DNA of 64,000 nt, taken from Segatella copri DSM 18205. GTDB lineage: Bacteria > Bacteroidota > Bacteroidia > Bacteroidales > Bacteroidaceae. Below, piece by piece: positions 1-64,000 of the stretch. The stretch covers positions 2,365,501 through 2,429,500 of the forward strand of contig NZ_CP102288.1 in NCBI RefSeq assembly GCF_025151535.1, given 5' to 3'. A program made the translations under genes and the position numbers. Below the pieces are notes generated by a model. It saw only the letters and a list, made by a program, of their open reading frames with translations. It did no database searches and was not told where the DNA came from. How positions within the stretch are numbered: the first letter of the stretch is position 1; each line of letters starts with the position of its first letter.

Positions 1-270
1 AACGAGCAGGAAGTGGCATTCGTGAATTACTACGATTCCCTTACGGACAATCAGGCTGCCCTTTTATCTGCCATTGCCCAGGATAAGGCTGTCACCTCCA
101 TTCTTTCGCAGGATTTCATCAGCCGCCACAACTTGCCTGCTGCCAGCAGCGTGAGTCTTGCTCTCAAGACGCTGATCAACAGAGAATTCATCTACAAGTA
201 CAATGGCAGCTATATCATCTACGACCGCTTCTTCGGGATGTGGTTGAGGAAGAACTGCGCTGGAAATTAA
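1..270 (+). CDS. AAA-family ATPase, C-terminal fragment (gene starts before the window)
   Basis: The reading frame is open from the first base and ends with TAA at 268-270, so only the last ~89 residues are present. The segment reads like the C-terminal winged helix of archaeal-type ATPases (ATPase_2 superfamily): helices around LTDNQAALLSAIAQ, a recognition-helix-like AASSVSLALKTLINR, then the strand pair FIYKYNGSYIIYDRFFGMWL, where this family typically ends. The nucleotide-binding part lies outside the window, so Walker motifs cannot be checked. In-frame GTG at 13 is not a credible start. These ATPases are common accessory proteins of Bacteroidota with unclear roles. Family assignment rests on the C-terminal pattern only. 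Confidence 0.6.
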   Translation, partial: NEQEVAFVNYYDSLTDNQAALLSAIAQDKAVTSILSQDFISRHNLPAASSVSLALKTLINREFIYKYNGSYIIYDRFFGMWLRKNCAGN

Positions 271-282
271 TCATTGCAAAAA

Positions 283-328
283 AATCCGAAACAGATAGCT
301 GCCATTACTTCTGTTTCGGATTATCTTT
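283..328 (+). terminator. Rho-independent terminator after the ATPase fragment
   Basis: The 12-bp perfect arms AATCCGAAACAG (283-294) and CTGTTTCGGATT (311-322) surround a 16-nt loop and are followed by a T-rich tract, 13 bases after the ATPase stop codon. Confidence 0.8.
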
Positions 329-443
329 TCGTATTCTTTTTCTTTCTTTTCCTTTCTTATTCTTCCTTAAAACATCGCCCAAGCATATACTAAACTTTAT
401 CAGGAATCTCTTCCCCCATCAACGCCAAATGATATGAAATCGC

Positions 444-703
444 TTACTTACGGATTTCTTCCAAAACCCATTCTATTTTGCGTATCCAGTGCTCATCGAT
501 TTCCACTTTTTCGGCATAAGACTTGAAGTTCATCACCACGTCTTCCACTTCTTGTATGATATTAGAAGCATTTCTGATATCCTGTCTTTGTGCAAAAAGC
601 ATCAAATCCTGCTTCGTTATATTCTTTCGCTTGCCAAGAACCGTAAGTTCATGGTTACGATAGAAATGTGAATCAGGATCACCTGCACAACATTATCTTT
701 CAT
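444..703 (-). pseudogene. hipA-like toxin kinase, 3' remnant
   Basis: Reading the minus strand from 692 to the TAA at 444-446 gives AGDPDSHFYRNHELTV, LGKRKNITKQDLMLFAQ and then IIQEVEDVVMNF...WIRKIEWVLEEIRK. This matches the C-terminus of HipA-type kinases of Bacteroidota, where an NHELTLLGKRKNIT stretch and a final helical bundle are characteristic. Only ~80 residues remain; the phosphate-binding loop, catalytic Asp and the rest of the kinase core are gone. An ATG at 703-701 begins MKDNV, but two extra bases (GT near 687-690) throw it out of the downstream frame. The remnant begins exactly where the antitoxin gene ends, so one internal deletion probably removed most of hipA. Confidence 0.72.
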
Positions 704-1010
704 GTCTTACCCTTTCCTTCTTTTCATTCATTTTCTTCACTTGGCTAGGCAACATTGGCAGCGGCGGCAAGAGTTTCTCTGCTTCCTGCAGGAATCCAAT
801 GCTCCTCAACAGAGAAAGAATAGTGCCAAAGCCTATGTTCTTAGCTTCGCCTTTTTCAAACTGGCTAATGGTGAAAATGCTCACACCAGCCTTTACAGCC
901 ACCTCTTTCTGAGTGAGATTGCTGAACAGACGATATTGCTTGAATCGTCCTCCTAATTCAGATATAATCTCAGAATTAGACTTTGCCTCTATACCATATT
1001 CCGTAATCAT
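693..1010 (-). CDS. XRE-family helix-turn-helix protein (HipB-like antitoxin orphan)
   Basis: A 105-residue protein with one HTH_3/XRE domain (about residues 22-78): RFKQYRLFSNLTQKEVAVKA, then GVSIFTISQFEKGEAKNIGF. This is the HipB-type DNA-binding fold that represses its own hipBA operon and neutralises HipA. The tail (about 79-105: PPLPMLPSQVKKMNEKKERV) is proline- and lysine-rich and may be altered, because the gene's stop codon lies inside the old hipA sequence. With the toxin reduced to its last ~80 codons (444-703), this is best read as an orphan antitoxin or plain repressor. The start at 1010 is supported by a consensus promoter immediately upstream that leaves almost no leader. Confidence 0.75.
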   Translation of the reverse strand: MITEYGIEAKSNSEIISELGGRFKQYRLFSNLTQKEVAVKAGVSIFTISQFEKGEAKNIGFGTILSLLRSIGFLQEAEKLLPPLPMLPSQVKKMNEKKERVRHER

Positions 1011-1014
1011 GCTG

Positions 1015-1046
1015 CAAATATAGTTATTTCTTTATTTATCGCCAAA
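1015..1046 (-). promoter_or_regulatory. Consensus Bacteroidota promoter of the XRE gene
   Basis: On the minus strand TTTG (1046-1043), exactly 20 bp, then TATATTTG (1022-1015). The ATG at 1010 lies only 4 bases beyond the -7 box, so the mRNA is probably leaderless. Confidence 0.75.
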
Positions 1047-1098
1047 TATAGGGTTAAATATTTAAATATCTTTAGTTATTACAATAGAAAAATCGGTA

Positions 1099-1134
1099 TA
1101 AAAAATCCGCACAGCCCAGAGAGCCATGCGGATT
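1099..1134 (-). terminator. Terminator of the susCDB-GH13 operon
   Basis: Arms AATCCGCA (1104-1111) and TGCGGATT (1127-1134) form a hairpin that on the minus strand is followed by a T run (complement of A's at 1100-1105). It lies 40 bases past the stop codon of the GH13 gene. Confidence 0.8.
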
Positions 1135-1173
1135 CTGATATTTAATAAAGCTAGCAATAATCATGTTCACAGG

Positions 1174-2919
1174 TTACTTAGCCACCTTGAATACGGCGGC
1201 ACTAATGCCTGAAGCCTTGATGGCATCGGTCTTCTTGCCTGATTTATATACAACCTTGCCTGTAGAAAGAACAGAAACTGCCTTGCCACCTACAGAGGTG
1301 ATGTTGAGAGAGGCAGCCTTGGCACCAGGATTCACGACAACAACATACTTCTCATCACCCAAAGTGCGCTCATATACCATCGGATATTCCTGACCCTTCT
1401 GGTTCAGGAGCTTCCAATCGCCCTCATTGTCAAGAGCCTTGGCTGAATGACGCAAAGCGGTCAGCTTACGGGTATATGACAACAGAGAATTCTGATCTCC
1501 CTGCTGAGCCTCAACGGTCAACTTTCCGTTTTCCGTATCTACAGGGAAGTAGAGTTTTTCAGGCGCACTCGTTGAGAAGCCGGCATTCTTGCCCTTGGTC
1601 CACTGCATCGGAGTGCGGGTACCAGAGCGCTCATTGCTACCCTCCTTGTTAGGGAGATTCATCTGATACTTCATACCAATCTCATCACCATAATAGATAA
1701 ATGGAACACCTGGCATGGTGAGGAAGAAGGTCATCGCCACCTTCAACTGGTCTGGCGTATTGCGGGTACCGATGTTAGGACGCTGGTAATCGTGGTTGGC
1801 AGATGGAACAGCGATGTAGCCGAGATTCTTGGTGGCATTGAAAGCCTTGGTATAGTTCTCGCTAAATTCCGTAAGCGAACCCTTGCCCTGCTTGTCGAAA
1901 TAGCAGTTCTGATAGCTCTGCTCCCACTTGCCCCATGGAGTCTTGCGGTCGAAGAACAGAGAAGCATAGCCCTTAAGACCGAAATGGATGTAGAAATCGA
2001 TGTTGAAGCCGGCAGGAATGGCTTGCTGCGGATTAGCCCACTCTGAAATCAGGACGGTCTCAGGATAGTACTTGTCCTTCCATGCACGCATCTCATTCCA
2101 GAGTTTGGAAACCTCCTTTTTGTCAGGGTCGTTCTTGATGAGCGATGACGCCATATCAACACGGAATCCATCCACACCCTTATCAAACCAGAAAGCCATG
2201 ATGTTACGTATCTCCCTGCGAACAGCCTGTGGTCCAGGCGCATCTACGCTCTGCTCCCAAGGATGATTTGGGTCTGGATGAGCAAAGCCATAGTTCAAGG
2301 CTGGCTGGCACTCGAAGAAATTCTTCTCATAATACTTGGCACGAGGAGCATTCGCCTCCACATATCTGCCTCGGGTACTAGACTCCGGACTTGCCTCCTG
2401 ATGACGGGCTTCTATTTCTTTCTTCTCGCTCTCAGGAATATCGTTCATCCAGATATAATAGTCGCTGTAACGCTGGTTAGGATCTTTCTCGGAAGACTCC
2501 TTAAACCAGGCACACTTGGTACTGGAATGTCCTGCCACCAGGTCGAGACAAACTTTCATGCCACGCTTATGGGCCTCATTGACCAATGTAACCAAATCGG
2601 TATTGGTACCGAATCGAGGATCCACCTTGTAGAAATCGATGACATCATAGCCACCATCAAACCATCCCGACTCAAAGATCGGATTGAGCCAGAGGGCGTT
2701 CACACCCAGCGACTTGATGTAATCCAACTTGGAAGTGATACCCGGCAGGTCGCCAATACCATTGCCATCAGTATCCATATAGGAAGATGGATAAATCTGA
2801 TAGAAAAGTGCATCACTCAACCAAGCCGGTCCCTTCTTCTGTTCTGCCTGAGCAGAAAGTGTGGTTGCCGCCAAGGCAGCAACCAACAACATTTTATTCA
2901 TTCTTTTCATGAGCTTCAT
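1174..2919 (-). CDS. Periplasmic GH13 alpha-glucosidase/alpha-amylase family enzyme
   Basis: A 581-residue secreted GH13 enzyme that hydrolyses alpha-glucosidic bonds of malto-oligosaccharides. An N-terminal signal peptide (hydrophobic LLVAALAATTL, cut near AQA at 23-25) leads into a (beta/alpha)8 barrel. The four GH13 regions are visible: region I DLVAGHSS (126-133), region II GFRVDMASS with nucleophile D255, region III ISEW with acid/base E293, region IV ANHD with D377. DGNGIGDLPGI (51-61) and YGDEIGM recall oligo-1,6-glucosidase and trehalose-synthase-like subfamilies rather than SusG; there is no lipobox, so it is probably soluble. A beta-sandwich C-domain follows. It is the last gene of the susC-susD-GH97 operon, 48 bp after GH97. 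The exact substrate (alpha-1,4 or alpha-1,6) cannot be read from sequence alone. Confidence 0.88.
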   Translation of the reverse strand: MKLMKRMNKMLLVAALAATTLSAQAEQKKGPAWLSDALFYQIYPSSYMDTDGNGIGDLPGITSKLDYIKSLGVNALWLNPIFESGWFDGGYDVIDFYKVDPRFGTNTDLVTLVNEAHKRGMKVCLDLVAGHSSTKCAWFKESSEKDPNQRYSDYYIWMNDIPESEKKEIEARHQEASPESSTRGRYVEANAPRAKYYEKNFFECQPALNYGFAHPDPNHPWEQSVDAPGPQAVRREIRNIMAFWFDKGVDGFRVDMASSLIKNDPDKKEVSKLWNEMRAWKDKYYPETVLISEWANPQQAIPAGFNIDFYIHFGLKGYASLFFDRKTPWGKWEQSYQNCYFDKQGKGSLTEFSENYTKAFNATKNLGYIAVPSANHDYQRPNIGTRNTPDQLKVAMTFFLTMPGVPFIYYGDEIGMKYQMNLPNKEGSNERSGTRTPMQWTKGKNAGFSTSAPEKLYFPVDTENGKLTVEAQQGDQNSLLSYTRKLTALRHSAKALDNEGDWKLLNQKGQEYPMVYERTLGDEKYVVVVNPGAKAASLNITSVGGKAVSVLSTGKVVYKSGKKTDAIKASGISAAVFKVAK

Positions 2920-2967
2920 TATTCATTCAAGAAAAATTTCTTTCATAATAACTCATAATTCTGCATT

Positions 2968-5082
<2,115 letters not shown>

Positions 5083-5097
5083 TTAGTTTATGACTGA

Positions 5098-6825
5098 CTA
5101 CTTAGTATATCCTGGATTCTGCTTGAGTTTCTTGTTCAAGTTGAGCACGGCATAAGGGATAGGATAAACCATGGTATAGCCCTGCGTATCATCATTGTAA
5201 TCACCTGCAGACGCATTGTGGGTCACACCATTGAAGCGGTCAGCAGTAGGCTCTGTAAAGGTACAGAATCTGATCTGGTCTTGGCGGCGTACTCCCTCCC
5301 AAGCCAGTTCCAGCATACGTTCATCCAGAATGTCATTGAGCGTAAGTTCTGTACGAGGTGTAGCAGCAACACGGTCACGAACCTCATTGACAATTGTGAG
5401 AGCCTCAGCCTTGTTACCCATACGATACTCAGCCTCAGCCTTCAGGAGCAAGGCATCGGCATAACGCCAGATTACCAGGTCGTTGTTGAAGCTATACTGC
5501 TGGGTAGTGGACTTGTCAAACTCATACTTCTTCATTCTGGCACCAGCACACTTCATGGCATGAGGGTCATCGGCAGCAGAGAAATCCACCTTTACAGCCA
5601 ATGGCATATACTCCAGTGGCTTGTCAGTGGCACCGTCATCTACAGCTTTTCCTGTCTCCTCCATATAATCCTTGTCGGTATAGAAGTTGAGTTTCAGACG
5701 AGGGTCCGGATTAGCCGTTCCATAGCCATATACCTGCATCTGCTGCTTGGAAGAGCAGGCTCCATTCCAGCCCTGGTAACCGATGGCACCACCATGGTTA
5801 TAATGCAGGGTGCGCACGATGTTGTAATCCTCTATCTTATAGTTAACACAATCATTCGGGCGGGTCCAGATATTCTCCACGGAATTCTGGTTGGCTACAA
5901 TGAAGTTGTCGGCATAGCTAGGCTGCAGGCGGTAACCCAAGCTGGCAATCTGGTCAGCACAATAGACTGCTGTTTCCCACGCATTGCGAGTTTCACCATC
6001 CAAAGTAATGTTTATATTTTTGCCCATTTCAGAAACAGTCTTTCCCTGCTCCTCGCTGGCAGTAGCCTTGCCGCTCTTGTCTGTTCCTACAAAGGCACTG
6101 TAGCTGGTTGGAGTGGTATCATCGATGGTATAGACCGGTGCATTGATGGCACACTTAGCCATACACATATATGCCACAGCCTTGGTGATACGACCATAAT
6201 ATTCACCCTCGTTCTGACTCTTACCATCTGAAAGATGAGGAATGCATTCAGCCAACTCAGAAGTGACAAACCTGAAGACATCAGAACGGTTGGACTGATT
6301 CACCTCGTTAGCACTCACCTGAGAAGAAACAACCAATGGCACCTGTCCGAAGAGATCCATCACATAGTAATAATAGACAGCACGAAGGGCTCTCAATTCA
6401 TATACATATTCAGCATACTCCGGATGTTCACCCAGGTACTTGTTGAGTCGGTCGATAGAAGAATTGGCAAGACCGATGACACGATACAGGTTGTTCCACA
6501 CATCGTTATACTTGCTTACAGACGACTCAAAGTTGTGGAGGAAGATATTCTGCCAGGTTCCACCATCTACCCAGTCACCCTGACGACCAGGAATCATACT
6601 GGCATCAGAAGAGAACTCCTGGAAGGTGTGTACCGAGCCACCATCGCTTCCATACAATCCATTTCCGATGGAAGAATATACGTTAGCCACTGTGTTTACA
6701 TATACCAGCTTAGAGGTACTGAAAGCCTCCTCCTCAGAAAACTTGCTTCGTGGAGTCTCATCCAGTGAGCAACTAGCCAGTAATATCGATGAAAGAAGCA
6801 TCGAGCCTATAATATATTGTTTCAT
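5098..6825 (-). CDS. susD: SusD-like starch-binding outer-membrane lipoprotein
   Basis: A 575-residue lipoprotein with lipobox LLASC (Cys at 19) followed by SLDETPRSKFSEEEAF, the usual start of SusD/RagB proteins. The alpha-helical TPR-like scaffold is seen in ELRALRAVYYYYVMDLFGQVP (the typical R-A-YYY...FG.VP block), and the C-terminal block is DILDERMLELAWEGVRRQD...RF and the terminal YPIPYAVLNLNKKLKQNPGY. These are the SusD N- and C-terminal family signatures. SusD sits over the SusC barrel as the lid that captures glycan. The gene directly follows susC (71 bp) and precedes susB by 27 bp, so one transcript is expected. SusE/F genes are absent. Confidence 0.94.
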   Translation of the reverse strand: MKQYIIGSMLLSSILLASCSLDETPRSKFSEEEAFSTSKLVYVNTVANVYSSIGNGLYGSDGGSVHTFQEFSSDASMIPGRQGDWVDGGTWQNIFLHNFESSVSKYNDVWNNLYRVIGLANSSIDRLNKYLGEHPEYAEYVYELRALRAVYYYYVMDLFGQVPLVVSSQVSANEVNQSNRSDVFRFVTSELAECIPHLSDGKSQNEGEYYGRITKAVAYMCMAKCAINAPVYTIDDTTPTSYSAFVGTDKSGKATASEEQGKTVSEMGKNINITLDGETRNAWETAVYCADQIASLGYRLQPSYADNFIVANQNSVENIWTRPNDCVNYKIEDYNIVRTLHYNHGGAIGYQGWNGACSSKQQMQVYGYGTANPDPRLKLNFYTDKDYMEETGKAVDDGATDKPLEYMPLAVKVDFSAADDPHAMKCAGARMKKYEFDKSTTQQYSFNNDLVIWRYADALLLKAEAEYRMGNKAEALTIVNEVRDRVAATPRTELTLNDILDERMLELAWEGVRRQDQIRFCTFTEPTADRFNGVTHNASAGDYNDDTQGYTMVYPIPYAVLNLNKKLKQNPGYTK

Positions 6826-6896
6826 AACTGTAATCCTTTATATATTAATAATGTAATTCTTAATTAGAACTTGTTATCTATTCTATGTGAAAACAT

Positions 6897-9872
6897 TTAG
6901 AAATTCACTGAGAGCGACAGAGTATAAGTACGGCTCAGAGGATAGATGTTCTTGTCGTCAACACCCAGATTGCCACCACTGATGGTTGCAGAGTTGATCA
7001 TTGGAGTCAGGCCCTTGTAACCAGTGAGGGTACAGATATTGTTGACTGACAATGCAAGGTGAATGTTGTTGATGAACTTCCACTTGAGCATATCCTTGGT
7101 GAAGGTGTAGCCCAAAGAAGCGTACTCGAAGTTCATATAGTCACCCTTTTCCAGCCAGTAGTCAGAAATCTGAACATCATGGATACCCTTGCCATTATTG
7201 AGATGCTGTGCACCGCTCAGGATATTATAGGTTGGGAAATTACTCATATTGTTCAAGGTCATGGATGTGGCATTGTAAATCTTATGACCGAAAGCACCGT
7301 TAAACTGCATAGTCAGATCCCAGTTCTTGTACTTGAAGCTCATATCCCAGCCGAGGAAGTACTTAGGAATTGCCTGTCCGCAAACCTTGCGGTCGCCACT
7401 GTCACCCGTATCAATGGTACCATTATCATCAAGGTCTTCGATGATATACTGTCCATTCTCATCAATACCTGTGCAGTGAGGCAGATAGAATACACCTACA
7501 GGCTGTCCCTCAATGAGATAGGTTACGCCATTATTATGTGTCAGACCAGCCGCACCTACGGTGGCAACAGAGATATGCTCGCTCGTTGTCATAGGCTGTC
7601 CCTTGTAGGTACCGCTCAACTTCTTCAGCTTGTTCTTCTGATAAGAGAAATTCAGACCGGAATTGAAGGTAAAGTCCTTTGTCTTGATGATGTCACCTCG
7701 AACAGCCAATTCAAATCCCATATTAGTCATGGTACCCATATTGGCCAGCAGACGGTCGTAAGTGAAAGGAGGTACCGGCACGGTATAGGTATAAAGCATA
7801 TCTGATGTTTCAGAAGTGTACCAGTCGAAGGTTACATTGAGACGCTGCTTGAACATCGACAGGTCAAAACCGACATCAAATGTCGTCTTTACCTCCCACT
7901 TCAGATCAGGGTTGCTGTTGGAGGTAACCGCAAAAGTAGTACTTGTTGCGCCGTTGACGGTAGTTACACCATTAGGCTCCATCAGGGCGAGAGAAGTATA
8001 AGGATCGATGGCATCCTGATTACCGGTCACACCATATCCTGCACGAATCTTGAAATTGTCTATCTGCTTGATTTTCTTCATCCAAGGCTCATTGCTGATT
8101 ACCCATGCCAAGGAAGCAGAAGGGAACCAGCCCCACTTCTGACCATTACCCAACTTAGAAGAACCATCGGTACGAACATTGACGGTAGCGATGTATTTGT
8201 CAGCCAGCATATAGTTGACACGAGCCATATAAGAGCTCAGGGTATATTCGGTGTAGTTAGACTGCAGATTACCCCAGCTCACATTGGCAGCAGCCTTCAT
8301 GTTATTGAATTTGAAGTAGTTGGTATCAAATCCATGTGCCTCCTGTGAGTTCCAGTCGTAGGTGTACTTCTGTCCCTCCATCAGAGCCAAGGCATCAATG
8401 TGATGCTTGCCGAAATCCTTGGAGAAATTCACCATGACGTTGCCCATATAGTCCTTGCGGTTGGTATTGGCAATATAAGCCCATCCGTTACCGTTCAGCT
8501 TACCCATCTGGATATTGTTAGGAATATAGAACTTATTGTCACGGTTCCAATAATTGTATGAACCAAAGGCACTTACAGTGAGTCCGTCGATGATGTTGAC
8601 CGTTGCCTTGCCATGAACATTGACAGAGGCATCCTTGTAGAAGTCATCAATATCGAGCAATCCCAGTGGATTCCAGACTTCATTGGCAAGCAGATCCTCA
8701 TCCCATTCGCCCTTGTCGTTTCTTACATTAGGATAAGTAGGGTTATAGGCTGTAGCAGAATAGAACATCTTGTGCATATCATACTGGATATTGCTATTGC
8801 GCTGAGAACCGAATATGCCCAGTTCCAGCTTCAGATGTTTGTCGAAGAGATACTGGGTTCCATCCAGCTTTGCTGTAAAATTCTTCATATCAGAATTCTT
8901 CAAGGCACCCTGACGGAGAACGAATCCCAGAGAAGCACGAAGACTGGAAGTGTCTGTACCAGAAGAGAAAGAGATGTTATGATTCTGTGTGAGACCCACA
9001 TTGCGCTCAATCTCCTCGAGGAAATTGGTATCGCCACCCATATCGGTATAGGTCAGACCCAAAGACTTGGCAGTTTCACGATATTCTGAAGCCGACATCA
9101 GATCCAGATTCTTATAGACTGTATTGACACCAAACTGGCCATTGTAGCTCAGGCTGGAATAGCCCAACTTGCCCTTGGCTGTGGTAACAACGATGACACC
9201 GGAAGCACCACGTGAACCATACTGGGCAGTCTCAGAAGCATCTTTCAGGATGGTGAGACTCTCAATATCGCCAGGAGCCAGAGAATTGAACATTGTCATA
9301 TCAGCAAAGACGCCATCGATGATAACCAATGGGTCGTTACCACCTGAAAGAGAAGAGGTTCCACGAACTCGAATGCTTGGCGAACTGGTAGGGTCGCCGC
9401 CAGCCTGAGAAATGATAACACCCGCAACCTTACCCTTCAAGGCCTCGGCAGGACTGGTTACCACACCCTTGTTCATATCTTCTTTCTTGATGCGGTCGAC
9501 AGCACCCGACACCGTGCGCTTGCTGCCCACAGCATAACCAACGACAACCACCTCATCGAGCACCTCGTCGTTTTCTTTCAGCGAAACATTGATAACATGA
9601 TTTCCCTTTACAGGAATTTCCTGGGTACGGTAGCCCAGATAAGAGAATACCAGGACAGAACCATCCTTAACATTGTCAAGCTTGTAGTTACCATCCAAGT
9701 CGGACACTGCACCATTCTTGGTATCTTTCACCAGAATGCTGGCACCAATGACAGGTTCACCTGTGGCATCTACCACCTGACCCTTAATGGTTGTCTGACC
9801 AAGAGCATTAAAAGTAATAAAGCATCCTGCTAACAGCAGACCTACTTTCTTTGAAAGGTTGTTTTTATCCAT
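6897..9872 (-). CDS. susC: SusC/RagA-like TonB-dependent outer-membrane transporter
   Basis: A 991-residue TonB-linked porin that imports oligosaccharides together with SusD. Order of parts: signal peptide (1-26, GCFITFNALGQ), a carboxypeptidase-regulatory-like beta-sandwich (TIKGQVVDATGEPVIGAS..., about 28-103), the SusC motif LDEVVVVGY, a plug domain (TSPAEALKGKVAGV, SIRVRGTSSLSGGNDPLVII, TILKDASETAQYGSRGASGVI) and a 22-strand barrel ending in LSLSVNF with terminal Phe. Length is usual for the family. It is the first gene of a four-gene operon (susC, susD, GH97, GH13). A -7 box is 40 bp upstream, and the divergent gene encodes the likely regulator. Confidence 0.95.
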   Translation of the reverse strand: MDKNNLSKKVGLLLAGCFITFNALGQTTIKGQVVDATGEPVIGASILVKDTKNGAVSDLDGNYKLDNVKDGSVLVFSYLGYRTQEIPVKGNHVINVSLKENDEVLDEVVVVGYAVGSKRTVSGAVDRIKKEDMNKGVVTSPAEALKGKVAGVIISQAGGDPTSSPSIRVRGTSSLSGGNDPLVIIDGVFADMTMFNSLAPGDIESLTILKDASETAQYGSRGASGVIVVTTAKGKLGYSSLSYNGQFGVNTVYKNLDLMSASEYRETAKSLGLTYTDMGGDTNFLEEIERNVGLTQNHNISFSSGTDTSSLRASLGFVLRQGALKNSDMKNFTAKLDGTQYLFDKHLKLELGIFGSQRNSNIQYDMHKMFYSATAYNPTYPNVRNDKGEWDEDLLANEVWNPLGLLDIDDFYKDASVNVHGKATVNIIDGLTVSAFGSYNYWNRDNKFYIPNNIQMGKLNGNGWAYIANTNRKDYMGNVMVNFSKDFGKHHIDALALMEGQKYTYDWNSQEAHGFDTNYFKFNNMKAAANVSWGNLQSNYTEYTLSSYMARVNYMLADKYIATVNVRTDGSSKLGNGQKWGWFPSASLAWVISNEPWMKKIKQIDNFKIRAGYGVTGNQDAIDPYTSLALMEPNGVTTVNGATSTTFAVTSNSNPDLKWEVKTTFDVGFDLSMFKQRLNVTFDWYTSETSDMLYTYTVPVPPFTYDRLLANMGTMTNMGFELAVRGDIIKTKDFTFNSGLNFSYQKNKLKKLSGTYKGQPMTTSEHISVATVGAAGLTHNNGVTYLIEGQPVGVFYLPHCTGIDENGQYIIEDLDDNGTIDTGDSGDRKVCGQAIPKYFLGWDMSFKYKNWDLTMQFNGAFGHKIYNATSMTLNNMSNFPTYNILSGAQHLNNGKGIHDVQISDYWLEKGDYMNFEYASLGYTFTKDMLKWKFINNIHLALSVNNICTLTGYKGLTPMINSATISGGNLGVDDKNIYPLSRTYTLSLSVNF

Positions 9873-9911
9873 AATCTATAGGTTTATAACGATTAAAATT
9901 GTTTGATGCCG

Positions 9912-9919
9912 CAAAAGTA
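9912..9919 (-). promoter_or_regulatory. -7 element of the susC operon
   Basis: TACTTTTG on the minus strand (TAnnTTTG consensus), 40 bp upstream of the susC start. No TTTG stands 20 bp further up, as would suit an activator-dependent promoter; that reading is inference. The stretch 9920-10065 between the divergent genes must hold the regulator's site, but I cannot pick it out. Confidence 0.6.
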
Positions 9920-10065
9920 CGTCAAAATTCAATAGGTTGTTGCGATTAGTAGGTTTTTGGTAGATTACCATTATCTACTATCCAATTTATCAGGCTGAAT
10001 ATCAGTAAATTAAAGATTTCTAAAAAAAACACGTTAGTAGATGCGAGATTTTGAAAGTTTTTTAT

Positions 10066-10073
10066 TACTTTTG
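10066..10073 (+). promoter_or_regulatory. -7 element of the SusR-like regulator
   Basis: TACTTTTG (TAnnTTTG) 27 bp before the regulator's ATG. A TTTG at 10050 is too close (12-bp spacer) to be a standard -33 box. Confidence 0.55.
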
Positions 10074-10100
10074 CAGCAGAATCTTTAAAACATAAGAAAC

Positions 10101-11738
10101 ATGAGACATTTTATAACTATCGTACTACTGATACTACTACCACTATGCGCAAAAGCAGACAACAGCCAGCTCTACAAACAGCTGGATGCTGCCCTGGAAA
10201 AACGTGCGCATTATGTAGAAGTAAAAGAGAAAAGTCTGAACGACATCAAGCAGGGTGCCAAATATGTAACCAGCAACGAGGACAAGCTCAAGCTTTACGA
10301 GCAACTCGCCAATGGATACAAAGCCTACGAGTATGATTCAGCGATGACTTACGTAAAAAAAGGCCTTGTTCTTGCCCAAAAGAGCAACAACATCTTATAT
10401 TATAAAAGATTCCAACTTAGCCAAACCAGCCTGCTTATCACACGTGGATTCTATGCTGAAGCAAAAAACATCATGCAGAAGATAGAACCCAAGGAAGAAG
10501 ATCCGCTTGACTATCAGTTTCAATACTATTATACACTTTACGGACTATACAACAACTGGTCAACCTATTGTGAGAACAATGAATTCAGCAAGATTTACGA
10601 CCAGCAGAAAGTGGAATACCTGAAGAAAACATTAGAACTGTCGCCAAAGAAAGATGCATTCTATTACTACCTGCTGGGAGAGTTATACTATTACAGCAAT
10701 CATTCCAACAATAACAAGACCATCCTATACTACAAAAAAGCACTGAGTATGGAAAAGCCGGACAGCCGTCTCCATGCCATGACCGCCTTTGCCCTATCCG
10801 AAGTATACCAGAAAGCCAACAACCAGAAACTGACGGAACATTACCTGCTGGTTGCAGCCATCTCTGACATCACTTCTGCCACAAAAGAAAACGTAGCCCT
10901 GCAAAACATCGCACTCTTCATCTACAAACATAAGACCAGAAGTCTGAACAAAGCCCAGGAATACATCAACCTATCCCTGGAAGATGCTTATGCATACAAC
11001 AACCGGTTGCGCCGCATTGAGATTTCATCCAAATTGCAGATGATTACCAATGCCTATACAGATGACATCAGAGCCACCAACAGCATGCTCTACATTGCGC
11101 TGTCGGTCATTTTCCTGCTCTTGCTCGGAGTAGGACTTAGCAGTCTGTTCATCCGCAAGAAGAACAAACTTCTGAAACAGAAGAAAGACGAAATCACGGC
11201 TACATCGGCAAAAATGGAAGTTCTCAACAGCCAGTTGCACCTCATCAACGACGAACTGAAGGACACCAACCAGAAGCGCGAGAGACTGATAAAGGTGTAT
11301 ATTGACCTGTGCTATAAGAACATAGAGAGAAACAGCAAACTGCGCACCTTGGCAGTAAGAAAGATCAAGGCCAACCAGAGTAAGGAGCTGCTGAGCCTCC
11401 TTTCTTCCTCAACCAATACAGAGAAAGAGAACAAGGAGTTTCTGACGGAATTTGACAAGGCATTCCTGTCTCTGTACCCAACTTTTATAACCGAGCTGAA
11501 CAAGCAGCTTACAGAATCGGCACACATCCAGCTGAAAGAGAATGGAGAAATGCCCCCTATCCTCCGTGTGTGCGCCCTGTTAAGATTAGGCATCACCGAA
11601 AGTTCAAAGATAGCCGGCATCCTGTCTTATTCGCCACAAACCGTATACAACTACCGTTCCCTGCTCAAGAACAATGCCATCGACAAGGAGCACTTCGAAG
11701 AAAATGTGCTCAGACTCTGCATGGTGATAGCCGACTGA
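10101..11738 (+). CDS. SusR-like membrane-anchored transcriptional regulator (DUF6377 type)
   Basis: A 545-residue regulator with signal/anchor MRHFITIVLLILLPLCAKA, a periplasmic TPR-like helical sensor (about 20-325, many Tyr-rich A/B helices such as YYYLLGELYYYSNHSNNNK), one membrane span (about 328-349, MLYIALSVIFLLLLGVGLS), a coiled coil (about 352-400) and a cytoplasmic helical domain that ends in a LuxR-like HTH: LRLGITESSKIAGI, LSYSPQTVYNYRSLLK. This is the architecture and length (~540) of SusR, which senses maltose and activates the starch operon in Bacteroides. It is divergent from susC with 228 bp between, which strongly suggests that it controls 1174-9872. A second gene of this family lies at 43130-44794. 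Confidence 0.85.
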   Translation: MRHFITIVLLILLPLCAKADNSQLYKQLDAALEKRAHYVEVKEKSLNDIKQGAKYVTSNEDKLKLYEQLANGYKAYEYDSAMTYVKKGLVLAQKSNNILYYKRFQLSQTSLLITRGFYAEAKNIMQKIEPKEEDPLDYQFQYYYTLYGLYNNWSTYCENNEFSKIYDQQKVEYLKKTLELSPKKDAFYYYLLGELYYYSNHSNNNKTILYYKKALSMEKPDSRLHAMTAFALSEVYQKANNQKLTEHYLLVAAISDITSATKENVALQNIALFIYKHKTRSLNKAQEYINLSLEDAYAYNNRLRRIEISSKLQMITNAYTDDIRATNSMLYIALSVIFLLLLGVGLSSLFIRKKNKLLKQKKDEITATSAKMEVLNSQLHLINDELKDTNQKRERLIKVYIDLCYKNIERNSKLRTLAVRKIKANQSKELLSLLSSSTNTEKENKEFLTEFDKAFLSLYPTFITELNKQLTESAHIQLKENGEMPPILRVCALLRLGITESSKIAGILSYSPQTVYNYRSLLKNNAIDKEHFEENVLRLCMVIAD

Positions 11739-11911
11739 TCGGAGAAAAAAAAATGCATATCTATCTTCAAACGAGGGTGTGTCACTGAATGGCATCAACA
11801 AATTCTTGATAGACTTGAAATAACCATGGGCGTTTGATGGAGTTCTATCCTTTTTCAGACCAGTCACTACCCATGCCCCCTGTTTTAAGGGGCCATAGGT
11901 AAGACCATCCG

Positions 11912-12127
11912 TATTCAGTATTCAGTTATTCAGTTTTATTTTAAACCCTTACATGGATAAAGGGTTTGAAAACCCGGAAGAAAGGAATTTATTATTTTGT
12001 AATGTATTTTTTATTATTATATTATATATATTTATATATATAGATACATAGATAGTATATAAACTTTACTTTTTAGGGGGTAAAAAGTAACCCCTTAAAA
12101 AAAAACTGAATAACTGAATACTGAATA
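11912..12127. repeat. Inverted-repeat element A: TATTCAG-type arms around an AT-rich core
   Basis: The arms 11912-11937 and 12102-12127 are perfect 26-bp inverted repeats, each made of three TATTCAG-like units ending in TTTT. Between them are a hairpin AACCC...GGGTT (11944-11968), an AT-only tract (11987-12064) and a hairpin TTACTTTTTAGGGGG/CCCCTTA. No ORF of note is inside. The design (short direct repeats as arms, G4-T-A blocks, AT palindrome) recurs at 42690-42884. The surrounding 11739-11911 holds only a poor hairpin. Confidence 0.8.
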
Positions 12128-12212
12128 AGCGGGTCACTTGCAAAAGCGTGTGGATAGCATAGCACAATAAAAGCAAGCAGGTGTACGTTTATAGAGTAAA
12201 CGTTAGAAGAAA

Positions 12213-12593
12213 ATGGAACAGTATAGACTCTTAGCGGAATGCCTATTGCCAGCCCGCATGCTTGACTGGTTTGACTTGAAGACTGTACGTGTCGAGAAGA
12301 AAGGTGACACACAGGTGATTCACCTTTATCTCGATGAGAACGAGCAGAAACCTGACGACGGAGAAGACCTGCGCCCCAATGGATTTACACGCGAAAGTGT
12401 GTTTCACGACTTTCCGATTAGAGGTCAGGAAGTACTGCTTCACGTGCGCCGTCGCAGATGGCTTGATGCAGATGGTCACAACGTGATGACCGAATGCAAT
12501 CTCATTCAGGAGTCCACCCGCTGCTCAACCGAGTTGGCGGATTTTTTAAAAGAAGCGTTTGGAGACGCGCCCTATAACGGCCCGTTCGTTTGA
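12213..12593 (+). CDS. IS transposase N-terminal frame (ISAon1-type N region)
   Basis: A 126-residue frame, the N-terminal part of an ISL3-like transposase: EQYRLLAECLLPARMLDWFD, HLYLDENEQK, RPNGFTRESVFHDFPIRGQE and VLLHVRRRRWLDADG. The DFPIRG and HVRRRRW blocks are the hallmark of ISAon1-family N regions. The product alone lacks a catalytic domain. The frame passes a T6A4 run at 12542-12551 and stops at 12593; the next frame opens at 12550, so the two probably join by frameshifting. The homologous frame of the IS at 59082 has the same structure. Confidence 0.85.
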   Translation: MEQYRLLAECLLPARMLDWFDLKTVRVEKKGDTQVIHLYLDENEQKPDDGEDLRPNGFTRESVFHDFPIRGQEVLLHVRRRRWLDADGHNVMTECNLIQESTRCSTELADFLKEAFGDAPYNGPFV

Positions 12594-13605
12594 GGATGAC
12601 TATCACATAGACGGTGATGAGTATGGCAGAGCCTACAAGGACCACCTAAGCGGCTATCGTGAATGGTCTGAACTAGGCCATGCTGACGAGTGGCTCATCT
12701 TCCCAGAGAACATAAGTCCTCACGTCAGCATAGATGAGACATGCTTGTCCACGGGAGAGGTATACACAATAGCCTCGAACAAGGATGCACATGGTCGCAA
12801 GGGATGCCTTATTGCTGTAGTCAAGGGCACTAAGGCAAAGGATGTCATAAAGGCATTGATGAAGATACCAGAAGCGTTGAGAATGAGCGTGGAAGAGGTT
12901 ACTCTCGACTTCTCTGAGAGTATGCACAACATAGTAGAGACATGCTTTCCGAAGGCTATGCGTACGCTCGACCGGTTCCATCATCAGCAGTTTTGTCTTG
13001 AAGCCTTGCAAGAGGTACGCAGAGAGTATAGGCGTGAGCAGATGACACTTGATGCCCATGCTAGGGAAGAGCACCGTCTGATGATGCGCCAGCTGCAGGA
13101 GAACGATGGTCCATTTGTGGATGAGGAGGGCAATGCCATAAGGCGCAATGCAAGGTACTATCCCGAAAGACTTGAGAACGGAGAGACTCGTGCAGAACTC
13201 CTTGCACGCAGTAAGGGGCTACTTATGATGTCACCCGAGAAATGGACAGGCACACAGAAGGAACGTGCAGAAATACTGTTCCGTGAGTTTCCGGACATAA
13301 AGACGGCTTTCTCGCTTACCCACTCTCTTCGAATGATATTCTCGCAGAGGTGTACTAAGGAGCAAGGTGCTGTCAGCCTGCATTCATGGTACTCGAAGGT
13401 CGGTGAGTTCGGTAACAAAGCGTTCAATGATATTGCTGCCGCCATGTACGACCGTGAGGATGAGATCCTTAACTATTTTGTCAATCGCTCTACCAATGCA
13501 TCAGCAGAATCCCTCAATGCAAAGATCAAGCATTTCAGAGCACAACTCAGAGGTATTATTGACCGTAAGTTCTTTCTCTTCAGACTAATGAAAATCTATG
13601 CCTAA
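12550..13605 (+). CDS. IS transposase catalytic frame (DDE, ISL3 type), likely made by frameshift
   Basis: The +1 frame relative to the N region is open from 12550 and has no ATG near its beginning (first candidate is TTG at 12559), so translation by frameshift at T6A4 is likelier than independent initiation. The ~350-residue segment has the ISL3 DDE layout: HVSIDETCL (first Asp), TLDFSESMHNIV and LDRFHHQQF (second Asp region), and NRSTNASAESLNAKIKHFR carrying the Glu. It catalyses excision and integration of the IS. About half of its residues appear to match the IS at 59082, so the two are different elements of one family. Confidence 0.82.
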   Translation, partial: KKRLETRPITARSFEDDYHIDGDEYGRAYKDHLSGYREWSELGHADEWLIFPENISPHVSIDETCLSTGEVYTIASNKDAHGRKGCLIAVVKGTKAKDVIKALMKIPEALRMSVEEVTLDFSESMHNIVETCFPKAMRTLDRFHHQQFCLEALQEVRREYRREQMTLDAHAREEHRLMMRQLQENDGPFVDEEGNAIRRNARYYPERLENGETRAELLARSKGLLMMSPEKWTGTQKERAEILFREFPDIKTAFSLTHSLRMIFSQRCTKEQGAVSLHSWYSKVGEFGNKAFNDIAAAMYDREDEILNYFVNRSTNASAESLNAKIKHFRAQLRGIIDRKFFLFRLMKIYA

Positions 13606-13777
13606 TCCACACACTTTTACTGGTGACCCGAATAAGCTGCTATGTTTTCTTCTCTTTTACTCTATGTTTTCTCTTTAGAAAAACTATGAGTTATGGCGCG
13701 CGAAACGGCGAGTTAGATTGTTTAACAGGTTTCGGATTGAAAGCGTGCTGAAAATCGCCCCTTATCACACGCTGAAA

Positions 13778-13809
13778 TTTGGTGGTATCGGGAAATTGCA
13801 ATATCTTTG
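13778..13809 (+). promoter_or_regulatory. Consensus promoter without a downstream ORF
   Basis: TTTG (13778-13781), exactly 20 bp, TATCTTTG (13802-13809). No coding frame begins before 14119, and that gene has its own -7 box at 14060. An equivalent promoter is found at the same place in the related element at 43066-43097. Confidence 0.7.
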
Positions 13810-13813
13810 CTTC

Positions 13814-13896
13814 GTCGTTTGAAGAAAGGCTGCACTCTTTAAAGGTAAAAAGACCTTAGCTTATTAAAAGTCCTTGGTGCACTGGGGGCTTTTTTG
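13814..13896 (+). ncRNA. Candidate small RNA downstream of the orphan promoter
   Basis: A transcript from the promoter at 13778-13809 would begin near 13814. It could fold with TGCAC (about 13834) pairing GTGCA (about 13877), enclosing a hairpin AAGGT-aaaaag-ACCTT, and it meets a run of six T's at 13890-13895 after GGGGGC. No ORF is present. This is inferred from promoter plus fold; expression is unknown. Confidence 0.35.
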
Positions 13897-13900
13897 CCTT

Positions 13901-13945
13901 CGGGGGACCAGCGATAGAATCGCTGGGGACGGGGGCGCGAAGGGG
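13901..13945 (+). repeat. 45-bp REP-like repeat, copy 1
   Basis: A GC-rich 45-mer holding the hairpin CAGCGAT-aga-ATCGCTG flanked by GGGGGAC and GACGGGGG. The reverse strand at 60836-60880 has a copy of equal length, ~80% identical, with two compensatory base-pair changes in the stem. Confidence 0.75.
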
Positions 13946-13949
13946 TTAA

Positions 13950-13999
13950 GGCTCTTTTTACTTTTTACCTTTTTACTTTTTTACCTTTTTACTTTTAAT
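13950..13999. repeat. Simple repeat of CTTTTTAC type
   Basis: Tandem imperfect (C)TTTTTAC(C) units. The same repeat in the opposite orientation, GGTAAAAAG, lies at 36795-36845. Apart from this, the 45-bp repeat, the candidate small RNA and the IS border, I see nothing in 13638-14118. Confidence 0.6.
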
Positions 14000-14118
14000 T
14001 AGTATATATCATAGCCAAACATTTTCCACCTATTTTGCTAGAATTTCCCAAAAACTTCGTATCTTTGCAATGGCTTTATACAAGATAAGCTGTTTATAAA
14101 ATCATCAAACGTAGAATT

Positions 14119-14799
14119 ATGGAAAGAAAAAGTTATTCTATAGATATAAATCGCATTGCACAATATGCCATGTATGCATATTGCATTTTCGCATTGTTTT
14201 CGCTGGCATTTTCTGTTTGCGGGCAAGCGGGCTTATCCTTCAGAACAAGCCCCATCCTGATTCCAATAAGTCCCATCCTGGTTACCATCAAGCAACTGGT
14301 CTTGCAGCTCGCCCCTATAGCTTTATGGGGAATATTCCGCTACACGCTACCGGCAGGCGTAAAATTGCTACGACGCTGCAGCGAGTTGATGGTACTTTAC
14401 TATGTGCTCTCATTCATCCTGGGCCAATGCTTCAATCTTCATCTCGTAACGATGATGCAGAACGGACAGATTACCCAAATGGCTTCCATACTCACCTGGA
14501 CAGAAAGCACGATGGGCCTGATTTCCGTCATCGCCTCCCTGGTAGCCGGCTGTCATCTGTGCAGCAAGCACAGGGGCAACATGCGCAAACTGGGCATAGC
14601 CCTTGTCCTGGTTTTCATTGCATGGCTGCTATGCTCGAATCTCCTCCCTGCGGCAGTGTTTTATCTGGCAGGTAACACCCAGCAGGCAGCCTTCATCAGC
14701 GTGTACATTATCAGTATGATAACCACAACATCGGCTTATATATACGCATACTACATGATGTATCGGGCGATAAAAACTATAGGATGTATCGGGCAATAA
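14119..14799 (+). CDS. Hypothetical multi-pass membrane protein
   Basis: A 226-residue protein of unknown family. Hydrophobic stretches suggest about six membrane spans: AMYAYCIFALFSLAFSVCG, ILVTIKQLVLQLAPIALWGI, LMVLYYVLSFILGQCF, GLISVIASLVAGCHL, LGIALVLVFIAWLLC, and ISVYIISMITTTSAYIYAYY. It resembles small DUF2975-like or membrane-sensor proteins only in layout; no motif fixes a function. A -7 box TATCTTTG (14060-14067) precedes it. It stands alone between the IS region and the ATPase gene and has no obvious operon partner. Confidence 0.65.
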   Translation: MERKSYSIDINRIAQYAMYAYCIFALFSLAFSVCGQAGLSFRTSPILIPISPILVTIKQLVLQLAPIALWGIFRYTLPAGVKLLRRCSELMVLYYVLSFILGQCFNLHLVTMMQNGQITQMASILTWTESTMGLISVIASLVAGCHLCSKHRGNMRKLGIALVLVFIAWLLCSNLLPAAVFYLAGNTQQAAFISVYIISMITTTSAYIYAYYMMYRAIKTIGCIGQ

Positions 14800-14854
14800 A
14801 TACAAATTCTCGGATATACAGATTACAGAAAGTGTTATCAGTTTTACAGAAAGA

Positions 14855-14917
14855 AAATTGCAATACACTGCAAATTTTACCCAAAAACACAAGAAATTTG
14901 CAATACACTGCAAATTT
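14855..14917. promoter_or_regulatory. Two 24-bp palindromic repeats, possible operators
   Basis: TTGCAATACACTGCAAATTT occurs at about 14858-14877 and 14898-14917, exactly 40 bp apart. Each is a dyad (TTTGCA...TGCAAA). The second copy ends 15 bp before the -7 box of the ATPase gene, a position fit for a repressor or activator. Confidence 0.5.
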
Positions 14918-14932
14918 CCCGAAAAAGTTTCG

Positions 14933-14940
14933 TATATTTG
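14933..14940 (+). promoter_or_regulatory. -7 element of the DUF4143 ATPase gene
   Basis: TATATTTG, 78 bp before the ATG at 15018 and just downstream of the twin palindromes. Confidence 0.55.
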
Positions 14941-15017
14941 CAGCGCATTTCATTTTTAGCAATCAAGATAGAATGCAAAATGAATAGCAAAGTGAATAAA
15001 TAGAACATAAAGAGAAT

Positions 15018-16232
15018 ATGATAGAGCGTAAAGAATACATGAATCTCCTGGAGAAATGGAGAGACAAGAAGGCCATCAAGGTAGTAACAGGCATACGACG
15101 CTGTGGCAAGTCATCGCTGCTGAGAATGTTTAGGGAGAAACTTCTCTCGGACGGAGTATCCGAAGAACAAGTACAGAACCTCAACTTCGAGGATCTCGAC
15201 AACGAGCCGTTCCTCGACTATAAAATTTTGTACGCTCACGTAAAGCAGAACCTGTGCCCAGACAAGATGAACTATCTTTTCTTTGACGAGATACAGATGG
15301 TGGAAAATTTCCAGAAAGTGATAGACAGCCTGTTTCTGCTAGACAACGTAGACATTTACGTTACTGGCAGCAATGCCTACCTGCTCTCTGGCGAAATAGC
15401 CACCCTGCTCACCGGAAGATACATCGAAATCAAACTCTTCCCTTTCTCCTTCCGAGAATTCATGCAAACGCAGCCTGCCCATACTTCCCGAGAGCTCGCC
15501 TATCGCCAATACATCGAACTGGGTTCCTTCCCATACATTCCCCAAATCAGCCAAGACCGAGAGATGGTGCGTGAATACCTGTCAGGTCTCTACAACACCA
15601 TCGTACTGAAAGATGTGGTGAGCCGCAAGAAGATAACCGATGTGATGATGTTGCAAAGTGTGGTAAGATTCCTTGCTGACAATATAGGCAACATATCCGT
15701 AATCAAGCGCATCAGCGACACCATGACCTCGCTGGGAAGAAAGACTACATCTCATACGATAGAAAACTACGTCTCTGCCCTCACCGACAGCTATATCTTC
15801 TACCCTGTGCAGAGATATGATGCCAAGGGTAAGCAGCTATTGAAGACTGGACAGAAACTTTATCTTGCCGACGTAGGTCTGCGCCAAGTCATCAATGGCA
15901 CCAAAGGTGGCGACTTGGGGCACGTACTGGAGAACATCGTGTATCTGGAACTAGCACGACGAGGCGGAGAAATCTATGTAGGCAAAGCCGGTGATGCAGA
16001 AATAGACTTCGTGGTAATCATTGGTGAACACAAGGCATACTATCAGGTATCGCTCAGCGTAAGGGATGAGACCACGATGCAGAGAGAATTGGCACCCCTG
16101 AAGTCCATCTCCGACAATTTTCCAAAATATCTGCTCACCCTGGACAACGACCCCGTCCAGTTTCATGATGGAATCAAGCAAGAATATGTGCTCGACTGGC
16201 TTATGGAATGCTATGATTCGCCTAAAAAATAA
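15018..16232 (+). CDS. AAA ATPase with DUF4143 domain
   Basis: A 404-residue P-loop protein. Walker A is GIRRCGKSSLLR (about 26-37), Walker B NYLFFDEIQMV (about 91-101), sensor 1 YVTGSNAYLL, followed by GRYIEIKLFPFSFREF, the classic AAA_14 end. The second half (about 205-350) is DUF4143, with its restriction-endonuclease-like fold cues YLADVGLR, LENIVYLELARRG and EIDFVV. Such proteins are abundant in Bacteroidota and archaea; roles in DNA handling or toxin-like activity have been proposed but no reaction is established. It is a single gene, 18 bp before the nitroreductase-like gene. Confidence 0.88.
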   Translation: MIERKEYMNLLEKWRDKKAIKVVTGIRRCGKSSLLRMFREKLLSDGVSEEQVQNLNFEDLDNEPFLDYKILYAHVKQNLCPDKMNYLFFDEIQMVENFQKVIDSLFLLDNVDIYVTGSNAYLLSGEIATLLTGRYIEIKLFPFSFREFMQTQPAHTSRELAYRQYIELGSFPYIPQISQDREMVREYLSGLYNTIVLKDVVSRKKITDVMMLQSVVRFLADNIGNISVIKRISDTMTSLGRKTTSHTIENYVSALTDSYIFYPVQRYDAKGKQLLKTGQKLYLADVGLRQVINGTKGGDLGHVLENIVYLELARRGGEIYVGKAGDAEIDFVVIIGEHKAYYQVSLSVRDETTMQRELAPLKSISDNFPKYLLTLDNDPVQFHDGIKQEYVLDWLMECYDSPKK

Positions 16233-16250
16233 GACTCACACAGAAAAACA

Positions 16251-16640
16251 ATGATGGAAAAGAATCAGATTTTTGAAAATATTATGAGCCGTACATCGGT
16301 GAGAAGTTATACAGACATGCCACCGCTCGCCATCGTGGTTTGCGGATGCCTTGACAAGACGCTGGAAGGCACAGAGCAGGAGTTCTGGATTCAAGACTGT
16401 TCGGCAGCCACGGAGAACATTCTGCTGATGGCTCACGGCCTGGGACTCGGCGGTGTATGGACAGCCCTCTATCCCCTGAAAGAACGATACGAGGGAATGC
16501 AGCAACTGCTGCATCTGCCCAAGACGATGATTCCGCTCAACGCCCTCATCATCGGATATCCGAAGAATCAGGCGGAAGCAAAGGATAAGTGGAAAGAGGA
16601 GAATATTTCCTATAATAAATGGATGGAGAAAAATTCATAA
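16251..16640 (+). CDS. Nitroreductase-family protein with an internal deletion
   Basis: A 129-residue protein. The start IFENIMSRTSVRSYTD and the end (APLAIVVCGC-type strand, FWIQDCSAATENILLMAHGL, GLGGVWTALYP, LNALIIGYP) are those of FMN-dependent nitroreductases of ~170 residues. Between SYTD and PPLAIVVCG about 45-50 residues are missing, including the AAPTA..RQPW stretch that holds FMN phosphate and the dimer helix. The frame is kept across the gap. It is probably inactive or altered in cofactor binding. It lies 12 bp before the mutS-like gene, so it may be co-transcribed. The deletion is judged from family knowledge, not from an alignment. Confidence 0.75.
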   Translation: MMEKNQIFENIMSRTSVRSYTDMPPLAIVVCGCLDKTLEGTEQEFWIQDCSAATENILLMAHGLGLGGVWTALYPLKERYEGMQQLLHLPKTMIPLNALIIGYPKNQAEAKDKWKEENISYNKWMEKNS

Positions 16641-16652
16641 TAAAGAAAAAGT

Positions 16653-18611
16653 ATGAATATCAAGGAGAATTATCAACAATATGTAAGCCGATACGCTTCT
16701 GAGGTGGTTGCCCTGAAGCGTAAGAATACGGGATTTATAACGGGCGAGCTGCTGGCTTTTGGCGGCATCCTCGCCTTCCTGATCTGCTATTTCGCAATGG
16801 ATGGAGATACGCAGAACTATCTGATGGGGGCGGCGCTGTGCCTGATTGCCTATCTGGGAATCAGACGACTTGACGATAAGAACAAGGAGAAGATAGAGCA
16901 TCTTTCGGCTTTGCTCAAGGTTTATCAGGACGAAATCAAGGCTTGGGAGGGCGATTTCTCGCCTTTCGAAACGGGCGATTGCTATCAGAATCCGCAGCAT
17001 CCTTATTCCTTCGACCTCGATGTCTTCGGCAAGAGTTCGCTGTTCAACCGCATCTGCCGAACCATCACATCGGGCGGTTCTGAGGCACTCGCCAGGAATC
17101 TTACCCGGGAAACGCCTCTGAGCCTGGAAGATATCAAAAGAAGAAGAGATTTGCAGAAGGAATTGGCTGGAGAAGAATCCGCAAAAGAAGAATTGACTGG
17201 AGAAGGCGAAAACTGGCGAATGGAATTCCTGGCACTTGGCGAAAAGAACAGAAGCCAGACTGTGAATGGCAAGACGAAGAAGATTGATTCTGCTGCGGTG
17301 ATGGATGCGATGCAGAAGGTTTCGAAGATGGAGGTGCCGGCATGGTTTGGGTCTCCGGTTTCGCTCGTTATCGGATGGCTGCTGATTATCGGAGTAATCG
17401 GTTCCGTGATTTTATCGATATGCGATATGGTTTCGGTGGATTTCGCCCTGTGGTGGGTGTTGGTTCAATACATGGTGGTATTCTTCGTCTGCAAGCAGAC
17501 ACTTGACAAGATAGACAGCAATGGAGGCAAGCTTCGCCATCAGCTCATCGCCTATGCTCAGATACTCCAGCTTATCAACAGGCGCAATTTCCATAGCGAA
17601 TCAGGCAAGGAGATGCAGAATTCCCTGGCAGATGCCCTGCCTTCCTTTGCCCAACTGGAAAAGATATTGAAGGGGTATGACAGAAGAGGCAACTTCCTCG
17701 GTCTTTTCTTCACCGATGCCTTCATGCTGAGCGATTTCTTCCTGGTTCGCAGTTTTCTGAAATGGAAGAATACCTATATGGTGAAGATGGAGGAATGGAT
17801 GCATATCATCAGCGAGATGGATGCGATGGTTTCGATGGCGGATTTCAGATATAATCATCCGGAGGCAGAAGAGGCGGAATTTGTTTCGGGAAGTCCGGAA
17901 GCAGATACCGAAAGCGATGTTTCAGAAAATGCAGGAATCGGAAGTCCGGAAATCGTGTTTGAGGGAAAGAATCTCTATCATCCTTTTCTGGGTGCCAAGG
18001 CGGTGAAGAACGATTTCACCATCAAGGACGACAACTATTATATCATCACCGGAGCCAACATGGCGGGAAAGAGTACCTTCCTGCGTTCGCTGGGCGTGAA
18101 CTATATCCTGGCAATGGCGGGTATGCCGGTGTTTGCGGATCAGCTGAAGATTTCCCGTTTCAGATTGTTCTCGAGCATGAGAACCACCGATGATTTGACA
18201 CATGGCATCTCTTACTTTAATGCTGAGCTGATAAGACTGGAGGAGCTGCTGAAGTTCTGCAGGGAAAGTGCTGAGGGAAAGTGCTGCAAGGAAAGTGGAG
18301 AAGACAATAAGGAGCCACTCCGAACGCTGATTATTCTGGATGAGATTCTGAAGGGAACGAATTCATTGGATAAGCTGAATGGTTCGAGAAAGTTCCTCGA
18401 AGCCATTGCCAAGCAGCCGGTGAGCGGTATCATCGCTACCCACGATCTGGAGCTCTCCAAGATGGAGAATGATGCATCAGGAAAATTCCACAACTATTGT
18501 TTCGAGATAGATTTAGGCACAGATGTTACCTATACTTATAAGATACAGAAGGGTGTGGCGAGAAACCAGAATGCCACCTTCTTACTGAATAAGATTCTGG
18601 AGAAATATTAG
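16653..18611 (+). CDS. Membrane-associated MutS-like ATPase
   Basis: A 652-residue protein with two spans near the start (LLAFGGILAFLICYFAM and MGAALCLIAYLGI), another pair around 230-275 (VSLVIGWLLIIGVIGSVILS and WWVLVQYMVVFFVC) and a C-terminal MutS domain V ATPase. Walker A is GANMAGKST (about 468-476), followed by FLRSLGVNYILAMAGMPVFA; SSMRTTDDLTHGISYFNAEL is the typical signature and LIILDEILKGTNSLDK is Walker B. Lever-domain helices are present, but the mismatch-recognition domain I (FxE) is absent, so it does not act in standard mismatch repair. Such membrane MutS paralogues are common in Bacteroidota with unknown roles. The gene ends 13 bp before a strong terminator. Confidence 0.85.
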   Translation: MNIKENYQQYVSRYASEVVALKRKNTGFITGELLAFGGILAFLICYFAMDGDTQNYLMGAALCLIAYLGIRRLDDKNKEKIEHLSALLKVYQDEIKAWEGDFSPFETGDCYQNPQHPYSFDLDVFGKSSLFNRICRTITSGGSEALARNLTRETPLSLEDIKRRRDLQKELAGEESAKEELTGEGENWRMEFLALGEKNRSQTVNGKTKKIDSAAVMDAMQKVSKMEVPAWFGSPVSLVIGWLLIIGVIGSVILSICDMVSVDFALWWVLVQYMVVFFVCKQTLDKIDSNGGKLRHQLIAYAQILQLINRRNFHSESGKEMQNSLADALPSFAQLEKILKGYDRRGNFLGLFFTDAFMLSDFFLVRSFLKWKNTYMVKMEEWMHIISEMDAMVSMADFRYNHPEAEEAEFVSGSPEADTESDVSENAGIGSPEIVFEGKNLYHPFLGAKAVKNDFTIKDDNYYIITGANMAGKSTFLRSLGVNYILAMAGMPVFADQLKISRFRLFSSMRTTDDLTHGISYFNAELIRLEELLKFCRESAEGKCCKESGEDNKEPLRTLIILDEILKGTNSLDKLNGSRKFLEAIAKQPVSGIIATHDLELSKMENDASGKFHNYCFEIDLGTDVTYTYKIQKGVARNQNATFLLNKILEKY

Positions 18612-18623
18612 AATAAAAAGAGA

Positions 18624-18668
18624 AACTCCCGATAATTTGATCAGTTTCAAATTATCGGGAGTTTTCCT
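18624..18668. terminator. Bidirectional terminator between mutS-like gene and greA
   Basis: Perfect 17-bp arms, AACTCCCGATAATTTGA and its complement (18624-18640, 18647-18663), loop of 6, with T's after it on the plus strand and A's before it. It serves the two convergent genes. Confidence 0.92.
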
Positions 18669-18681
18669 TTTAAAGAATACA

Positions 18682-19146
18682 TTATAGCTCCACGCTATCC
18701 AGGCGGAATTTGAGCAAGCCGGCTGGTACCTTTACCATTACCTCTTCACCTGCCTTCTTACCCAGAAGGGCCTTGGCGATAGGCGACTTGATGGAAATCT
18801 TGCCACTATGCAAATCAGCCTCGTGAGGATTTACTATGGTATAATTCATGCTGCACTTGTTGGCGAGATTGGTAATCTTAATCTTGCTCAACAAGCCAAC
18901 GGTATCACTCTTCAGGCGAGACTTGTCGATGACACGGGCATTCTCCAAGACCTTCTGTTTGAAGCTGATGCGGCTCAACAGCTTGCCCTGCTCACGCTTG
19001 GCTGCATGATACTCGAAATTCTCACTGAGGTCGCCCTTATCGCGGGCCTCAGCTATCGCATCGCGAACGGCTGGCAACTCTACGTTAACCATGTGTTGAA
19101 GTTCGGCCACGAGCTCATCGTAACCTTCCTGAGACATATATTCCAT
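18682..19146 (-). CDS. greA: Transcription elongation factor GreA
   Basis: A 154-residue protein of normal GreA length. The N-terminal coiled coil carries the diagnostic DKGDLSENFEYHAAKREQ at its tip (D and E at the tip insert through the RNA polymerase secondary channel), and the C-terminal FKBP-like domain shows NPHEADLHSGKISIKSPIAKALLGKKAGE. It rescues backtracked RNA polymerase by stimulating transcript cleavage. It is a monocistronic gene with a consensus promoter at 19192-19223 and is convergent with the MutS-like gene. Confidence 0.95.
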   Translation of the reverse strand: MEYMSQEGYDELVAELQHMVNVELPAVRDAIAEARDKGDLSENFEYHAAKREQGKLLSRISFKQKVLENARVIDKSRLKSDTVGLLSKIKITNLANKCSMNYTIVNPHEADLHSGKISIKSPIAKALLGKKAGEEVMVKVPAGLLKFRLDSVEL

Positions 19147-19191
19147 TTTCTCTGATAATCTTAATGAATGATGTTTTTAATTTTCGGGGTG

Positions 19192-19223
19192 CAAAGTTAC
19201 TAGTAATTCATGAAAACACCAAA
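19192..19223 (-). promoter_or_regulatory. Consensus promoter of greA
   Basis: On the minus strand TTTG (19223-19220), exactly 20 bp, TAACTTTG (19199-19192), giving a leader of about 40 nt. Confidence 0.75.
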
Positions 19224-19242
19224 CATTTTTGATAAAAAGTAA

Positions 19243-19289
19243 ATAAAAAAAGAGAAGATGTGCAGCCATGACAGACAACACATCTTCTC
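19243..19289 (-). terminator. Terminator of the MetE-like pseudogene
   Basis: Arms GAGAAGATGTG (19252-19262) and CACATCTTCTC (19279-19289), followed on the minus strand by a T run (A's at 19244-19251). Confidence 0.8.
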
Positions 19290-19302
19290 CTTGAATATAT
19301 CA

Positions 19303-19692
19303 TTATCCCCAAACTTCCTCGGAAATCTCTCTAACCAGATCTATCTTTGCCCACTGCTCAGCATCGGTCAGTTTATTACCAATCTCGCAAGAGGCGAAAC
19401 CGCATTGAGGACTGAGGCTGAGCCGATCGAGGGGGATATATCTGGCTGCTTCTCGGATGCGGGCGATGACCGTAGCCTTATCTTCCAGCACCGGAGATTT
19501 GGAGGTTACCAGACCCAGCACCACCTTCTTGCCATCTGCCACATACTTCAACGGCTCGAAACCACCCGAACGCTCATCGTCATACTCCAGATAGAAGGTA
19601 TCTACATCTTCATGAGCAAAGAGATAAGGAGCTACGGCATCGTAGGCACCCTTGGTGGCATAGCAGGAATGATAAAGGTAAGAAGAAGAATT
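19303..19692 (-). pseudogene. MetE/UroD-like methyltransferase, 3' remnant
   Basis: A 130-codon open stretch without a credible start: HSCYATKGAYDAVAPYLFAH, DVDTFYLEYDDERSGGFEPL, VVLGLVTSKSPVLEDKATVI and RLSLSPQCGFASCEIGNKL. This is the C-terminal third of the cobalamin-independent methionine-synthase-like family (intact ~370 residues); CGFAS carries the last zinc-ligand cysteine. Upstream a TAA (19693-19695) and unrelated sequence holding the Lrp promoter replace the 5' two thirds. The gene's own terminator survives at 19243-19289. Probably a relic of a deletion that brought the lrp gene next to it. Confidence 0.72.
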
Positions 19693-19731
19693 TTATTCGC
19701 CAAATATTCTCCGTAATTCAGAAAAATATAC

Positions 19732-19739
19732 TATCTTTG
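19732..19739 (+). promoter_or_regulatory. -7 element of the Lrp-family gene
   Basis: TATCTTTG followed by GCAGCG, 68 bp before the start at 19807. Confidence 0.55.
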
Positions 19740-19806
19740 CAGCGAATTAAGCTAATCAGCAGAATATTATTCTGTAAGAATCAGTAAAAACAGAAATAAA
19801 GAAACA

Positions 19807-20283
19807 ATGACAACAGAAGAAAAACTTGATGAAACAGACATCAGAATACTGAAGTTACTGCAGCAGAACTCCCGACTCACCGTAAAGGAACTTGCTGCAA
19901 GAGTCAACCTCTCCCCTTCTCCCACCTTCGAGCGGCAGAAGCGGCTGGAACGCGAGGGATACATCCAGCGATATGGAGCCATCGTAGACCATCACAAGTT
20001 GGGGCACAACGTAATCGTGCTCTGCAATATACGGCTCAAGCAGCATACCCATGACCTGATTCAGCAATTCATGGATACCGTGCAAACCATCGACCAGATA
20101 ACGGAGTGCTACAACACCACCGGTGATTACGATTTCCAGATCAAGGTATATGCCCGCGACATGAAAGCCTATCAGGACTTTATGCTCAACACCCTGGGAA
20201 ACATCGACTGCATAGGAAGTCTGCACAGCATCATCGTGATTGGAGAAATCAAGGATTCGCATTATATACCCGTAGCAAAATAA
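19807..20283 (+). CDS. Lrp/AsnC-family transcriptional regulator
   Basis: A 158-residue protein. The N-terminal HTH (about 8-60: DETDIRILKLLQQNSRLTVK, ELAARVNLSPSPTFERQKRL, EREGYIQRYGAIVD) binds DNA, and the C-terminal RAM domain (about 70-150: VLCNIRLKQH, ECYNTTGDYDFQIKVYARDM, GSLHSIIVIGEIK) binds amino acids and mediates octamers. GDYD in the RAM domain is the usual ligand-pocket motif. Members regulate amino-acid metabolism. The next gene starts 11 bp downstream, so the two may share a transcript. The adjacent MetE-like relic hints at a former methionine-related context, which is inference. Confidence 0.9.
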   Translation: MTTEEKLDETDIRILKLLQQNSRLTVKELAARVNLSPSPTFERQKRLEREGYIQRYGAIVDHHKLGHNVIVLCNIRLKQHTHDLIQQFMDTVQTIDQITECYNTTGDYDFQIKVYARDMKAYQDFMLNTLGNIDCIGSLHSIIVIGEIKDSHYIPVAK

Positions 20284-20294
20284 GGAGAAACGTG

Positions 20295-20993
20295 ATGAAA
20301 GCAAAAAATATATTGATGATATGCCTGTTTATTTCTGGACTTTTCTGCCTCCCATCCAAGGCACAGCAGCCTGGAGAAAACGTCAGTCCTCAAACCATCA
20401 GAAAACTGGGCGAGAAGCATTTCTTCTCCATCTCCACTATTCCTGATGATATCTTCCGCCTGATGCAGGGGAAGACGTATAAGAAGAACTGTACCGTGGC
20501 AAGAAGCGAACTGAGATACATAAGATGCCTGCACGTAGACAAAGACGGCAGAAACATCGTGGGAGAAATGGTGGTGAACAGGGCGATAGCCACAGATGTG
20601 CTCGACATTCTGAAAAAGCTCTACGAGGCAAAATATCCGATAGAACGGATGAGACTCATTGACTACTGGGATGCCGACGACGAAAGGGCGATGAGAGCCA
20701 ACAACTCCTCCAGCTTCAACTTCCGCTTCATCTCACATACCCATACGGTATCGAAGCACGGAAGGGGACTGGCCGTAGACATCAACACCCTCTACAATCC
20801 TTACCACAAACGACTGAAAAACGGCAAGGAAGTGGTGGAACCTGCCACCGCCCGCCCCTATCTGGACCGCAGCAAGAACCACGCTTACATGATTAAGAAA
20901 GGCGACCTCTGCTACCGGCTCTTCAAGGCAAAAGGATTCCGATGGGGAGGTGACTGGAAACACAGCAAAGATTACCAGCACTTCGAAAAATAG
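20295..20993 (+). CDS. DUF-type M15 family peptidase (D-Ala-D-Ala carboxypeptidase-like), secreted
   Basis: A 232-residue secreted protein with signal peptide ILMICLFISGLFCLPSKAQ. The M15 (VanY/extensin-like) zinc site is visible in SKHGRGLAVDIN (His and Asp ligands, about residues 154-162) and in DYQHFE near the C-terminus (third His ligand). GGDW before it is typical of the family. It would cut peptide cross-bridges or D-Ala-D-Ala ends of peptidoglycan in the periplasm. I prefer ATG at 20295 over GTG at 20292, since AAGGAG lies 8 bp before the former. It follows the Lrp gene closely and is followed by a strong terminator. Confidence 0.85.
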   Translation: MKAKNILMICLFISGLFCLPSKAQQPGENVSPQTIRKLGEKHFFSISTIPDDIFRLMQGKTYKKNCTVARSELRYIRCLHVDKDGRNIVGEMVVNRAIATDVLDILKKLYEAKYPIERMRLIDYWDADDERAMRANNSSSFNFRFISHTHTVSKHGRGLAVDINTLYNPYHKRLKNGKEVVEPATARPYLDRSKNHAYMIKKGDLCYRLFKAKGFRWGGDWKHSKDYQHFEK

Positions 20994-21033
20994 AAATGCA
21001 GGAAAGAACAGCCGGCAAGGAAAGGACATAAAA

Positions 21034-21087
21034 AAAGACTATGCCTATGTTACATCATTTCTTTAGTAACTATGGCATAGTCTTTTA
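21034..21087 (+). terminator. Terminator after the M15 peptidase gene
   Basis: A long hairpin AAGACTATGCC...GTTAC / GTAAC...GGCATAGTCTT with a T-rich end. Confidence 0.85.
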
Positions 21088-21161
21088 TTATCCAAACGAT
21101 CTTTTTTATATGTAAAACAAATTTAACAATTCTGCTACAGCCTTATTATAATACATTGTAA

Positions 21162-21266
21162 CTAGCTGTACCAGACAGAATTATATTCTCTACGTTCATC
21201 GTCCTCATTATAGAGGTTCTCATATTCAAGGTTCATAGCCTCGAATGATTCCTGTGTCTGTTTCAT
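21162..21266 (-). CDS. Putative 34-residue small protein
   Basis: Minus-strand frame of 34 codons, beginning MKQTQESFEAMNLEYENLYN and continuing EDDERREYNSVWYS. It is acidic, rich in Glu, Asp and Tyr, without membrane segment or Cys. It is preceded by a very strong Shine-Dalgarno sequence GAGGAGG 7 bp before the ATG, unusual here because most genes in this window lack one. It is too short for composition statistics. It may be a genuine microprotein or a leader peptide. No neighbour on the same strand lies within 2 kb, so it would be transcribed alone. Confidence 0.5.
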   Translation of the reverse strand: MKQTQESFEAMNLEYENLYNEDDERREYNSVWYS

Positions 21267-21451
21267 GATAACTCCTCCTCTATTTATTAAGTTCAACTTT
21301 TAATATGGCAAAATTACTAAAAAAACAGATTTCTGATGTCAATATTTCAGAAAACTTTTGTATTTTTGCACCATCTCTGCACATCAGGGGCAAAAAGTGC
21401 AAAAAAACAGCTCTGTTCAAGAGCCATGCAAGATAAAAAACAAGAAACAAG

Positions 21452-22687
21452 ATGAAGATATTAGATACTTTACGACTCGACAGAATGAAGTGGCGCCACT
21501 GGGTACTGCTGCTGTTGCTCATCCTCGTCACCCTTACCAAGATGATTCCTCTCTGGGGAGTTATCTACACCTACCGTGTTTATCCCGTTATCGGCAGCCT
21601 TCTTTCGCCCATCTCGGGCATCTTTCCTTTTGCCGTGGGCGATATTTTCATAGCTCTCAGCATCGCCTGGGTCATCCTCTATCCTATCTACGAGATGGGA
21701 TTACGGAAGAAACTCGCCCGTCGGTTTATCTTTCTTGCTGCCAAGAGCGGCGGCTATCCGAAGAAAAAGGCGGTTTTCGGAAGGGTAATTGAATATCTGC
21801 TGTGGGTATATGTTTGGTTTTATGCAGCTTGGGGACTGAACTATTCGCAGCCTGTTATCTATTATAGAGTTGGCATGAAGCCTGCTGAGGTTTCGGAAGT
21901 GAAGTTCCGGAAATTTGCCTACCAGTATGCCGACAGCCTCAACCTTTTGAGTGAAGAACGGAGAGGGAAGAGTGAAAAATTCAATTGTATTGTGGATGAT
22001 AAACTGAAGAATCGGGTGCGGGATGCGGTTCTGAAGGAATATAACAAGATAGGCTATCGGGAGGGCATCAATCCGCCTTTCAACCAGCATCCGCATGCCA
22101 AGACGATGGTGTTTACGCCCATCAGTTCGATGTCGGGTGTAACCGGCAGCATGGGACCATTCTTCTGCGAATTTACGCTGAACGGCGATATTCTTGCACA
22201 CGATTATCCTGCTACCTATGCCCATGAGTTTGCTCATTTTCTGGGCATTGCCAACGAAGGAGAGGCAAATTTCTACAGTTATCTCGTCTGTACGGCATCA
22301 CAGGATAAGGCGGTGAAATTCAGCGGATATTACCACATTCTGCCCCATGTATTATATAATGTATTCGACATCCTCGGCGAAAAGGAAGGTGAAAAATATC
22401 TGAAATATATCCGTCCTGAGATAATCAGGCTGCTGAAAAGCGACCGCCAATACTGGCAAGGCAAAAGATGCAAGGCACTGGATGCTGCCCAGGATTTCTT
22501 CTTCGAGCTCTATCTGAGAGGCAACCATGTAGAAGGCGGCAGAAAGAGCTATGCCGGCGTCATCGGTCTGATTCTGGCTTGGGAAGAAAAAAAAAGGCTA
22601 GTATACCCTCGCACGCCAGCCTTTTTAAAAGTTTTCGCATATTTTTTTCGATGCCCGCTTAATTTTTCCTTCTCTTTTCTCTTTTAA
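21452..22687 (+). CDS. DUF3810 membrane protein with metalloprotease-like HExxH motif
   Basis: A 411-residue protein. Three N-terminal spans (WVLLLLLILVTLTKMIPLW, VGDIFIALSIAWVILYP and VIEYLLWVYVWFYAAWGL) are followed by a soluble domain with SSMSGVTGSMGPFFCEFTL and HEFAHFLGIANEGEAN, the HExxH-type site of DUF3810. It is probably an outer-surface or periplasmic zinc peptidase, substrate unknown. The last ~30 residues (LVYPRTPAFLKVFAYFFRCP...) are encoded across a terminator and after nine A's; loss of one A would end the protein at EEKKG. The family length is ~360-380, so the extension is suspect. A -7 box TATTTTTG is at 21361-21368. Confidence 0.8.
   Translation: MKILDTLRLDRMKWRHWVLLLLLILVTLTKMIPLWGVIYTYRVYPVIGSLLSPISGIFPFAVGDIFIALSIAWVILYPIYEMGLRKKLARRFIFLAAKSGGYPKKKAVFGRVIEYLLWVYVWFYAAWGLNYSQPVIYYRVGMKPAEVSEVKFRKFAYQYADSLNLLSEERRGKSEKFNCIVDDKLKNRVRDAVLKEYNKIGYREGINPPFNQHPHAKTMVFTPISSMSGVTGSMGPFFCEFTLNGDILAHDYPATYAHEFAHFLGIANEGEANFYSYLVCTASQDKAVKFSGYYHILPHVLYNVFDILGEKEGEKYLKYIRPEIIRLLKSDRQYWQGKRCKALDAAQDFFFELYLRGNHVEGGRKSYAGVIGLILAWEEKKRLVYPRTPAFLKVFAYFFRCPLNFSFSFLF
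22591..22630 (+). terminator. Terminator inside the 3' end of the DUF3810 frame
   Basis: AAAAAGGCT (22591-22599) pairs with AGCCTTTTT (22618-22626). It overlaps the final codons of the frame that runs to 22687. Confidence 0.75.
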
Positions 22688-22742
22688 TATCATAGAGAAG
22701 AGAAAAAAGGAGCTATTCCTCCGCTTTCTCAAAGAAAAAGTA

Positions 22743-22750
22743 TATATTTG
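22743..22750 (+). promoter_or_regulatory. -7 element of the sigma/macro-domain gene
   Basis: TATATTTG, 28 bp before the ATG at 22778. It overlaps the upstream in-frame TTG at 22748 and so rules that start out. Confidence 0.6.
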
Positions 22751-22777
22751 CAAACGGATTTAGAATATCGAATCGAT

Positions 22778-23965
22778 ATGAAGAAAGAAAAGAATTTTTC
22801 AGAAACTGATTTTCAGAAGAAGAAGGCATTGGAAAGCTTATCGGACGATGAGATTCTGCAGGGCTTCAAAGATGCAGATGCCAGAATCGTAAGGGAGTAT
22901 TACTACGGATACTGCCGGGTGGCTTATTGCATCTACGATAAGCGATATGACCTGCAGCACAAGCCAGGCATGGACTTCTTCTCGCTGGCTCACGAATATT
23001 ATCTCTATCTCTGCGAACACGACTTCAAGCCTCTGGAAGACCGGAAGCCGAGCATGTCGCTCAAAACCTGGATGGTGAATGGTTTCCGGTTCCTGCTGCT
23101 GGATAAACTGAAGGAGGTGGTAAAGGAGCATCGCTTCGAGAGTTTCGAAGCAAGGCAGGAAAGCCGCAAGATGCAGTTTGACGTGACCGACAACCAGTTT
23201 GAACACGATCTTTACCAGACGATAGAGGACATCGGCAATTTCTATTATGGCAGAGACAGCAAGAACAGCATCATTCTGAAGATGCTCTATATAGAGGGAT
23301 TCCGGGGCAAGGACGTAGCCGCTCAGTTGGGCATATCCCATTCTGCCGTCACCCAGCGTTGCCAGAAGATGATGCACGATGTGGTGATTCCTTATTTCAA
23401 GAGATACTTCGATGCATCGGAATACGGAAGCTATCTGTCGTTCGCGGAGGAAGACACATGTATCGAAAGTGCTCCGAAGATGTCGATGCCGAGAATGATG
23501 TCCGAGTGCATGTGCTGCAAGGAAGCGGCAGATAAAGGCAATAACATATTTAATAATAAGAAGAATATGGAAGATATGAAGAAGGGAAGAATCACTCCTA
23601 GCTGGATTGATTCATTAAAGGAGAACGAGATTTTTGTGTTTGGCAGCAATCTGGCTGGCATGCATGGTGGTGGAGCTGCCCGTATAGCCCGCCTGCATTT
23701 CGGTGCCGTCATGGGCAAGGGTGTTGGTTTGCAAGGTCAGAGTTACGCCATCCCAACGATGCAGGGCGGCGTAGAAACCATCCGTCCATACGTGGATGAT
23801 TTCATCGCCTATGCCAAGCATCATCAAGAGCTTCATTTCCTGGTAACCCCAATAGGTTGCGGCATCGCCGGTTTCGAAGCCGAAGACATCGCCCCATTGT
23901 TTGAGAGCGCAAAGGAAATCAAGAACATCAGCCTTCCGGAGAGTTTCTGGGAGGTGATAGAGTAA
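22778..23965 (+). CDS. Sigma-70-like protein fused to a macro-like (A1S_2505-type) domain
   Basis: A 395-residue two-part protein. Residues ~20-205 look like a small sigma factor: LSDDEILQGFKDADARIVRE, YYYGYCRVAYCIYDKRYD and SLKTWMVNGFRFLLLDKLKE (region-2-like), then IILKMLYIEGFRGKDVAAQL with GISHSAVTQRCQKMM (region-4 HTH). A Cys-containing linker (MSECMCCKEAADKG, 241-254) leads to residues ~275-395: EIFVFGSNLAGMHGGGAARI, GKGVGLQGQSYAIPTM, and LVTPIGCGIAGFEAEDIAP, a macro-like fold annotated A1S_2505 that may bind ADP-ribose. The frame is continuous. The gene leads a run toward an ADP-ribosylglycohydrolase at 25154, so a role in sensing ADP-ribose is plausible but unproven. Confidence 0.72.
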   Translation: MKKEKNFSETDFQKKKALESLSDDEILQGFKDADARIVREYYYGYCRVAYCIYDKRYDLQHKPGMDFFSLAHEYYLYLCEHDFKPLEDRKPSMSLKTWMVNGFRFLLLDKLKEVVKEHRFESFEARQESRKMQFDVTDNQFEHDLYQTIEDIGNFYYGRDSKNSIILKMLYIEGFRGKDVAAQLGISHSAVTQRCQKMMHDVVIPYFKRYFDASEYGSYLSFAEEDTCIESAPKMSMPRMMSECMCCKEAADKGNNIFNNKKNMEDMKKGRITPSWIDSLKENEIFVFGSNLAGMHGGGAARIARLHFGAVMGKGVGLQGQSYAIPTMQGGVETIRPYVDDFIAYAKHHQELHFLVTPIGCGIAGFEAEDIAPLFESAKEIKNISLPESFWEVIE

Positions 23966-24002
23966 AGAATTGGAATAATACATAATTTAAACATTATAAG
24001 AT

Positions 24003-24539
24003 ATGAAGACAAATAATAAAGATAAGTATTTTGATATACCAAAGAATTATCAGAATTTTGTATTGGTACAAAAGACGAATGCAAAACCTGAAGATTATGG
24101 TTACACAGAGGAGGCTGTATTGAGTGTTTTGGATCTGGTCAAGAATGATCCAAACAATTATGACCTTGAAGATGACGACCTACAAAACGACTTGGGTTGT
24201 TTCTTCAACGATGGAGTATGCGTTGAAAGAAATGTAGAGTTTGCTAAATATTGGTTTGCCAAATCTGCAGATCAAGGCAATGACTTAGCTCGTAGCAACT
24301 TGGCAGACATCTATCGTAAAGGTACAGATGGAACAGAAGTTGACCTAAAGAAAGCATTTGAATTGTATAAGGCCTGTGGTTTGCCATACGCCCACTTTCG
24401 TTGTGGAGAGTTTTACGAAAAAGGTTGGGGAGTAGATAAAAATATAGAAGAAGCTAAACGCTACTATTCATTAGCCTACTCAGAAGGACATCCTTTGGCT
24501 AAAAAGAAACTAAAAGATTGGAATTTTTTAGAGGATTAA
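24003..24539 (+). CDS. Sel1-repeat (TPR-like) protein
   Basis: A 178-residue soluble protein with about three Sel1 repeats from residue 60 on: DLGCFFNDGVCVERNVEFAK, YWFAKSADQGNDLARSNLAD, YRKGTDGTEVDLKKAFELYK, CGEFYEKGWGVDKNIEEAKR and YYSLAYSEGHPLAKKKL. These pair-of-helices repeats bind other proteins. There is no signal peptide. The gene is AT-richer than its upstream neighbour, suggesting accessory origin. Its stop codon lies 2 bp from the next start (24542), so the two are translationally close and probably act together. Partner unknown. Confidence 0.8.
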   Translation: MKTNNKDKYFDIPKNYQNFVLVQKTNAKPEDYGYTEEAVLSVLDLVKNDPNNYDLEDDDLQNDLGCFFNDGVCVERNVEFAKYWFAKSADQGNDLARSNLADIYRKGTDGTEVDLKKAFELYKACGLPYAHFRCGEFYEKGWGVDKNIEEAKRYYSLAYSEGHPLAKKKLKDWNFLED

Positions 24540-24541
24540 AG

Positions 24542-25147
24542 ATGAAAAATCAAACTATTCCACAAGAATACGAGCCATCCCCAAGCGAAGTTGAAAAATA
24601 CATTCGCTTGTGGGATAGCTTAGACAATTATGTAAATCAAGAGAAAGCTCTTGACAAATTGTTTTTCAGCTTATGCCAAAAGAATGATACCATAGAAGAT
24701 GTTCTGCTAAAATGCTCTACACTAAATGACTTCTATAGTACCAACATATTTGATATTCATGCTGTTGCCAAGCATATACTATCAATTGCTGATGTTGACA
24801 AGAGACTGAAAAATGGAGATTTAACATTAGTGGATGAAATTGCCCACGTCGAAGTTGGAAAAGAAAAGAAGCAGCATTTTTTCTACTCATTTGCATCAAA
24901 ATATTGCAGCCACCATCAACCATTAATGTATGCTATTTACGATAACTATGTAGAGAAAGTGTTACTGTATTTCAAAAGACGCGACAAGTTCTATAATTTC
25001 AACAATTCCGACTTACGAAACTACCCAGTTTTCATCAATATCATACATAAGTTCCAAGAGCGCTATGGGTTAACAGCATACAATCTAAAAGAGATAGATA
25101 AATACCTATGGCAATTAGGTAAATCTTATTACAAAAAATATAATTAA
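24542..25147 (+). CDS. Uncharacterised accessory protein
   Basis: A 201-residue cytosolic protein, counted from ATG 24542 (2 bp past the Sel1 stop) rather than an in-frame ATG at 24518 inside the preceding gene. I do not recognise a named family with confidence. The central block FYSFASKYCSHHQPLMYAIY followed by DNYVEKVLLYF is a pattern I associate with small uncharacterised Bacteroidota proteins; the helix-rich layout slightly recalls helix-hairpin-helix folds, but no catalytic residue can be named. The gene is AT-rich. It is tightly placed between the Sel1 gene and the ADP-ribosylglycohydrolase gene (6 bp gap), so it belongs to that operon. Confidence 0.6.
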   Translation: MKNQTIPQEYEPSPSEVEKYIRLWDSLDNYVNQEKALDKLFFSLCQKNDTIEDVLLKCSTLNDFYSTNIFDIHAVAKHILSIADVDKRLKNGDLTLVDEIAHVEVGKEKKQHFFYSFASKYCSHHQPLMYAIYDNYVEKVLLYFKRRDKFYNFNNSDLRNYPVFINIIHKFQERYGLTAYNLKEIDKYLWQLGKSYYKKYN

Positions 25148-25153
25148 GTAACT

Positions 25154-25966
25154 ATGTTAGGAGCAATGATAGGAGATATTGCTGGCTCAAAATATGAGTT
25201 CAACAATACGTTTGATTATGATTTCGAGATGTTCGGCGAAGGATGCGACTTCACCGATGATACCATCTGTACGGTAGCGATAGCTGATGCAATACTGAAC
25301 GGGCGAAGCTATCAGGAAAGCCTGCTGGATTGGTGCCGCCGCTATCCTTCTCCAAAAGGAGCGTATGGCGGAAGATTTGCGGGGTGGATTCGTTCTCTTG
25401 ATCCACAGCCATATAATAGTTTTGGCAATGGTTCGGCAATGCGAGTATCACCGGTAGCTTGGCTATTCGATGACCTGTCGCAGGTTTTGGAAGAGGCAGA
25501 GAAAACGGCTCTTCCTACTCATAACCATCCCGAAGGAATCAAGGGAGCCAAAGCCGTGGCTCATGCCATCTGGCATTTCCGCAAGAGCAGATTCTCAGAA
25601 GAATCTAATGAGTGTAAAGATAAGAATTCTAAAGAATCTGATGATAAGGCAATGAAAGCCTTCAAGGATATCGCCCGCAGCTATTACGAGGATTTCGATA
25701 CGCGAGATTATCCGAAAGGCAAATTCGATGAAACCTGCATGGATGCCGTGCCATTATCCTTCTATCTCCTCTCGCAAGCCTCATCCTTCGAAGATGCTAT
25801 CCGCTTAGCCATATCTCATGGCGGCGATAGCGATACCATCGGAGCCATCGTTGGCAGTATCGCCGAAGCACGATTCGGTATTCCACAAGATATGAAAGAG
25901 AAGGCAATCTCTTATCTTCCGGATGATATGAGAGAAATATCGGCTAGAATAAAGTGTAGCAACTAG
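25154..25966 (+). CDS. ADP-ribosylglycohydrolase (DraG/ARH family)
   Basis: A 270-residue enzyme that removes ADP-ribose from modified proteins or nucleic acids. The start MLGAMIGDIAGSKYEF and DFTDDTICTVAIADAIL carry the first metal-binding acidic group (TDDT), and SHGGDSDTIGAIVGSIAEA near the C-terminus the second (DSDT). These two sites hold the dinuclear metal centre of the DraG fold. GAYGGRFAGWI and NGSAMRVSPVA are also family blocks. A 20-residue polar insert (ESNECKDKNSKESDDK) is strain-like. It is last in the 22778-25966 run; the first 22-bp repeat array begins inside its stop codon. Confidence 0.9.
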   Translation: MLGAMIGDIAGSKYEFNNTFDYDFEMFGEGCDFTDDTICTVAIADAILNGRSYQESLLDWCRRYPSPKGAYGGRFAGWIRSLDPQPYNSFGNGSAMRVSPVAWLFDDLSQVLEEAEKTALPTHNHPEGIKGAKAVAHAIWHFRKSRFSEESNECKDKNSKESDDKAMKAFKDIARSYYEDFDTRDYPKGKFDETCMDAVPLSFYLLSQASSFEDAIRLAISHGGDSDTIGAIVGSIAEARFGIPQDMKEKAISYLPDDMREISARIKCSN

Positions 25967-26028
25967 GCTCAGCAAAGCTGCTGACTGCAGTCAGCAGACC
26001 TGCCGACTAGGCTCGGCAGACCTGCTGA
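25963..26028. repeat. 22-bp array 1 (three units)
   Basis: Three units of exactly 22 bp (25963, 25985, 26007), each containing an imperfect palindrome such as TCAGCA-aagc-TGCTGA or GTCAGCAGAC-CTGCCGAC. A fourth, degraded unit follows (GCCTAGTGGC...). The array overlaps the TAG stop codon of the ADP-ribosylglycohydrolase gene. The stretch 26029-26108 shows nothing else. Confidence 0.75.
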
Positions 26029-26108
26029 GCCTAGTGGCAACTTCTGAGAAGGTATCTTCTGGAACCCAAGGAGTAATGTCTTTCAACTCACGAAGACGCT
26101 TGCATCAA

Positions 26109-26196
26109 CCTATAGAGTTGACTCCTTTATCCCATCGAGCCGACTCCGTCATCCAGTAGAACCAACTCATTCTGCTAAATCAACCCTATCTACAAC
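26109..26196. repeat. 22-bp array 2 (four units)
   Basis: Units at 26109, 26131, 26153 and 26175, each 22 bp, sharing CC at the start and a core: TATAGAGTTGACTC, CATCGAGCCGACTC, AGTAGAACCAACTC, then a weak fourth. GAGT-tg-ACTC is a dyad. Sequence differs completely from array 1 but the period is identical. Confidence 0.65.
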
Positions 26197-26289
26197 CTTC
26201 TCCAGACAGTTAATCATTATGATACTGCTTATCAGAAATCGTGGTCACAATAGCACTCAGCTTCTGCATTTTCTCCTCATTTATTTCCT

Positions 26290-27022
26290 GCACATAAAAG
26301 TTTTTTGTGAGAAAAGTATCAAAGTATCATTATTTAGAGAAAACAACATTCTAAACATCTGATACATTGCGACATACAAAAATGAGACTTTCGAAATATT
26401 TTACAGAAAAGTATCATCGAAGTATCATAAAATTGCAAGAAGTATCATAAATTTCGGCTTTGAGGTAAATTAAAAGGCTAAAAAGAAATATCTACTATTC
26501 CAGTTTTATAAAATTAATAGCGTCTACTTTTTCAGAATGTAAAGAATGTCAACACAAACTAGGAATAAGAGGAAAGATTGACAAGTTGGATTAGGAATAA
26601 AAGCACATAAAGTGGTCTGTAAGAGACCATTAAGCGGTCTGTAAGAGACCATCAAGTGGGCACTTAGGGACCAAGTGTCGGGCATTGAGAGAACAAGTAA
26701 CGGGCACTCATTGCCCATATAGTAGGCATCGAGTGCCCAAAGTATCGGACGATTTTTGGGCACTTCTCGCAAGTCGGCGGCTTCGATATTATTCATGATG
26801 CTTTATGACGATTTTGTGATGGTTTTATGATGGTTTGGTGATACTTCTATGGCAATTTCATGATACTTCTATCACATTCATGATACTTCGATGATACTTT
26901 TTGTAAAGTAATCCGAAAAGTATCATTCTTGTATATTATTATATATCAGTTATTTATACCATTACTTAACCCAAAAGATGATACTTTGAGACTTTTTTTC
27001 ATAAAAAACTTTTCTCGTGTGC
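26290..27022. repeat. Inverted-repeat element B built from AGTATCAT units
   Basis: Outer imperfect inverted arms (26290-26330, 26978-27022) start GCACA and contain AAAAGT..TTTTTT and the octamer AGTATCAT. Exact octamers lie at 26323, 26410, 26421, 26441 and 26919 on the plus strand and at 26860, 26880, 26891 and 26978 on the minus strand. The middle holds 22-bp array 3. No plausible gene is inside. Confidence 0.7.
26610..26763. repeat. 22-bp array 3 (seven units)
   Basis: Seven units of exactly 22 bp (26610, 26632, 26654, 26676, 26698, 26720, 26742). The central 15 bp form small hairpins whose stems change sequence: GGTCT-gtaag-AGACC (units 1 and 2), GGGCA-ctcat-TGCCC (unit 5), AGGCA-tcgag-TGCCC (unit 6); units 3, 4 and 7 are partly decayed. 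Pairing is kept while the bases differ. Confidence 0.8.
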
Positions 27023-27086
27023 GTATAAACTCGACGCTAAATCTAAAAAGAATCTGATACAATACCTTATAGATACTCCCAAAATC

Positions 27087-27174
27087 ACGTCCCGACGTAG
27101 ACTTTACTACATGGCGACGTAATCTTTCCTACGTCCCGACGCAGAGATTCCTACATCGCCATGTAATTTCAAGG
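27087..27174. repeat. 22-bp array 4 (four units)
   Basis: Units at 27087, 27109, 27131 and 27153, exactly 22 bp. The 12-bp cores are dyads: ACGTCCCGACGT, ACATGGCGACGT, ACGTCCCGACGC and ACATCGCCATGT, each followed by a T-rich spacer such as AATCTTTCCT. The array ends 64 bp before the -33 box of the kinase gene. Confidence 0.75.
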
Positions 27175-27238
27175 ACAACGGGAAATGAAAGATGTATTAA
27201 AACAATTTGCTGGAAAATACGAAATAAAGCCCAAATAA

Positions 27239-27270
27239 TTTGGTGTTATCAAAGAAAAACCGTAATTTTG
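27239..27270 (+). promoter_or_regulatory. Consensus promoter of the kinase-fold gene
   Basis: TTTG (27239-27242), exactly 20 bp, TAATTTTG (27263-27270), 21 bp before the ATG. Confidence 0.75.
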
Positions 27271-27291
27271 TAGCAATTAAAACAAGTAAAT

Positions 27292-28107
27292 ATGACAAAC
27301 CATGATTTTTGGATGTCCATCAGCGACATAATCAATGAAGGATTTACATCTGAAGGTCTAGCAAAATTAGATGATTATGCAGAACAATTCAGTACTGGAA
27401 AGATCTTATATAAACGATTTTCACCGTCAGAGCAGCTTGGCTGCGTTAAAGGGGGAACAATACATGTTATTGCATCCTTACTCGCGGGAGCAGAAGTTGG
27501 CACAGATCAACTCACTGCGCCAGAACACAGTTTCAAAAGAGAACAGCAACTTGGAAAGGTCCAAGAAAAACGCATAGAAAGCTGGGCTAAAAAGACAGGA
27601 TGCTGGGTAGATGACACTAGCGTATACAACCAAACCTTGGGCGATAAATTAGCGCAAGGCGGTGAAGCTATTGTATATGATAACGGTAATTCTGTACTAA
27701 AAGTAATCGGCCTTGACTATTTCATACAGCCAATTTTTGCTTTGGACAGAATTTCGTTACACAATGCTTACTTTGAACAAACCAAGATGTTTGTATTGGG
27801 ATTCGGTAGAAACTCTATGGGCGACTTTATGATTATTGTTACCCAAACTTTCTTTCAAGGTAGCCAAATGACCGAAGAAGACATTGAAGAGTATACGGAA
27901 CGTATTGGATTTAAACTGGTGAATCCCAGAAATTGGACATACTCCACACCAGGTATATACCTAAGCGATATGCACAACGAGAATGTTTTTCGTGGCCATG
28001 ACGGAGTGGTTTATGTCATAGATTGCGACATCCGAATAAACACACCAGAACTAAAGGCTGGTGGCACACGAACTTTAACAACAGAAGTTGAATTTATAAA
28101 AGAATAA
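27292..28107 (+). CDS. Kinase-fold protein related to polyvalent-type protein kinases
   Basis: A 271-residue cytosolic protein. LAQGGEAIVYDNGNSVLKVI (about 120-140) resembles the glycine-rich loop and ATP-binding Lys of kinases; SDMHNENVFR (about 225-234) fits a catalytic loop of the HxDxHxxN kind with Asp and Asn; VYVIDCDIRI (about 239-248) stands where the metal-binding DFG-like Asp would be. The layout matches the small kinase domain of phage and conjugative polyvalent proteins. The N-terminal ~110 residues are not assigned. It is a single gene with its own promoter and terminator, downstream of the repeat arrays. The target is unknown and activity is inferred from motif order only. Confidence 0.65.
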   Translation: MTNHDFWMSISDIINEGFTSEGLAKLDDYAEQFSTGKILYKRFSPSEQLGCVKGGTIHVIASLLAGAEVGTDQLTAPEHSFKREQQLGKVQEKRIESWAKKTGCWVDDTSVYNQTLGDKLAQGGEAIVYDNGNSVLKVIGLDYFIQPIFALDRISLHNAYFEQTKMFVLGFGRNSMGDFMIIVTQTFFQGSQMTEEDIEEYTERIGFKLVNPRNWTYSTPGIYLSDMHNENVFRGHDGVVYVIDCDIRINTPELKAGGTRTLTTEVEFIKE

Positions 28108-28175
28108 AGACATTGCAAGAATAGCTATATAGGCTATGATTAAAGAATTCAAGAAAAGAGGATTGATATAAAACA

Positions 28176-28210
28176 AAAAAAAGCAGCATGTGAAATCATG
28201 CTGCCTTTTT
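28176..28210 (+). terminator. Terminator after the kinase-fold gene
   Basis: AAAAAGCAGCATG, loop of 6, CATGCTGCCTTTTT. It can also serve the convergent lipoprotein gene. Confidence 0.88.
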
Positions 28211-28225
28211 AAATTCTTATATAAT

Positions 28226-28699
28226 TTAGTTTACTCGCTTGCAAGTAATTCTCTGCTTATACTGAGGTCCTTCCTCTAAAGTAACTTCCAATACTACTGT
28301 ATCATTTTTGAAGGAAACAACAGTATAAGTTATATCTATATCACCTCTATTGTCATACAGAATGATTTTATTGCCAGATACCTCATATTTATAAGTAGAA
28401 CTAGATGAATGCCAATCACCACCATAATACCAATACCACTTGTAAGTTCCATCACCCTTGAAAAGGATTCTCTCACTATCCCCTTCAGGAACATCCTGAT
28501 CAACCTTAATAAGATTTTCATCCTCTGTATCATCATATCCCCAGCCAGAAATGTGAGTTGTCTGCCACATTCCTATACAATTAGTCTTGATATCATCTTG
28601 TGATGGAGCATCGTCATCATCAGATGAACAAGCGGTGAAAGACACCATTGAAAACAAGGCGAAAAGAATCGCCATTAAAGAAAAATGTAACTTTTTCAT
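28226..28699 (-). CDS. Lipocalin-like lipoprotein
   Basis: A 157-residue lipoprotein: signal MKKLHFSLMAILFALFSMVS, lipobox FTAC (Cys 24), then an acidic SSDDDD tail typical of surface-exported lipoproteins of Bacteroidota. The rest is beta-rich (IGMWQTTHISGWGY, RILFKGDGTYKWYWYYGGDW, YKYEVSGNKIILYD, ITYTVVSFKNDTVVLEVTLE), fitting the lipocalin-like/DUF-type small barrels that start with a GxW motif (IGMW). The ligand is unknown. It stands alone and is convergent with the kinase gene. Confidence 0.8.
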   Translation of the reverse strand: MKKLHFSLMAILFALFSMVSFTACSSDDDDAPSQDDIKTNCIGMWQTTHISGWGYDDTEDENLIKVDQDVPEGDSERILFKGDGTYKWYWYYGGDWHSSSSTYKYEVSGNKIILYDNRGDIDITYTVVSFKNDTVVLEVTLEEGPQYKQRITCKRVN

Positions 28700-28794
28700 A
28701 AGTTGTGCCCGTTATGCCGATAGCTAAGCTTTTAATGTTATTAAATTAGTGAATCCGATAGATTATAATTGCGAAGCCATCGTTCTCTACATCA

Positions 28795-28845
28795 CCTACG
28801 GATACAAAACACGTGGACGAAACTTGTCCACATTGCAGCCGTAGG
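28795..28845. other. Structured intergenic sequence, nature unknown
   Basis: CCTACGG (28795-28801) pairs with CCGTAGG (28839-28845) and encloses a perfect hairpin GTGGAC-gaaactt-GTCCAC (28813-28831). A weaker stem GTAACGCCC/GGACGCTTAC follows near 28870-28893. No coding frame in 28700-29094 is convincing. It may be a structured RNA or an old mobile-element end. Confidence 0.35.
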
Positions 28846-29094
28846 AAAAGCTGAGGAAAACGACAAGTAACGCCCACGCTATAGCGGACGCTTACTATCT
28901 GCCGGTATTCCTGCTTTTTATTGAAGTTTCCTACGTTCCAATGTGCATGACCGAATAGCAAACGCTAATTTAACCATCAAAAAAATAGAAGTCAAACTCT
29001 TGCGAGAAATCATTCTGATTGCAAAAGTACAAAAACTTTCTGAATAATCAGCATTTACCATTCACTTTTTTCGTCAACTTCTTCTTTTTTATCA

Positions 29095-29718
29095 TTATTT
29101 CTCCTCAAAATAACTACCTGCTTCCATCTTGCAATCCATCGCACGGCACTTGTTGTAGCGCTCTCGGGCTCTGTTTTCTCTAGCAAACATCGCCTTGGTG
29201 CCAGCCTCATCTTCTGAGAACTGCAGATGATTGTCGATGCCCATACCATGAGCAATGTTCTCCACATCAAGATCGTCGGTACCGATGAAGGTAAAGGTCC
29301 AGTTCTGCTTCTTCAGCTTCTCTATGAGGTTCTTTATCATCTTCAAATCATACTCCTCGCTGCAGTTCTCCTCACCATCCGTAATGATGGTTACCAATAC
29401 GCTGTCATCCTCGGTAGTCAAGGCATTGATTTTGGCTATGCCCATGCCGATGGCATCGTAAAGAGGGGTACCGCCACATGGGGTGTAATCCCTTGATTTC
29501 AAAGGTTTAATATGATGAGCAGACACATTATCATAGAACAGATTCTTGTGGGTGCTGTCGAAGGTGATGAGCGTAACCCGCTGCTCCATGTCCTTATGCG
29601 TCTTCTGCATTTTCTGAATCGTGGTCAGGGTCTCGTTGATACCCACCAGTGCCTGGTGCTCGATAATACTCATGCTTCCACTCTCATCTACTACCAAAAG
29701 ATTGAATACTCGTTTCAT
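29095..29718 (-). CDS. VWA-domain protein
   Basis: A 207-residue cytosolic protein that is little more than one von Willebrand factor A domain. The MIDAS metal site is complete: DESGSMS (about 11-17), the Thr in CGGTPLYDAIG (about 80-90), and ITDGEENCSEE (about 111-121). Strands and helices alternate as in the Rossmann-like fold. Such stand-alone VWA proteins often mediate metal-dependent protein interactions, for instance in TerY-like or chelatase-like assemblies, but no partner gene is next to it. The C-terminal ~30 residues (MFARENRARERYNKCRAMD) are basic and charged. Confidence 0.85.
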   Translation of the reverse strand: MKRVFNLLVVDESGSMSIIEHQALVGINETLTTIQKMQKTHKDMEQRVTLITFDSTHKNLFYDNVSAHHIKPLKSRDYTPCGGTPLYDAIGMGIAKINALTTEDDSVLVTIITDGEENCSEEYDLKMIKNLIEKLKKQNWTFTFIGTDDLDVENIAHGMGIDNHLQFSEDEAGTKAMFARENRARERYNKCRAMDCKMEAGSYFEEK

Positions 29719-29922
29719 AACTTGTTTCTCCTATTTATTTTAAATTGTTCAACATAATTTTATAAGCAAGAAGAACTATTCCCTGCTTCTATTTATCCCT
29801 TAAAAGAAAGAATAGAGGGAAAAATTAAGAAAAGGATTATCTTTTTTCCAAAAATATTTTTGTCAGTAGAAATAAAACCCGTACTTTTGCACCAAATTAT
29901 TATACATATATTATATAAGGAG

Positions 29923-30303
29923 ATGAAAGAAATATTGATAGTAAGCATCGGCAGCTTCTTCGGGGGCGGCATGAGATATTGGGTATCGAAGATGGTGCAA
30001 TCCTGCACGGTGATTGCCTTTCCTTTCGGAACGATGGCGGTGAATGTGGCGGGATGCCTCATCATCGGGTTCCTCTCGGGATTGAACTGGCGGGAAGAGG
30101 GATGGATGTCGCCATCTGTCAAACTGCTGCTTACCACGGGATTCTGCGGAGGATTCACTACCTTCTCTACCTTTATGAACGAGGGAGCAGGACTGATGAA
30201 AGAAGAGAATTACCTCTATATGATGCTCTATCTCTTCGGAAGTCTGGCGCTGGGACTTATCGCCGTTCTCGCCGGACATTATCTGGCGAAAATGATTGCA
30301 TGA
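29923..30303 (+). CDS. crcB: Fluoride exporter CrcB/FluC
   Basis: A 126-residue four-span membrane protein. Family blocks are GSFFGGGMRYWVSKMV (conserved GGxxRY), FPFGTMAVNVAGCLIIGFLS (the GTxxxNxxG motif whose Asn lines the pore) and TTGFCGGFTTFSTFMNE (the GGxTTFSTF motif with the phenylalanine box). It works as a dual-topology dimer that lets fluoride out of the cell. Start 29923 is chosen because residues upstream of it are not family-like. A -7 box TACTTTTG lies at 29882-29889; the 33 bp between hold no room for a fluoride riboswitch. Confidence 0.95.
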   Translation: MKEILIVSIGSFFGGGMRYWVSKMVQSCTVIAFPFGTMAVNVAGCLIIGFLSGLNWREEGWMSPSVKLLLTTGFCGGFTTFSTFMNEGAGLMKEENYLYMMLYLFGSLALGLIAVLAGHYLAKMIA

Positions 30304-30466
30304 GAAGAAGTAGGAGAATAGAAGAAAAAGGCTCAGATTGCCGAAGAATATACTGAAGATAGTATTCCATCAAATGAAGAAATGATGAAAATACTATCTT
30401 TTTTATTATTTTATATTTCCAAAATGCCTTAATTACGAAATTTATTCGTAAATTTGCAGAAATAAT

Positions 30467-30523
30467 CTGCATTCGACAATTTGAAAGCAAGCTTTCATCA
30501 TGTTCGTTTGCTTAATTTTTGCA
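30467..30523 (+). repeat. 57-bp promoter-proximal repeat, copy 1
   Basis: It begins CTGCATTCGACAATT, contains the hairpin TGAAAGC-aa-GCTTTCA and ends in a TTTTTGCA -7-like box. A copy of identical length, about 80% identical, is at 45066-45122; both lie directly before genes and after another -7-like box ~65 bp upstream (TAAATTTG at 30449). Confidence 0.75.
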
Positions 30524-30526
30524 CCA

Positions 30527-31135
30527 ATGAATACATTAGATACAAACAACATAAAATGGAGCGAGAATGTAATTATCGCTGATGCCGACTATATCGACCG
30601 AGTGGCTTTCGACCTGATAGTCAACTTCGAACGAATGATTAACCGTCGCATCCAACCAGCCGATATGGCACAATGGGCAGTCTGCATTGCCCTTGACGGA
30701 GGTCTGAGAGAGGGCGAGCACGAGACTCAGGTTGTGCTTATCCACGACAAGCAGTCGATGGCGATGAAGAACTTCCGCCCTGCCAACTATGAGAAGGATC
30801 TGAACGCTCAGGCTTTCAAGGATGATAAGCTCGGAGAATTCATCATCTCTTCATATCCTACAGAGGAGAAGATGGTAGGCAAGGATGACTTCCTCGTAGA
30901 TGTGGCACGCACCGTATGCAACGCCAAGGAGGTGAAGCGAGTGATGGTAATCCCAAATTCTGAGGATGGAGATGCTTACGACCGTCTCCGCGAGATACTC
31001 CGTAAGGTAGATGACGATGACAAGCGCATCACCCTCTTTGCCATGCAGCCCATGCCAGGCGGCAACTTCAGACAGGAGATTCTCGGTTATTCGCTCATGA
31101 ATGCCCTGGGGATTTCGGCAGATGAAATAAAATAA
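30527..31135 (+). CDS. Conserved Bacteroidota protein, DUF6621-like
   Basis: A 202-residue cytosolic protein counted from the ATG at 30527 (an upstream in-frame ATG at 30500 lies inside the promoter repeat). NIKWSENVIIADADYIDRVA at the start and VARTVCNAKEVKRVMVIPNS plus the end ITLFAMQPMPGGNFRQEILG are well-formed alpha/beta segments that I associate with a family of unknown function (DUF6621) found next to housekeeping genes in this phylum. No catalytic motif is evident. It precedes the carboxynorspermidine synthase gene by 38 bp and may be in one transcript with it. Confidence 0.7.
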   Translation: MNTLDTNNIKWSENVIIADADYIDRVAFDLIVNFERMINRRIQPADMAQWAVCIALDGGLREGEHETQVVLIHDKQSMAMKNFRPANYEKDLNAQAFKDDKLGEFIISSYPTEEKMVGKDDFLVDVARTVCNAKEVKRVMVIPNSEDGDAYDRLREILRKVDDDDKRITLFAMQPMPGGNFRQEILGYSLMNALGISADEIK

Positions 31136-31173
31136 ACTTTAAAATAATAAACATAAAAAAAATAAGATTATAA

Positions 31174-32415
31174 ATGAGTAGAGTACTTATGATTGGCGCA
31201 GGTGGCGTGGCTACCGTGGCTGCCTTCAAGATCGTCCAGAACCAGGACGTTTTCACCGAGTTTATGATTGCTAGCCGTCGCAAGGAAAAATGCGATAAGC
31301 TGGTTAAGGATATCCATGCCAAGGGCTACAAGATGGATATTCAGACAGCTGAGGTGGATGCCGACGACGTTGAGCAGTTGAAGGCTCTCTTCAATAGCTA
31401 CAAGCCTGAGCTTGTCATCAACCTAGCTTTGCCTTACCAGGATCTCACTATCATGGATGCCTGTCTGGCTTGCGGTTGCAACTACATGGATACCGCTAAC
31501 TATGAGCCTAAGGACGAGGCTCACTTCGAGTACTCATGGCAGTGGGCATACAAGGATAAGTTCGAACAGGCTGGTCTCTGCGCTATCCTCGGCTGCGGTT
31601 TCGACCCAGGTGTATCAGGCATCTTCACCGCTTATGCAGCCAAGCATCACTTCGATGAGATTGAGGTGCTCGACATCGTGGATTGCAACGCCGGTAACCA
31701 TCACAAGGCTTTCGCAACCAACTTCAACCCAGAAATCAATATCCGCGAGATTACCCAGAAGGGACTCTGGTATAAGGATGGCGAATGGATTGAAACCGAC
31801 CCACTCTCTATCCACAAGCCTCTCACCTACCCTAACATCGGCCCTCGCGAGAGCTATCTGATGCACCACGAGGAGTTGGAGAGCCTGGTGAAGAACTACC
31901 CTACCATCAAGGAGGCACGCTTCTGGATGACCTTCGGTCAGCAGTATCTCACCTACCTCGACTGCATCCAGAACCTCGGCATGAGCCGCATCGACGAAAT
32001 CGAATACGAGGCTCCTTTGGCAGACGGTTCAGGCAAGACAGCCAAGGTGAAGATTGTTCCTCTGCAGTTCCTCAAGGCTGTATTGCCTAACCCACAGGAT
32101 CTCGGTGAGAACTATGATGGCGAAACATCTATCGGTTGCCGCATCCGCGGTAAGAAGGATGGCAAGGAGCGCACCTACTACGTTTATAACAACTGCAAGC
32201 ACCAGGAGGCTTACAACGAAACCGGTATGCAGGGCGTAAGCTACACCACCGGTGTGCCAGCCATGATTGGTGCCATGATGTTCCTCAAGGGCATCTGGAA
32301 GAAACCAGGCGTATGGAACGTAGAGGAGTTCGACCCAGATCCATTCATGGAGCAGCTCAACAAGCAGGGATTGCCATGGCACGAGGTGTTTGATGGCGAT
32401 TTGGAAATTGACTAA
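31174..32415 (+). CDS. Carboxynorspermidine synthase (saccharopine dehydrogenase family)
   Basis: A 413-residue NADPH-dependent enzyme. The N-terminal Rossmann fold is clear (RVLMIGAGGVATVAAFKIV, GxGxxG-like), followed by LVINLALPYQDLTIMDACLA, NYMDTANYEPKDEA, and AILGCGFDPGVSGIFTAYAA, all characteristic of the bacterial carboxy(nor)spermidine dehydrogenase branch rather than lysine-pathway saccharopine dehydrogenase. It condenses L-aspartate semialdehyde with a diamine to carboxy(nor)spermidine, which the nspC-type decarboxylase converts to (nor)spermidine. That decarboxylase gene is not in the window. The gene is 19 bp before recA, so read-through is likely. Confidence 0.88.
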   Translation: MSRVLMIGAGGVATVAAFKIVQNQDVFTEFMIASRRKEKCDKLVKDIHAKGYKMDIQTAEVDADDVEQLKALFNSYKPELVINLALPYQDLTIMDACLACGCNYMDTANYEPKDEAHFEYSWQWAYKDKFEQAGLCAILGCGFDPGVSGIFTAYAAKHHFDEIEVLDIVDCNAGNHHKAFATNFNPEINIREITQKGLWYKDGEWIETDPLSIHKPLTYPNIGPRESYLMHHEELESLVKNYPTIKEARFWMTFGQQYLTYLDCIQNLGMSRIDEIEYEAPLADGSGKTAKVKIVPLQFLKAVLPNPQDLGENYDGETSIGCRIRGKKDGKERTYYVYNNCKHQEAYNETGMQGVSYTTGVPAMIGAMMFLKGIWKKPGVWNVEEFDPDPFMEQLNKQGLPWHEVFDGDLEID

Positions 32416-32434
32416 ACTTTAAACTAAATAAGAT

Positions 32435-33466
32435 ATGGCAAAAGAAATGCAAGAGGGAAAATTGAATCCCAATGAAGGCAAGCTGAAAGCTCTTCAGGCA
32501 GCCATGGCTAAGATAGAAAAGGACTTCGGTAAGGGCTCTATCATGAAACTCGGCGATGAGCACGTTGAGAACATCGAAGTTATCCCTACAGGCAGTATCG
32601 CTCTCGACAATGCACTGGGCGTAGGCGGTTATCCTAAGGGACGTATCATCGAGATTTACGGTCCGGAATCTTCCGGTAAAACAACATTGGCTATCCACGC
32701 CATCGCAGAGGCGCAGAAGGCTGGCGGTATCGCTGCTTTCATTGATGCAGAGCACGCTTTCGACCGTTTCTATGCGGCTAAATTGGGCGTTGATGTTGAT
32801 AACTTGTGGATTTCACAACCAGATAATGGTGAGCAGGCGTTGCAGATTGCAGACCAGCTGATCAGTTCTGCTGCTGTAGACATCGTAGTTGTTGACTCTG
32901 TTGCCGCCTTGACTCCTAAAAAGGAAATCGAAGGCGATATGGGTGACAATGTGGTAGGTCTTCAGGCTCGATTGATGAGTCAGGCTCTCCGCAAGCTCAC
33001 TTCTACCATCAGCAAGACCAACACTACCTGCATCTTCATCAACCAGTTGCGCGAGAAGATTGGTGTAATGTTCGGTAACCCAGAGACAACCACCGGTGGT
33101 AATGCTCTGAAGTTCTATGCATCAGTGCGTTTGGATATCCGCAAGGCTACAGCCATCAAGGACGGCGATGAGGTAATAGGTAATCTGGTTCGCGTAAAGG
33201 TGGTAAAGAACAAGGTGGCTCCTCCTTTCCGCAAGGCAGAGTTCGACATCATGTTTGGCGAAGGCATCAGCCGTGCCGGCGAGGTATTCGGTCTGGCTGT
33301 AGCCAACGATATCATCGAAAAGAGCGGCAGCTGGTATAGCTATGGCGGTTCTAAACTCGGACAGGGTGCCGATGCCTGCAAGGCTTTGCTCAAGGATAAC
33401 CCTGAACTTCTCGATGAACTGGAAGCTAAGGTTCGCGAAGCACTTGCTGCTAAGGAACAGAAATAA
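32435..33466 (+). CDS. recA: Recombinase RecA
   Basis: A 343-residue RecA of normal length. Walker A is [11 protein letters not shown] (about 73-83), the catalytic Glu region FIDAEHAFD, Walker B-like [15 protein letters not shown], loop 1 [17 protein letters not shown], and loop 2 [22 protein letters not shown]. It forms filaments on single-stranded DNA, drives strand exchange and triggers LexA cleavage. No SOS-like box can be named in the 19 bp upstream, so it probably depends on the promoter of the preceding gene or one inside it. A terminator is at 33539-33600. Confidence 0.97.
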
Positions 33467-33538
33467 AGTCAGATAAGGTTTCACACCTTATTATATAGGA
33501 GCTTTATCTGAAAAGAAAGATTTCTCAATCATATTACA

Positions 33539-33600
33539 GGAATCAAGATAGGGAGAATGCGACATTTTATCGCCTCCCATATCTTGATTCCTTTTATTTT
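33539..33600 (+). terminator. Terminator after recA
   Basis: GGAATCAAGATAGGGAG (33539-33555) pairs with CTCCCATATCTTGATTCC (33574-33591) with a T-rich end (TTTTATTTTG). Confidence 0.88.
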
Positions 33601-33626
33601 GTCAGCATAATCTGACACCTTGTCAG
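33600..33626 (+). promoter_or_regulatory. Three TGTCAG half-sites upstream of dnaK (possible activator sites)
   Basis: TGTCAG (33600-33605), CTGACA (33612-33617) and TGTCAG (33621-33626) form two overlapping inverted repeats, one a perfect CTGACA-cct-TGTCAG. They lie ~25-50 bp before a -24/-12 type promoter, where an enhancer-binding protein could act. Confidence 0.5.
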
Positions 33627-33649
33627 CCACTTTAAATTTTGCAATCCCT

Positions 33650-33665
33650 TGGCACATGCTTTGTT
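33650..33665 (+). promoter_or_regulatory. Sigma-54 type (-24/-12) promoter of dnaK
   Basis: TTGGCACATGCTTTGTT: TGGCAC then TTTGTT with 10 bp between GG and the -12 G, the RpoN spacing. The usual -12 GC is GT here. No TAnnTTTG box is found closer to the gene. The leader to ATG 33797 is ~120 nt. Confidence 0.6.
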
Positions 33666-33796
33666 ATGACGGAAAGCGTGAACGCTGAATAGAGAGGTTC
33701 CCGACAGATGCATATCTTCGGCAGACTTCCATTAGCCAGCAAGTTCATGAGATAAATAACATATTAATAACGATAAAAATAAAAAAAGATATAATT

Positions 33797-35734
33797 ATGG
33801 GAAAAGTAATTGGAATTGACTTGGGTACCACAAACAGTTGTGTTGCCGTTTTCGAAGGTAGCGAACCAGTTGTAATCGCTAACAGTGAAGGTAAGCGTAC
33901 TACTCCATCAGTAGTAGGTTTCGTTAAGGATGGTGACCGCAAGGTAGGTGATCCTGCTAAGCGTCAGGCCATCACAAACCCTAAGAACACAGTATATTCT
34001 ATCAAGCGTTTCATGGGTGAGACATACGCTCAGAGCCAGAAAGAGGCTGAGGCAATGCCTTACTCAGTAGTAAACGAGGGTGGTTATCCACGTGTTGAAA
34101 TCGAGGGTCGCAAATATACTCCACAGGAGATTTCTGCAATGGTTCTCCAGAAAATGAAGAAGACTGCAGAGGATTATCTCGGACAGGAGGTTACAGATGC
34201 TGTTATCACAGTTCCTGCTTACTTCTCTGACTCACAGCGTCAGGCTACAAAGGAGGCTGGTCAGATTGCAGGTTTGAACGTTCAGCGTATCGTAAATGAG
34301 CCTACAGCCGCAGCTTTGGCTTACGGTGTTGACAAGGCCAACAAGGATATGAAGATTGCCGTATTCGACTTGGGTGGTGGTACATTCGATATCTCTATCC
34401 TGGAGTTCGGTGGCGGCGTATTCGAGGTACTTTCTACCAATGGTGATACTCACCTGGGTGGTGATGACTTCGACCAGGTAATCATCAACTGGTTGGCTGA
34501 TGGCTTCAAGGCAGAGGAAGGCGTGGATCTCCGCAAGGACCCTATGGCTATGCAGCGTTTGAAGGAGGCAGCTGAGAAGGCTAAGATTGAGTTGTCAAGC
34601 TCTACATCTACCGAAATCAACTTGCCATACATCACAGCCGTTGACGGTATGCCAAAGCACTTGGTTAAGACTTTGACCCGTGCACAGTTCGAGCAGTTGG
34701 CTCACAACCTGATTCAGGCTTGCTTGGTACCTTGCCAGAATGCCGTTCGTGACGCTAAGCTCTCTACATCAGATATCGACGAGGTTATCCTGGTTGGTGG
34801 TTCAAGCCGTATCCCAGCCGTTCAGACACTCGTTAAGAACTACTTCGGCAAGGAGCCTTCTAAGGGTGTTAACCCAGATGAAGTTGTTGCAGTAGGTGCA
34901 GCTATCCAGGGTGCCATCCTGAACAAGGAAGAGGGTGTTGGTGACATCGTATTGCTCGACGTTACTCCATTGACTCTCGGTATCGAGACTATGGGTGGTG
35001 TGATGACTAAGCTCATTGATGCCAATACAACTATCCCTTGCAAGAAGAGCGAGGTATTCTCTACAGCAGCTGATAACCAGACAGAGGTTACCATCCACGT
35101 ATTGCAGGGTGAGCGCCCAATGGCAGCTCAGAACAAGAGTATAGGTCAGTTCAACCTGACAGGTATCGCTCCAGCTCGCCGTGGTGTTCCTCAGATTGAG
35201 GTTACCTTCGATATCGATGCCAACGGTATCTTGAACGTATCAGCTAAGGATAAGGCTACCGGTAAGGAGCAGAGCATCCGCATCGAGGCTTCATCTGGCT
35301 TGAGCGAGGACGAGATCAACCGCATGAAGGCTGAGGCAGAGCAGAACGCTGCTGCTGATAAGGCTGAGCGCGAGAAGATTGACAAGATGAACCAGGCTGA
35401 CAGCATGATCTTCACCACCGAGAACTTCCTGAAGGATAACGGTGATAAGATTCCAGCTGACAAGAAGCCAGGTATCGAGCAGGCTTTGCAGCAGTTGAAG
35501 GATGCTCACAAGGCAGGTGATGTTGCAGCTATCGATTCAGCTATGAACAACTTGAATACCGTCATGCAGGCTGCTTCTCAGCAGATGTATCAGGGCGGCC
35601 AGCAGGCAGGTCCTCAGGGTGCTCAGGGCGGTCAGCAGGCAGGTCCTCAGGGTGCTCAGGGCGGTCAGCAGGCACAGAGCGGCAATGATGGCGCTCAGGA
35701 TGTACAAGACGCTGACTTCGAAGAAGTTAAGTAA
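33797..35734 (+). CDS. dnaK: Chaperone DnaK (Hsp70)
   Basis: A 645-residue Hsp70. The ATPase domain carries [20 protein letters not shown] (phosphate 1), [14 protein letters not shown] (phosphate 2) and [18 protein letters not shown] (adenosine site). The linker [13 protein letters not shown], the substrate-binding sandwich and the helical lid follow. The C-terminus QDADFEEVK matches the canonical EEVK-type end. Before it stand two perfect 11-residue repeats [11 protein letters not shown] plus a partial third, a Gly/Gln-rich disordered tail. DnaJ and GrpE genes are not adjacent. Regulation seems to involve the -24/-12 promoter at 33650, with terminator at 35754. Confidence 0.98.
35593..35676. 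repeat. 33-bp in-frame tandem repeat in the dnaK tail
   Basis: Units begin at 35593, 35626 and 35659 (each GGGCGG), two full and one partial, nearly identical. They encode [11 protein letters not shown]. Copy number could vary by slippage without breaking the frame. Confidence 0.85.
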
Positions 35735-35753
35735 TACAGACTAATATTATAAT

Positions 35754-35796
35754 AAAGGCGTACAATGCTCAGAAATGAGTTTTGTACGCCTTTTTT
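35754..35796 (+). terminator. Terminator after dnaK
   Basis: AAAGGCGTACAA pairs with TTGTACGCCTTTTTT. Confidence 0.9.
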
Positions 35797-35826
35797 GTTT
35801 CATTATGATTTTTTATATCCCAATAG

Positions 35827-35858
35827 TTTGCTAATTCGCTGAGAATTATGTATATTTG
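35827..35858 (+). promoter_or_regulatory. Consensus promoter of the HAD hydrolase gene
   Basis: TTTG (35827-35830), exactly 20 bp, TATATTTG (35851-35858), leader of ~70 nt. Confidence 0.8.
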
Positions 35859-35934
35859 CAAATTAAGGGAGATAGAACATCGCCCGAAAGAGATAGACAG
35901 TTTAGGGTAAATATAAAAGAAAGGAGAACGAGAT

Positions 35935-36789
35935 ATGGCAAAGAAGAGACCACAGGTAGCGCTGGTTTATGATTTCGACGGCACACTGTCGCCTGGCAAT
36001 ATGCAGGAGTTTGGATTCATACAGGCTACAGGCAAGACAAAAGACGAGTTCTGGGAGAAAAACAGAAAGTTTGCAGAGGGTAAGGATGCCAATGGCATTT
36101 TGACCTATATGTATCTGATGCTCGACGAAGCCAAGAAGAACAATATCTCGCTCACCCGGGAATCTTTTCAGAAATTCGGCAAGGATGTAGAACTGTTCCG
36201 CGGCGTAAAACAATGGTTTTCGCTCGTGAATGAATATGGCAACAGCATCGGACTGGACGTAAAGCACTACATCAACTCCTCGGGACTGAAGGAGATGATA
36301 GAGGGCACACCTATCGCTCACGAATTTGAGAACATCTACGCCTGCTCCTTTCTCTACAACAAGGATGGTATCGCCTATTGGCCAGCCGTAGCCGTAGACT
36401 ATACTACCAAGACGCAATTCCTCTTCAAAATCAACAAGGGTATCAAACAGGTGAGCGACAACAGAAGAGTGAACCAGTATATCCCCGACGAAAAGCGCCC
36501 TATCCCTTTCCCCCGAATGATATATTTCGGAGATGGAGAAACCGATGTGCCTTGCATGAAGATGGTAAAGGAACATGGCGGCCACTCGATTGCTGTATAT
36601 GATAACGAGGATAAACAGAAGACTGCCTGCCAGCTTGTCAAGGAGGGACGGGTAAACTTCATGTGCTCTGCCAACTACAGCAAAGGAAGCGTGATGAATA
36701 TCATCGTAAAGAGAATATTGGATAAAATCAAAGCCGACTTTGAATTCGACCGTCTGATAGAACTGAACCAGAAGAAGGCATGGAAGTGA
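35935..36789 (+). CDS. HAD-superfamily phosphatase
   Basis: A 284-residue cytosolic haloacid-dehalogenase-type hydrolase. Motif I is VYDFDGTLSPG (about 10-20; the two Asp are nucleophile and acid), motif II YINSSG (about 118-123), motif III a Lys near TKTQFLFKI, and motif IV YFGDGETDVPCM (about 199-210) binds magnesium. Length and the helical cap (about 25-100) resemble phosphoserine-phosphatase-like members. A specific substrate cannot be assigned. It has its own consensus promoter and is followed by a repeat tract. Confidence 0.85.
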   Translation: MAKKRPQVALVYDFDGTLSPGNMQEFGFIQATGKTKDEFWEKNRKFAEGKDANGILTYMYLMLDEAKKNNISLTRESFQKFGKDVELFRGVKQWFSLVNEYGNSIGLDVKHYINSSGLKEMIEGTPIAHEFENIYACSFLYNKDGIAYWPAVAVDYTTKTQFLFKINKGIKQVSDNRRVNQYIPDEKRPIPFPRMIYFGDGETDVPCMKMVKEHGGHSIAVYDNEDKQKTACQLVKEGRVNFMCSANYSKGSVMNIIVKRILDKIKADFEFDRLIELNQKKAWK

Positions 36790-36794
36790 TTTAA

Positions 36795-36845
36795 GGGTAA
36801 AAAAGTAAAAAGGTAAAAGGGTAAAAAGGGCAAGAAAGTAAAGGG
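36795..36845. repeat. Simple repeat of GGTAAAAAG type
   Basis: Imperfect tandem GGTAAAA(A)AG units, the inverted form of the tract at 13950-13999. Confidence 0.6.
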
Positions 36846-36944
36846 AGAAAGGGATTCTTTTGTGAATTCCTTGAAACTTTTCTTGGTTTTATCGAGGATT
36901 ATGCTTAATTTTGCACGCAAAAATAATAATATCAAATCATATTA

Positions 36945-37304
36945 ATGGGAAGAAACAAATACTCAGCAGGAGAAATCAAGGAAATCGGCAAGTTGCTGCG
37001 ACTCAAGAACGCAGGCAACCGTTTACAACAGAAAATGATACGCCACGACCTTCGCGTGGATTATGAATTCAATATCTCTGACTTCAATGAGCCTGGCAAG
37101 GCTTTCGGAGAAGAGGAGTTGCAGGCAGCCATCAAGCGTGGCGCCATTCAGATTCTCGACGATGCCACCATCGAAGCAATGAAGGCAAAACGTGCCCGAG
37201 ATAAGGCTCGCGACGAGGCAGAGAGACAGAAGGAAGCCGTAGCCAGAGGTGAACAGACCGACTGGCAGGAGGCTATGAAGGAGTGGAATGAGTATTATAA
37301 ATAA
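36945..37304 (+). CDS. Conserved small hypothetical protein
   Basis: A 119-residue charged, helical protein starting MGRNKYSAGEIKEIGKLLRL with KNAGNRLQQKMIRHDLRVDY, and a C-terminal Lys/Arg/Glu-rich helix (KAKRARDKARDEAERQKE). No signal peptide, membrane span or Cys. It has the look of a nucleic-acid- or ribosome-associated accessory protein, but I do not recognise its family. A -7 box TAATTTTG is at 36906-36913 with a partial CTTG 20 bp above. It is followed by the small inverted repeat 37303-37387. Confidence 0.65.
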   Translation: MGRNKYSAGEIKEIGKLLRLKNAGNRLQQKMIRHDLRVDYEFNISDFNEPGKAFGEEELQAAIKRGAIQILDDATIEAMKAKRARDKARDEAERQKEAVARGEQTDWQEAMKEWNEYYK

Positions 37305-37387
37305 TGTTGAATGTTAAATGTTAAATGGCCCAATGAGCTATGATATCAAAAAGCAAGATATAACTTAACATTCAACACTTAACATTT
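37303..37387. repeat. Inverted-repeat element D (AATGTTAA-type arms)
   Basis: Left arm TGTTGAATGTTAAATGTT, right arm CTTAACATTCAACACTTAAC. Both are made of short TTAACATT units, inverted around ~35 bp. It is a small relative in design of elements A, B and C. Confidence 0.6.
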
Positions 37388-37399
37388 TATTAAATTATT

Positions 37400-38146
37400 A
37401 TGGCTAAAGTATTGATAAAGACATCAGAGGGCGACATCAAGGTGCGCCTCTACGACGAGACACCTCAGCATCGTGACAACTTCTTGAAGTTGGCAAAGGA
37501 GGGATATTTCGATGGCACTCTCTTCCATCGTGTCATCAAGGATTTTATGATTCAAGGCGGCGATCCAGACAGCAAAGGCGCTCCTAAAGGCAAGATGCTG
37601 GGCACAGGTGGTCCTGACTATACCATCCCTGCCGAGTTCGTTTATCCACAACTTTTCCACAAGCGTGGTGCCTTGAGCGCAGCCCGTTTGGGAGATGAGG
37701 TAAACCCGGAGCGAGAGAGCAGCGGTAGCCAGTTCTATATTGTATGGGGAAAGACCTACAAGCAGAATGAACTGAAGCAGATGGAAAAGCAGATGGGCAT
37801 GCAGATGGAGCAGAACATCTTCAACCAGCTTGCCAAGGAGCATCATGATGAAATTATGAACTTCCGCCGCAACCGCGACCGTGAAGGCCTGATGAAACTC
37901 CAGGATGAACTGGTGGATGAAACCAAGAAGCGCTGCAAGGAGCAGGGCTATCCTAAGTTTACTGAAGAGCAGCAGAAGGCTTACACTGAAGTAGGCGGAA
38001 CACCTTTCCTCGATAACCAATACACCGTTTTCGGTGAAGTGGAGGAAGGAATTGACATCGTAGAAAAGATTCAGAACTGCGAAACATTGCGTGGCGATCG
38101 CCCAAAAGAGGATGTTTCTATGCAGATTTCAGTCATCGAGGAATAA
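37400..38146 (+). CDS. Cyclophilin-type peptidyl-prolyl isomerase
   Basis: A 248-residue cytosolic cyclophilin. The family blocks are RDNFLKLAKEGYFDGTLFHR, VIKDFMIQGGDPDSKG (Phe, Gln and Gly of the active site; the catalytic Arg is in FHRV) and SSGSQFYIVWGKTY (QFYIV). An ~85-residue helical, charged insert (QMEKQMGMQMEQNIFNQLAK...) splits the second half, before FLDNQYTVFGEVEEGIDIVE. Such an insert is known in Bacteroidota homologues and makes the protein longer than the 165-residue minimum. It speeds Xaa-Pro isomerisation. No signal peptide. Confidence 0.92.
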   Translation: MAKVLIKTSEGDIKVRLYDETPQHRDNFLKLAKEGYFDGTLFHRVIKDFMIQGGDPDSKGAPKGKMLGTGGPDYTIPAEFVYPQLFHKRGALSAARLGDEVNPERESSGSQFYIVWGKTYKQNELKQMEKQMGMQMEQNIFNQLAKEHHDEIMNFRRNRDREGLMKLQDELVDETKKRCKEQGYPKFTEEQQKAYTEVGGTPFLDNQYTVFGEVEEGIDIVEKIQNCETLRGDRPKEDVSMQISVIEE

Positions 38147-38157
38147 GAAATTTCCAT

Positions 38158-38191
38158 AACGCTCCGCCGGACGGTAAATCCGGCGGAACGC
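38158..38191. other. GC-rich hairpin after the cyclophilin gene
   Basis: GCTCCGCCGGA and TCCGGCGGAaCGC form a strong stem with loop CGGTAAA. It lacks a T run; a second hairpin AAGAGCAT-cata-ATGCTCTT follows at 38213-38232. Together they may end the two convergent genes. Confidence 0.5.
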
Positions 38192-38273
38192 CTAATGAAA
38201 AGCAAAATGGTAAAGAGCATCATAATGCTCTTAGCATTGGCAAGTTCTAACTACAGCTATGCTTCGTCATTTT

Positions 38274-39170
38274 TTATTCCGCCTTCGTCATTCTATCCGT
38301 AATATACATACCTGCCAGAATGCAGCAGGCACCTGCCAGGAAGTAAGGAGTTATCTTTTCGTCTAATACCAGAGAGGCGAAAATCATTGTGGTGATAGGA
38401 TTGAAATAAACCCAGTTGGTAGCTTTCACGGCACCCAACTTAGAGATACACCAGTTCCATGTAAGGAAACATATCATGGATGCCAAACAGCCCAGGAACA
38501 AGAGATTACCCACCACCTGAGGCTTCATAAACACATCCCATGACGGCCAACCAGGGATGATAAGATAATAAGGCAAGATGGTAAGCACACCATAAAAGAA
38601 TACCTTGCGGGTAATAAAAGCTGCGCCATAATCGCCCGATACCGATTTCATCAGGAGCGAATAGACAGCCCAGCTCATACATGCCGTAAAAGCCAAGGCA
38701 TCGCCTACAGGCGACAGATGCAGCACGAATCTGCCATTCAGCACCACGATAATCATACCTACAAAAGCAAGCAGAGAGCCCAACAGCTGTATCATGTTGA
38801 TACGCGAAGAATGGCGATAAACCAGACGTACCAGCAAGGTAGCAAAGAGCGGACAGGAGCAAACGATGAGCGAAGTATTGGTTGTTGTGGTATAATTCAT
38901 CGCCTCGTTCTCGCTCAGAAAATAGAGTGAACCGCCCGTAATGCCCAGCATCGCCATTTTAAACTCATCTTTCCAGCTATCAGCAAACATCCGCTTATGA
39001 TTCACCATCAGCATCATCATGTATGCGATACTGAAACGGAGCGTAAAGATCTGTGCTGGCGAAAGTCCGTTCAGCATCAGCACCTTGGTAGATACAAAGG
39101 TGGTTCCCCAGATAGCTACGGTGATAAAAGCCACAAGATGATATAATAAATTACTATTATTCTGTTTCAT
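38274..39170 (-). CDS. EamA/DMT-family transporter
   Basis: A 298-residue membrane protein with ten predicted spans in two EamA halves: LVAFITVAIWGTTFVSTKVL at the start (the WGxxFV motif), AQIFTLRFSIAYMMML, LLGSLLAFVGMIIVVLNG (end of the first half), then LAFTACMSWAVYSLLMK and the closing FNPITTMIFASLVLDEKITP plus AGACCILAGMYI. It exports or imports small metabolites; the substrate cannot be told. The start MKQNNSNL (39170) fits the family; the 24 codons upstream look non-coding. It is alone and convergent with the cyclophilin gene. Confidence 0.88.
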   Translation of the reverse strand: MKQNNSNLLYHLVAFITVAIWGTTFVSTKVLMLNGLSPAQIFTLRFSIAYMMMLMVNHKRMFADSWKDEFKMAMLGITGGSLYFLSENEAMNYTTTTNTSLIVCSCPLFATLLVRLVYRHSSRINMIQLLGSLLAFVGMIIVVLNGRFVLHLSPVGDALAFTACMSWAVYSLLMKSVSGDYGAAFITRKVFFYGVLTILPYYLIIPGWPSWDVFMKPQVVGNLLFLGCLASMICFLTWNWCISKLGAVKATNWVYFNPITTMIFASLVLDEKITPYFLAGACCILAGMYITDRMTKAE

Positions 39171-39457
39171 TCTATTTTCCTGATTTTTGAAATTCAACTG
39201 CAAAATTATAACTTTTATTCGAAATGAGCAAATTGTAAGCAAGAAAAGCAGAAAAAGACAATAAAAAGCGAAATTGGAGCAAAAGAAAAATGCGTTAAGA
39301 AGAGTTACATCAGCATTTTTCAGTGTTCACACTCTGCCACTTTTCAGTCGCACAGCAACACATTTATTTTCCTAACTATCAGCGGTTTATAAAAATCTCA
39401 TTTTTACACCCATCCACTTTTCACTTATCACCCACCATTTTTTCATTATTTATTTAG

Positions 39458-39465
39458 TAATTTTG
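39458..39465 (+). promoter_or_regulatory. -7 element of the first GH3 gene
   Basis: TAATTTTG followed by CAG, ~100 bp before the ATG. No -33 box is seen 20 bp above it, so an activator may be needed. Nothing else notable is in 39171-39567. Confidence 0.5.
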
Positions 39466-39567
39466 CAGATGAATGAGCATATACGCCTAAACGCACAAAA
39501 AAACGTGAGAGGCGGTGTGCAAAACAAACAACTGCAAGAAATAAACAAACCATAATAAATATTACTT

Positions 39568-41832
39568 ATGAAACAGTTCATTTTATCATGTGTCCTGTCG
39601 GTTGCAGCCATCGCTCCATCTCAGGCACAGCAGACTACCAGACAATTGCCAGTCTATCTCGACCAGACCAAGCCGGTAGAGCAGCGCATCGATGATGCCA
39701 TCTCCCGCATGACGCTGGCAGAGAAGATACGCATCATCCATGCTCAGAGCAAGTTTTCATCAGCCGGTGTACCACGCTTGGGATTTCCTGACTTCTGGAC
39801 GGATGACGGACCTCACGGAGTGCGTCCTGACGTATTGTGGGATGAGTGGGAACAGGCTGGTCAGACCAACGACTCCTGCGTAGCCTTCCCTGCCCTCACC
39901 TGTCTTGCCGCATCATGGAATCCGCAGATGAGCCGCATCTATGGCGAAGCATTGGGCGAAGAAGCCCTGTATCGCGGCAAGGACATGATTCTGGGTCCTG
40001 GCGTCAACATCTATCGCACGCCTCTCAACGGCCGCAACTTCGAGTATATGGGCGAAGATCCGTTCCTGGCAAGCATCATGGTAGTGCCGTATATCCAGGG
40101 ATTGCAGTCTAAGGGCGTATCAGCCTGCGTAAAGCACTATTGCCTGAACAACGATGAGGAATACCGCCACCAGGTCAACGTAATTGTCAGCGACCGTGCT
40201 CTCCACGAAATCTATCTCCCTGCCTTCAAGGCGGCTGTTGAGAAGGGTAAGACATGGGGTATCATGGGAGCCTACAACCTATATAAGAATGAGCACAACT
40301 GCCACAACCAGTGGACCCTGAACAAGATTCTGAAGGGCGACTGGAAGTATGATGGTGTCGTGGTAAGCGACTGGGGCGGTGCCCACGACCTGGAGCAGTC
40401 AGTAAAGAACGGGCTGGATATGGAGTTCGGCACCTGGACAGACGGTCTTACGATGGGCGCTACCAATGCCTACGACAACTATTATCTCTCCATGCCTTAC
40501 ATGAAGGCCATACAGGAAGGCAAGTTCACCCAGAAGGAGCTGGACGATAAGGTGCGCCGCGTATTGCGCCTCTTCTATCGCACCACGATGAATCCGAACC
40601 GCCCTCATGGTTTCCTCTGTTCCGAGAGCCATTATGCAGCAGCCAGACAGATCGCTGAGGAAGGCATCGTATTGCTCCAGAACAGGAACAATGTGCTCCC
40701 TATCAACACCCAGAAGGCTAAGCGCGTACTGGTAGTGGGCGAGAATGCCATCAAGATGATGACCGTGGGCGGAGGCTCTTCTTCGCTCAAGGTACAGCGC
40801 GAGATTTCGCCTCTCGATGGACTGAAGACGCGCTTGGGCAAGGACGGCATCGAGGTAGATTATGCCCGCGGATATGTGGGCGATGTAACGGGCAACTACA
40901 ATGGCGTTACAACCGGCCAGAACCTGGAAGACAAGCGCAGCGAGGCTGAACTGATAGCCGAAGCCGTAGAGAAAGCCAAGACAGCCGACTATGTCATCAT
41001 GTTTGGCGGTCTGAACAAGAGCGATTTCCAGGACTGCGAGGGCCACGACCGCAAGCATTATGAGTTGCCATACCATCAGGATAAGCTGATCGAGGCTTTG
41101 GCTAAGGCAAACAGAAACTTCGTTTATGTCAACATCTCAGGCAATGCGGTAGCTATGCCTTGGAAGGCTAAGGTTGCCGGCATCGTACAGGGCTGGTTCA
41201 TCGGTTCGGAGAGCGGCGAAGCCCTTGCAAGCATCCTTACAGGCGATGCCAACCCTAGCGGAAAGTTGCCGTTTACATGGGTCAACTCGCTGAAGGAAAC
41301 AGGTGCTCATGCACTCAATACCTATCCGGGAACCTGGCGTCAGGAAGGTGGAGCCAGCACGAAGGGCAACATCATTGATGAGGAATATAAGGAAGGCATC
41401 TATGTAGGTTACCGCTGGACCGATAAGGAGCGCATCAAGCCTACCTTTGCATTCGGTCACGGCTTGAGCTACACCCAGTTTGCCATCTCTAATCTGCGCA
41501 GCGACAAGATACAGATGAAGCAGGACGGCACAATCACCTTTACCGTAAACGTAAAGAATACCGGTAAGCGTGCCGGAGCCGAGACGGTTCAGCTCTATAT
41601 CCACGACGTCAAGGCATCGGTAGACCGCCCTCAGAAGGAGCTGAAGGGATTCCAGAAGGTTTATCTCCAGCCAGGTGAGAGCAAGGATATCAGCATCACC
41701 ATCAACAAAGAGGCCCTCAGTTTCTACGATGAGACATCTTCATCCTGGAAGGCTGAAGCCGGAAAGTTTGAGGCTCTTGTTGGTAATGCAGCCGATAACC
41801 TGAAGCTCAAGAAAGCTTTCGAGCTCTTTTAA
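39568..41832 (+). CDS. GH3 beta-glucosidase/beta-xylosidase-type enzyme, secreted
   Basis: A 754-residue periplasmic GH3 enzyme with signal peptide FILSCVLSVAAIAPSQAQ. The N-terminal barrel carries WTDDGPHGVRP (substrate-binding Asp), GKDMILGPGVNIYRTPLNGR, CVKHYCLNNDEEYRHQVN (conserved KH) and VVVSDWGGAHD (nucleophile Asp near 268). The second alpha/beta domain starts near VLLQNRN and the third, fibronectin-like domain near NVKNTGKRAGAETVQLYI. It removes terminal beta-linked sugars from oligosaccharides. With the second GH3 and the regulator at 43130 it forms a likely beta-glucoside unit. It ends with a strong terminator. Confidence 0.92.
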   Translation: MKQFILSCVLSVAAIAPSQAQQTTRQLPVYLDQTKPVEQRIDDAISRMTLAEKIRIIHAQSKFSSAGVPRLGFPDFWTDDGPHGVRPDVLWDEWEQAGQTNDSCVAFPALTCLAASWNPQMSRIYGEALGEEALYRGKDMILGPGVNIYRTPLNGRNFEYMGEDPFLASIMVVPYIQGLQSKGVSACVKHYCLNNDEEYRHQVNVIVSDRALHEIYLPAFKAAVEKGKTWGIMGAYNLYKNEHNCHNQWTLNKILKGDWKYDGVVVSDWGGAHDLEQSVKNGLDMEFGTWTDGLTMGATNAYDNYYLSMPYMKAIQEGKFTQKELDDKVRRVLRLFYRTTMNPNRPHGFLCSESHYAAARQIAEEGIVLLQNRNNVLPINTQKAKRVLVVGENAIKMMTVGGGSSSLKVQREISPLDGLKTRLGKDGIEVDYARGYVGDVTGNYNGVTTGQNLEDKRSEAELIAEAVEKAKTADYVIMFGGLNKSDFQDCEGHDRKHYELPYHQDKLIEALAKANRNFVYVNISGNAVAMPWKAKVAGIVQGWFIGSESGEALASILTGDANPSGKLPFTWVNSLKETGAHALNTYPGTWRQEGGASTKGNIIDEEYKEGIYVGYRWTDKERIKPTFAFGHGLSYTQFAISNLRSDKIQMKQDGTITFTVNVKNTGKRAGAETVQLYIHDVKASVDRPQKELKGFQKVYLQPGESKDISITINKEALSFYDETSSSWKAEAGKFEALVGNAADNLKLKKAFELF

Positions 41833-41888
41833 AAAGAATGATTCGATTCTGAGAAATTGAACGGAGGGAAGAAATAAATATAACGCAT

Positions 41889-41930
41889 AAAAGCTTGTTA
41901 CGATGAAACGCCGTAACAAGCTTTTATTGT
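41889..41930 (+). terminator. Terminator after the first GH3 gene
   Basis: AAAAGCTTGTTACG (41889-41902) pairs with CGTAACAAGCTTTT (41912-41925), then TATTGTTTT. Confidence 0.9.
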
Positions 41931-41979
41931 TTTCCCCTGCTTTTATCCTATCGACAAACTCGTAGAAACGGGGATTTTC

Positions 41980-42550
41980 AAAATATCAATATCTTGATTA
42001 TCAGAAGATTAACCCACTTGATGTTGTAAAACACAACGTATGGGTACCCCGAAGTATTCACTCTTACCATAAAATAGTTAGCAATCTGATTATCAAATGG
42101 TTAACCTATTTGACGCCCTATTTCAGGGCGTCAAACTTTTTATACGATTTCTCTCGCTCCTCATCCATCACCAAGTTCGCAGAAACAGGGATACACAAAC
42201 ATCAATATTTTGATTATCAAATGACTACCCATACATCGCGAAACGCGATGCATGGGTACGTGAAGCATTTACTCTTTCCCAGAAAACAATCAACACGCTG
42301 ATTATCGGTTAGTTAACCCACATGAAGCCCTAAAATAGGGCACATGGGTACCTGGAGCATTTACTCTTTCCCAGAAAACAACCAACACCCTGATTATCGG
42401 TTAGTTAACCCACATAACACCTTAAAACAAGGGGCATGGGTACCCCGAAGCGTTTACTCTTCCGAAAAATAATCAACACCCCAATTATCGGACGTTTTAC
42501 CCATACGCCCTAAAACAGGGCGCATGGGTATCAGCAGCATTTACTCCTAA
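41980..42550. repeat. Array of ~90-bp units with variable hairpins (six units)
   Basis: GATTATC-like landmarks at 41996, 42088, 42212, 42300, 42392 and 42483 mark units of 88-92 bp (one of 124 bp). Each unit runs CAACACnCTGATTATC, TTAACCCA, a hairpin, ATGGGTAC, GCATTTACTCTT. Hairpin stems differ but pair: CATCGCG/CGCGATG, GCCCTA/TAGGGC, CGCCCT/AGGGCG, GTTGT/ACAAC and TTGACGCCCT/AGGGCGTCAA. No ORF runs through the array. Confidence 0.8.
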
Positions 42551-42689
42551 GCTTTCGCAAGTTTGCGCCACACGCCCTGAAAGGAACTTTGGATTTTCAG
42601 GCGTCAAGGTTCTATGCTTACAAAAAAAAACTTGACATATCATTTCAAGTAACAAGATTTCAGATGATCTTCGGGGAAAAGGAGCAAAG

Positions 42690-42884
42690 CGTTACAGCGT
42701 GACAGTTGTGACAGTTGTGACAGTTTTCAGCGGAGGGGTACATGCATTTCCCCTACTTTCAATCTGTAAGTATTATATATATACTTATATATTTATTATA
42801 AATATATAAGTAACCTCTAAATAGAGAAAAGGGAGGGGTACCCCTGAAAACTGTCACAACTGTCACAACTGTCACACTGTAACG
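42690..42884. repeat. Inverted-repeat element C: GTGACAGTT-type arms
   Basis: The arms are 41 bp (42690-42730 and 42844-42884) with one mismatch, each with three tandem TGTGACAGT-like units. Inside are GGAGGGGTAC at each side and an AT-rich palindrome (42770-42811). Same layout as element A. The stretch 42553-42689 between the array and this element has only a weak hairpin. Confidence 0.85.
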
Positions 42885-42964
42885 ATTAGGTCTACCTGAT
42901 GAAAACCAATACGTCCATCAGCAAACCTATCTTCTCTTCCGGTAAAACTTATTGATATCTGCTC

Positions 42965-43005
42965 GCCTACTCATAGTTTCTATCCTGCTAAAACTATGAG
43001 TAGGC
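42965..43005. other. Hairpin shared by elements A and C
   Basis: GCCTACTCATAGTTT and AAACTATGAGTAGGC form a perfect 15-bp stem. An imperfect version (CTCTATGTTTT...AAAACTATGAG) follows the IS at 13665-13690. Both are followed by a CGAGT...GTTTAACAGG segment. Confidence 0.65.
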
Positions 43006-43065
43006 TTTATTGGCTCGGGAAAATACGAGTGTTAAATCCGTTTAACAGGACTCTGCAGCGCGATT

Positions 43066-43097
43066 TTTGGCAGTAACAGAAATATGTTGTACCTTTG
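43066..43097 (+). promoter_or_regulatory. Consensus promoter at the right end of the element C region
   Basis: TTTG (43066-43069), exactly 20 bp, TACCTTTG (43090-43097). It points into the 3' end of the minus-strand regulator gene (43130) and so would make antisense RNA. Confidence 0.65.
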
Positions 43098-43129
43098 CAG
43101 CACATTTCACCCATCACGCCCAGAAAGGC

Positions 43130-44914
<1,785 letters not shown>

Positions 44915-45065
44915 CTATACCGCATCCACTTTTTATATATTCTTCATTTTTCTTATCCATCTCATTATCAGACATATTCCTATCTAAAAAAGAAAAATTC
45001 ATCCACATTTTAACATTCCTATCGCGCATCGTATCATCTTTTTTATTATCTTTGCATAAGATAAG

Positions 45066-45122
45066 CTGCATTCGGCAATTTGAAAGCAAGCTTTCATTGC
45101 GCTCATTTGCATTATCTTTGCA
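45066..45122 (+). repeat. 57-bp promoter-proximal repeat, copy 2
   Basis: Same layout and length as 30467-30523, with hairpin TGAAAGC-aa-GCTTTCA and a terminal -7 box TATCTTTG (45113-45120). A further TATCTTTG stands at 45047-45054, 66 bp above. It precedes the second GH3 gene by 40 bp. Confidence 0.75.
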
Positions 45123-45161
45123 GAAGATAAGCATCAAAAATAACAATTAACATAATAAACA

Positions 45162-47531
45162 ATGAGAACAGCACTTTTATCACTCACATTTCTTTTGGCT
45201 GGTTCTATGGCAGCACCTGCTTTCGCCCATACCGCAGCCCCTAAGAAAAAAGTAACTGCCACAACCAAGAAAGGCAAGATTCTACCCATGAAGGAGTATA
45301 TCGACCAACTGATGGCGAAGATGACGCTACAGGAAAAGATTGGTCAGCTGAACCTGATGGTAGCTGGCGACATCACCACCGGCGGCGCACTTGATACTCA
45401 GGTAGGCGGCGATATCGCCCAGGGCAACATGGGCGGAGTTTTCAATATCAAAGGGCTCGACAAAATCAAGGCTCTGCAGGAAATCGCCATCAAGAACAGC
45501 CGTCTGGGCATCCCGCTGCTCGTAGGCATGGACGTGATTCATGGTTACGAAACGATGTTCCCTATCCCTCTCGCCCTCTCCTGCTCATGGGATACCGAGG
45601 CGATGAAGAAGGTAGGCGAAGTATCGGCCAAGGAAGCAAGTGCCGACGGCATCAACTGGACATTCTCTCCTATGGTAGACATTGCACTCGATGCCCGCTG
45701 GGGACGAATAAGCGAAGGAAATGGCGAGGATCCTTATCTGAGCGGCGTGATGGGAGCAGCGATGACTCAGGGCTACCAGGGCGTGGATATGCGCACAGAA
45801 GAGATTCTGAGAGCCAACCGCATCATGGCCTGTCTGAAGCATTTTGCCCTGTACGGAGGCGTTGAGAGCGGTAAGGAATATAACACGGTAGATATGAGCC
45901 GCGTGCGCATGATGAACCAGTATCTTCCACCTTACGAGGCAGTGGTGAAGGCTGGCGTAGGCAGCGTGATGTCTTCATTCAATCTCATCGACTACATACC
46001 TGCTACAGCCAACAAATGGATGATGACCGATGTCTTGAGAAAGCAGTGGGGATTCACCGGTTTCGTAGTTACCGATTACGCTTCTATCGCCGAGATTCTG
46101 CAGCACGGAACAGCAAAAGACATCCAGGAGGCTTCAGAGCAGGCGCTGAAGGCGGGTACCGACATGGACATGTGCTCCAACGCCTTCGTAAAGCATCTGG
46201 CTAAGAGCATAGCAGAAGGAAAGGTGAGCGAGGCGGATGTGAACATCGCCTGCCGCCGCATCCTGGAAGCGAAATATAAACTGGGACTGTTCAGCGACCC
46301 TTACCGCTACTGCAACACCAAGCGCAGCAAGAGCGAGATTTATACCGCTGAGAACCGTCAGGTAGCCCGCGATGTAGCAGCAGAGACCTTCGTGCTCCTG
46401 AAGAACGAAGGAAATATCCTGCCACTGAAAAAGGAAGGAAAGATAGCCCTGATAGGTCCGCTTGCCGACACCCGAAACAACATAGCCGGCACATGGAGCG
46501 TGGCTCAGGTACCATCGAAATATACCACCATCAAGGAGGCAATGGAGCATGCACTTGCTGGAAAAGCCACCTTATTATATGCCCAGGGAAGCAATATCTG
46601 GCGCAATCAGGAACTGCAGAAAAACGGCGAATCCGGTAAACCGATCAACTGGGGCAACGAGGCTGAGATGAAGGCTGAAGCGCTGAAGATTGCGAAAGAG
46701 GCGGATGTGATAGTATGTGCTATGGGCGAAAGCGCCGAGATGAGCGGCGAATGCGGTAGCCGTACCAACCTGGAGATGCCGGACGTACAGCGCGAACTGC
46801 TTGCCGAACTTCTGAAGACGGGCAAGCCTGTAGTGCTCCTCAACTTTGCGGGCCGTCCTACGGTCCTTACTTGGGAAAAAGCCCATGTACCAGCCATCAT
46901 GAATGTATGGTTTGGAGGTTCAGAGATGGGCGATGCACTCTGCGATGTCATCTTTGGCGACAAATCGCCATCGGGTAAACTCACCACTTCGATGCCTAAG
47001 ACTACCGGTCAGGAGCCTCTCTACTACAACCATCAGAACACCGGCCGCCCTGTAGCAGACGATAATGAGAAGTTTGCCAAGTTTGCCAGCAACTGTCTGG
47101 ATGTAAGCAATGGTCCGCTCTATCCTTTCGGTTACGGCTTGAGCTACACCTACTTTTCATACAGCAACTTCCGCCTGAGCAGCCAGGAGGCCGGCATCAG
47201 CAATGAGGAGGCTACCGAATGGCAGGATGGCAAGAAGATTACAGCTAGCGTTACCGTTAAGAACAATGGCTCCCGCGATGCCGATGAGATTGTGCAGCTC
47301 TACATCCGTGACATGGTAGCCAGCATCTCCCGCCCTGTAAAGGAACTGAAAGGTTTCCAGCGCATCCATCTGGCAGCAGGTGAGAGTAAAGAGGTAAGCT
47401 TTGATATCACCCCAGATATGCTCAAGTTCTACAACGCAAATCTGAAGCACGTGATAGAACCTGGCGACTTCCAGATTATGATAGGAACCAACAGTAAAGA
47501 TGTAAAGACATTGAAACTGAACGTGAAATAA
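45162..47531 (+). CDS. bglX: GH3 beta-glucosidase, BglX-like, secreted
   Basis: A 789-residue periplasmic GH3 enzyme. Signal peptide LLSLTFLLAGSMAAPAFA, then a barrel with KMTLQEKIGQLNLMV, IPLLVGMDVIHGYETMFPIP (the BglX-type GxDVIHG), GRISEGNGEDPYLSGVMGAA, CLKHFALYGGVESGKEYN and GFVVTDYASIAE with nucleophile Asp near 305. The second domain supplies AMGESAEMSGECGSRTNLEM (acid/base loop), and the third is a fibronectin-like domain (TASVTVKNNGSRDADEIVQL). It hydrolyses beta-glucosidic ends of short oligosaccharides. Its promoter region has the repeated 57-bp element, and the regulator at 43130 is divergent. Confidence 0.93.
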   Translation: MRTALLSLTFLLAGSMAAPAFAHTAAPKKKVTATTKKGKILPMKEYIDQLMAKMTLQEKIGQLNLMVAGDITTGGALDTQVGGDIAQGNMGGVFNIKGLDKIKALQEIAIKNSRLGIPLLVGMDVIHGYETMFPIPLALSCSWDTEAMKKVGEVSAKEASADGINWTFSPMVDIALDARWGRISEGNGEDPYLSGVMGAAMTQGYQGVDMRTEEILRANRIMACLKHFALYGGVESGKEYNTVDMSRVRMMNQYLPPYEAVVKAGVGSVMSSFNLIDYIPATANKWMMTDVLRKQWGFTGFVVTDYASIAEILQHGTAKDIQEASEQALKAGTDMDMCSNAFVKHLAKSIAEGKVSEADVNIACRRILEAKYKLGLFSDPYRYCNTKRSKSEIYTAENRQVARDVAAETFVLLKNEGNILPLKKEGKIALIGPLADTRNNIAGTWSVAQVPSKYTTIKEAMEHALAGKATLLYAQGSNIWRNQELQKNGESGKPINWGNEAEMKAEALKIAKEADVIVCAMGESAEMSGECGSRTNLEMPDVQRELLAELLKTGKPVVLLNFAGRPTVLTWEKAHVPAIMNVWFGGSEMGDALCDVIFGDKSPSGKLTTSMPKTTGQEPLYYNHQNTGRPVADDNEKFAKFASNCLDVSNGPLYPFGYGLSYTYFSYSNFRLSSQEAGISNEEATEWQDGKKITASVTVKNNGSRDADEIVQLYIRDMVASISRPVKELKGFQRIHLAAGESKEVSFDITPDMLKFYNANLKHVIEPGDFQIMIGTNSKDVKTLKLNVK

Positions 47532-47554
47532 ACAACTGAACTTTCGCATATCGG

Positions 47555-47693
47555 GAAGTTAAAGGAGTTAAGGAAGTTAAGGAGTTAAGACGTATGTCTT
47601 GCTGCTTAAAAACTGTGCCAAAAAGACTATTGTCTTAACTCCTCAGCGACCGTAGGGAGCGATAACTCCTTTAACTTCTTTAACTCCTGAACT
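47555..47693. repeat. Inverted-repeat element E (GGAGTTAA-type arms)
   Basis: The left arm has four GGA(G)GTTAA-like units up to GAGTTAAGAC, the right arm GTCTTAACTCC...TAACTCCTTTAACTTC, interrupted by a 20-bp insert CAGCGACCGTAGGGAGCGAT. It fills the space between the convergent GH3 and DUF4923 genes and may end transcription. Confidence 0.65.
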
Positions 47694-47706
47694 TACGAAA
47701 CTTAAA

Positions 47707-48582
47707 TTACTTACTCATCTCGAAACCTACACGCATACCATCGTAATTATTGGCGATAGTACCGATAGCGCTGAGGGTAGAACTGCCCTTGAGGGCACCC
47801 ATGGTCTTGATGAGGTTGAGCAACTTTGTCTGGTCGAAAAGCAGGCTGATGCCGTTGGTAGTCTTCGTAGCATAGCCCGACATACTCAAGAGCAAGCCCT
47901 TCATCTGAATGGCATGAGTCTTCTCATCAAAAGTATAATTGCCCTGCCATGACTTGCCATCTATCTTGGCAGCGAAAGTGCCATCAGTTTTGAAGGTGAA
48001 ATAGGTATTTGAGCCGCTGAGACCAAATTTGCTGTAATACTCACCCAACTTCTCCTCTACCTTGTTGGCAGCAATCTCACCGCCAGCCTTTGCCAGGAGA
48101 TTCTCAGAGGTAAAGGCGCATCCCGGCTTACTGTACTTCCAGGTATGGGCACAGAGATCCTGCTTGCTGAAGGTACCTGAACCGATTACATTATTCAGAA
48201 TGCCATTGATAATGCTGCTACCTGCAGAACTGCTGCTGTTAGAGTTTCCGCCCAGTACAGCACCCAAGATACCTGCAACGGCAGAGCCTGCATTGCTGGT
48301 TGTACTGGTAGATGTAGCGGTATTGCTGGTTGTTGCTGCAGTTGTTGTTGCAGTTGTTGTTGTCGCAGCTGTTGTGTTAGATGCAGCAGAAGTTGTTTTC
48401 TTTGTAGAAGTCTTCTTGGTCGAAGTTTTCTTTGAAGTCTTCTTTGTTGTCTTCTTAGTCGTTTTCTTAACCGGCATCATCTCAGACATTGAGGCATTGA
48501 GCGCTGCCTCGTTCATAGCGCTTGCGTTGCTGCCAGCTGTGCATGCGAGCACGAGGGCAGCCAAAAGAAATACCTTTTTCAT
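47707..48582 (-). CDS. DUF4923 (lipocalin-like) secreted protein
   Basis: A 291-residue exported protein: signal MKKVFLLAALVLACTAGSNA, then a low-complexity linker of Lys/Thr/Ser (KKTTKKTSKKTSTKKTS) and Thr/Ala tracts up to about residue 95, a small Gly/Ser helix segment (SAVAGILGAVLGGNS), and the DUF4923 domain (about 130-291: CAHTWKYSKPGCAFTSENLL, NTYFTFKTDGTFAAKIDG, WQGNYTFDEKTHAIQMKG). The domain's W.Y..PG.AF block is characteristic. Function is unknown; the cationic linker suggests contact with surface polysaccharide or peptidoglycan. The linker DNA is repetitive and likely variable in length between strains. Confidence 0.85.
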   Translation of the reverse strand: MKKVFLLAALVLACTAGSNASAMNEAALNASMSEMMPVKKTTKKTTKKTSKKTSTKKTSTKKTTSAASNTTAATTTTATTTAATTSNTATSTSTTSNAGSAVAGILGAVLGGNSNSSSSAGSSIINGILNNVIGSGTFSKQDLCAHTWKYSKPGCAFTSENLLAKAGGEIAANKVEEKLGEYYSKFGLSGSNTYFTFKTDGTFAAKIDGKSWQGNYTFDEKTHAIQMKGLLLSMSGYATKTTNGISLLFDQTKLLNLIKTMGALKGSSTLSAIGTIANNYDGMRVGFEMSK

Positions 48583-48937
48583 TGCTTTCTATATATTTAT
48601 TTTTATCACTCTTATTTATATATACCCAATACTTCCTATTGTTCTTTCGGGTGCAAAGTTCGCAAAAAAAAACGGAAATACGATAAGAAAAATCCCTATT
48701 TCGCGGTATGAATCTACCTAAAAACTCAGCATTTCTGCTCTTTCTACGCTATTATAGACGAATACTATGACAATTCGTTTAAAAGACTATGAAAATATCG
48801 TTCAGGAAATGATAATTATCGGCCTAAAGGAGGGGAAACTGTTCAATCGTTTGCACTTTTTTTTGACATACATCAAAAAATAACGAATAAAACACGTATT
48901 TTCATGCATTTTATACCTAGAAATAGGTAGAAACCCC

Positions 48938-48945
48938 TATCTTTG
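48938..48945 (+). promoter_or_regulatory. -7 element of the 38-residue protein gene
   Basis: TATCTTTG followed by CAAG, 27 bp before the ATG at 48973. The rest of 48583-48937 holds the minus-strand leader of the DUF4923 gene and nothing else I can name. Confidence 0.6.
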
Positions 48946-48972
48946 CAAGCGGTTAACAAATATCAATAGGTT

Positions 48973-49089
48973 ATGAATGATTTAATTAAGGTAAATTCAG
49001 AAAATCAGAATCAGGCTATCGATAGATGCCAACAGATTCTTCAGGATCGCCGCGAGGCTCTTGCCTCTAAGGCAAAGAGAAGAGGTTAA
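48973..49089 (+). CDS. Small basic protein, 38 residues
   Basis: Reads MNDLIKVNSENQNQAIDRCQ and continues QILQDRREALASKAKRRG. A helical, basic small protein with its own -7 box upstream and a strong terminator ~145 bp downstream, so the pair defines a short transcription unit. The length, codon use without rare codons and the gene-like arrangement favour a real microprotein, possibly nucleic-acid-binding because of the KAKRRG end. I do not recognise a family. Confidence 0.6.
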   Translation: MNDLIKVNSENQNQAIDRCQQILQDRREALASKAKRRG

Positions 49090-49233
49090 TACTCTTCAGA
49101 AACATGACGTAAAGGAGGAAAGATGATGCTCTTATATAATATAAAGACGCATCCTTTCTTTTTAAAGAGAGATTTTTCGAAACGACTCTTAAATGATGAG
49201 TTTCAAAAATTTTGGGAAAAGAAAAAAAAACGT

Positions 49234-49278
49234 AAAAATCCCGTTGTCAGCCATCTGGCTTGTACAACGGGATTTTTT
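49234..49278 (+). terminator. Terminator of the small-protein unit
   Basis: AAAATCCCGTTGT and ACAACGGGATTTTTT form the stem, with an inner AGCC/GGCT stem. It can also serve the convergent M16 gene. Confidence 0.9.
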
Positions 49279-49315
49279 CGTTTATTATTCAAGTTTATTA
49301 TATCAAGTCCGAGAT

Positions 49316-52138
49316 TTACTTCTCGTTCTTCACTGCCTTCATGATAATCTCGAAATGATTACCACTCTTCAGGATGACATTCTTCAGGAAGTCTGAAATC
49401 TCAGATGCCTTCAGATTCTTCACCATCTCCTTGTAATCGCTATGAGTATCAACACCCATACGCTCGTATGTGCTCAACGCACCAAGCCAATAACCATTGG
49501 TTTTTTCGCTAACAGCAGCCTGCTTCAGGAGGATCTCCTTCACCTTCTGAAGGTCTTCTGCATTTGGCTGGGCCACGGTCTCTTCCATACCCTTGAAGAA
49601 GTAAGGAATAGCGATATCCGACTTCTCTGGGTTCAACTGAGCCACGGCAGAAATAGAGATGGCAGCCTTGTTATCATAATCGCGAAGCAAACCATAGTTT
49701 GCTCCTGCATGATAAGCAGCGCTGAGTTCCTCACGGATAGTACGCAAATACTTCATCTCCAAAAGGCGGGCTGAAACATCAGCAAGAACCATATACTGCA
49801 AGGTGAATGGAGCCTTGGTATACCAGATCTCTGTTGCCTGGTTCTGTGGATTCTCCATTGCCTTGGTAAAGACATTGCTTACCTTACCATTAGCATAAGG
49901 AATCTGCTTGTTCTTAAGCTTGAAGCCCTTGTTTGGCAGACTGGCGATATACTGCTCGATGAGTGGGAGGAGAGTCTTCTCATCATAGTTACCTACGAAA
50001 TAGAAGGTGAAGTCCTTGGCATTGCCGTAGAACTGCTTACCAATCTCCAGGATACGGTCGTAGTTGATATCTTTTATATCGCTTGCCTCTGGCACACGGG
50101 CAAGTTTGCTACCCAAATAGAGGGTGCTCTGAACAGAATCCTGATATACGAGGCTTGGGTTGTTGCTCTTGTTGGCAAGAACAGTAGCCATCATGCTCTT
50201 CATATTGTCGAAGCTCTTCTGGTCCTTGCTTACTGCGGTCATCTTGAGATAGATGAGCTGCATCAGGGTTTCGATATCCTTAGGAGTAGAATTACCCTTC
50301 AAACCATGATTGAAAGGACTCAAGGTGAACGAAACACCAGCCTGCTTACCTGCCAAAGCCTTATCAAGCTCATTGCTTGAGAAATCGCCAAGACCACTAG
50401 CATCGAGCACATCTGCTGCAAATGCAGCATTCAGGAAGTCTTCCTTGCCGAAAGTAGAATAACCCACATTGGCTGAAGCTGCGAAAGCAATCTCATTGTC
50501 CTTGAAATCAGTCTTCTTCAATACCACCTTAGCGCCATTAGAAAGAGTCAACTCCTTGAAGCCCAACTTCTTATTCTCAACAGTCTTCTTAATCTTACCA
50601 GCCTTAGGAGCCTGAGCGATGAGAGGTTCCTGCTTAACATTATCCACATAAGCCTCGAGCTTCTCAGCACGTACCTGCTTTACGATGGCAGAGAGTTCCT
50701 GCTCGGTAGGATAAACGGCACCAGCCTGCTCGCGCATCATTACCAATGATACAAGGTTAGTATCGCTCTGGCAAACCAACTGCTTGGCATAGCTGTTGAT
50801 AACCTCAAGAGGCAAGTTTGGAACTACCATCTTCCAGATCTGGCTCTCCTCTTCTACTGACGGAATAGGCTCGTTAGAAGTGAAGTTATCCACATACTGG
50901 GTGGTAAACTGCTCGTTCTTCATCTTATCCTTGTTGGCAAGCGCCTTGTCAACCTGGCTCATGAATTCATCCTTGGCACGCTGATACTCAGTAGCTGTGA
51001 AACCGAACTCATGCATACGCTGTGCCTCGCGGAGAACAGCAGCATAAGCCTCCTTAATCTTTCCTGGCTTAGCCACACCGGTAAGGGTGAAAGCATCCTT
51101 AGTGCTTGAAAGCAGGTATGAACCATCACCGGCATTTGCCTGGAGATATGGACAATCTGGCTCCAATGCCTTCTCAGCATAACGGGCAGCAATCATAGAA
51201 GAAATCACGTTATCCATGTATCCCTTCAGGAGATAGCTCATATTGCCCTTCAGAGAATCTGGCACAGCATTGTGCTTCATATAAACCTGGAAGAGATCAA
51301 CCTGCTGCTCCTTATCCTTGTCGATAACATAGATGGCAGAATCATTATCAGATACTTCTACCTTCTCAATCTTAGCGGCATTCTTAGGTACCTTGATTCC
51401 TGAGAAGAGTTCCTTAATCTTAGCTTCGATATGATTTACATCTACATCACCCACTATGATAATAGCCTGATTGTCTGGGCGATACCATTTGCGGTAGTAA
51501 GCACGGAGAGTTTCTGGCTTACAACCATCGATAACGCTCATCAAACCGATAGGGAAACGATAGCCATACTTTTCGCCCTGATAGAGTTTAGGAAGTGAAC
51601 GCTCTATCATGCGCTGCTGACCTACGATACGCATACGGTACTCATTGTGTACCACATCGCGCTCGTCATTGATGGCTTCCTTGGTAAGAGAGATACCGTT
51701 GCTCCAATCCTTGAGGATGAGCATGCATGAATCTACGGCTGTAGGGCGGGTAGTAGGTACATCGGTGAAGTAATATACGGTTTTCTCTACGCTGGTATAG
51801 GCATTGAGATTTCTACCATACTCCACGCCGATGCTCTGCAGGTAATCCTGGAGGGAATTACCTTTGAAGTGATCGGTACCGTTGAAGGCGAGGTGCTCGA
51901 GGAGGTGAGCCAAACCGCGCTGGTCATCATCCTCATTGATAGAACCCACTTTCTGTGCGATGTAGAAACTGGCTACATGCTCAGGATAACTGTTGTGACG
52001 AATGTAGTAAGTCAATCCATTATCAAGACGACCTATCTTCACATTCTTGTCTACCGGAATAGCTGGCATCTGCTGTGCCATCGCTGTACCTGTAGAAAGG
52101 AACAGCACAACTGCTGCAAAAATCTTTCTTAGTTTCAT
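49316..52138 (-). CDS. M16 family zinc peptidase (pitrilysin-like), secreted
   Basis: A 940-residue protein with signal peptide KIFAAVVLFLSTGTAMAQ and two ~450-residue M16 halves. The active half has the inverted zinc motif HLLEH (H78, E81, H82) in GLAHLLEHLAFNGTDHFKG, and the third ligand Glu is in AINDERDVVHNEYRM (about 155-165). The C-terminal half has the typical R/Y pair region (TIREELSAAYHAGANYG). It degrades peptides in the periplasm within a clam-shell chamber. A -7 box TAATTTTG (52280-52273) gives a leader of ~130 nt. It is monocistronic. Confidence 0.92.
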   Translation of the reverse strand: MKLRKIFAAVVLFLSTGTAMAQQMPAIPVDKNVKIGRLDNGLTYYIRHNSYPEHVASFYIAQKVGSINEDDDQRGLAHLLEHLAFNGTDHFKGNSLQDYLQSIGVEYGRNLNAYTSVEKTVYYFTDVPTTRPTAVDSCMLILKDWSNGISLTKEAINDERDVVHNEYRMRIVGQQRMIERSLPKLYQGEKYGYRFPIGLMSVIDGCKPETLRAYYRKWYRPDNQAIIIVGDVDVNHIEAKIKELFSGIKVPKNAAKIEKVEVSDNDSAIYVIDKDKEQQVDLFQVYMKHNAVPDSLKGNMSYLLKGYMDNVISSMIAARYAEKALEPDCPYLQANAGDGSYLLSSTKDAFTLTGVAKPGKIKEAYAAVLREAQRMHEFGFTATEYQRAKDEFMSQVDKALANKDKMKNEQFTTQYVDNFTSNEPIPSVEEESQIWKMVVPNLPLEVINSYAKQLVCQSDTNLVSLVMMREQAGAVYPTEQELSAIVKQVRAEKLEAYVDNVKQEPLIAQAPKAGKIKKTVENKKLGFKELTLSNGAKVVLKKTDFKDNEIAFAASANVGYSTFGKEDFLNAAFAADVLDASGLGDFSSNELDKALAGKQAGVSFTLSPFNHGLKGNSTPKDIETLMQLIYLKMTAVSKDQKSFDNMKSMMATVLANKSNNPSLVYQDSVQSTLYLGSKLARVPEASDIKDINYDRILEIGKQFYGNAKDFTFYFVGNYDEKTLLPLIEQYIASLPNKGFKLKNKQIPYANGKVSNVFTKAMENPQNQATEIWYTKAPFTLQYMVLADVSARLLEMKYLRTIREELSAAYHAGANYGLLRDYDNKAAISISAVAQLNPEKSDIAIPYFFKGMEETVAQPNAEDLQKVKEILLKQAAVSEKTNGYWLGALSTYERMGVDTHSDYKEMVKNLKASEISDFLKNVILKSGNHFEIIMKAVKNEK

Positions 52139-52272
52139 CTGATTTTAATTATTTATATATTTATTGTTTTCTATATCATTCTTTCTATATACCTTATTAT
52201 ATATATCATGCTACTTTACAAGTTCGCCTATATATAACGACAAAACCTGTGACATGGTTACTGTCTGCGATG

Positions 52273-52280
52273 CAAAATTA
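52273..52280 (-). promoter_or_regulatory. -7 element of the M16 peptidase gene
   Basis: TAATTTTG on the minus strand, directly after the terminator of the MATE gene; leader of ~130 AT-rich nt. Confidence 0.5.
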
Positions 52281-52285
52281 AGAAA

Positions 52286-52341
52286 AATAAAAAAGATTTG
52301 CAAACATTTTAGAGAATATCTTCCCGATGTATGCAAATCTT
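52286..52341 (-). terminator. Terminator after the MATE gene
   Basis: On the minus strand AAGATTTGCATACAT...ATGTTTGCAAATCTT, then TTTTATTTTT. Confidence 0.8.
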
Positions 52342-52376
52342 AACCTAAAACTAACATTGGAGGCAGAAAACCAATC

Positions 52377-53759
52377 CTAACCTACATGAAAACTCTTCAT
52401 CCATGAACCTCTGAAGAGGCGGATAAGGAAGAGGATTCCCCTGAATGTGAGTTCGGTAGCCATCGCTATCCATACTCCCTCCAAGCCATAGCTCTTGGAA
52501 AGCGCATAAGCCAGAGTAAGGCGCACCAGCCACATGGTACCGAGATTAATCATCGCCGGTTTCCTGGTATCGCCCGCTCCTACACAAACACAGTAGGTCA
52601 CGATGCTGGCTGCAAAGAATGGTTCAGCAAAAGCCTCGATGCGCAAACAGATGGTTCCCATCTCACGGATGCTTTCTACCGGAGAAAGAACGCCAATCAT
52701 CTCAGGAGCAAAGACATACATCACCACTCCCATCACAGCCATCACAGCCATTCCAAGTCCTACTGTCATATAAGCAAAATTCTTGCACAAACCTACTCGC
52801 CCAGCTCCATGCGTCTGTCCCACCAGAGTGGTAGCCGCATCACCAATTCCATAACCCGGCATATAGCAAAGACTCTCAGCCGTAATAGCAAAAGAATGGG
52901 AAGCAATGGCTATATTGCCAAGAGGTGCCACAATCATGGTACTCACTATCTGCGCCCCGCTCATCAATATGTTCTGTATGGCTATCGGAATGCTGATTTT
53001 ACAGGCATTATGAACATACGACCTGACCCAACGGAAACGGACATGGTCCTGACGGAGATTCAGTATCTTATTCTTGAAACCTGCAAGATAAAGATTAGGC
53101 AGAGAGATGCAGACATAAGCCATCGCCGTTCCTAAGGCAGCCCCCACAACACCCAACTTCAGGATATAGATAAACAGGTAATTGAATATCACATCGCAGA
53201 TACAGATCAATACAGCCATCACACTAGGTGTATGCATATTGCCCGCAGATTTCAGCATCATCTCGGATATATGATAAAGGAAAACGAATGGAAGTACCAG
53301 ACCGTATATCAGAAAATAGCGAGAGGAATTGGTGGCAATATCAGCACCTCCACCCAGCCAATAAGGCAGATAACCATGAATGCCGACACAGAGAAGAGAA
53401 ACAAAAATGCTGAACGCCACACCGCAAATCAGCGCATGACGAAACACCTGACGGGCATTTGCAAAATCATTAGCCCCGATAAAATGAGCCACCTGTACTG
53501 AAAAGCCAGTAGCCGCTGCACTGAGCAAGCTACCTATAAGCCAGGTAGTTGACTCAATCAATCCGATACTGGCAGAAGCCTCTGCTCCCAGATGCCCCAC
53601 CATAGAAGCATCGATGAAGAACATCATCACCGTAGAAATCTGAGCCAACATAGAAGGTATACTCAACCCTACAATAAGATTGAGTTTCTCGCGCCGATCC
53701 ATCTCCCTACCCAGGCGAATCGACTCCATCAAATAATCTGTCTTCTTGCTATAAAGCAT
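52377..53759 (-). CDS. MATE-family multidrug/sodium exporter
   Basis: A 460-residue membrane protein with 12 spans in two homologous halves of six. LNLIVGLSIPSMLAQISTVM with FFIDASMVGHLGAEASASIG is the classic MatE opening, and SIPIAIQNILMSGAQIVSTM followed by GYGIGDAATTLVGQTHGAGR is its second-half match. It exports cationic compounds in exchange for sodium or protons. In-frame Met at 53729 or 53702 are alternative starts; the first span begins well after them. It lies between the M16 and FKBP genes on the same strand, but terminators on both sides make it a single unit. Confidence 0.92.
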   Translation of the reverse strand: MLYSKKTDYLMESIRLGREMDRREKLNLIVGLSIPSMLAQISTVMMFFIDASMVGHLGAEASASIGLIESTTWLIGSLLSAAATGFSVQVAHFIGANDFANARQVFRHALICGVAFSIFVSLLCVGIHGYLPYWLGGGADIATNSSRYFLIYGLVLPFVFLYHISEMMLKSAGNMHTPSVMAVLICICDVIFNYLFIYILKLGVVGAALGTAMAYVCISLPNLYLAGFKNKILNLRQDHVRFRWVRSYVHNACKISIPIAIQNILMSGAQIVSTMIVAPLGNIAIASHSFAITAESLCYMPGYGIGDAATTLVGQTHGAGRVGLCKNFAYMTVGLGMAVMAVMGVVMYVFAPEMIGVLSPVESIREMGTICLRIEAFAEPFFAASIVTYCVCVGAGDTRKPAMINLGTMWLVRLTLAYALSKSYGLEGVWIAMATELTFRGILFLIRLFRGSWMKSFHVG

Positions 53760-53785
53760 AAATTAATTTCTCGTATATCGCTCAT

Positions 53786-53828
53786 ACAAAAAAATATGTG
53801 CATATATCATTTCAAACATATGCACATA
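53786..53828 (-). terminator. Terminator after the FKBP lipoprotein gene
   Basis: TATGTGCATA pairs with TATGCACATA; on the minus strand a run of seven T's follows. Confidence 0.8.
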
Positions 53829-53852
53829 CTTTTCTCTAAATCTTTATTCTTA

Positions 53853-54506
53853 TTATTCAGTAATCCACTTCTTGCCAGAAGCTCTCTTATAACTCTTGAG
53901 CACCATCTCAAAACGGAGCATTGAATAGCCTTGGATTGAAGAATTACCGCTCTCGCCATAAGCCAGCTGGTATGGAATGAACACCTGCCAATGGTCGCCC
54001 GGATGCATCTTGAGCAATGCTGTGGTAAAGCCATCGATAAATCCACCGGCCACACTACGGATAGGATTAGCTGTAGCTGCATCAAAAGTACCCGTAAAAC
54101 TCTGGTCGAAGACGTAACCTTCCGTATAATTCTTAGTAGGAATGAAACGACCACGATAGCTCACCTGTACCGAATCGGTAAGGATTGGAGAAGTTGTACC
54201 CTCTCCCTTCTTCAGAACATGAACGATGATATTATCGCAATCCTTATAAGTAAGGGTCACTAAATTACCATTCTGATCCTTGTTCAGAGTCGGAGTCTGG
54301 TTTTCGAACGTCCAGTTCTTATAAACGTACCAGCCGTTAGCTTCGCCCATCTTTTTGGCATAAGCCAATGTATCGGCAAAAGCCTGCTCGTTACGCTCCT
54401 GCCAGTTGGCATATTCCGAGACATTATCATCATCTTCGCTACATGATGACAGTGTGATTACTGCCATCATGAGGAAGAAGAAATATTTCAAACTCTTAAG
54501 ATTCAT
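53853..54506 (-). CDS. FKBP-type peptidyl-prolyl isomerase lipoprotein
   Basis: A 217-residue lipoprotein: signal FFFLMMAVITLSSC with Cys at 23 in LSSC, then SEDDDN. The C-terminal ~115 residues are an FKBP domain: DSVQVSYRGRFIPTKNYTEG, YVFDQSFTGTFDAATA (FDxS active-site strand), VAGGFIDGFTTALLKMHPGD (the VIPGW equivalent is varied) and WQVFIPYQLAYGESG. It assists folding at the outer or inner membrane, like GldI/FkpA-type proteins. It is 18 bp downstream of glyS and is probably co-transcribed with it. Confidence 0.9.
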   Translation of the reverse strand: MNLKSLKYFFFLMMAVITLSSCSEDDDNVSEYANWQERNEQAFADTLAYAKKMGEANGWYVYKNWTFENQTPTLNKDQNGNLVTLTYKDCDNIIVHVLKKGEGTTSPILTDSVQVSYRGRFIPTKNYTEGYVFDQSFTGTFDAATANPIRSVAGGFIDGFTTALLKMHPGDHWQVFIPYQLAYGESGNSSIQGYSMLRFEMVLKSYKRASGKKWITE

Positions 54507-54524
54507 CTAAATGTATTTGATTAA

Positions 54525-56087
54525 TTAGAAGTTCTTGATTTCCTTGCCAAGCTTCTTCAATACGCTAGTGATGCTTACGCGCTCCTCGATGATGCTGCGA
54601 AGATCTGAGATAGCTACGCGCTCCTGCTCCATGGTATCACGATAACGCAGAGTTACCTTATGATCGTTTGGAGTCTCGTGGTCTACGGTGATACAGAATG
54701 GAGTACCGATAGCATCCTGACGGCGATAACGCTTACCGATTGAATCCTTAGGATCGCCATAGTGAGTATTGAAGTGGAACTTCAGCTCGTCTACAATCTC
54801 GTGTGCCAACTCTGGCAAACCATACTTCTTATCCAATGGGAACACAGCACACTTAACAGGTGCCAAAGCCTCTGGCAAACGCAAAACAACACGTGTCTCG
54901 CCATTCTCCAGCTTCTCCTCGCAGTAAGAGTGGCACATTACGCTGAGGAACATACGGTCTACACCGATAGATGTCTCTACATCGTAAGGTACATAGCTCT
55001 CGTTCTTCTCTGGATCGAAGTACTTGATAGAACGGCCGCTGTACTTCTCGTGCTGAGAAAGGTCGAAATTGGTACGGCTGTGGATACCCTCTACCTCCTT
55101 GAAACCGAATGGCATCTTAAACTCGATGTCGGTAGCAGCATTGGCATAGTGAGCCAGCTTCTCGTGATCGTGGTAACGGTAGTTCTCATTACCCATACCG
55201 AGAGCCTCGTGCCAAGCCAGGCGAACCTTCTTCCAATATTCAAACCACTTCATCTCAGTACCAGGCTGGCAGAAGAACTGCATCTCCATCTGCTCGAACT
55301 CACGCATACGGAATACGAACTGACGGGCAACAACCTCGTTACGGAAAGCCTTACCAATCTGGCAGATACCGAATGGCAACTTCATACGGCCGGTCTTCTG
55401 AACGCTCAGGTAATCTACGAAGATACCCTGAGCTGTCTCAGGACGGAGATATACCTTGCTTGTAGCATCGCTGGCAGCACCCATCTGGGTAGAGAACATC
55501 AGGTTGAACTGGCGAACGTCTGTCCAGTTCTTGGTACCGCTGATAGGGCAAACAATACCCTCATCCTCGATAATCTGCTTCAGCATCTCCAGGTTAGGGC
55601 CCTGCATAGCCTCAGTATAGCGGGCATGGAGATCATCAAACTTCTTCTGGTTCTCCAGAACGCGAGGATTAGTTGCACGGAACTGAGCCTCATCAAAGCT
55701 ATCGCCGAAACGCTTCTTAGCCTTGGCAATCTCCTTGGCAATCTTCTCCTCATACTTAGCCATGTGATCCTCGATAAGCACATCGGCACGATAACGCTTC
55801 TTTGAATCGCGGTTATCAATCAATGGGTCATTGAAAGCATCTACGTGTCCAGATGCCTTCCATACTGTAGGGTGCATGAAGATAGCTGCATCGAGACCAA
55901 CAATGTTCTCGTGCAACAACACCATACTCTGCCACCAGTACTGCTTGATATTGTTTTTGAGCTCAACACCATTCTGACCATAGTCATAAACGGCAGCCAA
56001 GCCATCATAAATTTCACTACTTGGGAACACGAAGCCATATTCCTTGCAATGGCTTACAATTTTCTTAAAAACATCTTCCTGTGCCAT
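54525..56087 (-). CDS. glyS: Glycyl-tRNA synthetase (single-chain, class II)
   Basis: A 520-residue class II synthetase of the alpha2 type. GFVFPSSEIYDGLAAVYDYG is the N-terminal signature, followed by HPTVWKASGHVDAFNDPL. Motif 2 includes AFRNEVVARQFVFRMREFEQ, and motif 3 is in SIGVDRMFLSV. The anticodon-binding domain is at the end (APVKCAVFPLDKKYGLPELA; GTPFCITVDHET). It charges tRNA-Gly with glycine in an ATP-dependent reaction. It is divergent from parC, with a -7 box TATCTTTG on the minus strand at 56125-56118, and precedes the FKBP gene. Confidence 0.96.
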   Translation of the reverse strand: MAQEDVFKKIVSHCKEYGFVFPSSEIYDGLAAVYDYGQNGVELKNNIKQYWWQSMVLLHENIVGLDAAIFMHPTVWKASGHVDAFNDPLIDNRDSKKRYRADVLIEDHMAKYEEKIAKEIAKAKKRFGDSFDEAQFRATNPRVLENQKKFDDLHARYTEAMQGPNLEMLKQIIEDEGIVCPISGTKNWTDVRQFNLMFSTQMGAASDATSKVYLRPETAQGIFVDYLSVQKTGRMKLPFGICQIGKAFRNEVVARQFVFRMREFEQMEMQFFCQPGTEMKWFEYWKKVRLAWHEALGMGNENYRYHDHEKLAHYANAATDIEFKMPFGFKEVEGIHSRTNFDLSQHEKYSGRSIKYFDPEKNESYVPYDVETSIGVDRMFLSVMCHSYCEEKLENGETRVVLRLPEALAPVKCAVFPLDKKYGLPELAHEIVDELKFHFNTHYGDPKDSIGKRYRRQDAIGTPFCITVDHETPNDHKVTLRYRDTMEQERVAISDLRSIIEERVSITSVLKKLGKEIKNF

Positions 56088-56117
56088 GATTAAATCTTAT
56101 TTTTTTCAAATTTTCGG

Positions 56118-56125
56118 CAAAGATA
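56118..56125 (-). promoter_or_regulatory. -7 element of glyS
   Basis: TATCTTTG on the minus strand, 30 bp before the glyS ATG. Confidence 0.6.
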
Positions 56126-56149
56126 CTCTTTTTTCTCGAAAAATTGTTG

Positions 56150-56157
56150 TATTTTTG
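56150..56157 (+). promoter_or_regulatory. -7 element of parC
   Basis: TATTTTTG followed by CC, 35 bp before the parC ATG. Confidence 0.55.
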
Positions 56158-56192
56158 CCATAAATTAATAAAATAAGTATTAAAAGCTATAT

Positions 56193-59054
56193 ATGAGCGA
56201 CGAAATTAAAGATAAAAACGGTCTTGAAGAGGAAAAATCGCCAAATTTGGAAAATTCTTCTGCAGAATCTGAACAGGATGCTGCGGAAGATGACAACGAG
56301 GAGATTTCGACCGAGAAACATTCCGATTATAAGCCGGTGAACCGATTCGATGCTTCTGCTGTACATCACCTCAGCGGAATGTATCAGAACTGGTTCCTCG
56401 ACTATGCATCGTATGTGATCCTCGAACGTGCCGTTCCTCATATTGAGGATGGTTTGAAACCGGTACAGCGACGCATCCTCCACTCTATGAAGCGCATGGA
56501 CGACGGAAGATACAACAAGGTTGCCAATATCGTGGGACATACCATGCAGTTTCACCCTCATGGTGATGCGTCTATCGGAGATGCTTTGGTACAGATGGGA
56601 CAGAAAGACCTGCTCATCGATACGCAGGGTAACTGGGGAAACATTCTTACGGGCGACCGTGCCGCTGCTCCCCGATATATCGAGGCACGCCTCTCTAAAT
56701 TTGCTCTCGACGTGGTTTTCAATCCTAAAACCACCGACTGGCAACTCTCTTATGATGGCAGAAACAAGGAGCCTATCACGCTCCCTGCCAAATTCCCGTT
56801 GCTCCTGGCACAAGGTGCCGAGGGTATTGCCGTGGGATTGAGCAGTAAGGTTTTGCCACATAATTTCAATGAGATTTGCGATGCTGCCGTCCACTATCTC
56901 AAAGGCGAGCCATTCCAACTCTATCCCGACTTCCCTACAGGCGGTGCCATCGATGTAAGCAAATACAATGATGGACAGCGAGGGGGTGCATTGAAGGTAA
57001 GAGCCAAGATAGACAAGCTCGACAACAAGACACTCGTTATCAGCGAGATACCATTCAGCAAGACTACAGGTAGCCTCATCGATTCTATCACCAAAGCGGT
57101 AGAAAAGGGTAAGATTAAGGCACGCAAGGTAGACGATGTTACTTCAGCAAATGTTGAGATTCTTGTGCATCTGGCACCAGGTACCTCATCAGATAAAACG
57201 ATGGACGCACTCTACGCTTTCAGCGATTGCGAAATCAATATCTCGCCCAACTGCTGTGTCATCGAAGACAACAAACCTGTATTCCTCACTATCAGCGATG
57301 TGTTGCGCCACAGCGTAGACCGCACAATGGGATTGCTGCGCAAGGAACTGATGATCAGAAAGGGTGAATTGGAGGAACAGCTCTTCTTCTCTTCTCTCGA
57401 ACGGATTTTCATCGAGGAACGCATTTACAAGGAGCGAAAGTTTGAGCAGAGTAAGAGTCAGGATGAGGTTGTTGCCTTCATCGATTCTAAACTCGAACCA
57501 TTCAAGGACAAACTCTTTACTGCCGAAGTAGACGGTAAGGGTATGGTAGAATATGCCTTCCATCGGGAAATTACCCGCGAGGACATCCTCAAACTCCTGG
57601 AAATCAAGATGCAGCGAATCCTTAAATATAATAAGGATAAGGCAGACGAACTGCTGATGAAGATTAAGGCTGAACTTGCTGAGATTGAGAACGACCTGGC
57701 TCACATGACCGATGTTACCATCAACTGGTTTGAATATCTCAAGGGTAAGTATGGAAAGAACCATCCTCGCAAAACAGAAATCAGAAACTTTGATACCATT
57801 GAGGTGACTAAGGTGGTAGAGGCTAACCAGAAACTCTATATCAACCGTCAGGAAGGTTTCGTTGGTACAGGTTTGAAGAAGGATGAATTCGTATGCAACT
57901 GCTCCGACCTCGATGACATCATCATCTTTTATAAGGATGGTAAGTTTAAAGTCACCAAGGTTGCCGACAAAATATTCGTTGGCAAGAATATCCTCCATGT
58001 ACAGGTATTCAAGAAGAACGACAAGCGCACCATTTACAACTGTGTTTACCGCGACGGCAAACAAGGCGATTACTTCATCAAGCGATTCAACGTAACCGCC
58101 ATGACCCGCGACAAGTTGTATGACATCACCCAGGGTACACCTGGCAGCCGCGTTATCTATTTCACCGCCAACCCGAATGGAGAAGCTGAAATCATCAAGT
58201 GTACGATGGAGCCAGACCTGACGAAGAAGCGCCAGAGCATCTTTCTGGAGAAGGATTTCTCAGACATTCTAATCAAGGGGCGTGCTGCCAAAGGTAATCT
58301 CCTTACCAAGCGCACCATTCGCCGCATCGGTCTGAAGAGTCACGGCCACAGCACGTTAGGAGGCAGAAAGGTTTGGTTCGACCCAGACGTAAACCGCATC
58401 AACTACGATGAGAACGGCCGTTTCCTGGGCGAATTCAATGATGATGATTCTATCTTGGTAGTACTCGACAACGGTGAATTCTACATCACCAATTTCGATG
58501 TCAACAACCACTACGAGGACAACATCATCCGCTTAGAGAAATGGGATGAGCACAAGATCTGGACGGCTATCCTTTACGATGCCGACAATCAGGGATATCC
58601 ATACATCAAGCGATTCACGATGGATGCCACCAAGCGCCATCAGAATTTCATGGGAGAGAACCCTAACTGCAAGCTCATCTTGCTTACCGATACGGTTTAT
58701 CCACGCATCAAGGTTACTTATGGCGGTGTGGATGCCATCCGTTCTGCCGAAGAAATCGATGCCGAGCAGTTCATTGCGCAGAAGAGTTTCAAGGCAAAGG
58801 GTAAGCGCCTCACGACATGGAAGATTGAAAGCATCGAGGAACTGGAACCAACCCGATTCCCAGAACCTCCTTCTGAGGATAATGATGAGGAACCGGATGG
58901 TTCTGACTCAGAAAATGAAGGTGAAAACCTTGATCCAGATGCTGGCAAAAGCGAGCAACAGGTGATTGACGAACTGACCGGTCAGACCAACCTCTTCTCA
59001 GAAAAAGATTTTGAAGAAGACCAGAAGGATAAAGACTGGTTATCGAAGCAATAA
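56193..59054 (+). CDS. parC: DNA topoisomerase IV subunit A (ParC/GyrA family)
   Basis: A 953-residue subunit that breaks and rejoins DNA to decatenate chromosomes. An acidic N-terminal extension of ~50 residues precedes DYASYVILERAVPHIEDGLK and PVQRRILHSM. The quinolone region is HPHGDASIGDALVQM, with Ala where E. coli GyrA has Ser83. The active-site Tyr is Y162 in AAPRYIEARLS. The C-terminal domain (from ~530) is of the beta-pinwheel type but lacks the GyrA box QRRGGKG, supporting ParC. The tail (about 885-953) is acidic. It is divergent from glyS; the partner gene parE is not in the window. An IS has landed 27 bp after its stop. Confidence 0.92.
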   Translation: MSDEIKDKNGLEEEKSPNLENSSAESEQDAAEDDNEEISTEKHSDYKPVNRFDASAVHHLSGMYQNWFLDYASYVILERAVPHIEDGLKPVQRRILHSMKRMDDGRYNKVANIVGHTMQFHPHGDASIGDALVQMGQKDLLIDTQGNWGNILTGDRAAAPRYIEARLSKFALDVVFNPKTTDWQLSYDGRNKEPITLPAKFPLLLAQGAEGIAVGLSSKVLPHNFNEICDAAVHYLKGEPFQLYPDFPTGGAIDVSKYNDGQRGGALKVRAKIDKLDNKTLVISEIPFSKTTGSLIDSITKAVEKGKIKARKVDDVTSANVEILVHLAPGTSSDKTMDALYAFSDCEINISPNCCVIEDNKPVFLTISDVLRHSVDRTMGLLRKELMIRKGELEEQLFFSSLERIFIEERIYKERKFEQSKSQDEVVAFIDSKLEPFKDKLFTAEVDGKGMVEYAFHREITREDILKLLEIKMQRILKYNKDKADELLMKIKAELAEIENDLAHMTDVTINWFEYLKGKYGKNHPRKTEIRNFDTIEVTKVVEANQKLYINRQEGFVGTGLKKDEFVCNCSDLDDIIIFYKDGKFKVTKVADKIFVGKNILHVQVFKKNDKRTIYNCVYRDGKQGDYFIKRFNVTAMTRDKLYDITQGTPGSRVIYFTANPNGEAEIIKCTMEPDLTKKRQSIFLEKDFSDILIKGRAAKGNLLTKRTIRRIGLKSHGHSTLGGRKVWFDPDVNRINYDENGRFLGEFNDDDSILVVLDNGEFYITNFDVNNHYEDNIIRLEKWDEHKIWTAILYDADNQGYPYIKRFTMDATKRHQNFMGENPNCKLILLTDTVYPRIKVTYGGVDAIRSAEEIDAEQFIAQKSFKAKGKRLTTWKIESIEELEPTRFPEPPSEDNDEEPDGSDSENEGENLDPDAGKSEQQVIDELTGQTNLFSEKDFEEDQKDKDWLSKQ

Positions 59055-59183
59055 AAAGCGCTAAGAAAGCGCAAAAAAAAGGGCTCAGGTGCGGAAGTCC
59101 GTGGATAGCCCAGCAGACATGTAAACCAAAAGATTATCATCGCACGGTACATGTTTTCCAATAAAAAGTAGTACCTTTGCATC

Positions 59184-59624
59184 ATGGCAAAGAAGACTAC
59201 CCAATTTGACTACGAGATACTCGTACGCTACATGCTTCCAAAAGGGATGCTTGACACCTTTGAAGTTACCAATGTCGATGAAGAGTGCACTGGTCTATAC
59301 GATGAGACGAATACGGAAATCCGCATTCTTCATATCTATCTTGACGAACGTGACCTGCGCGATGATATGTGGCATGATTTGAAGCCGAATGGCTTTACTG
59401 AGCCCCGGGTGTTCAATGACTTCCCTGTGCGTGAGCACAAGGTTGCCCTTCATGTGCGCCGTCGCAGATGGCTTACGGAGGATGGGAAGAACCAACTGTT
59501 AGATACTCCTGCACTTATTGCAGACGGCACCAGCTACTCAATTGAGTTCGCTGCTTTTTTAAAAGAAATGGTTGGATACCTACCCAGTGACGGCCCAATG
59601 CGTGGCGCGATTCTTCCAGACTGA
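59184..59624 (+). CDS. IS transposase N-terminal frame (ISAon1-type N region)
   Basis: A 146-residue frame with the same blocks as 12213-12593: YMLPKGMLDTFEVTNVDEEC, HIYLDERDLRDDMWHDLKPN, GFTEPRVFNDFPVREHKVAL and HVRRRRWLTEDG. The ATG follows a -7 box (TACCTTTG, 59172-59179) by 4 bases, so the transcript is nearly leaderless. The frame crosses GCT TTT TTA AAA and ends at 59624; the catalytic frame opens at 59563. Confidence 0.87.
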   Translation: MAKKTTQFDYEILVRYMLPKGMLDTFEVTNVDEECTGLYDETNTEIRILHIYLDERDLRDDMWHDLKPNGFTEPRVFNDFPVREHKVALHVRRRRWLTEDGKNQLLDTPALIADGTSYSIEFAAFLKEMVGYLPSDGPMRGAILPD

Positions 59625-60651
59625 CGGTAAGTACCTGAACCGTGTCTACAAGGAGCACCTGAGTGACTTTGAAGACTGGGACCAGAAGGATCATGCCGCA
59701 GAGTGGGTGCTCTTCGCCCAGAATATGGGCACGCACCTAAGCATAGATGAGAGTATGCTGCACAATGACCTCTTTACATTCCTCTCCAACAAGGAAGGCC
59801 ATGGTAAGCGTGGTACGCTCATCGCAGCTGTCAAGGGGACTACCATTGCAGAAGTGGCAATGCGACTCATGGCTATACCGGAAGAGAAACGTCTTGCAGT
59901 GAAGGAAGTCACGATGGATTTCTCCGACAGCATGATGGGCATCATCAAGCAGGTATTCCCCAATGCGGAGATTGTCATAGACTGCTTTCATATCATGCAG
60001 CTTGCAGGCAAAGGTCTTGAGGAGATGCGCATGAAACTCAAGCGTGCTGCCGTCACGGAGAGGAATATGCAGGAAAGCAAGTTCAAGAAACTTGTGCAGG
60101 CAAGACGCAAGGCGAGGGCATACTATGCGAAGAACCACAAACCAAAGAAGAGCAAGAACGGCAAAACCCTTGGAAGGCCGCGAAAGCGCAAGAATGAGAA
60201 GTTTCAGCCAGAGATACTTGCCAATGGTGAGACTAAGGTGGAACTGTTGACTCATGTACGCTACCCTCTGCTCAAGAGCGGCAATGACTGGACGGACTGG
60301 CAGAAGAAAGGCATGAAGATTCTCTTCGAACTGGATAACCGAATCAAGACCGGCTATGGTTTGGTCTGCGCATTGAGAAACATCTTCAAGAAGAAGCAGA
60401 GCCGCAAGAAGGCCAAGAAGGCATTACATGCGTGGTACAAGAATATAGGCAGAAGCCACATCAGAGAGCTAATCGCAGTACGTGACACTATAAAGGAGAA
60501 GGAGGAGTATGTATTGAATTACTTCAACAATCGTTCAACCAATGCTTCTGCAGAATCTCTCAACTCAAAGATGAAGGGATTTCGGGCGCAGGTGAGAGGA
60601 GTAGCAGACTTGACTTTCTTCATGTACCGTATGATGATGATCTTCGGTTAA
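59563..60651 (+). CDS. IS transposase catalytic frame (DDE, ISL3 type), likely made by frameshift
   Basis: A ~362-residue frame in +1 relative to the N region, open from 59563; the first possible start is TTG at 59572, so frameshift synthesis is favoured. DDE blocks: HLSIDESMLHNDLFTFLSNK (first Asp), VTMDFSDSMMGIIKQVF and IVIDCFHIMQL (second Asp), and NNRSTNASAESLNSKMKGFR (Glu). A basic insert (about 165-200: KLVQARRKARAYYAKNHKPK, GRPRKRKNEK) may contact DNA. It mobilises the element 59082-60691. Confidence 0.85.
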   Translation, partial: KKWLDTYPVTAQCVARFFQTDGKYLNRVYKEHLSDFEDWDQKDHAAEWVLFAQNMGTHLSIDESMLHNDLFTFLSNKEGHGKRGTLIAAVKGTTIAEVAMRLMAIPEEKRLAVKEVTMDFSDSMMGIIKQVFPNAEIVIDCFHIMQLAGKGLEEMRMKLKRAAVTERNMQESKFKKLVQARRKARAYYAKNHKPKKSKNGKTLGRPRKRKNEKFQPEILANGETKVELLTHVRYPLLKSGNDWTDWQKKGMKILFELDNRIKTGYGLVCALRNIFKKKQSRKKAKKALHAWYKNIGRSHIRELIAVRDTIKEKEEYVLNYFNNRSTNASAESLNSKMKGFRAQVRGVADLTFFMYRMMMIFG

Positions 60652-60732
60652 CATGCCTGCTGGGCTATCCACGGACTTCCGCACCTGAGCCAAAAAAAGC
60701 GCAAGAAAAGCAGCAAGAAAAGCGCCCATCAT

Positions 60733-60776
60733 AAAAAAGGAGCTTAAGCCCAAAAAGCTTAAGCCCCCTTTTTTAT
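60733..60776. terminator. Terminator between parC/IS and the phytase gene
   Basis: AAAAAAGGAGCTTAAGC pairs with GCTTAAGCCCCCTTTTTT with one bulge. It would originally have been ~65 bp after parC but is now separated from it by the IS. Confidence 0.8.
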
Positions 60777-60835
60777 TATCCAGCCATTTGCATTTCGCGC
60801 TTCAGCGTTTCGCGTTCAGTAAACAAGAAGCCAGT

Positions 60836-60880
60836 CCCCTTCCTGCCCCCGTTCCAGGCGATTCCATCGCCTGTCCCCCC
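60836..60880 (-). repeat. 45-bp REP-like repeat, copy 2
   Basis: The minus strand has GGGGGGACAGGCGATGGAAT followed by CGCCTGGAACGGGGG, homologous to 13901-13945 at 36 of 45 positions. Two of the changes are a matched pair exchange in the stem. Confidence 0.75.
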
Positions 60881-60901
60881 AGCAGTCAGTAGCCTTCATT
60901 T

Positions 60902-62179
60902 TTACCTTTTATACCCCGCCAGCTTTTTCAGGCAGTATTCTTTAAAGTCATTCCAATGGTAATAAGGTGCCACATCGCTCTTGATAGGCAAAGTAGCCTC
61001 GTCTTCATTCAAAAGCACCTTCACCAGCACATCATTCGCCTTGTTTCTATAAAAAACAAACTGCAAATTCGTAGCCATCGGAGTAATTTTATAATCCCAC
61101 CATTGAGAAGCAATCTTCTCCGGATCCTTTATCTCTTCGCCATATCCATTCAAATCCAGCAAACAGGTAAGCGGAGTAACCATCGTATCGTGTCCATATC
61201 TCAATGTAGCGCCCGGATGCGGAAGAGCGATGCAGCTATCCGCCTTCTGGATGATATTCCTCAAGAGATTGCGCTGGGAGAATGGCTGCACATTGCCCGT
61301 ATAAGGCGAGTTGCCGTAAGCCATCTGCCACCAGATGTTGGCATTCAGCCAGTTCTGATACAGTTCCTCCTCCGTAAAGAGGTCATAGAGAGAAACCTTG
61401 CCTCTCAGTTCCGTGCCTTGGATTGAGCTTGCCATCTCATAAAGTTTTCTGTTCAGGTCACCCTGGTTGATATTCTGCTTCACCCAGGCAGGGTCGTTGA
61501 ACAGTTCCTGCATCACACGGCTATAGCTAACGTGCTTCTGTGCAAATTCCTGCTGTGCCACCTTGATACCCACGCTATGCTTCAAGCTATCCAGGTATCT
61601 GTCGTCTTGGTTCATATAATACATATCATGCTCGCTGGCATCATGGAAAATATGAAGTTTCGGATTGATACGCAGCATCTGCTGCAAACCGTTCTCCATA
61701 GAGAGGATGCATCGGATTACCAAAGTACTTCGGGCCTCAATATTCGTATTACCGGCAAAAATCTCAGGGAAGCGCTCCATCATTCTTCTGGTAATACCCT
61801 GATGCTGGAGAGCTCCGAGCGGAGTCAGTTCGCCATCGCGCCCCTTCGCCTCCTCACGAATCATCTTCACCTTAGCCAGCGTTTCCTCGCCCTTAGCTGT
61901 CAGTTTGCCCTCCTGCTTCGCTTTGAGCAGAGAGAAATAAGGCACATCATAAGCCTGTTTGCCTATCATATAGCGGGAACCATGCCGGCCATAATGGCTC
62001 AGATAGAATGGCTTATAACCCTTAGGAGCCGCAGTCAACTGCTTCTGCGGACCACGATAAGCTACATAGTTACTACCCGAAAGCGTAATATCCCGCTTGA
62101 AATCCTCTTGCGGAGTCTGTGCTGTCAGAGGCATCGCCAATGTAAGAGATGCCAACAATAATAGATTTTTTGTGTTCAT
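60902..62179 (-). CDS. Histidine-acid phosphatase, MINPP-type phytase, secreted
   Basis: A 425-residue protein from start MNTKNLLLLASLTLAMPLTA (62179), which gives a good signal peptide; in-frame Met at 62188 and 62209 are alternatives. The branch-2 histidine phosphatase motif is FYLSHYGRHGSRYM (RHGxR; His forms the phosphohistidine), and the proton donor motif is RYGHDTMVTPL (HD-T rather than HAE), as in multiple inositol polyphosphate phosphatases of Bacteroidota. It removes phosphate from phytate in the periplasm or on the surface. It lies 40 bp after the CE2-type esterase gene and is probably co-transcribed with it. Confidence 0.85.
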   Translation of the reverse strand: MNTKNLLLLASLTLAMPLTAQTPQEDFKRDITLSGSNYVAYRGPQKQLTAAPKGYKPFYLSHYGRHGSRYMIGKQAYDVPYFSLLKAKQEGKLTAKGEETLAKVKMIREEAKGRDGELTPLGALQHQGITRRMMERFPEIFAGNTNIEARSTLVIRCILSMENGLQQMLRINPKLHIFHDASEHDMYYMNQDDRYLDSLKHSVGIKVAQQEFAQKHVSYSRVMQELFNDPAWVKQNINQGDLNRKLYEMASSIQGTELRGKVSLYDLFTEEELYQNWLNANIWWQMAYGNSPYTGNVQPFSQRNLLRNIIQKADSCIALPHPGATLRYGHDTMVTPLTCLLDLNGYGEEIKDPEKIASQWWDYKITPMATNLQFVFYRNKANDVLVKVLLNEDEATLPIKSDVAPYYHWNDFKEYCLKKLAGYKR

Positions 62180-62219
62180 TGTTATCATATAATTTTGTTT
62201 TGGAAACATGCAATTTCAT

Positions 62220-63335
62220 TTAATTCCAATTCATCAGTTTTCTCAGGAGCGGAAGCAATTCTGCTGCCATCTTCCGATGCTGCAACATACTAGGATGCCA
62301 GCTGGCGCCATAACCTAAATCTCCTTTCTGGAAACTGAAATCGAAACGGTAAATGTTCTTATCGGTTTTATTGGCATCTGCACAGATTCTGTCAAGCACA
62401 GTTCGCTGCTTGCTACTCTCCTTCTCGCCGAGCATCGGACCTGTCAACATCACAATCTTTGCATGAGGATACTTGCTACGTACCGTTTTAAGAAACATGC
62501 GATAATTCTTCTCGTAGAGTTGAATATCATAATTCTTGGTAGAAAAATCGTTCGTACCCAGATTGATGCAGACTAACTGAGGCTGATACTTGGCAAAATC
62601 CCATTTTTCATCATGCTGGTCAAATAAGGTATATTCATATTGCCAAGGCATGTTATCGGCATCACCCGTCTTCGGACCATTATAATTACGATATACACCG
62701 ATACCACTACGGGAGATAGAAGTATGCTGAGCCTTCAGACTGTCACTTACGATATTGGCATAAGTAAGCCAATGGTTCTCCGTTTCATCCTCAAAAGGAT
62801 CAGACATGTTGATACTTTCTACGCCATAACCGCAGGTGATTGAATTTCCGATAAATTCAATCTTCCGTTCCGGGAGAGCCGGAGCCTCAACGAGCTGACA
62901 TCCCTTATCAAGAACGAATCCCCTGAATTCCGGTTTGCGGAACAAGCCTTCTATCACATACATCACCTTAGCATGATGCACCCCCTTTGGCAAAGCCGCA
63001 GCCAGGGTAACAACCGAATCGCGTTCGGCATTAAAGCCCACTTTGAAAGGTTCGCAACCATCAATCTGCGCCATGAAATATCCAGTCTTCGGGCAACACA
63101 GCATTTTCAGAGAAGACCCTTGAAAACTAGCCTCAATCGTAGTTCCCGGATAATTGAAACTGGCTACGTCAGGATTCTTAGCAAAGCTCACACGCCCAAC
63201 ATACTGAATCATCGGATGAGAAGCCTTTACGATCTCTCCCTCAATAGGAAGAGTAGTTGATTTCTTCACATTTCCAGCCATCATCGTGGAAGAAACCATC
63301 AATGTAGCCAGCATCATAACCCATATTTTTTTCAT
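62220..63335 (-). CDS. SGNH-type carbohydrate esterase (CE2 family-like), secreted
   Basis: A 371-residue protein: signal MKKIWVMMLATLMVSSTMMA, an N-terminal jelly-roll (about 40-150: SFNYPGTTIEASFQGSSLKM), and a C-terminal SGNH hydrolase domain. The catalytic Ser is in FIGNSITCGYG (about 164), the Asn/Gly block is CINLGTNDFS, and the His is in YGASWHPSMLQH. The two-domain order fits CE2 acetyl-xylan/glucomannan esterases, which often act by a Ser-His dyad. It would remove acetyl groups from plant polysaccharides. It is the first gene of a two-gene unit with the phytase. Confidence 0.87.
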   Translation of the reverse strand: MKKIWVMMLATLMVSSTMMAGNVKKSTTLPIEGEIVKASHPMIQYVGRVSFAKNPDVASFNYPGTTIEASFQGSSLKMLCCPKTGYFMAQIDGCEPFKVGFNAERDSVVTLAAALPKGVHHAKVMYVIEGLFRKPEFRGFVLDKGCQLVEAPALPERKIEFIGNSITCGYGVESINMSDPFEDETENHWLTYANIVSDSLKAQHTSISRSGIGVYRNYNGPKTGDADNMPWQYEYTLFDQHDEKWDFAKYQPQLVCINLGTNDFSTKNYDIQLYEKNYRMFLKTVRSKYPHAKIVMLTGPMLGEKESSKQRTVLDRICADANKTDKNIYRFDFSFQKGDLGYGASWHPSMLQHRKMAAELLPLLRKLMNWN

Positions 63336-63498
63336 ATTTCTGTTATTTAATTTTTATCTGTCCTTACTGTCCAGCCTTCATTTTTTGCAAAATAAAAATA
63401 GAACAGTATCTGTTTGCAAAATTACCATTATTTCTCGTAAAAAGCAAGTAAAACCATCATTTTTTTCATTTTTATTCTTTTTATTCAAATTATTATTG

Positions 63499-63506
63499 TA
63501 TCTTTG
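63499..63506 (+). promoter_or_regulatory. -7 element of tRNA-Leu
   Basis: TATCTTTG, 11 bp before the first base of the tRNA. Confidence 0.65.
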
Positions 63507-63517
63507 CACCCAAGAAT

Positions 63518-63599
63518 GCGCTTGTGGCGAAATTGGTAGACGCGCTAGACTTAGGATCTAGTGGTTCAGGCCGTGTAGGTTCGAGTCCTATCAGGCGCA
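63518..63599 (+). tRNA. tRNA-Leu (anticodon TAG)
   Basis: The acceptor stem GCGCTTG pairs with CAGGCGC (one G-T pair), with discriminator A. The D arm region GGCGAAATTGGTAGACGC, anticodon stem-loop CTAGACTTAGGATCTAG with anticodon TAG, a long variable arm, and GGTTCGAGTCC T arm are present. The 3' CCA is not encoded. Confidence 0.96.
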
Positions 63600-63605
63600 C
63601 CCAAG

Positions 63606-63646
63606 AAAATCCTAACTGCTTGATAATAAGCGGTTAGGATTTTTTA
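63606..63646 (+). terminator. Terminator after tRNA-Leu
   Basis: AAAATCCTAAC pairs with GTTAGGATTTTTT. Downstream, 63647-64000 shows twin TGCCGAGTTTT words and AT-rich sequence but no gene I can support. Confidence 0.88.
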
Positions 63647-64000
63647 GTTTTTAAAATTGCCGAGTTTTTGCCGAGTTTTCCGAGCGTTATACTATTTAGA
63701 AAACTCGAAGATAATCAGATATTTTGACAAACAACTCTGACTACAGATAATTAAGTTAAAAAGAAAAATTATCATTATACGAAAAAACATATTCTTTAGC
63801 TTGACAGAATCTTGTAATATTACATCTTTTAAGATAATCGTCGGTTACCTTCCCTCATTGCTTAGAGACATTATTAAGTTCTCCAACATTCTCTACAATA
63901 GAAAAGAGGGTAATTCTTCAGATTGTATCGGATGAAACTAAAATGAAAGCGACAGCATCAGAAGGAATTATAATCAATGCTGTTATAGAGAGCAAAGACA

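Follow-up and report, generated by a model that had tools for sequence, protein, structure and literature searches.

The window analysed here, a 64,000-nucleotide stretch of Segatella copri DSM 18205, corresponds to positions 2365501-2429500 of contig C1 of G000, which we refer to as the own genome (a 3.33-Mb single contig). Our focus is the region between two forward-strand genes, an ADP-ribosylglycohydrolase family gene (PF03747, 25154-25966) and a Kinase-PolyVal family gene (PF18762, 27292-28107), where a first-pass annotation of the sequence had noted four mutually unrelated arrays sharing one 22-bp period. TRF and unit print-outs locate 22-bp arrays where that annotation had placed them. 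The excess of periodicity over shuffled controls that it called for is clear: in the region 25955-27180 lag 22 is the strongest period, covering 288 bases, followed by lag 44 (159 bases) and lag 11 (87 bases), as compared with a maximum of 56 bases at any lag from 15 to 30 in 200 first-order shuffles. The CRISPR explanation is ruled out by array structure, in agreement with the annotation, since the 22-bp units drift in sequence and no unique spacers lie between them. Across the whole window the only Rfam match above the gathering score is a tRNA at 63518-63599; about three copies of a 92-bp tandem repeat are present at 42250-42546.

The count of four separate arrays has to be revised. Array 1 (25962-26035, forward strand), in the first unit of which the stop codon of the ADP-ribosylglycohydrolase gene falls, consists of three 22-bp units and a half unit that closes it, has the inverted repeat ACTAGGCTC..GAGCCTAGT at its end and folds far below shuffles on both strands (z of -6.6 and -7.3). 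Written in rows of 22, it continues in the same register into weaker 22-bp units at 26036-26203 (forward strand), which include the former array 2. Arrays 1 and 2 are one array of 11 units (25962-26203), with a palindromic core and a tail, which we term family A; neighbouring units are identical at 15, 16, 7, 6, 12, 9, 12, 15, 11 and 9 of 22 positions, the units in between being weakly alike. Dyad covariation in the family-A tail was not found among 76 tail units from 11 loci. Array 3 (26614-26767, forward strand) has seven 22-bp units and lies within an inverted-repeat element at 26289-27023. Each unit had been credited with a small dyad, and array 3 with a stem that switches from GGTCT/AGACC to GGGCA/TGCCC with pairing kept; inspected by eye, this holds for units 1, 2, 5 and 6 of array 3 (unit 6 with four of five pairs) and fails in units 3, 4 and 7, which do not pair. 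Repeats resembling TGATACTT, spaced by 11 or 22 bp, occupy 26792-26899 on the reverse strand, at the inner part of the array-3 element's right inverted-repeat arm and immediately interior to it. Array 4 (family B; 27087-27174, forward strand) comprises four ACGTCnnGACGT-type units at 22-bp spacing, and its left flank (27003-27086, forward strand) is common to another array-4 copy at G000 1394821-1395001, with flank and array together 88% identical over 181 bp.

Nor are the four arrays isolated oddities. The array region has 43 matches in the own genome, a number that includes itself and reversed matches. By eye, the array-1 core recurs at ten other own-genome loci, in general with a 22-bp tail after it, and at five of them (L031, L032, L033, L035 and L041) it has a long left arm with a 23-bp period. 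The 23-bp left-arm units of L031, L032, L035 and L041 (that of L033 being shorter) carry the dyad TAGTTGTACGACTA, and the right arm of the same arrays keeps to 22 bp. Relatives of array 3 occur at three further places in the own genome (L030, L043 and L047), and those of array 4 at seven or more, mostly of three or four units. Array 4 aligns over 90 bp at 68% with the array upstream of the vapE gene L070 (similarity 0.71) and is a solitary relative of it. A further family, C, has 13 main matches in the own genome, each read by eye as four strong dyad units and about two to five tail units; most copies lie inside ends like GAGGGTGTGTCATAA, and at least two (L168 and L169) do not. Arrays 1 and 2 follow the same core-and-tail plan, with no partner gene found for them, and the window holds pieces of about three array families. 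In the near relative G042 the same locus, recognised by flanks of 93-96% identity, contains other DNA and no lag-22 segment. Record MT838260.1 (L198), filed as a bacteriophage, carries the array-1 core among ORFs that by eye look chromosomal (carbonic anhydrase-like and others).

The element around array 3 is a non-autonomous one: at 26289-27023 two long imperfect inverted-repeat arms enclose the array, and both element genes are missing. Its ends are GCACA...AAAAGTTTTTT-like, the exact end bases being our reading. Its relative is an element with the order DUF6078-array-vapE at G000 2.342-2.345 Mb. The window element aligns in order with the left end (1292-1491), the array (2080-2212) and the right end (4188-4323) of that element as contained in L043, skipping both ORFs, and array 3 matches the array between DUF6078 and vapE in L043/L069. 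The window element is an internally deleted copy of a DUF6078-array-vapE element, with two features of a MITE: inverted-repeat ends common to a gene-bearing relative, and loss of the internal genes. L030 is a similar derivative that has lost both genes; L047, a fragment, retains one end as well as the array. Since the window element, L030 and L047 all keep the array, we suggest that the array is needed in cis. Inspection by eye of a single copy, L030, revealed no target-site duplication. No element carrying a family-A array (arrays 1 and 2) or a family-C array was found, and we therefore connect these two families to the element through their architecture.

We then placed the 22-bp period in a wider setting using a scan that scores segments by match and mismatch, masks ORFs by length and uses first-order shuffles as a control; it counts segments, so that one array may count twice. 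In the intergenic DNA of 400 kb of the own genome plus the window, lag 22 yields 26 segments covering 1440 bases, and the shuffles yield none at this lag. Across the intergenic parts of 20 evenly spaced 20-kb stretches of the same genome it yields 21 segments and 1274 bases, with 135 bases at lag 21 and 218 at lag 23. Four other Prevotella and Segatella genomes, sampled at 100 kb each, contain 6, 2, 4 and 14 lag-22 segments; lag 22 is the leading period in three of them, and in G024 it ties (117 bases) with lag 44 (119 bases). In each of the five genus genomes sampled, lag 22 is thus the top intergenic period, alone or in a tie. No lag-22 segment was found in any of five genomes from other families (80 kb each, of which 5-10 kb is intergenic). 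Among 11 genomes of sister genera, sampled at 20-60 kb each, the period is present in four (G283, G282, G341 and G291) and absent from the stretches of G321, G375, G368, G344, G287, G290 and G322. The genome-wide search for low-identity 22-bp arrays that the first-pass annotation had proposed thus finds them, whereas its picture of phased palindromes throughout is not borne out: of 47 dispersed array segments, 15 reach p<0.05 as dyads, and the folding energy of 31 array stretches ranges from far below shuffles to no difference. Unit sequence varies from array to array, and the common factor of the arrays is the period and not palindromy. Fixed 22-bp spacing with changing sequence is real, beyond chance and widespread in Prevotella and Segatella. 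As for the origins suggested for such arrays by the annotation, we found no sign of template copying.

The arrays are linked to a specific gene. In the own genome a 22-bp array immediately precedes each of three close vapE relatives, and two of these arrays are members of known families, one of the array-3 and the other of the array-4 family; the own-genome vapE gene matches that of Segatella copri strain iA622 at 96%. Among more distant own-genome relatives, L073 and L075 lack an array, L074 has one past the 3' end of the gene and L076 has three units nearby. From named records, most of them Segatella, Prevotella and Prevotellaceae MAGs and a few with no closer label than Bacteroidales or uncultured, we collected 43 vapE loci and dropped five in which the match did not start at the gene start or the upstream DNA was short. 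A lag-22 array lies within 500 bp upstream of 34 of the remaining 38 genes, which encode helicases of BT4734_N-VapE-DUF3874 type, the array of L214 having two units only; any other lag between 14 and 40 occurs in at most two of the 38 upstream regions, the next commonest being lag 19, in two. Downstream (530 bp), lag 22 is found in 4 of 36 loci and lags 14, 15 and 30 in one each, a search that short or non-tandem iterons would escape. For comparison, 19 of 418 genes of at least 200 aa, taken from 40 genus stretches in genomes other than those of the 38 loci, have such an upstream array (Fisher p 3e-33). Since some loci are near-duplicates (L227/L228, L233/L243 and L212/L247), the effective number of vapE loci is below 38. 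Nine more distant vapE loci from phage and plasmid sets, scored at a threshold of 13 within 700 bp, have an array in six cases, including records of Bacteroides finegoldii and Parabacteroides distasonis. Of the vapE-upstream arrays, 26 of 35 are dyadic at p<0.05. In two loci filed as Bacteroides plasmids (L254 and L256), the BT4734/VapE gene has a gene for an HU-family DNA-binding protein nearby, on the other strand.

A second gene accompanies the array even more constantly. DUF6078 is encoded upstream of vapE in 29 of the 38 loci, and apart from it and ORFs antisense to it no gene family occurs beside vapE in more than three of the 38. In a pooled set of 50 loci (the 38, three from the own genome and the nine phage and plasmid loci), with DUF6078 detected by profile, 33 of the 34 loci with DUF6078 upstream have the array between the two genes, compared with an upstream array in 9 of the 16 loci without it (p 7e-4). 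In a further draw of genus genomes, DUF6078 was found in 33 of 60 (74 matches). We examined 30 of these matches, a sample largely separate from the vapE loci, with the exceptions that L282 is the own-genome element already used and the array of L285 is that of L207; the sets of 38, 30 and 50 loci overlap. A lag-22 array directly follows DUF6078 in 20 of the 30 loci, other lags being found at most twice and 10 loci having no array. Of the 30 loci, 8 have a detected vapE ORF, which is downstream on the same strand in four, one of which (L260) lacks an array; in several of the 14 loci printed for inspection by eye, the next gene looks chromosomal. Because arrays follow DUF6078 in 20 of 30 loci and vapE was detected in 8, DUF6078 is the more constant array partner. 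The predicted DUF6078 model is of high confidence (pLDDT 94) and has no significant match in the PDB. Four cysteines are invariant in 47 sequences. An open literature search found no paper mentioning DUF6078, and neither BT4734 nor DUF3874 occurs in the papers listed for them.

Of 26 loci drawn from the 38, 20 have inverted repeats (z>=7) on either side of the gene-array unit, with a right arm that begins no more than 60 bases from the vapE stop. Six of the 26 have no convincing inverted repeat. The inverted repeat of L234 is not significant, and at least two of the 34 upstream arrays, those of L232 and L237, are situated beyond the left arm. In the 20 loci the compact unit leaves little room for a transposase. 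The small DUF6078-array-vapE mobile element is apparently undescribed so far, and our open literature search found no Prevotella inverted-repeat element with iterons.

Most arrays are not accompanied by vapE, as follows from finding one vapE homologue in 60 stretches (1.2 Mb) plus the window, against 57 lag-22 segments in the scanned stretches (47 from the five genus genomes and 10 from the sister genera). Such solitary arrays have a density of about one segment in every 7-50 kb of the Prevotella and Segatella chromosomes sampled, and they resemble the element arrays of their own genomes: likeness above 99.5% of the null is seen in 8 of 91 pairs within the own or sister genome as compared with 22 of 1031 pairs with other genomes (p 0.002; the G131 element was counted as that of its sister G145, and four window stretches were added by hand). 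The likeness is strong in G024 (0.91) and G145 (0.85-0.87). At 4604-5224 of L117 (G145; also in G131 and G325) there is a noncoding element of about 620 bp with a 22-bp array of about five units and two alternative right flanks. Just past an array, at 8160-8290 of the same locus, lie short TTATTGGGCTTATTAG-like repeats, lags 9 and 18 being prominent in G145. In two viral contigs (L204 and L205), a 22-bp GGTCT/AGACC array with about five units falls within the coding region of a putative phage replication initiator, so named by eye from neighbouring DnaC-like and, in L205, DnaB-like ORFs. The iterons of phage lambda lie in gene O.

In its predicted fold the helicase resembles an initiator helicase. 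The best Foldseek match of the VapE model (pLDDT 74) is 7pds, PriRep1 with double-stranded DNA (E 3.5e-13, TM 0.41-0.58), which is also matched by profile (E 1.3e-8); next come NrS-1 and AsfvPrimPol and then, at weaker E-values, SV40 large T, AAV Rep40 and E1. PriRep1 is the initiator helicase of a SaPI. Because relatives of two of the window's arrays adjoin the helicase genes of the element, the arrays look like element origin sites scattered in the chromosome, and we consider it reasonably probable that they are iteron-like binding-site arrays of a compact mobile element family together with its dispersed derivatives. The full element is about 3 kb long, with inverted-repeat ends carrying 11-bp spaced motifs, DUF6078, the 22-bp array and the BT4734_N-VapE-DUF3874 gene. 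An element protein (DUF6078, the N-terminal part of the helicase, or both) would bind the array units as an oligomer and, with units two helical turns apart, the bound proteins would line up on one face of the DNA; the helicase may then open the DNA at the array, which would start copying of the element. Each lineage keeps the 22-bp spacing and has its own site sequence, with site sequence and protein specificity presumably drifting together. Derivatives in which the array survives, whether internally deleted or solitary, have spread in the chromosome and would be copied in trans. As for the proposal in the first-pass annotation that the arrays are docking sites, protein binding is the best reading, and an architectural (nucleoid) protein is not needed for it; arrays of this kind belong next to the DUF6078 and VapE-type helicase genes of an inverted-repeat element.

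Iteron plasmids and lambda-type origins have direct arrays of initiator sites about two helical turns apart, the R6K iterons being 22 bp. The present arrays differ in belonging to integrated elements with inverted-repeat ends and in being dispersed without an initiator gene. REP and BIME sequences are short intergenic palindromic repeats in many copies; here, in contrast, we see no shared sequence tag, strict 22-bp spacing and a link to DUF6078 and VapE genes. Gram-positive and Gram-negative PICIs replicate with a VapE-type protein and iterons, and their rep-ori drives plasmid replication; their origins lie immediately 3' of rep, where two sets of iterons surround an AT-rich region (PMC6092414). 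The likeness to the PICI/SaPI rep-ori is a VapE-type initiator helicase (7pds, PriRep1) beside an array of repeated sites, and the difference is that here one array lies 5' of the helicase gene. The element also differs from PICIs in its inverted-repeat ends, its DUF6078 partner and its many solitary arrays. By recurrence of ORF families in the 38 loci, it has no widely shared PICI-type integrase, and 20 of 26 loci close within 60 bases of the vapE stop. BrickBuilt of Porphyromonas gingivalis is likewise made of intergenic tandem repeats within an inverted-repeat element, is multicopy with variable unit number and has predicted stem-loops (PMC4596501). It is, however, one repeat family with a period of 23 nt and not 22, and its ends resemble IS5-family ISPg1/ISPg9 with GAGACCTTTGCA-like terminal repeats, unlike the GCACA..AAAAGTTTTTT-like ends of the window element; in the sections consulted, no link to a helicase or DUF6078 was found. 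The PICI rep-ori is the nearest machine and BrickBuilt the nearest repeat, each matched in part.

The same gene order would also suit operators, that is, sites for a regulator of the element's genes (most simply DUF6078) whose spacing serves cooperative repressor binding and which have no part in an origin. The array sits just 3' of DUF6078 and just 5' of vapE, DUF6078-array pairs often occur where no vapE was detected, and positions 101-131 of DUF6078 give a weak, non-significant profile match to a lambda repressor-like protein (E 1.4). We nevertheless regard this as unlikely: the window derivative and L030 have lost both genes and still keep the array, array segments far outnumber vapE genes in the sampled DNA and, on general knowledge, four to seven sites are long for an operator.

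It is rather improbable that the arrays and the 11-bp end repeats are instead sites of a transposition complex, perhaps supplied in trans. The array is internal and not at the ends, no widely shared gene other than DUF6078 accompanies it and the DUF6078-array pairs mostly lack a detected vapE, even though inverted repeats flank the gene-array unit, non-autonomous copies retain both ends and array, and the spread is dispersed and multicopy. A 5-kb query around the noncoding L117 element gives 72 matches in G131 and 76 in G325, mostly to the element, some of them pieces of one place counted apart. Tn7 TnsB and MuA bind 22-bp sites.

Ordinary minisatellites would inherit a 22-bp length from an old array and need no function. 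Recent whole-unit duplications are indeed visible (for example in L032 and L038), the number of family-C tail units varies, many arrays have no dyads and unit duplication passively keeps a period; neutral indels, however, should populate lags 21 and 23, which are thinly populated, unit sequences differ widely between loci, and the strong linkage to specific genes already strains this reading, which we hold to be very improbable. That the arrays organise the chromosome via an architectural protein, which is close to the reading of the first-pass annotation, is scarcely credible: the arrays are intergenic and many per genome in the genus, with a mild excess between convergent genes (array-bearing gaps numbering 12 against 68 such gaps when convergent and 7 against 86 when divergent), but site sequence differs between families within one genome, the arrays track element genes, and the near relative G042 has no lag-22 array at the window's locus.

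Extending the iteron-like reading, we tentatively raise the possibility of a new class of mobile element, bounded by inverted repeats and without an evident transposase or integrase, whose copying would depend on DUF6078, as a DNA-binding protein, and on a PriRep-like helicase, both acting at a 22-bp array that is fixed in geometry and free in sequence. Cloned iterons cause plasmid incompatibility, and the solitary arrays may act as decoys that titrate or block the initiators of relatives. With the iteron-like reading, the unexplained intergenic repeat landscape of a major gut genus becomes a testable system, and the uncharacterised DUF6078 and BT4734/VapE-DUF3874 families gain a likely DNA partner. 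An element without an evident transposase raises the question of its movement. Nature here offers many site sequences at one constant spacing, a ready data set for the evolution of initiator specificity, and these sequences could serve as replication or site-recognition tools for Bacteroidales.
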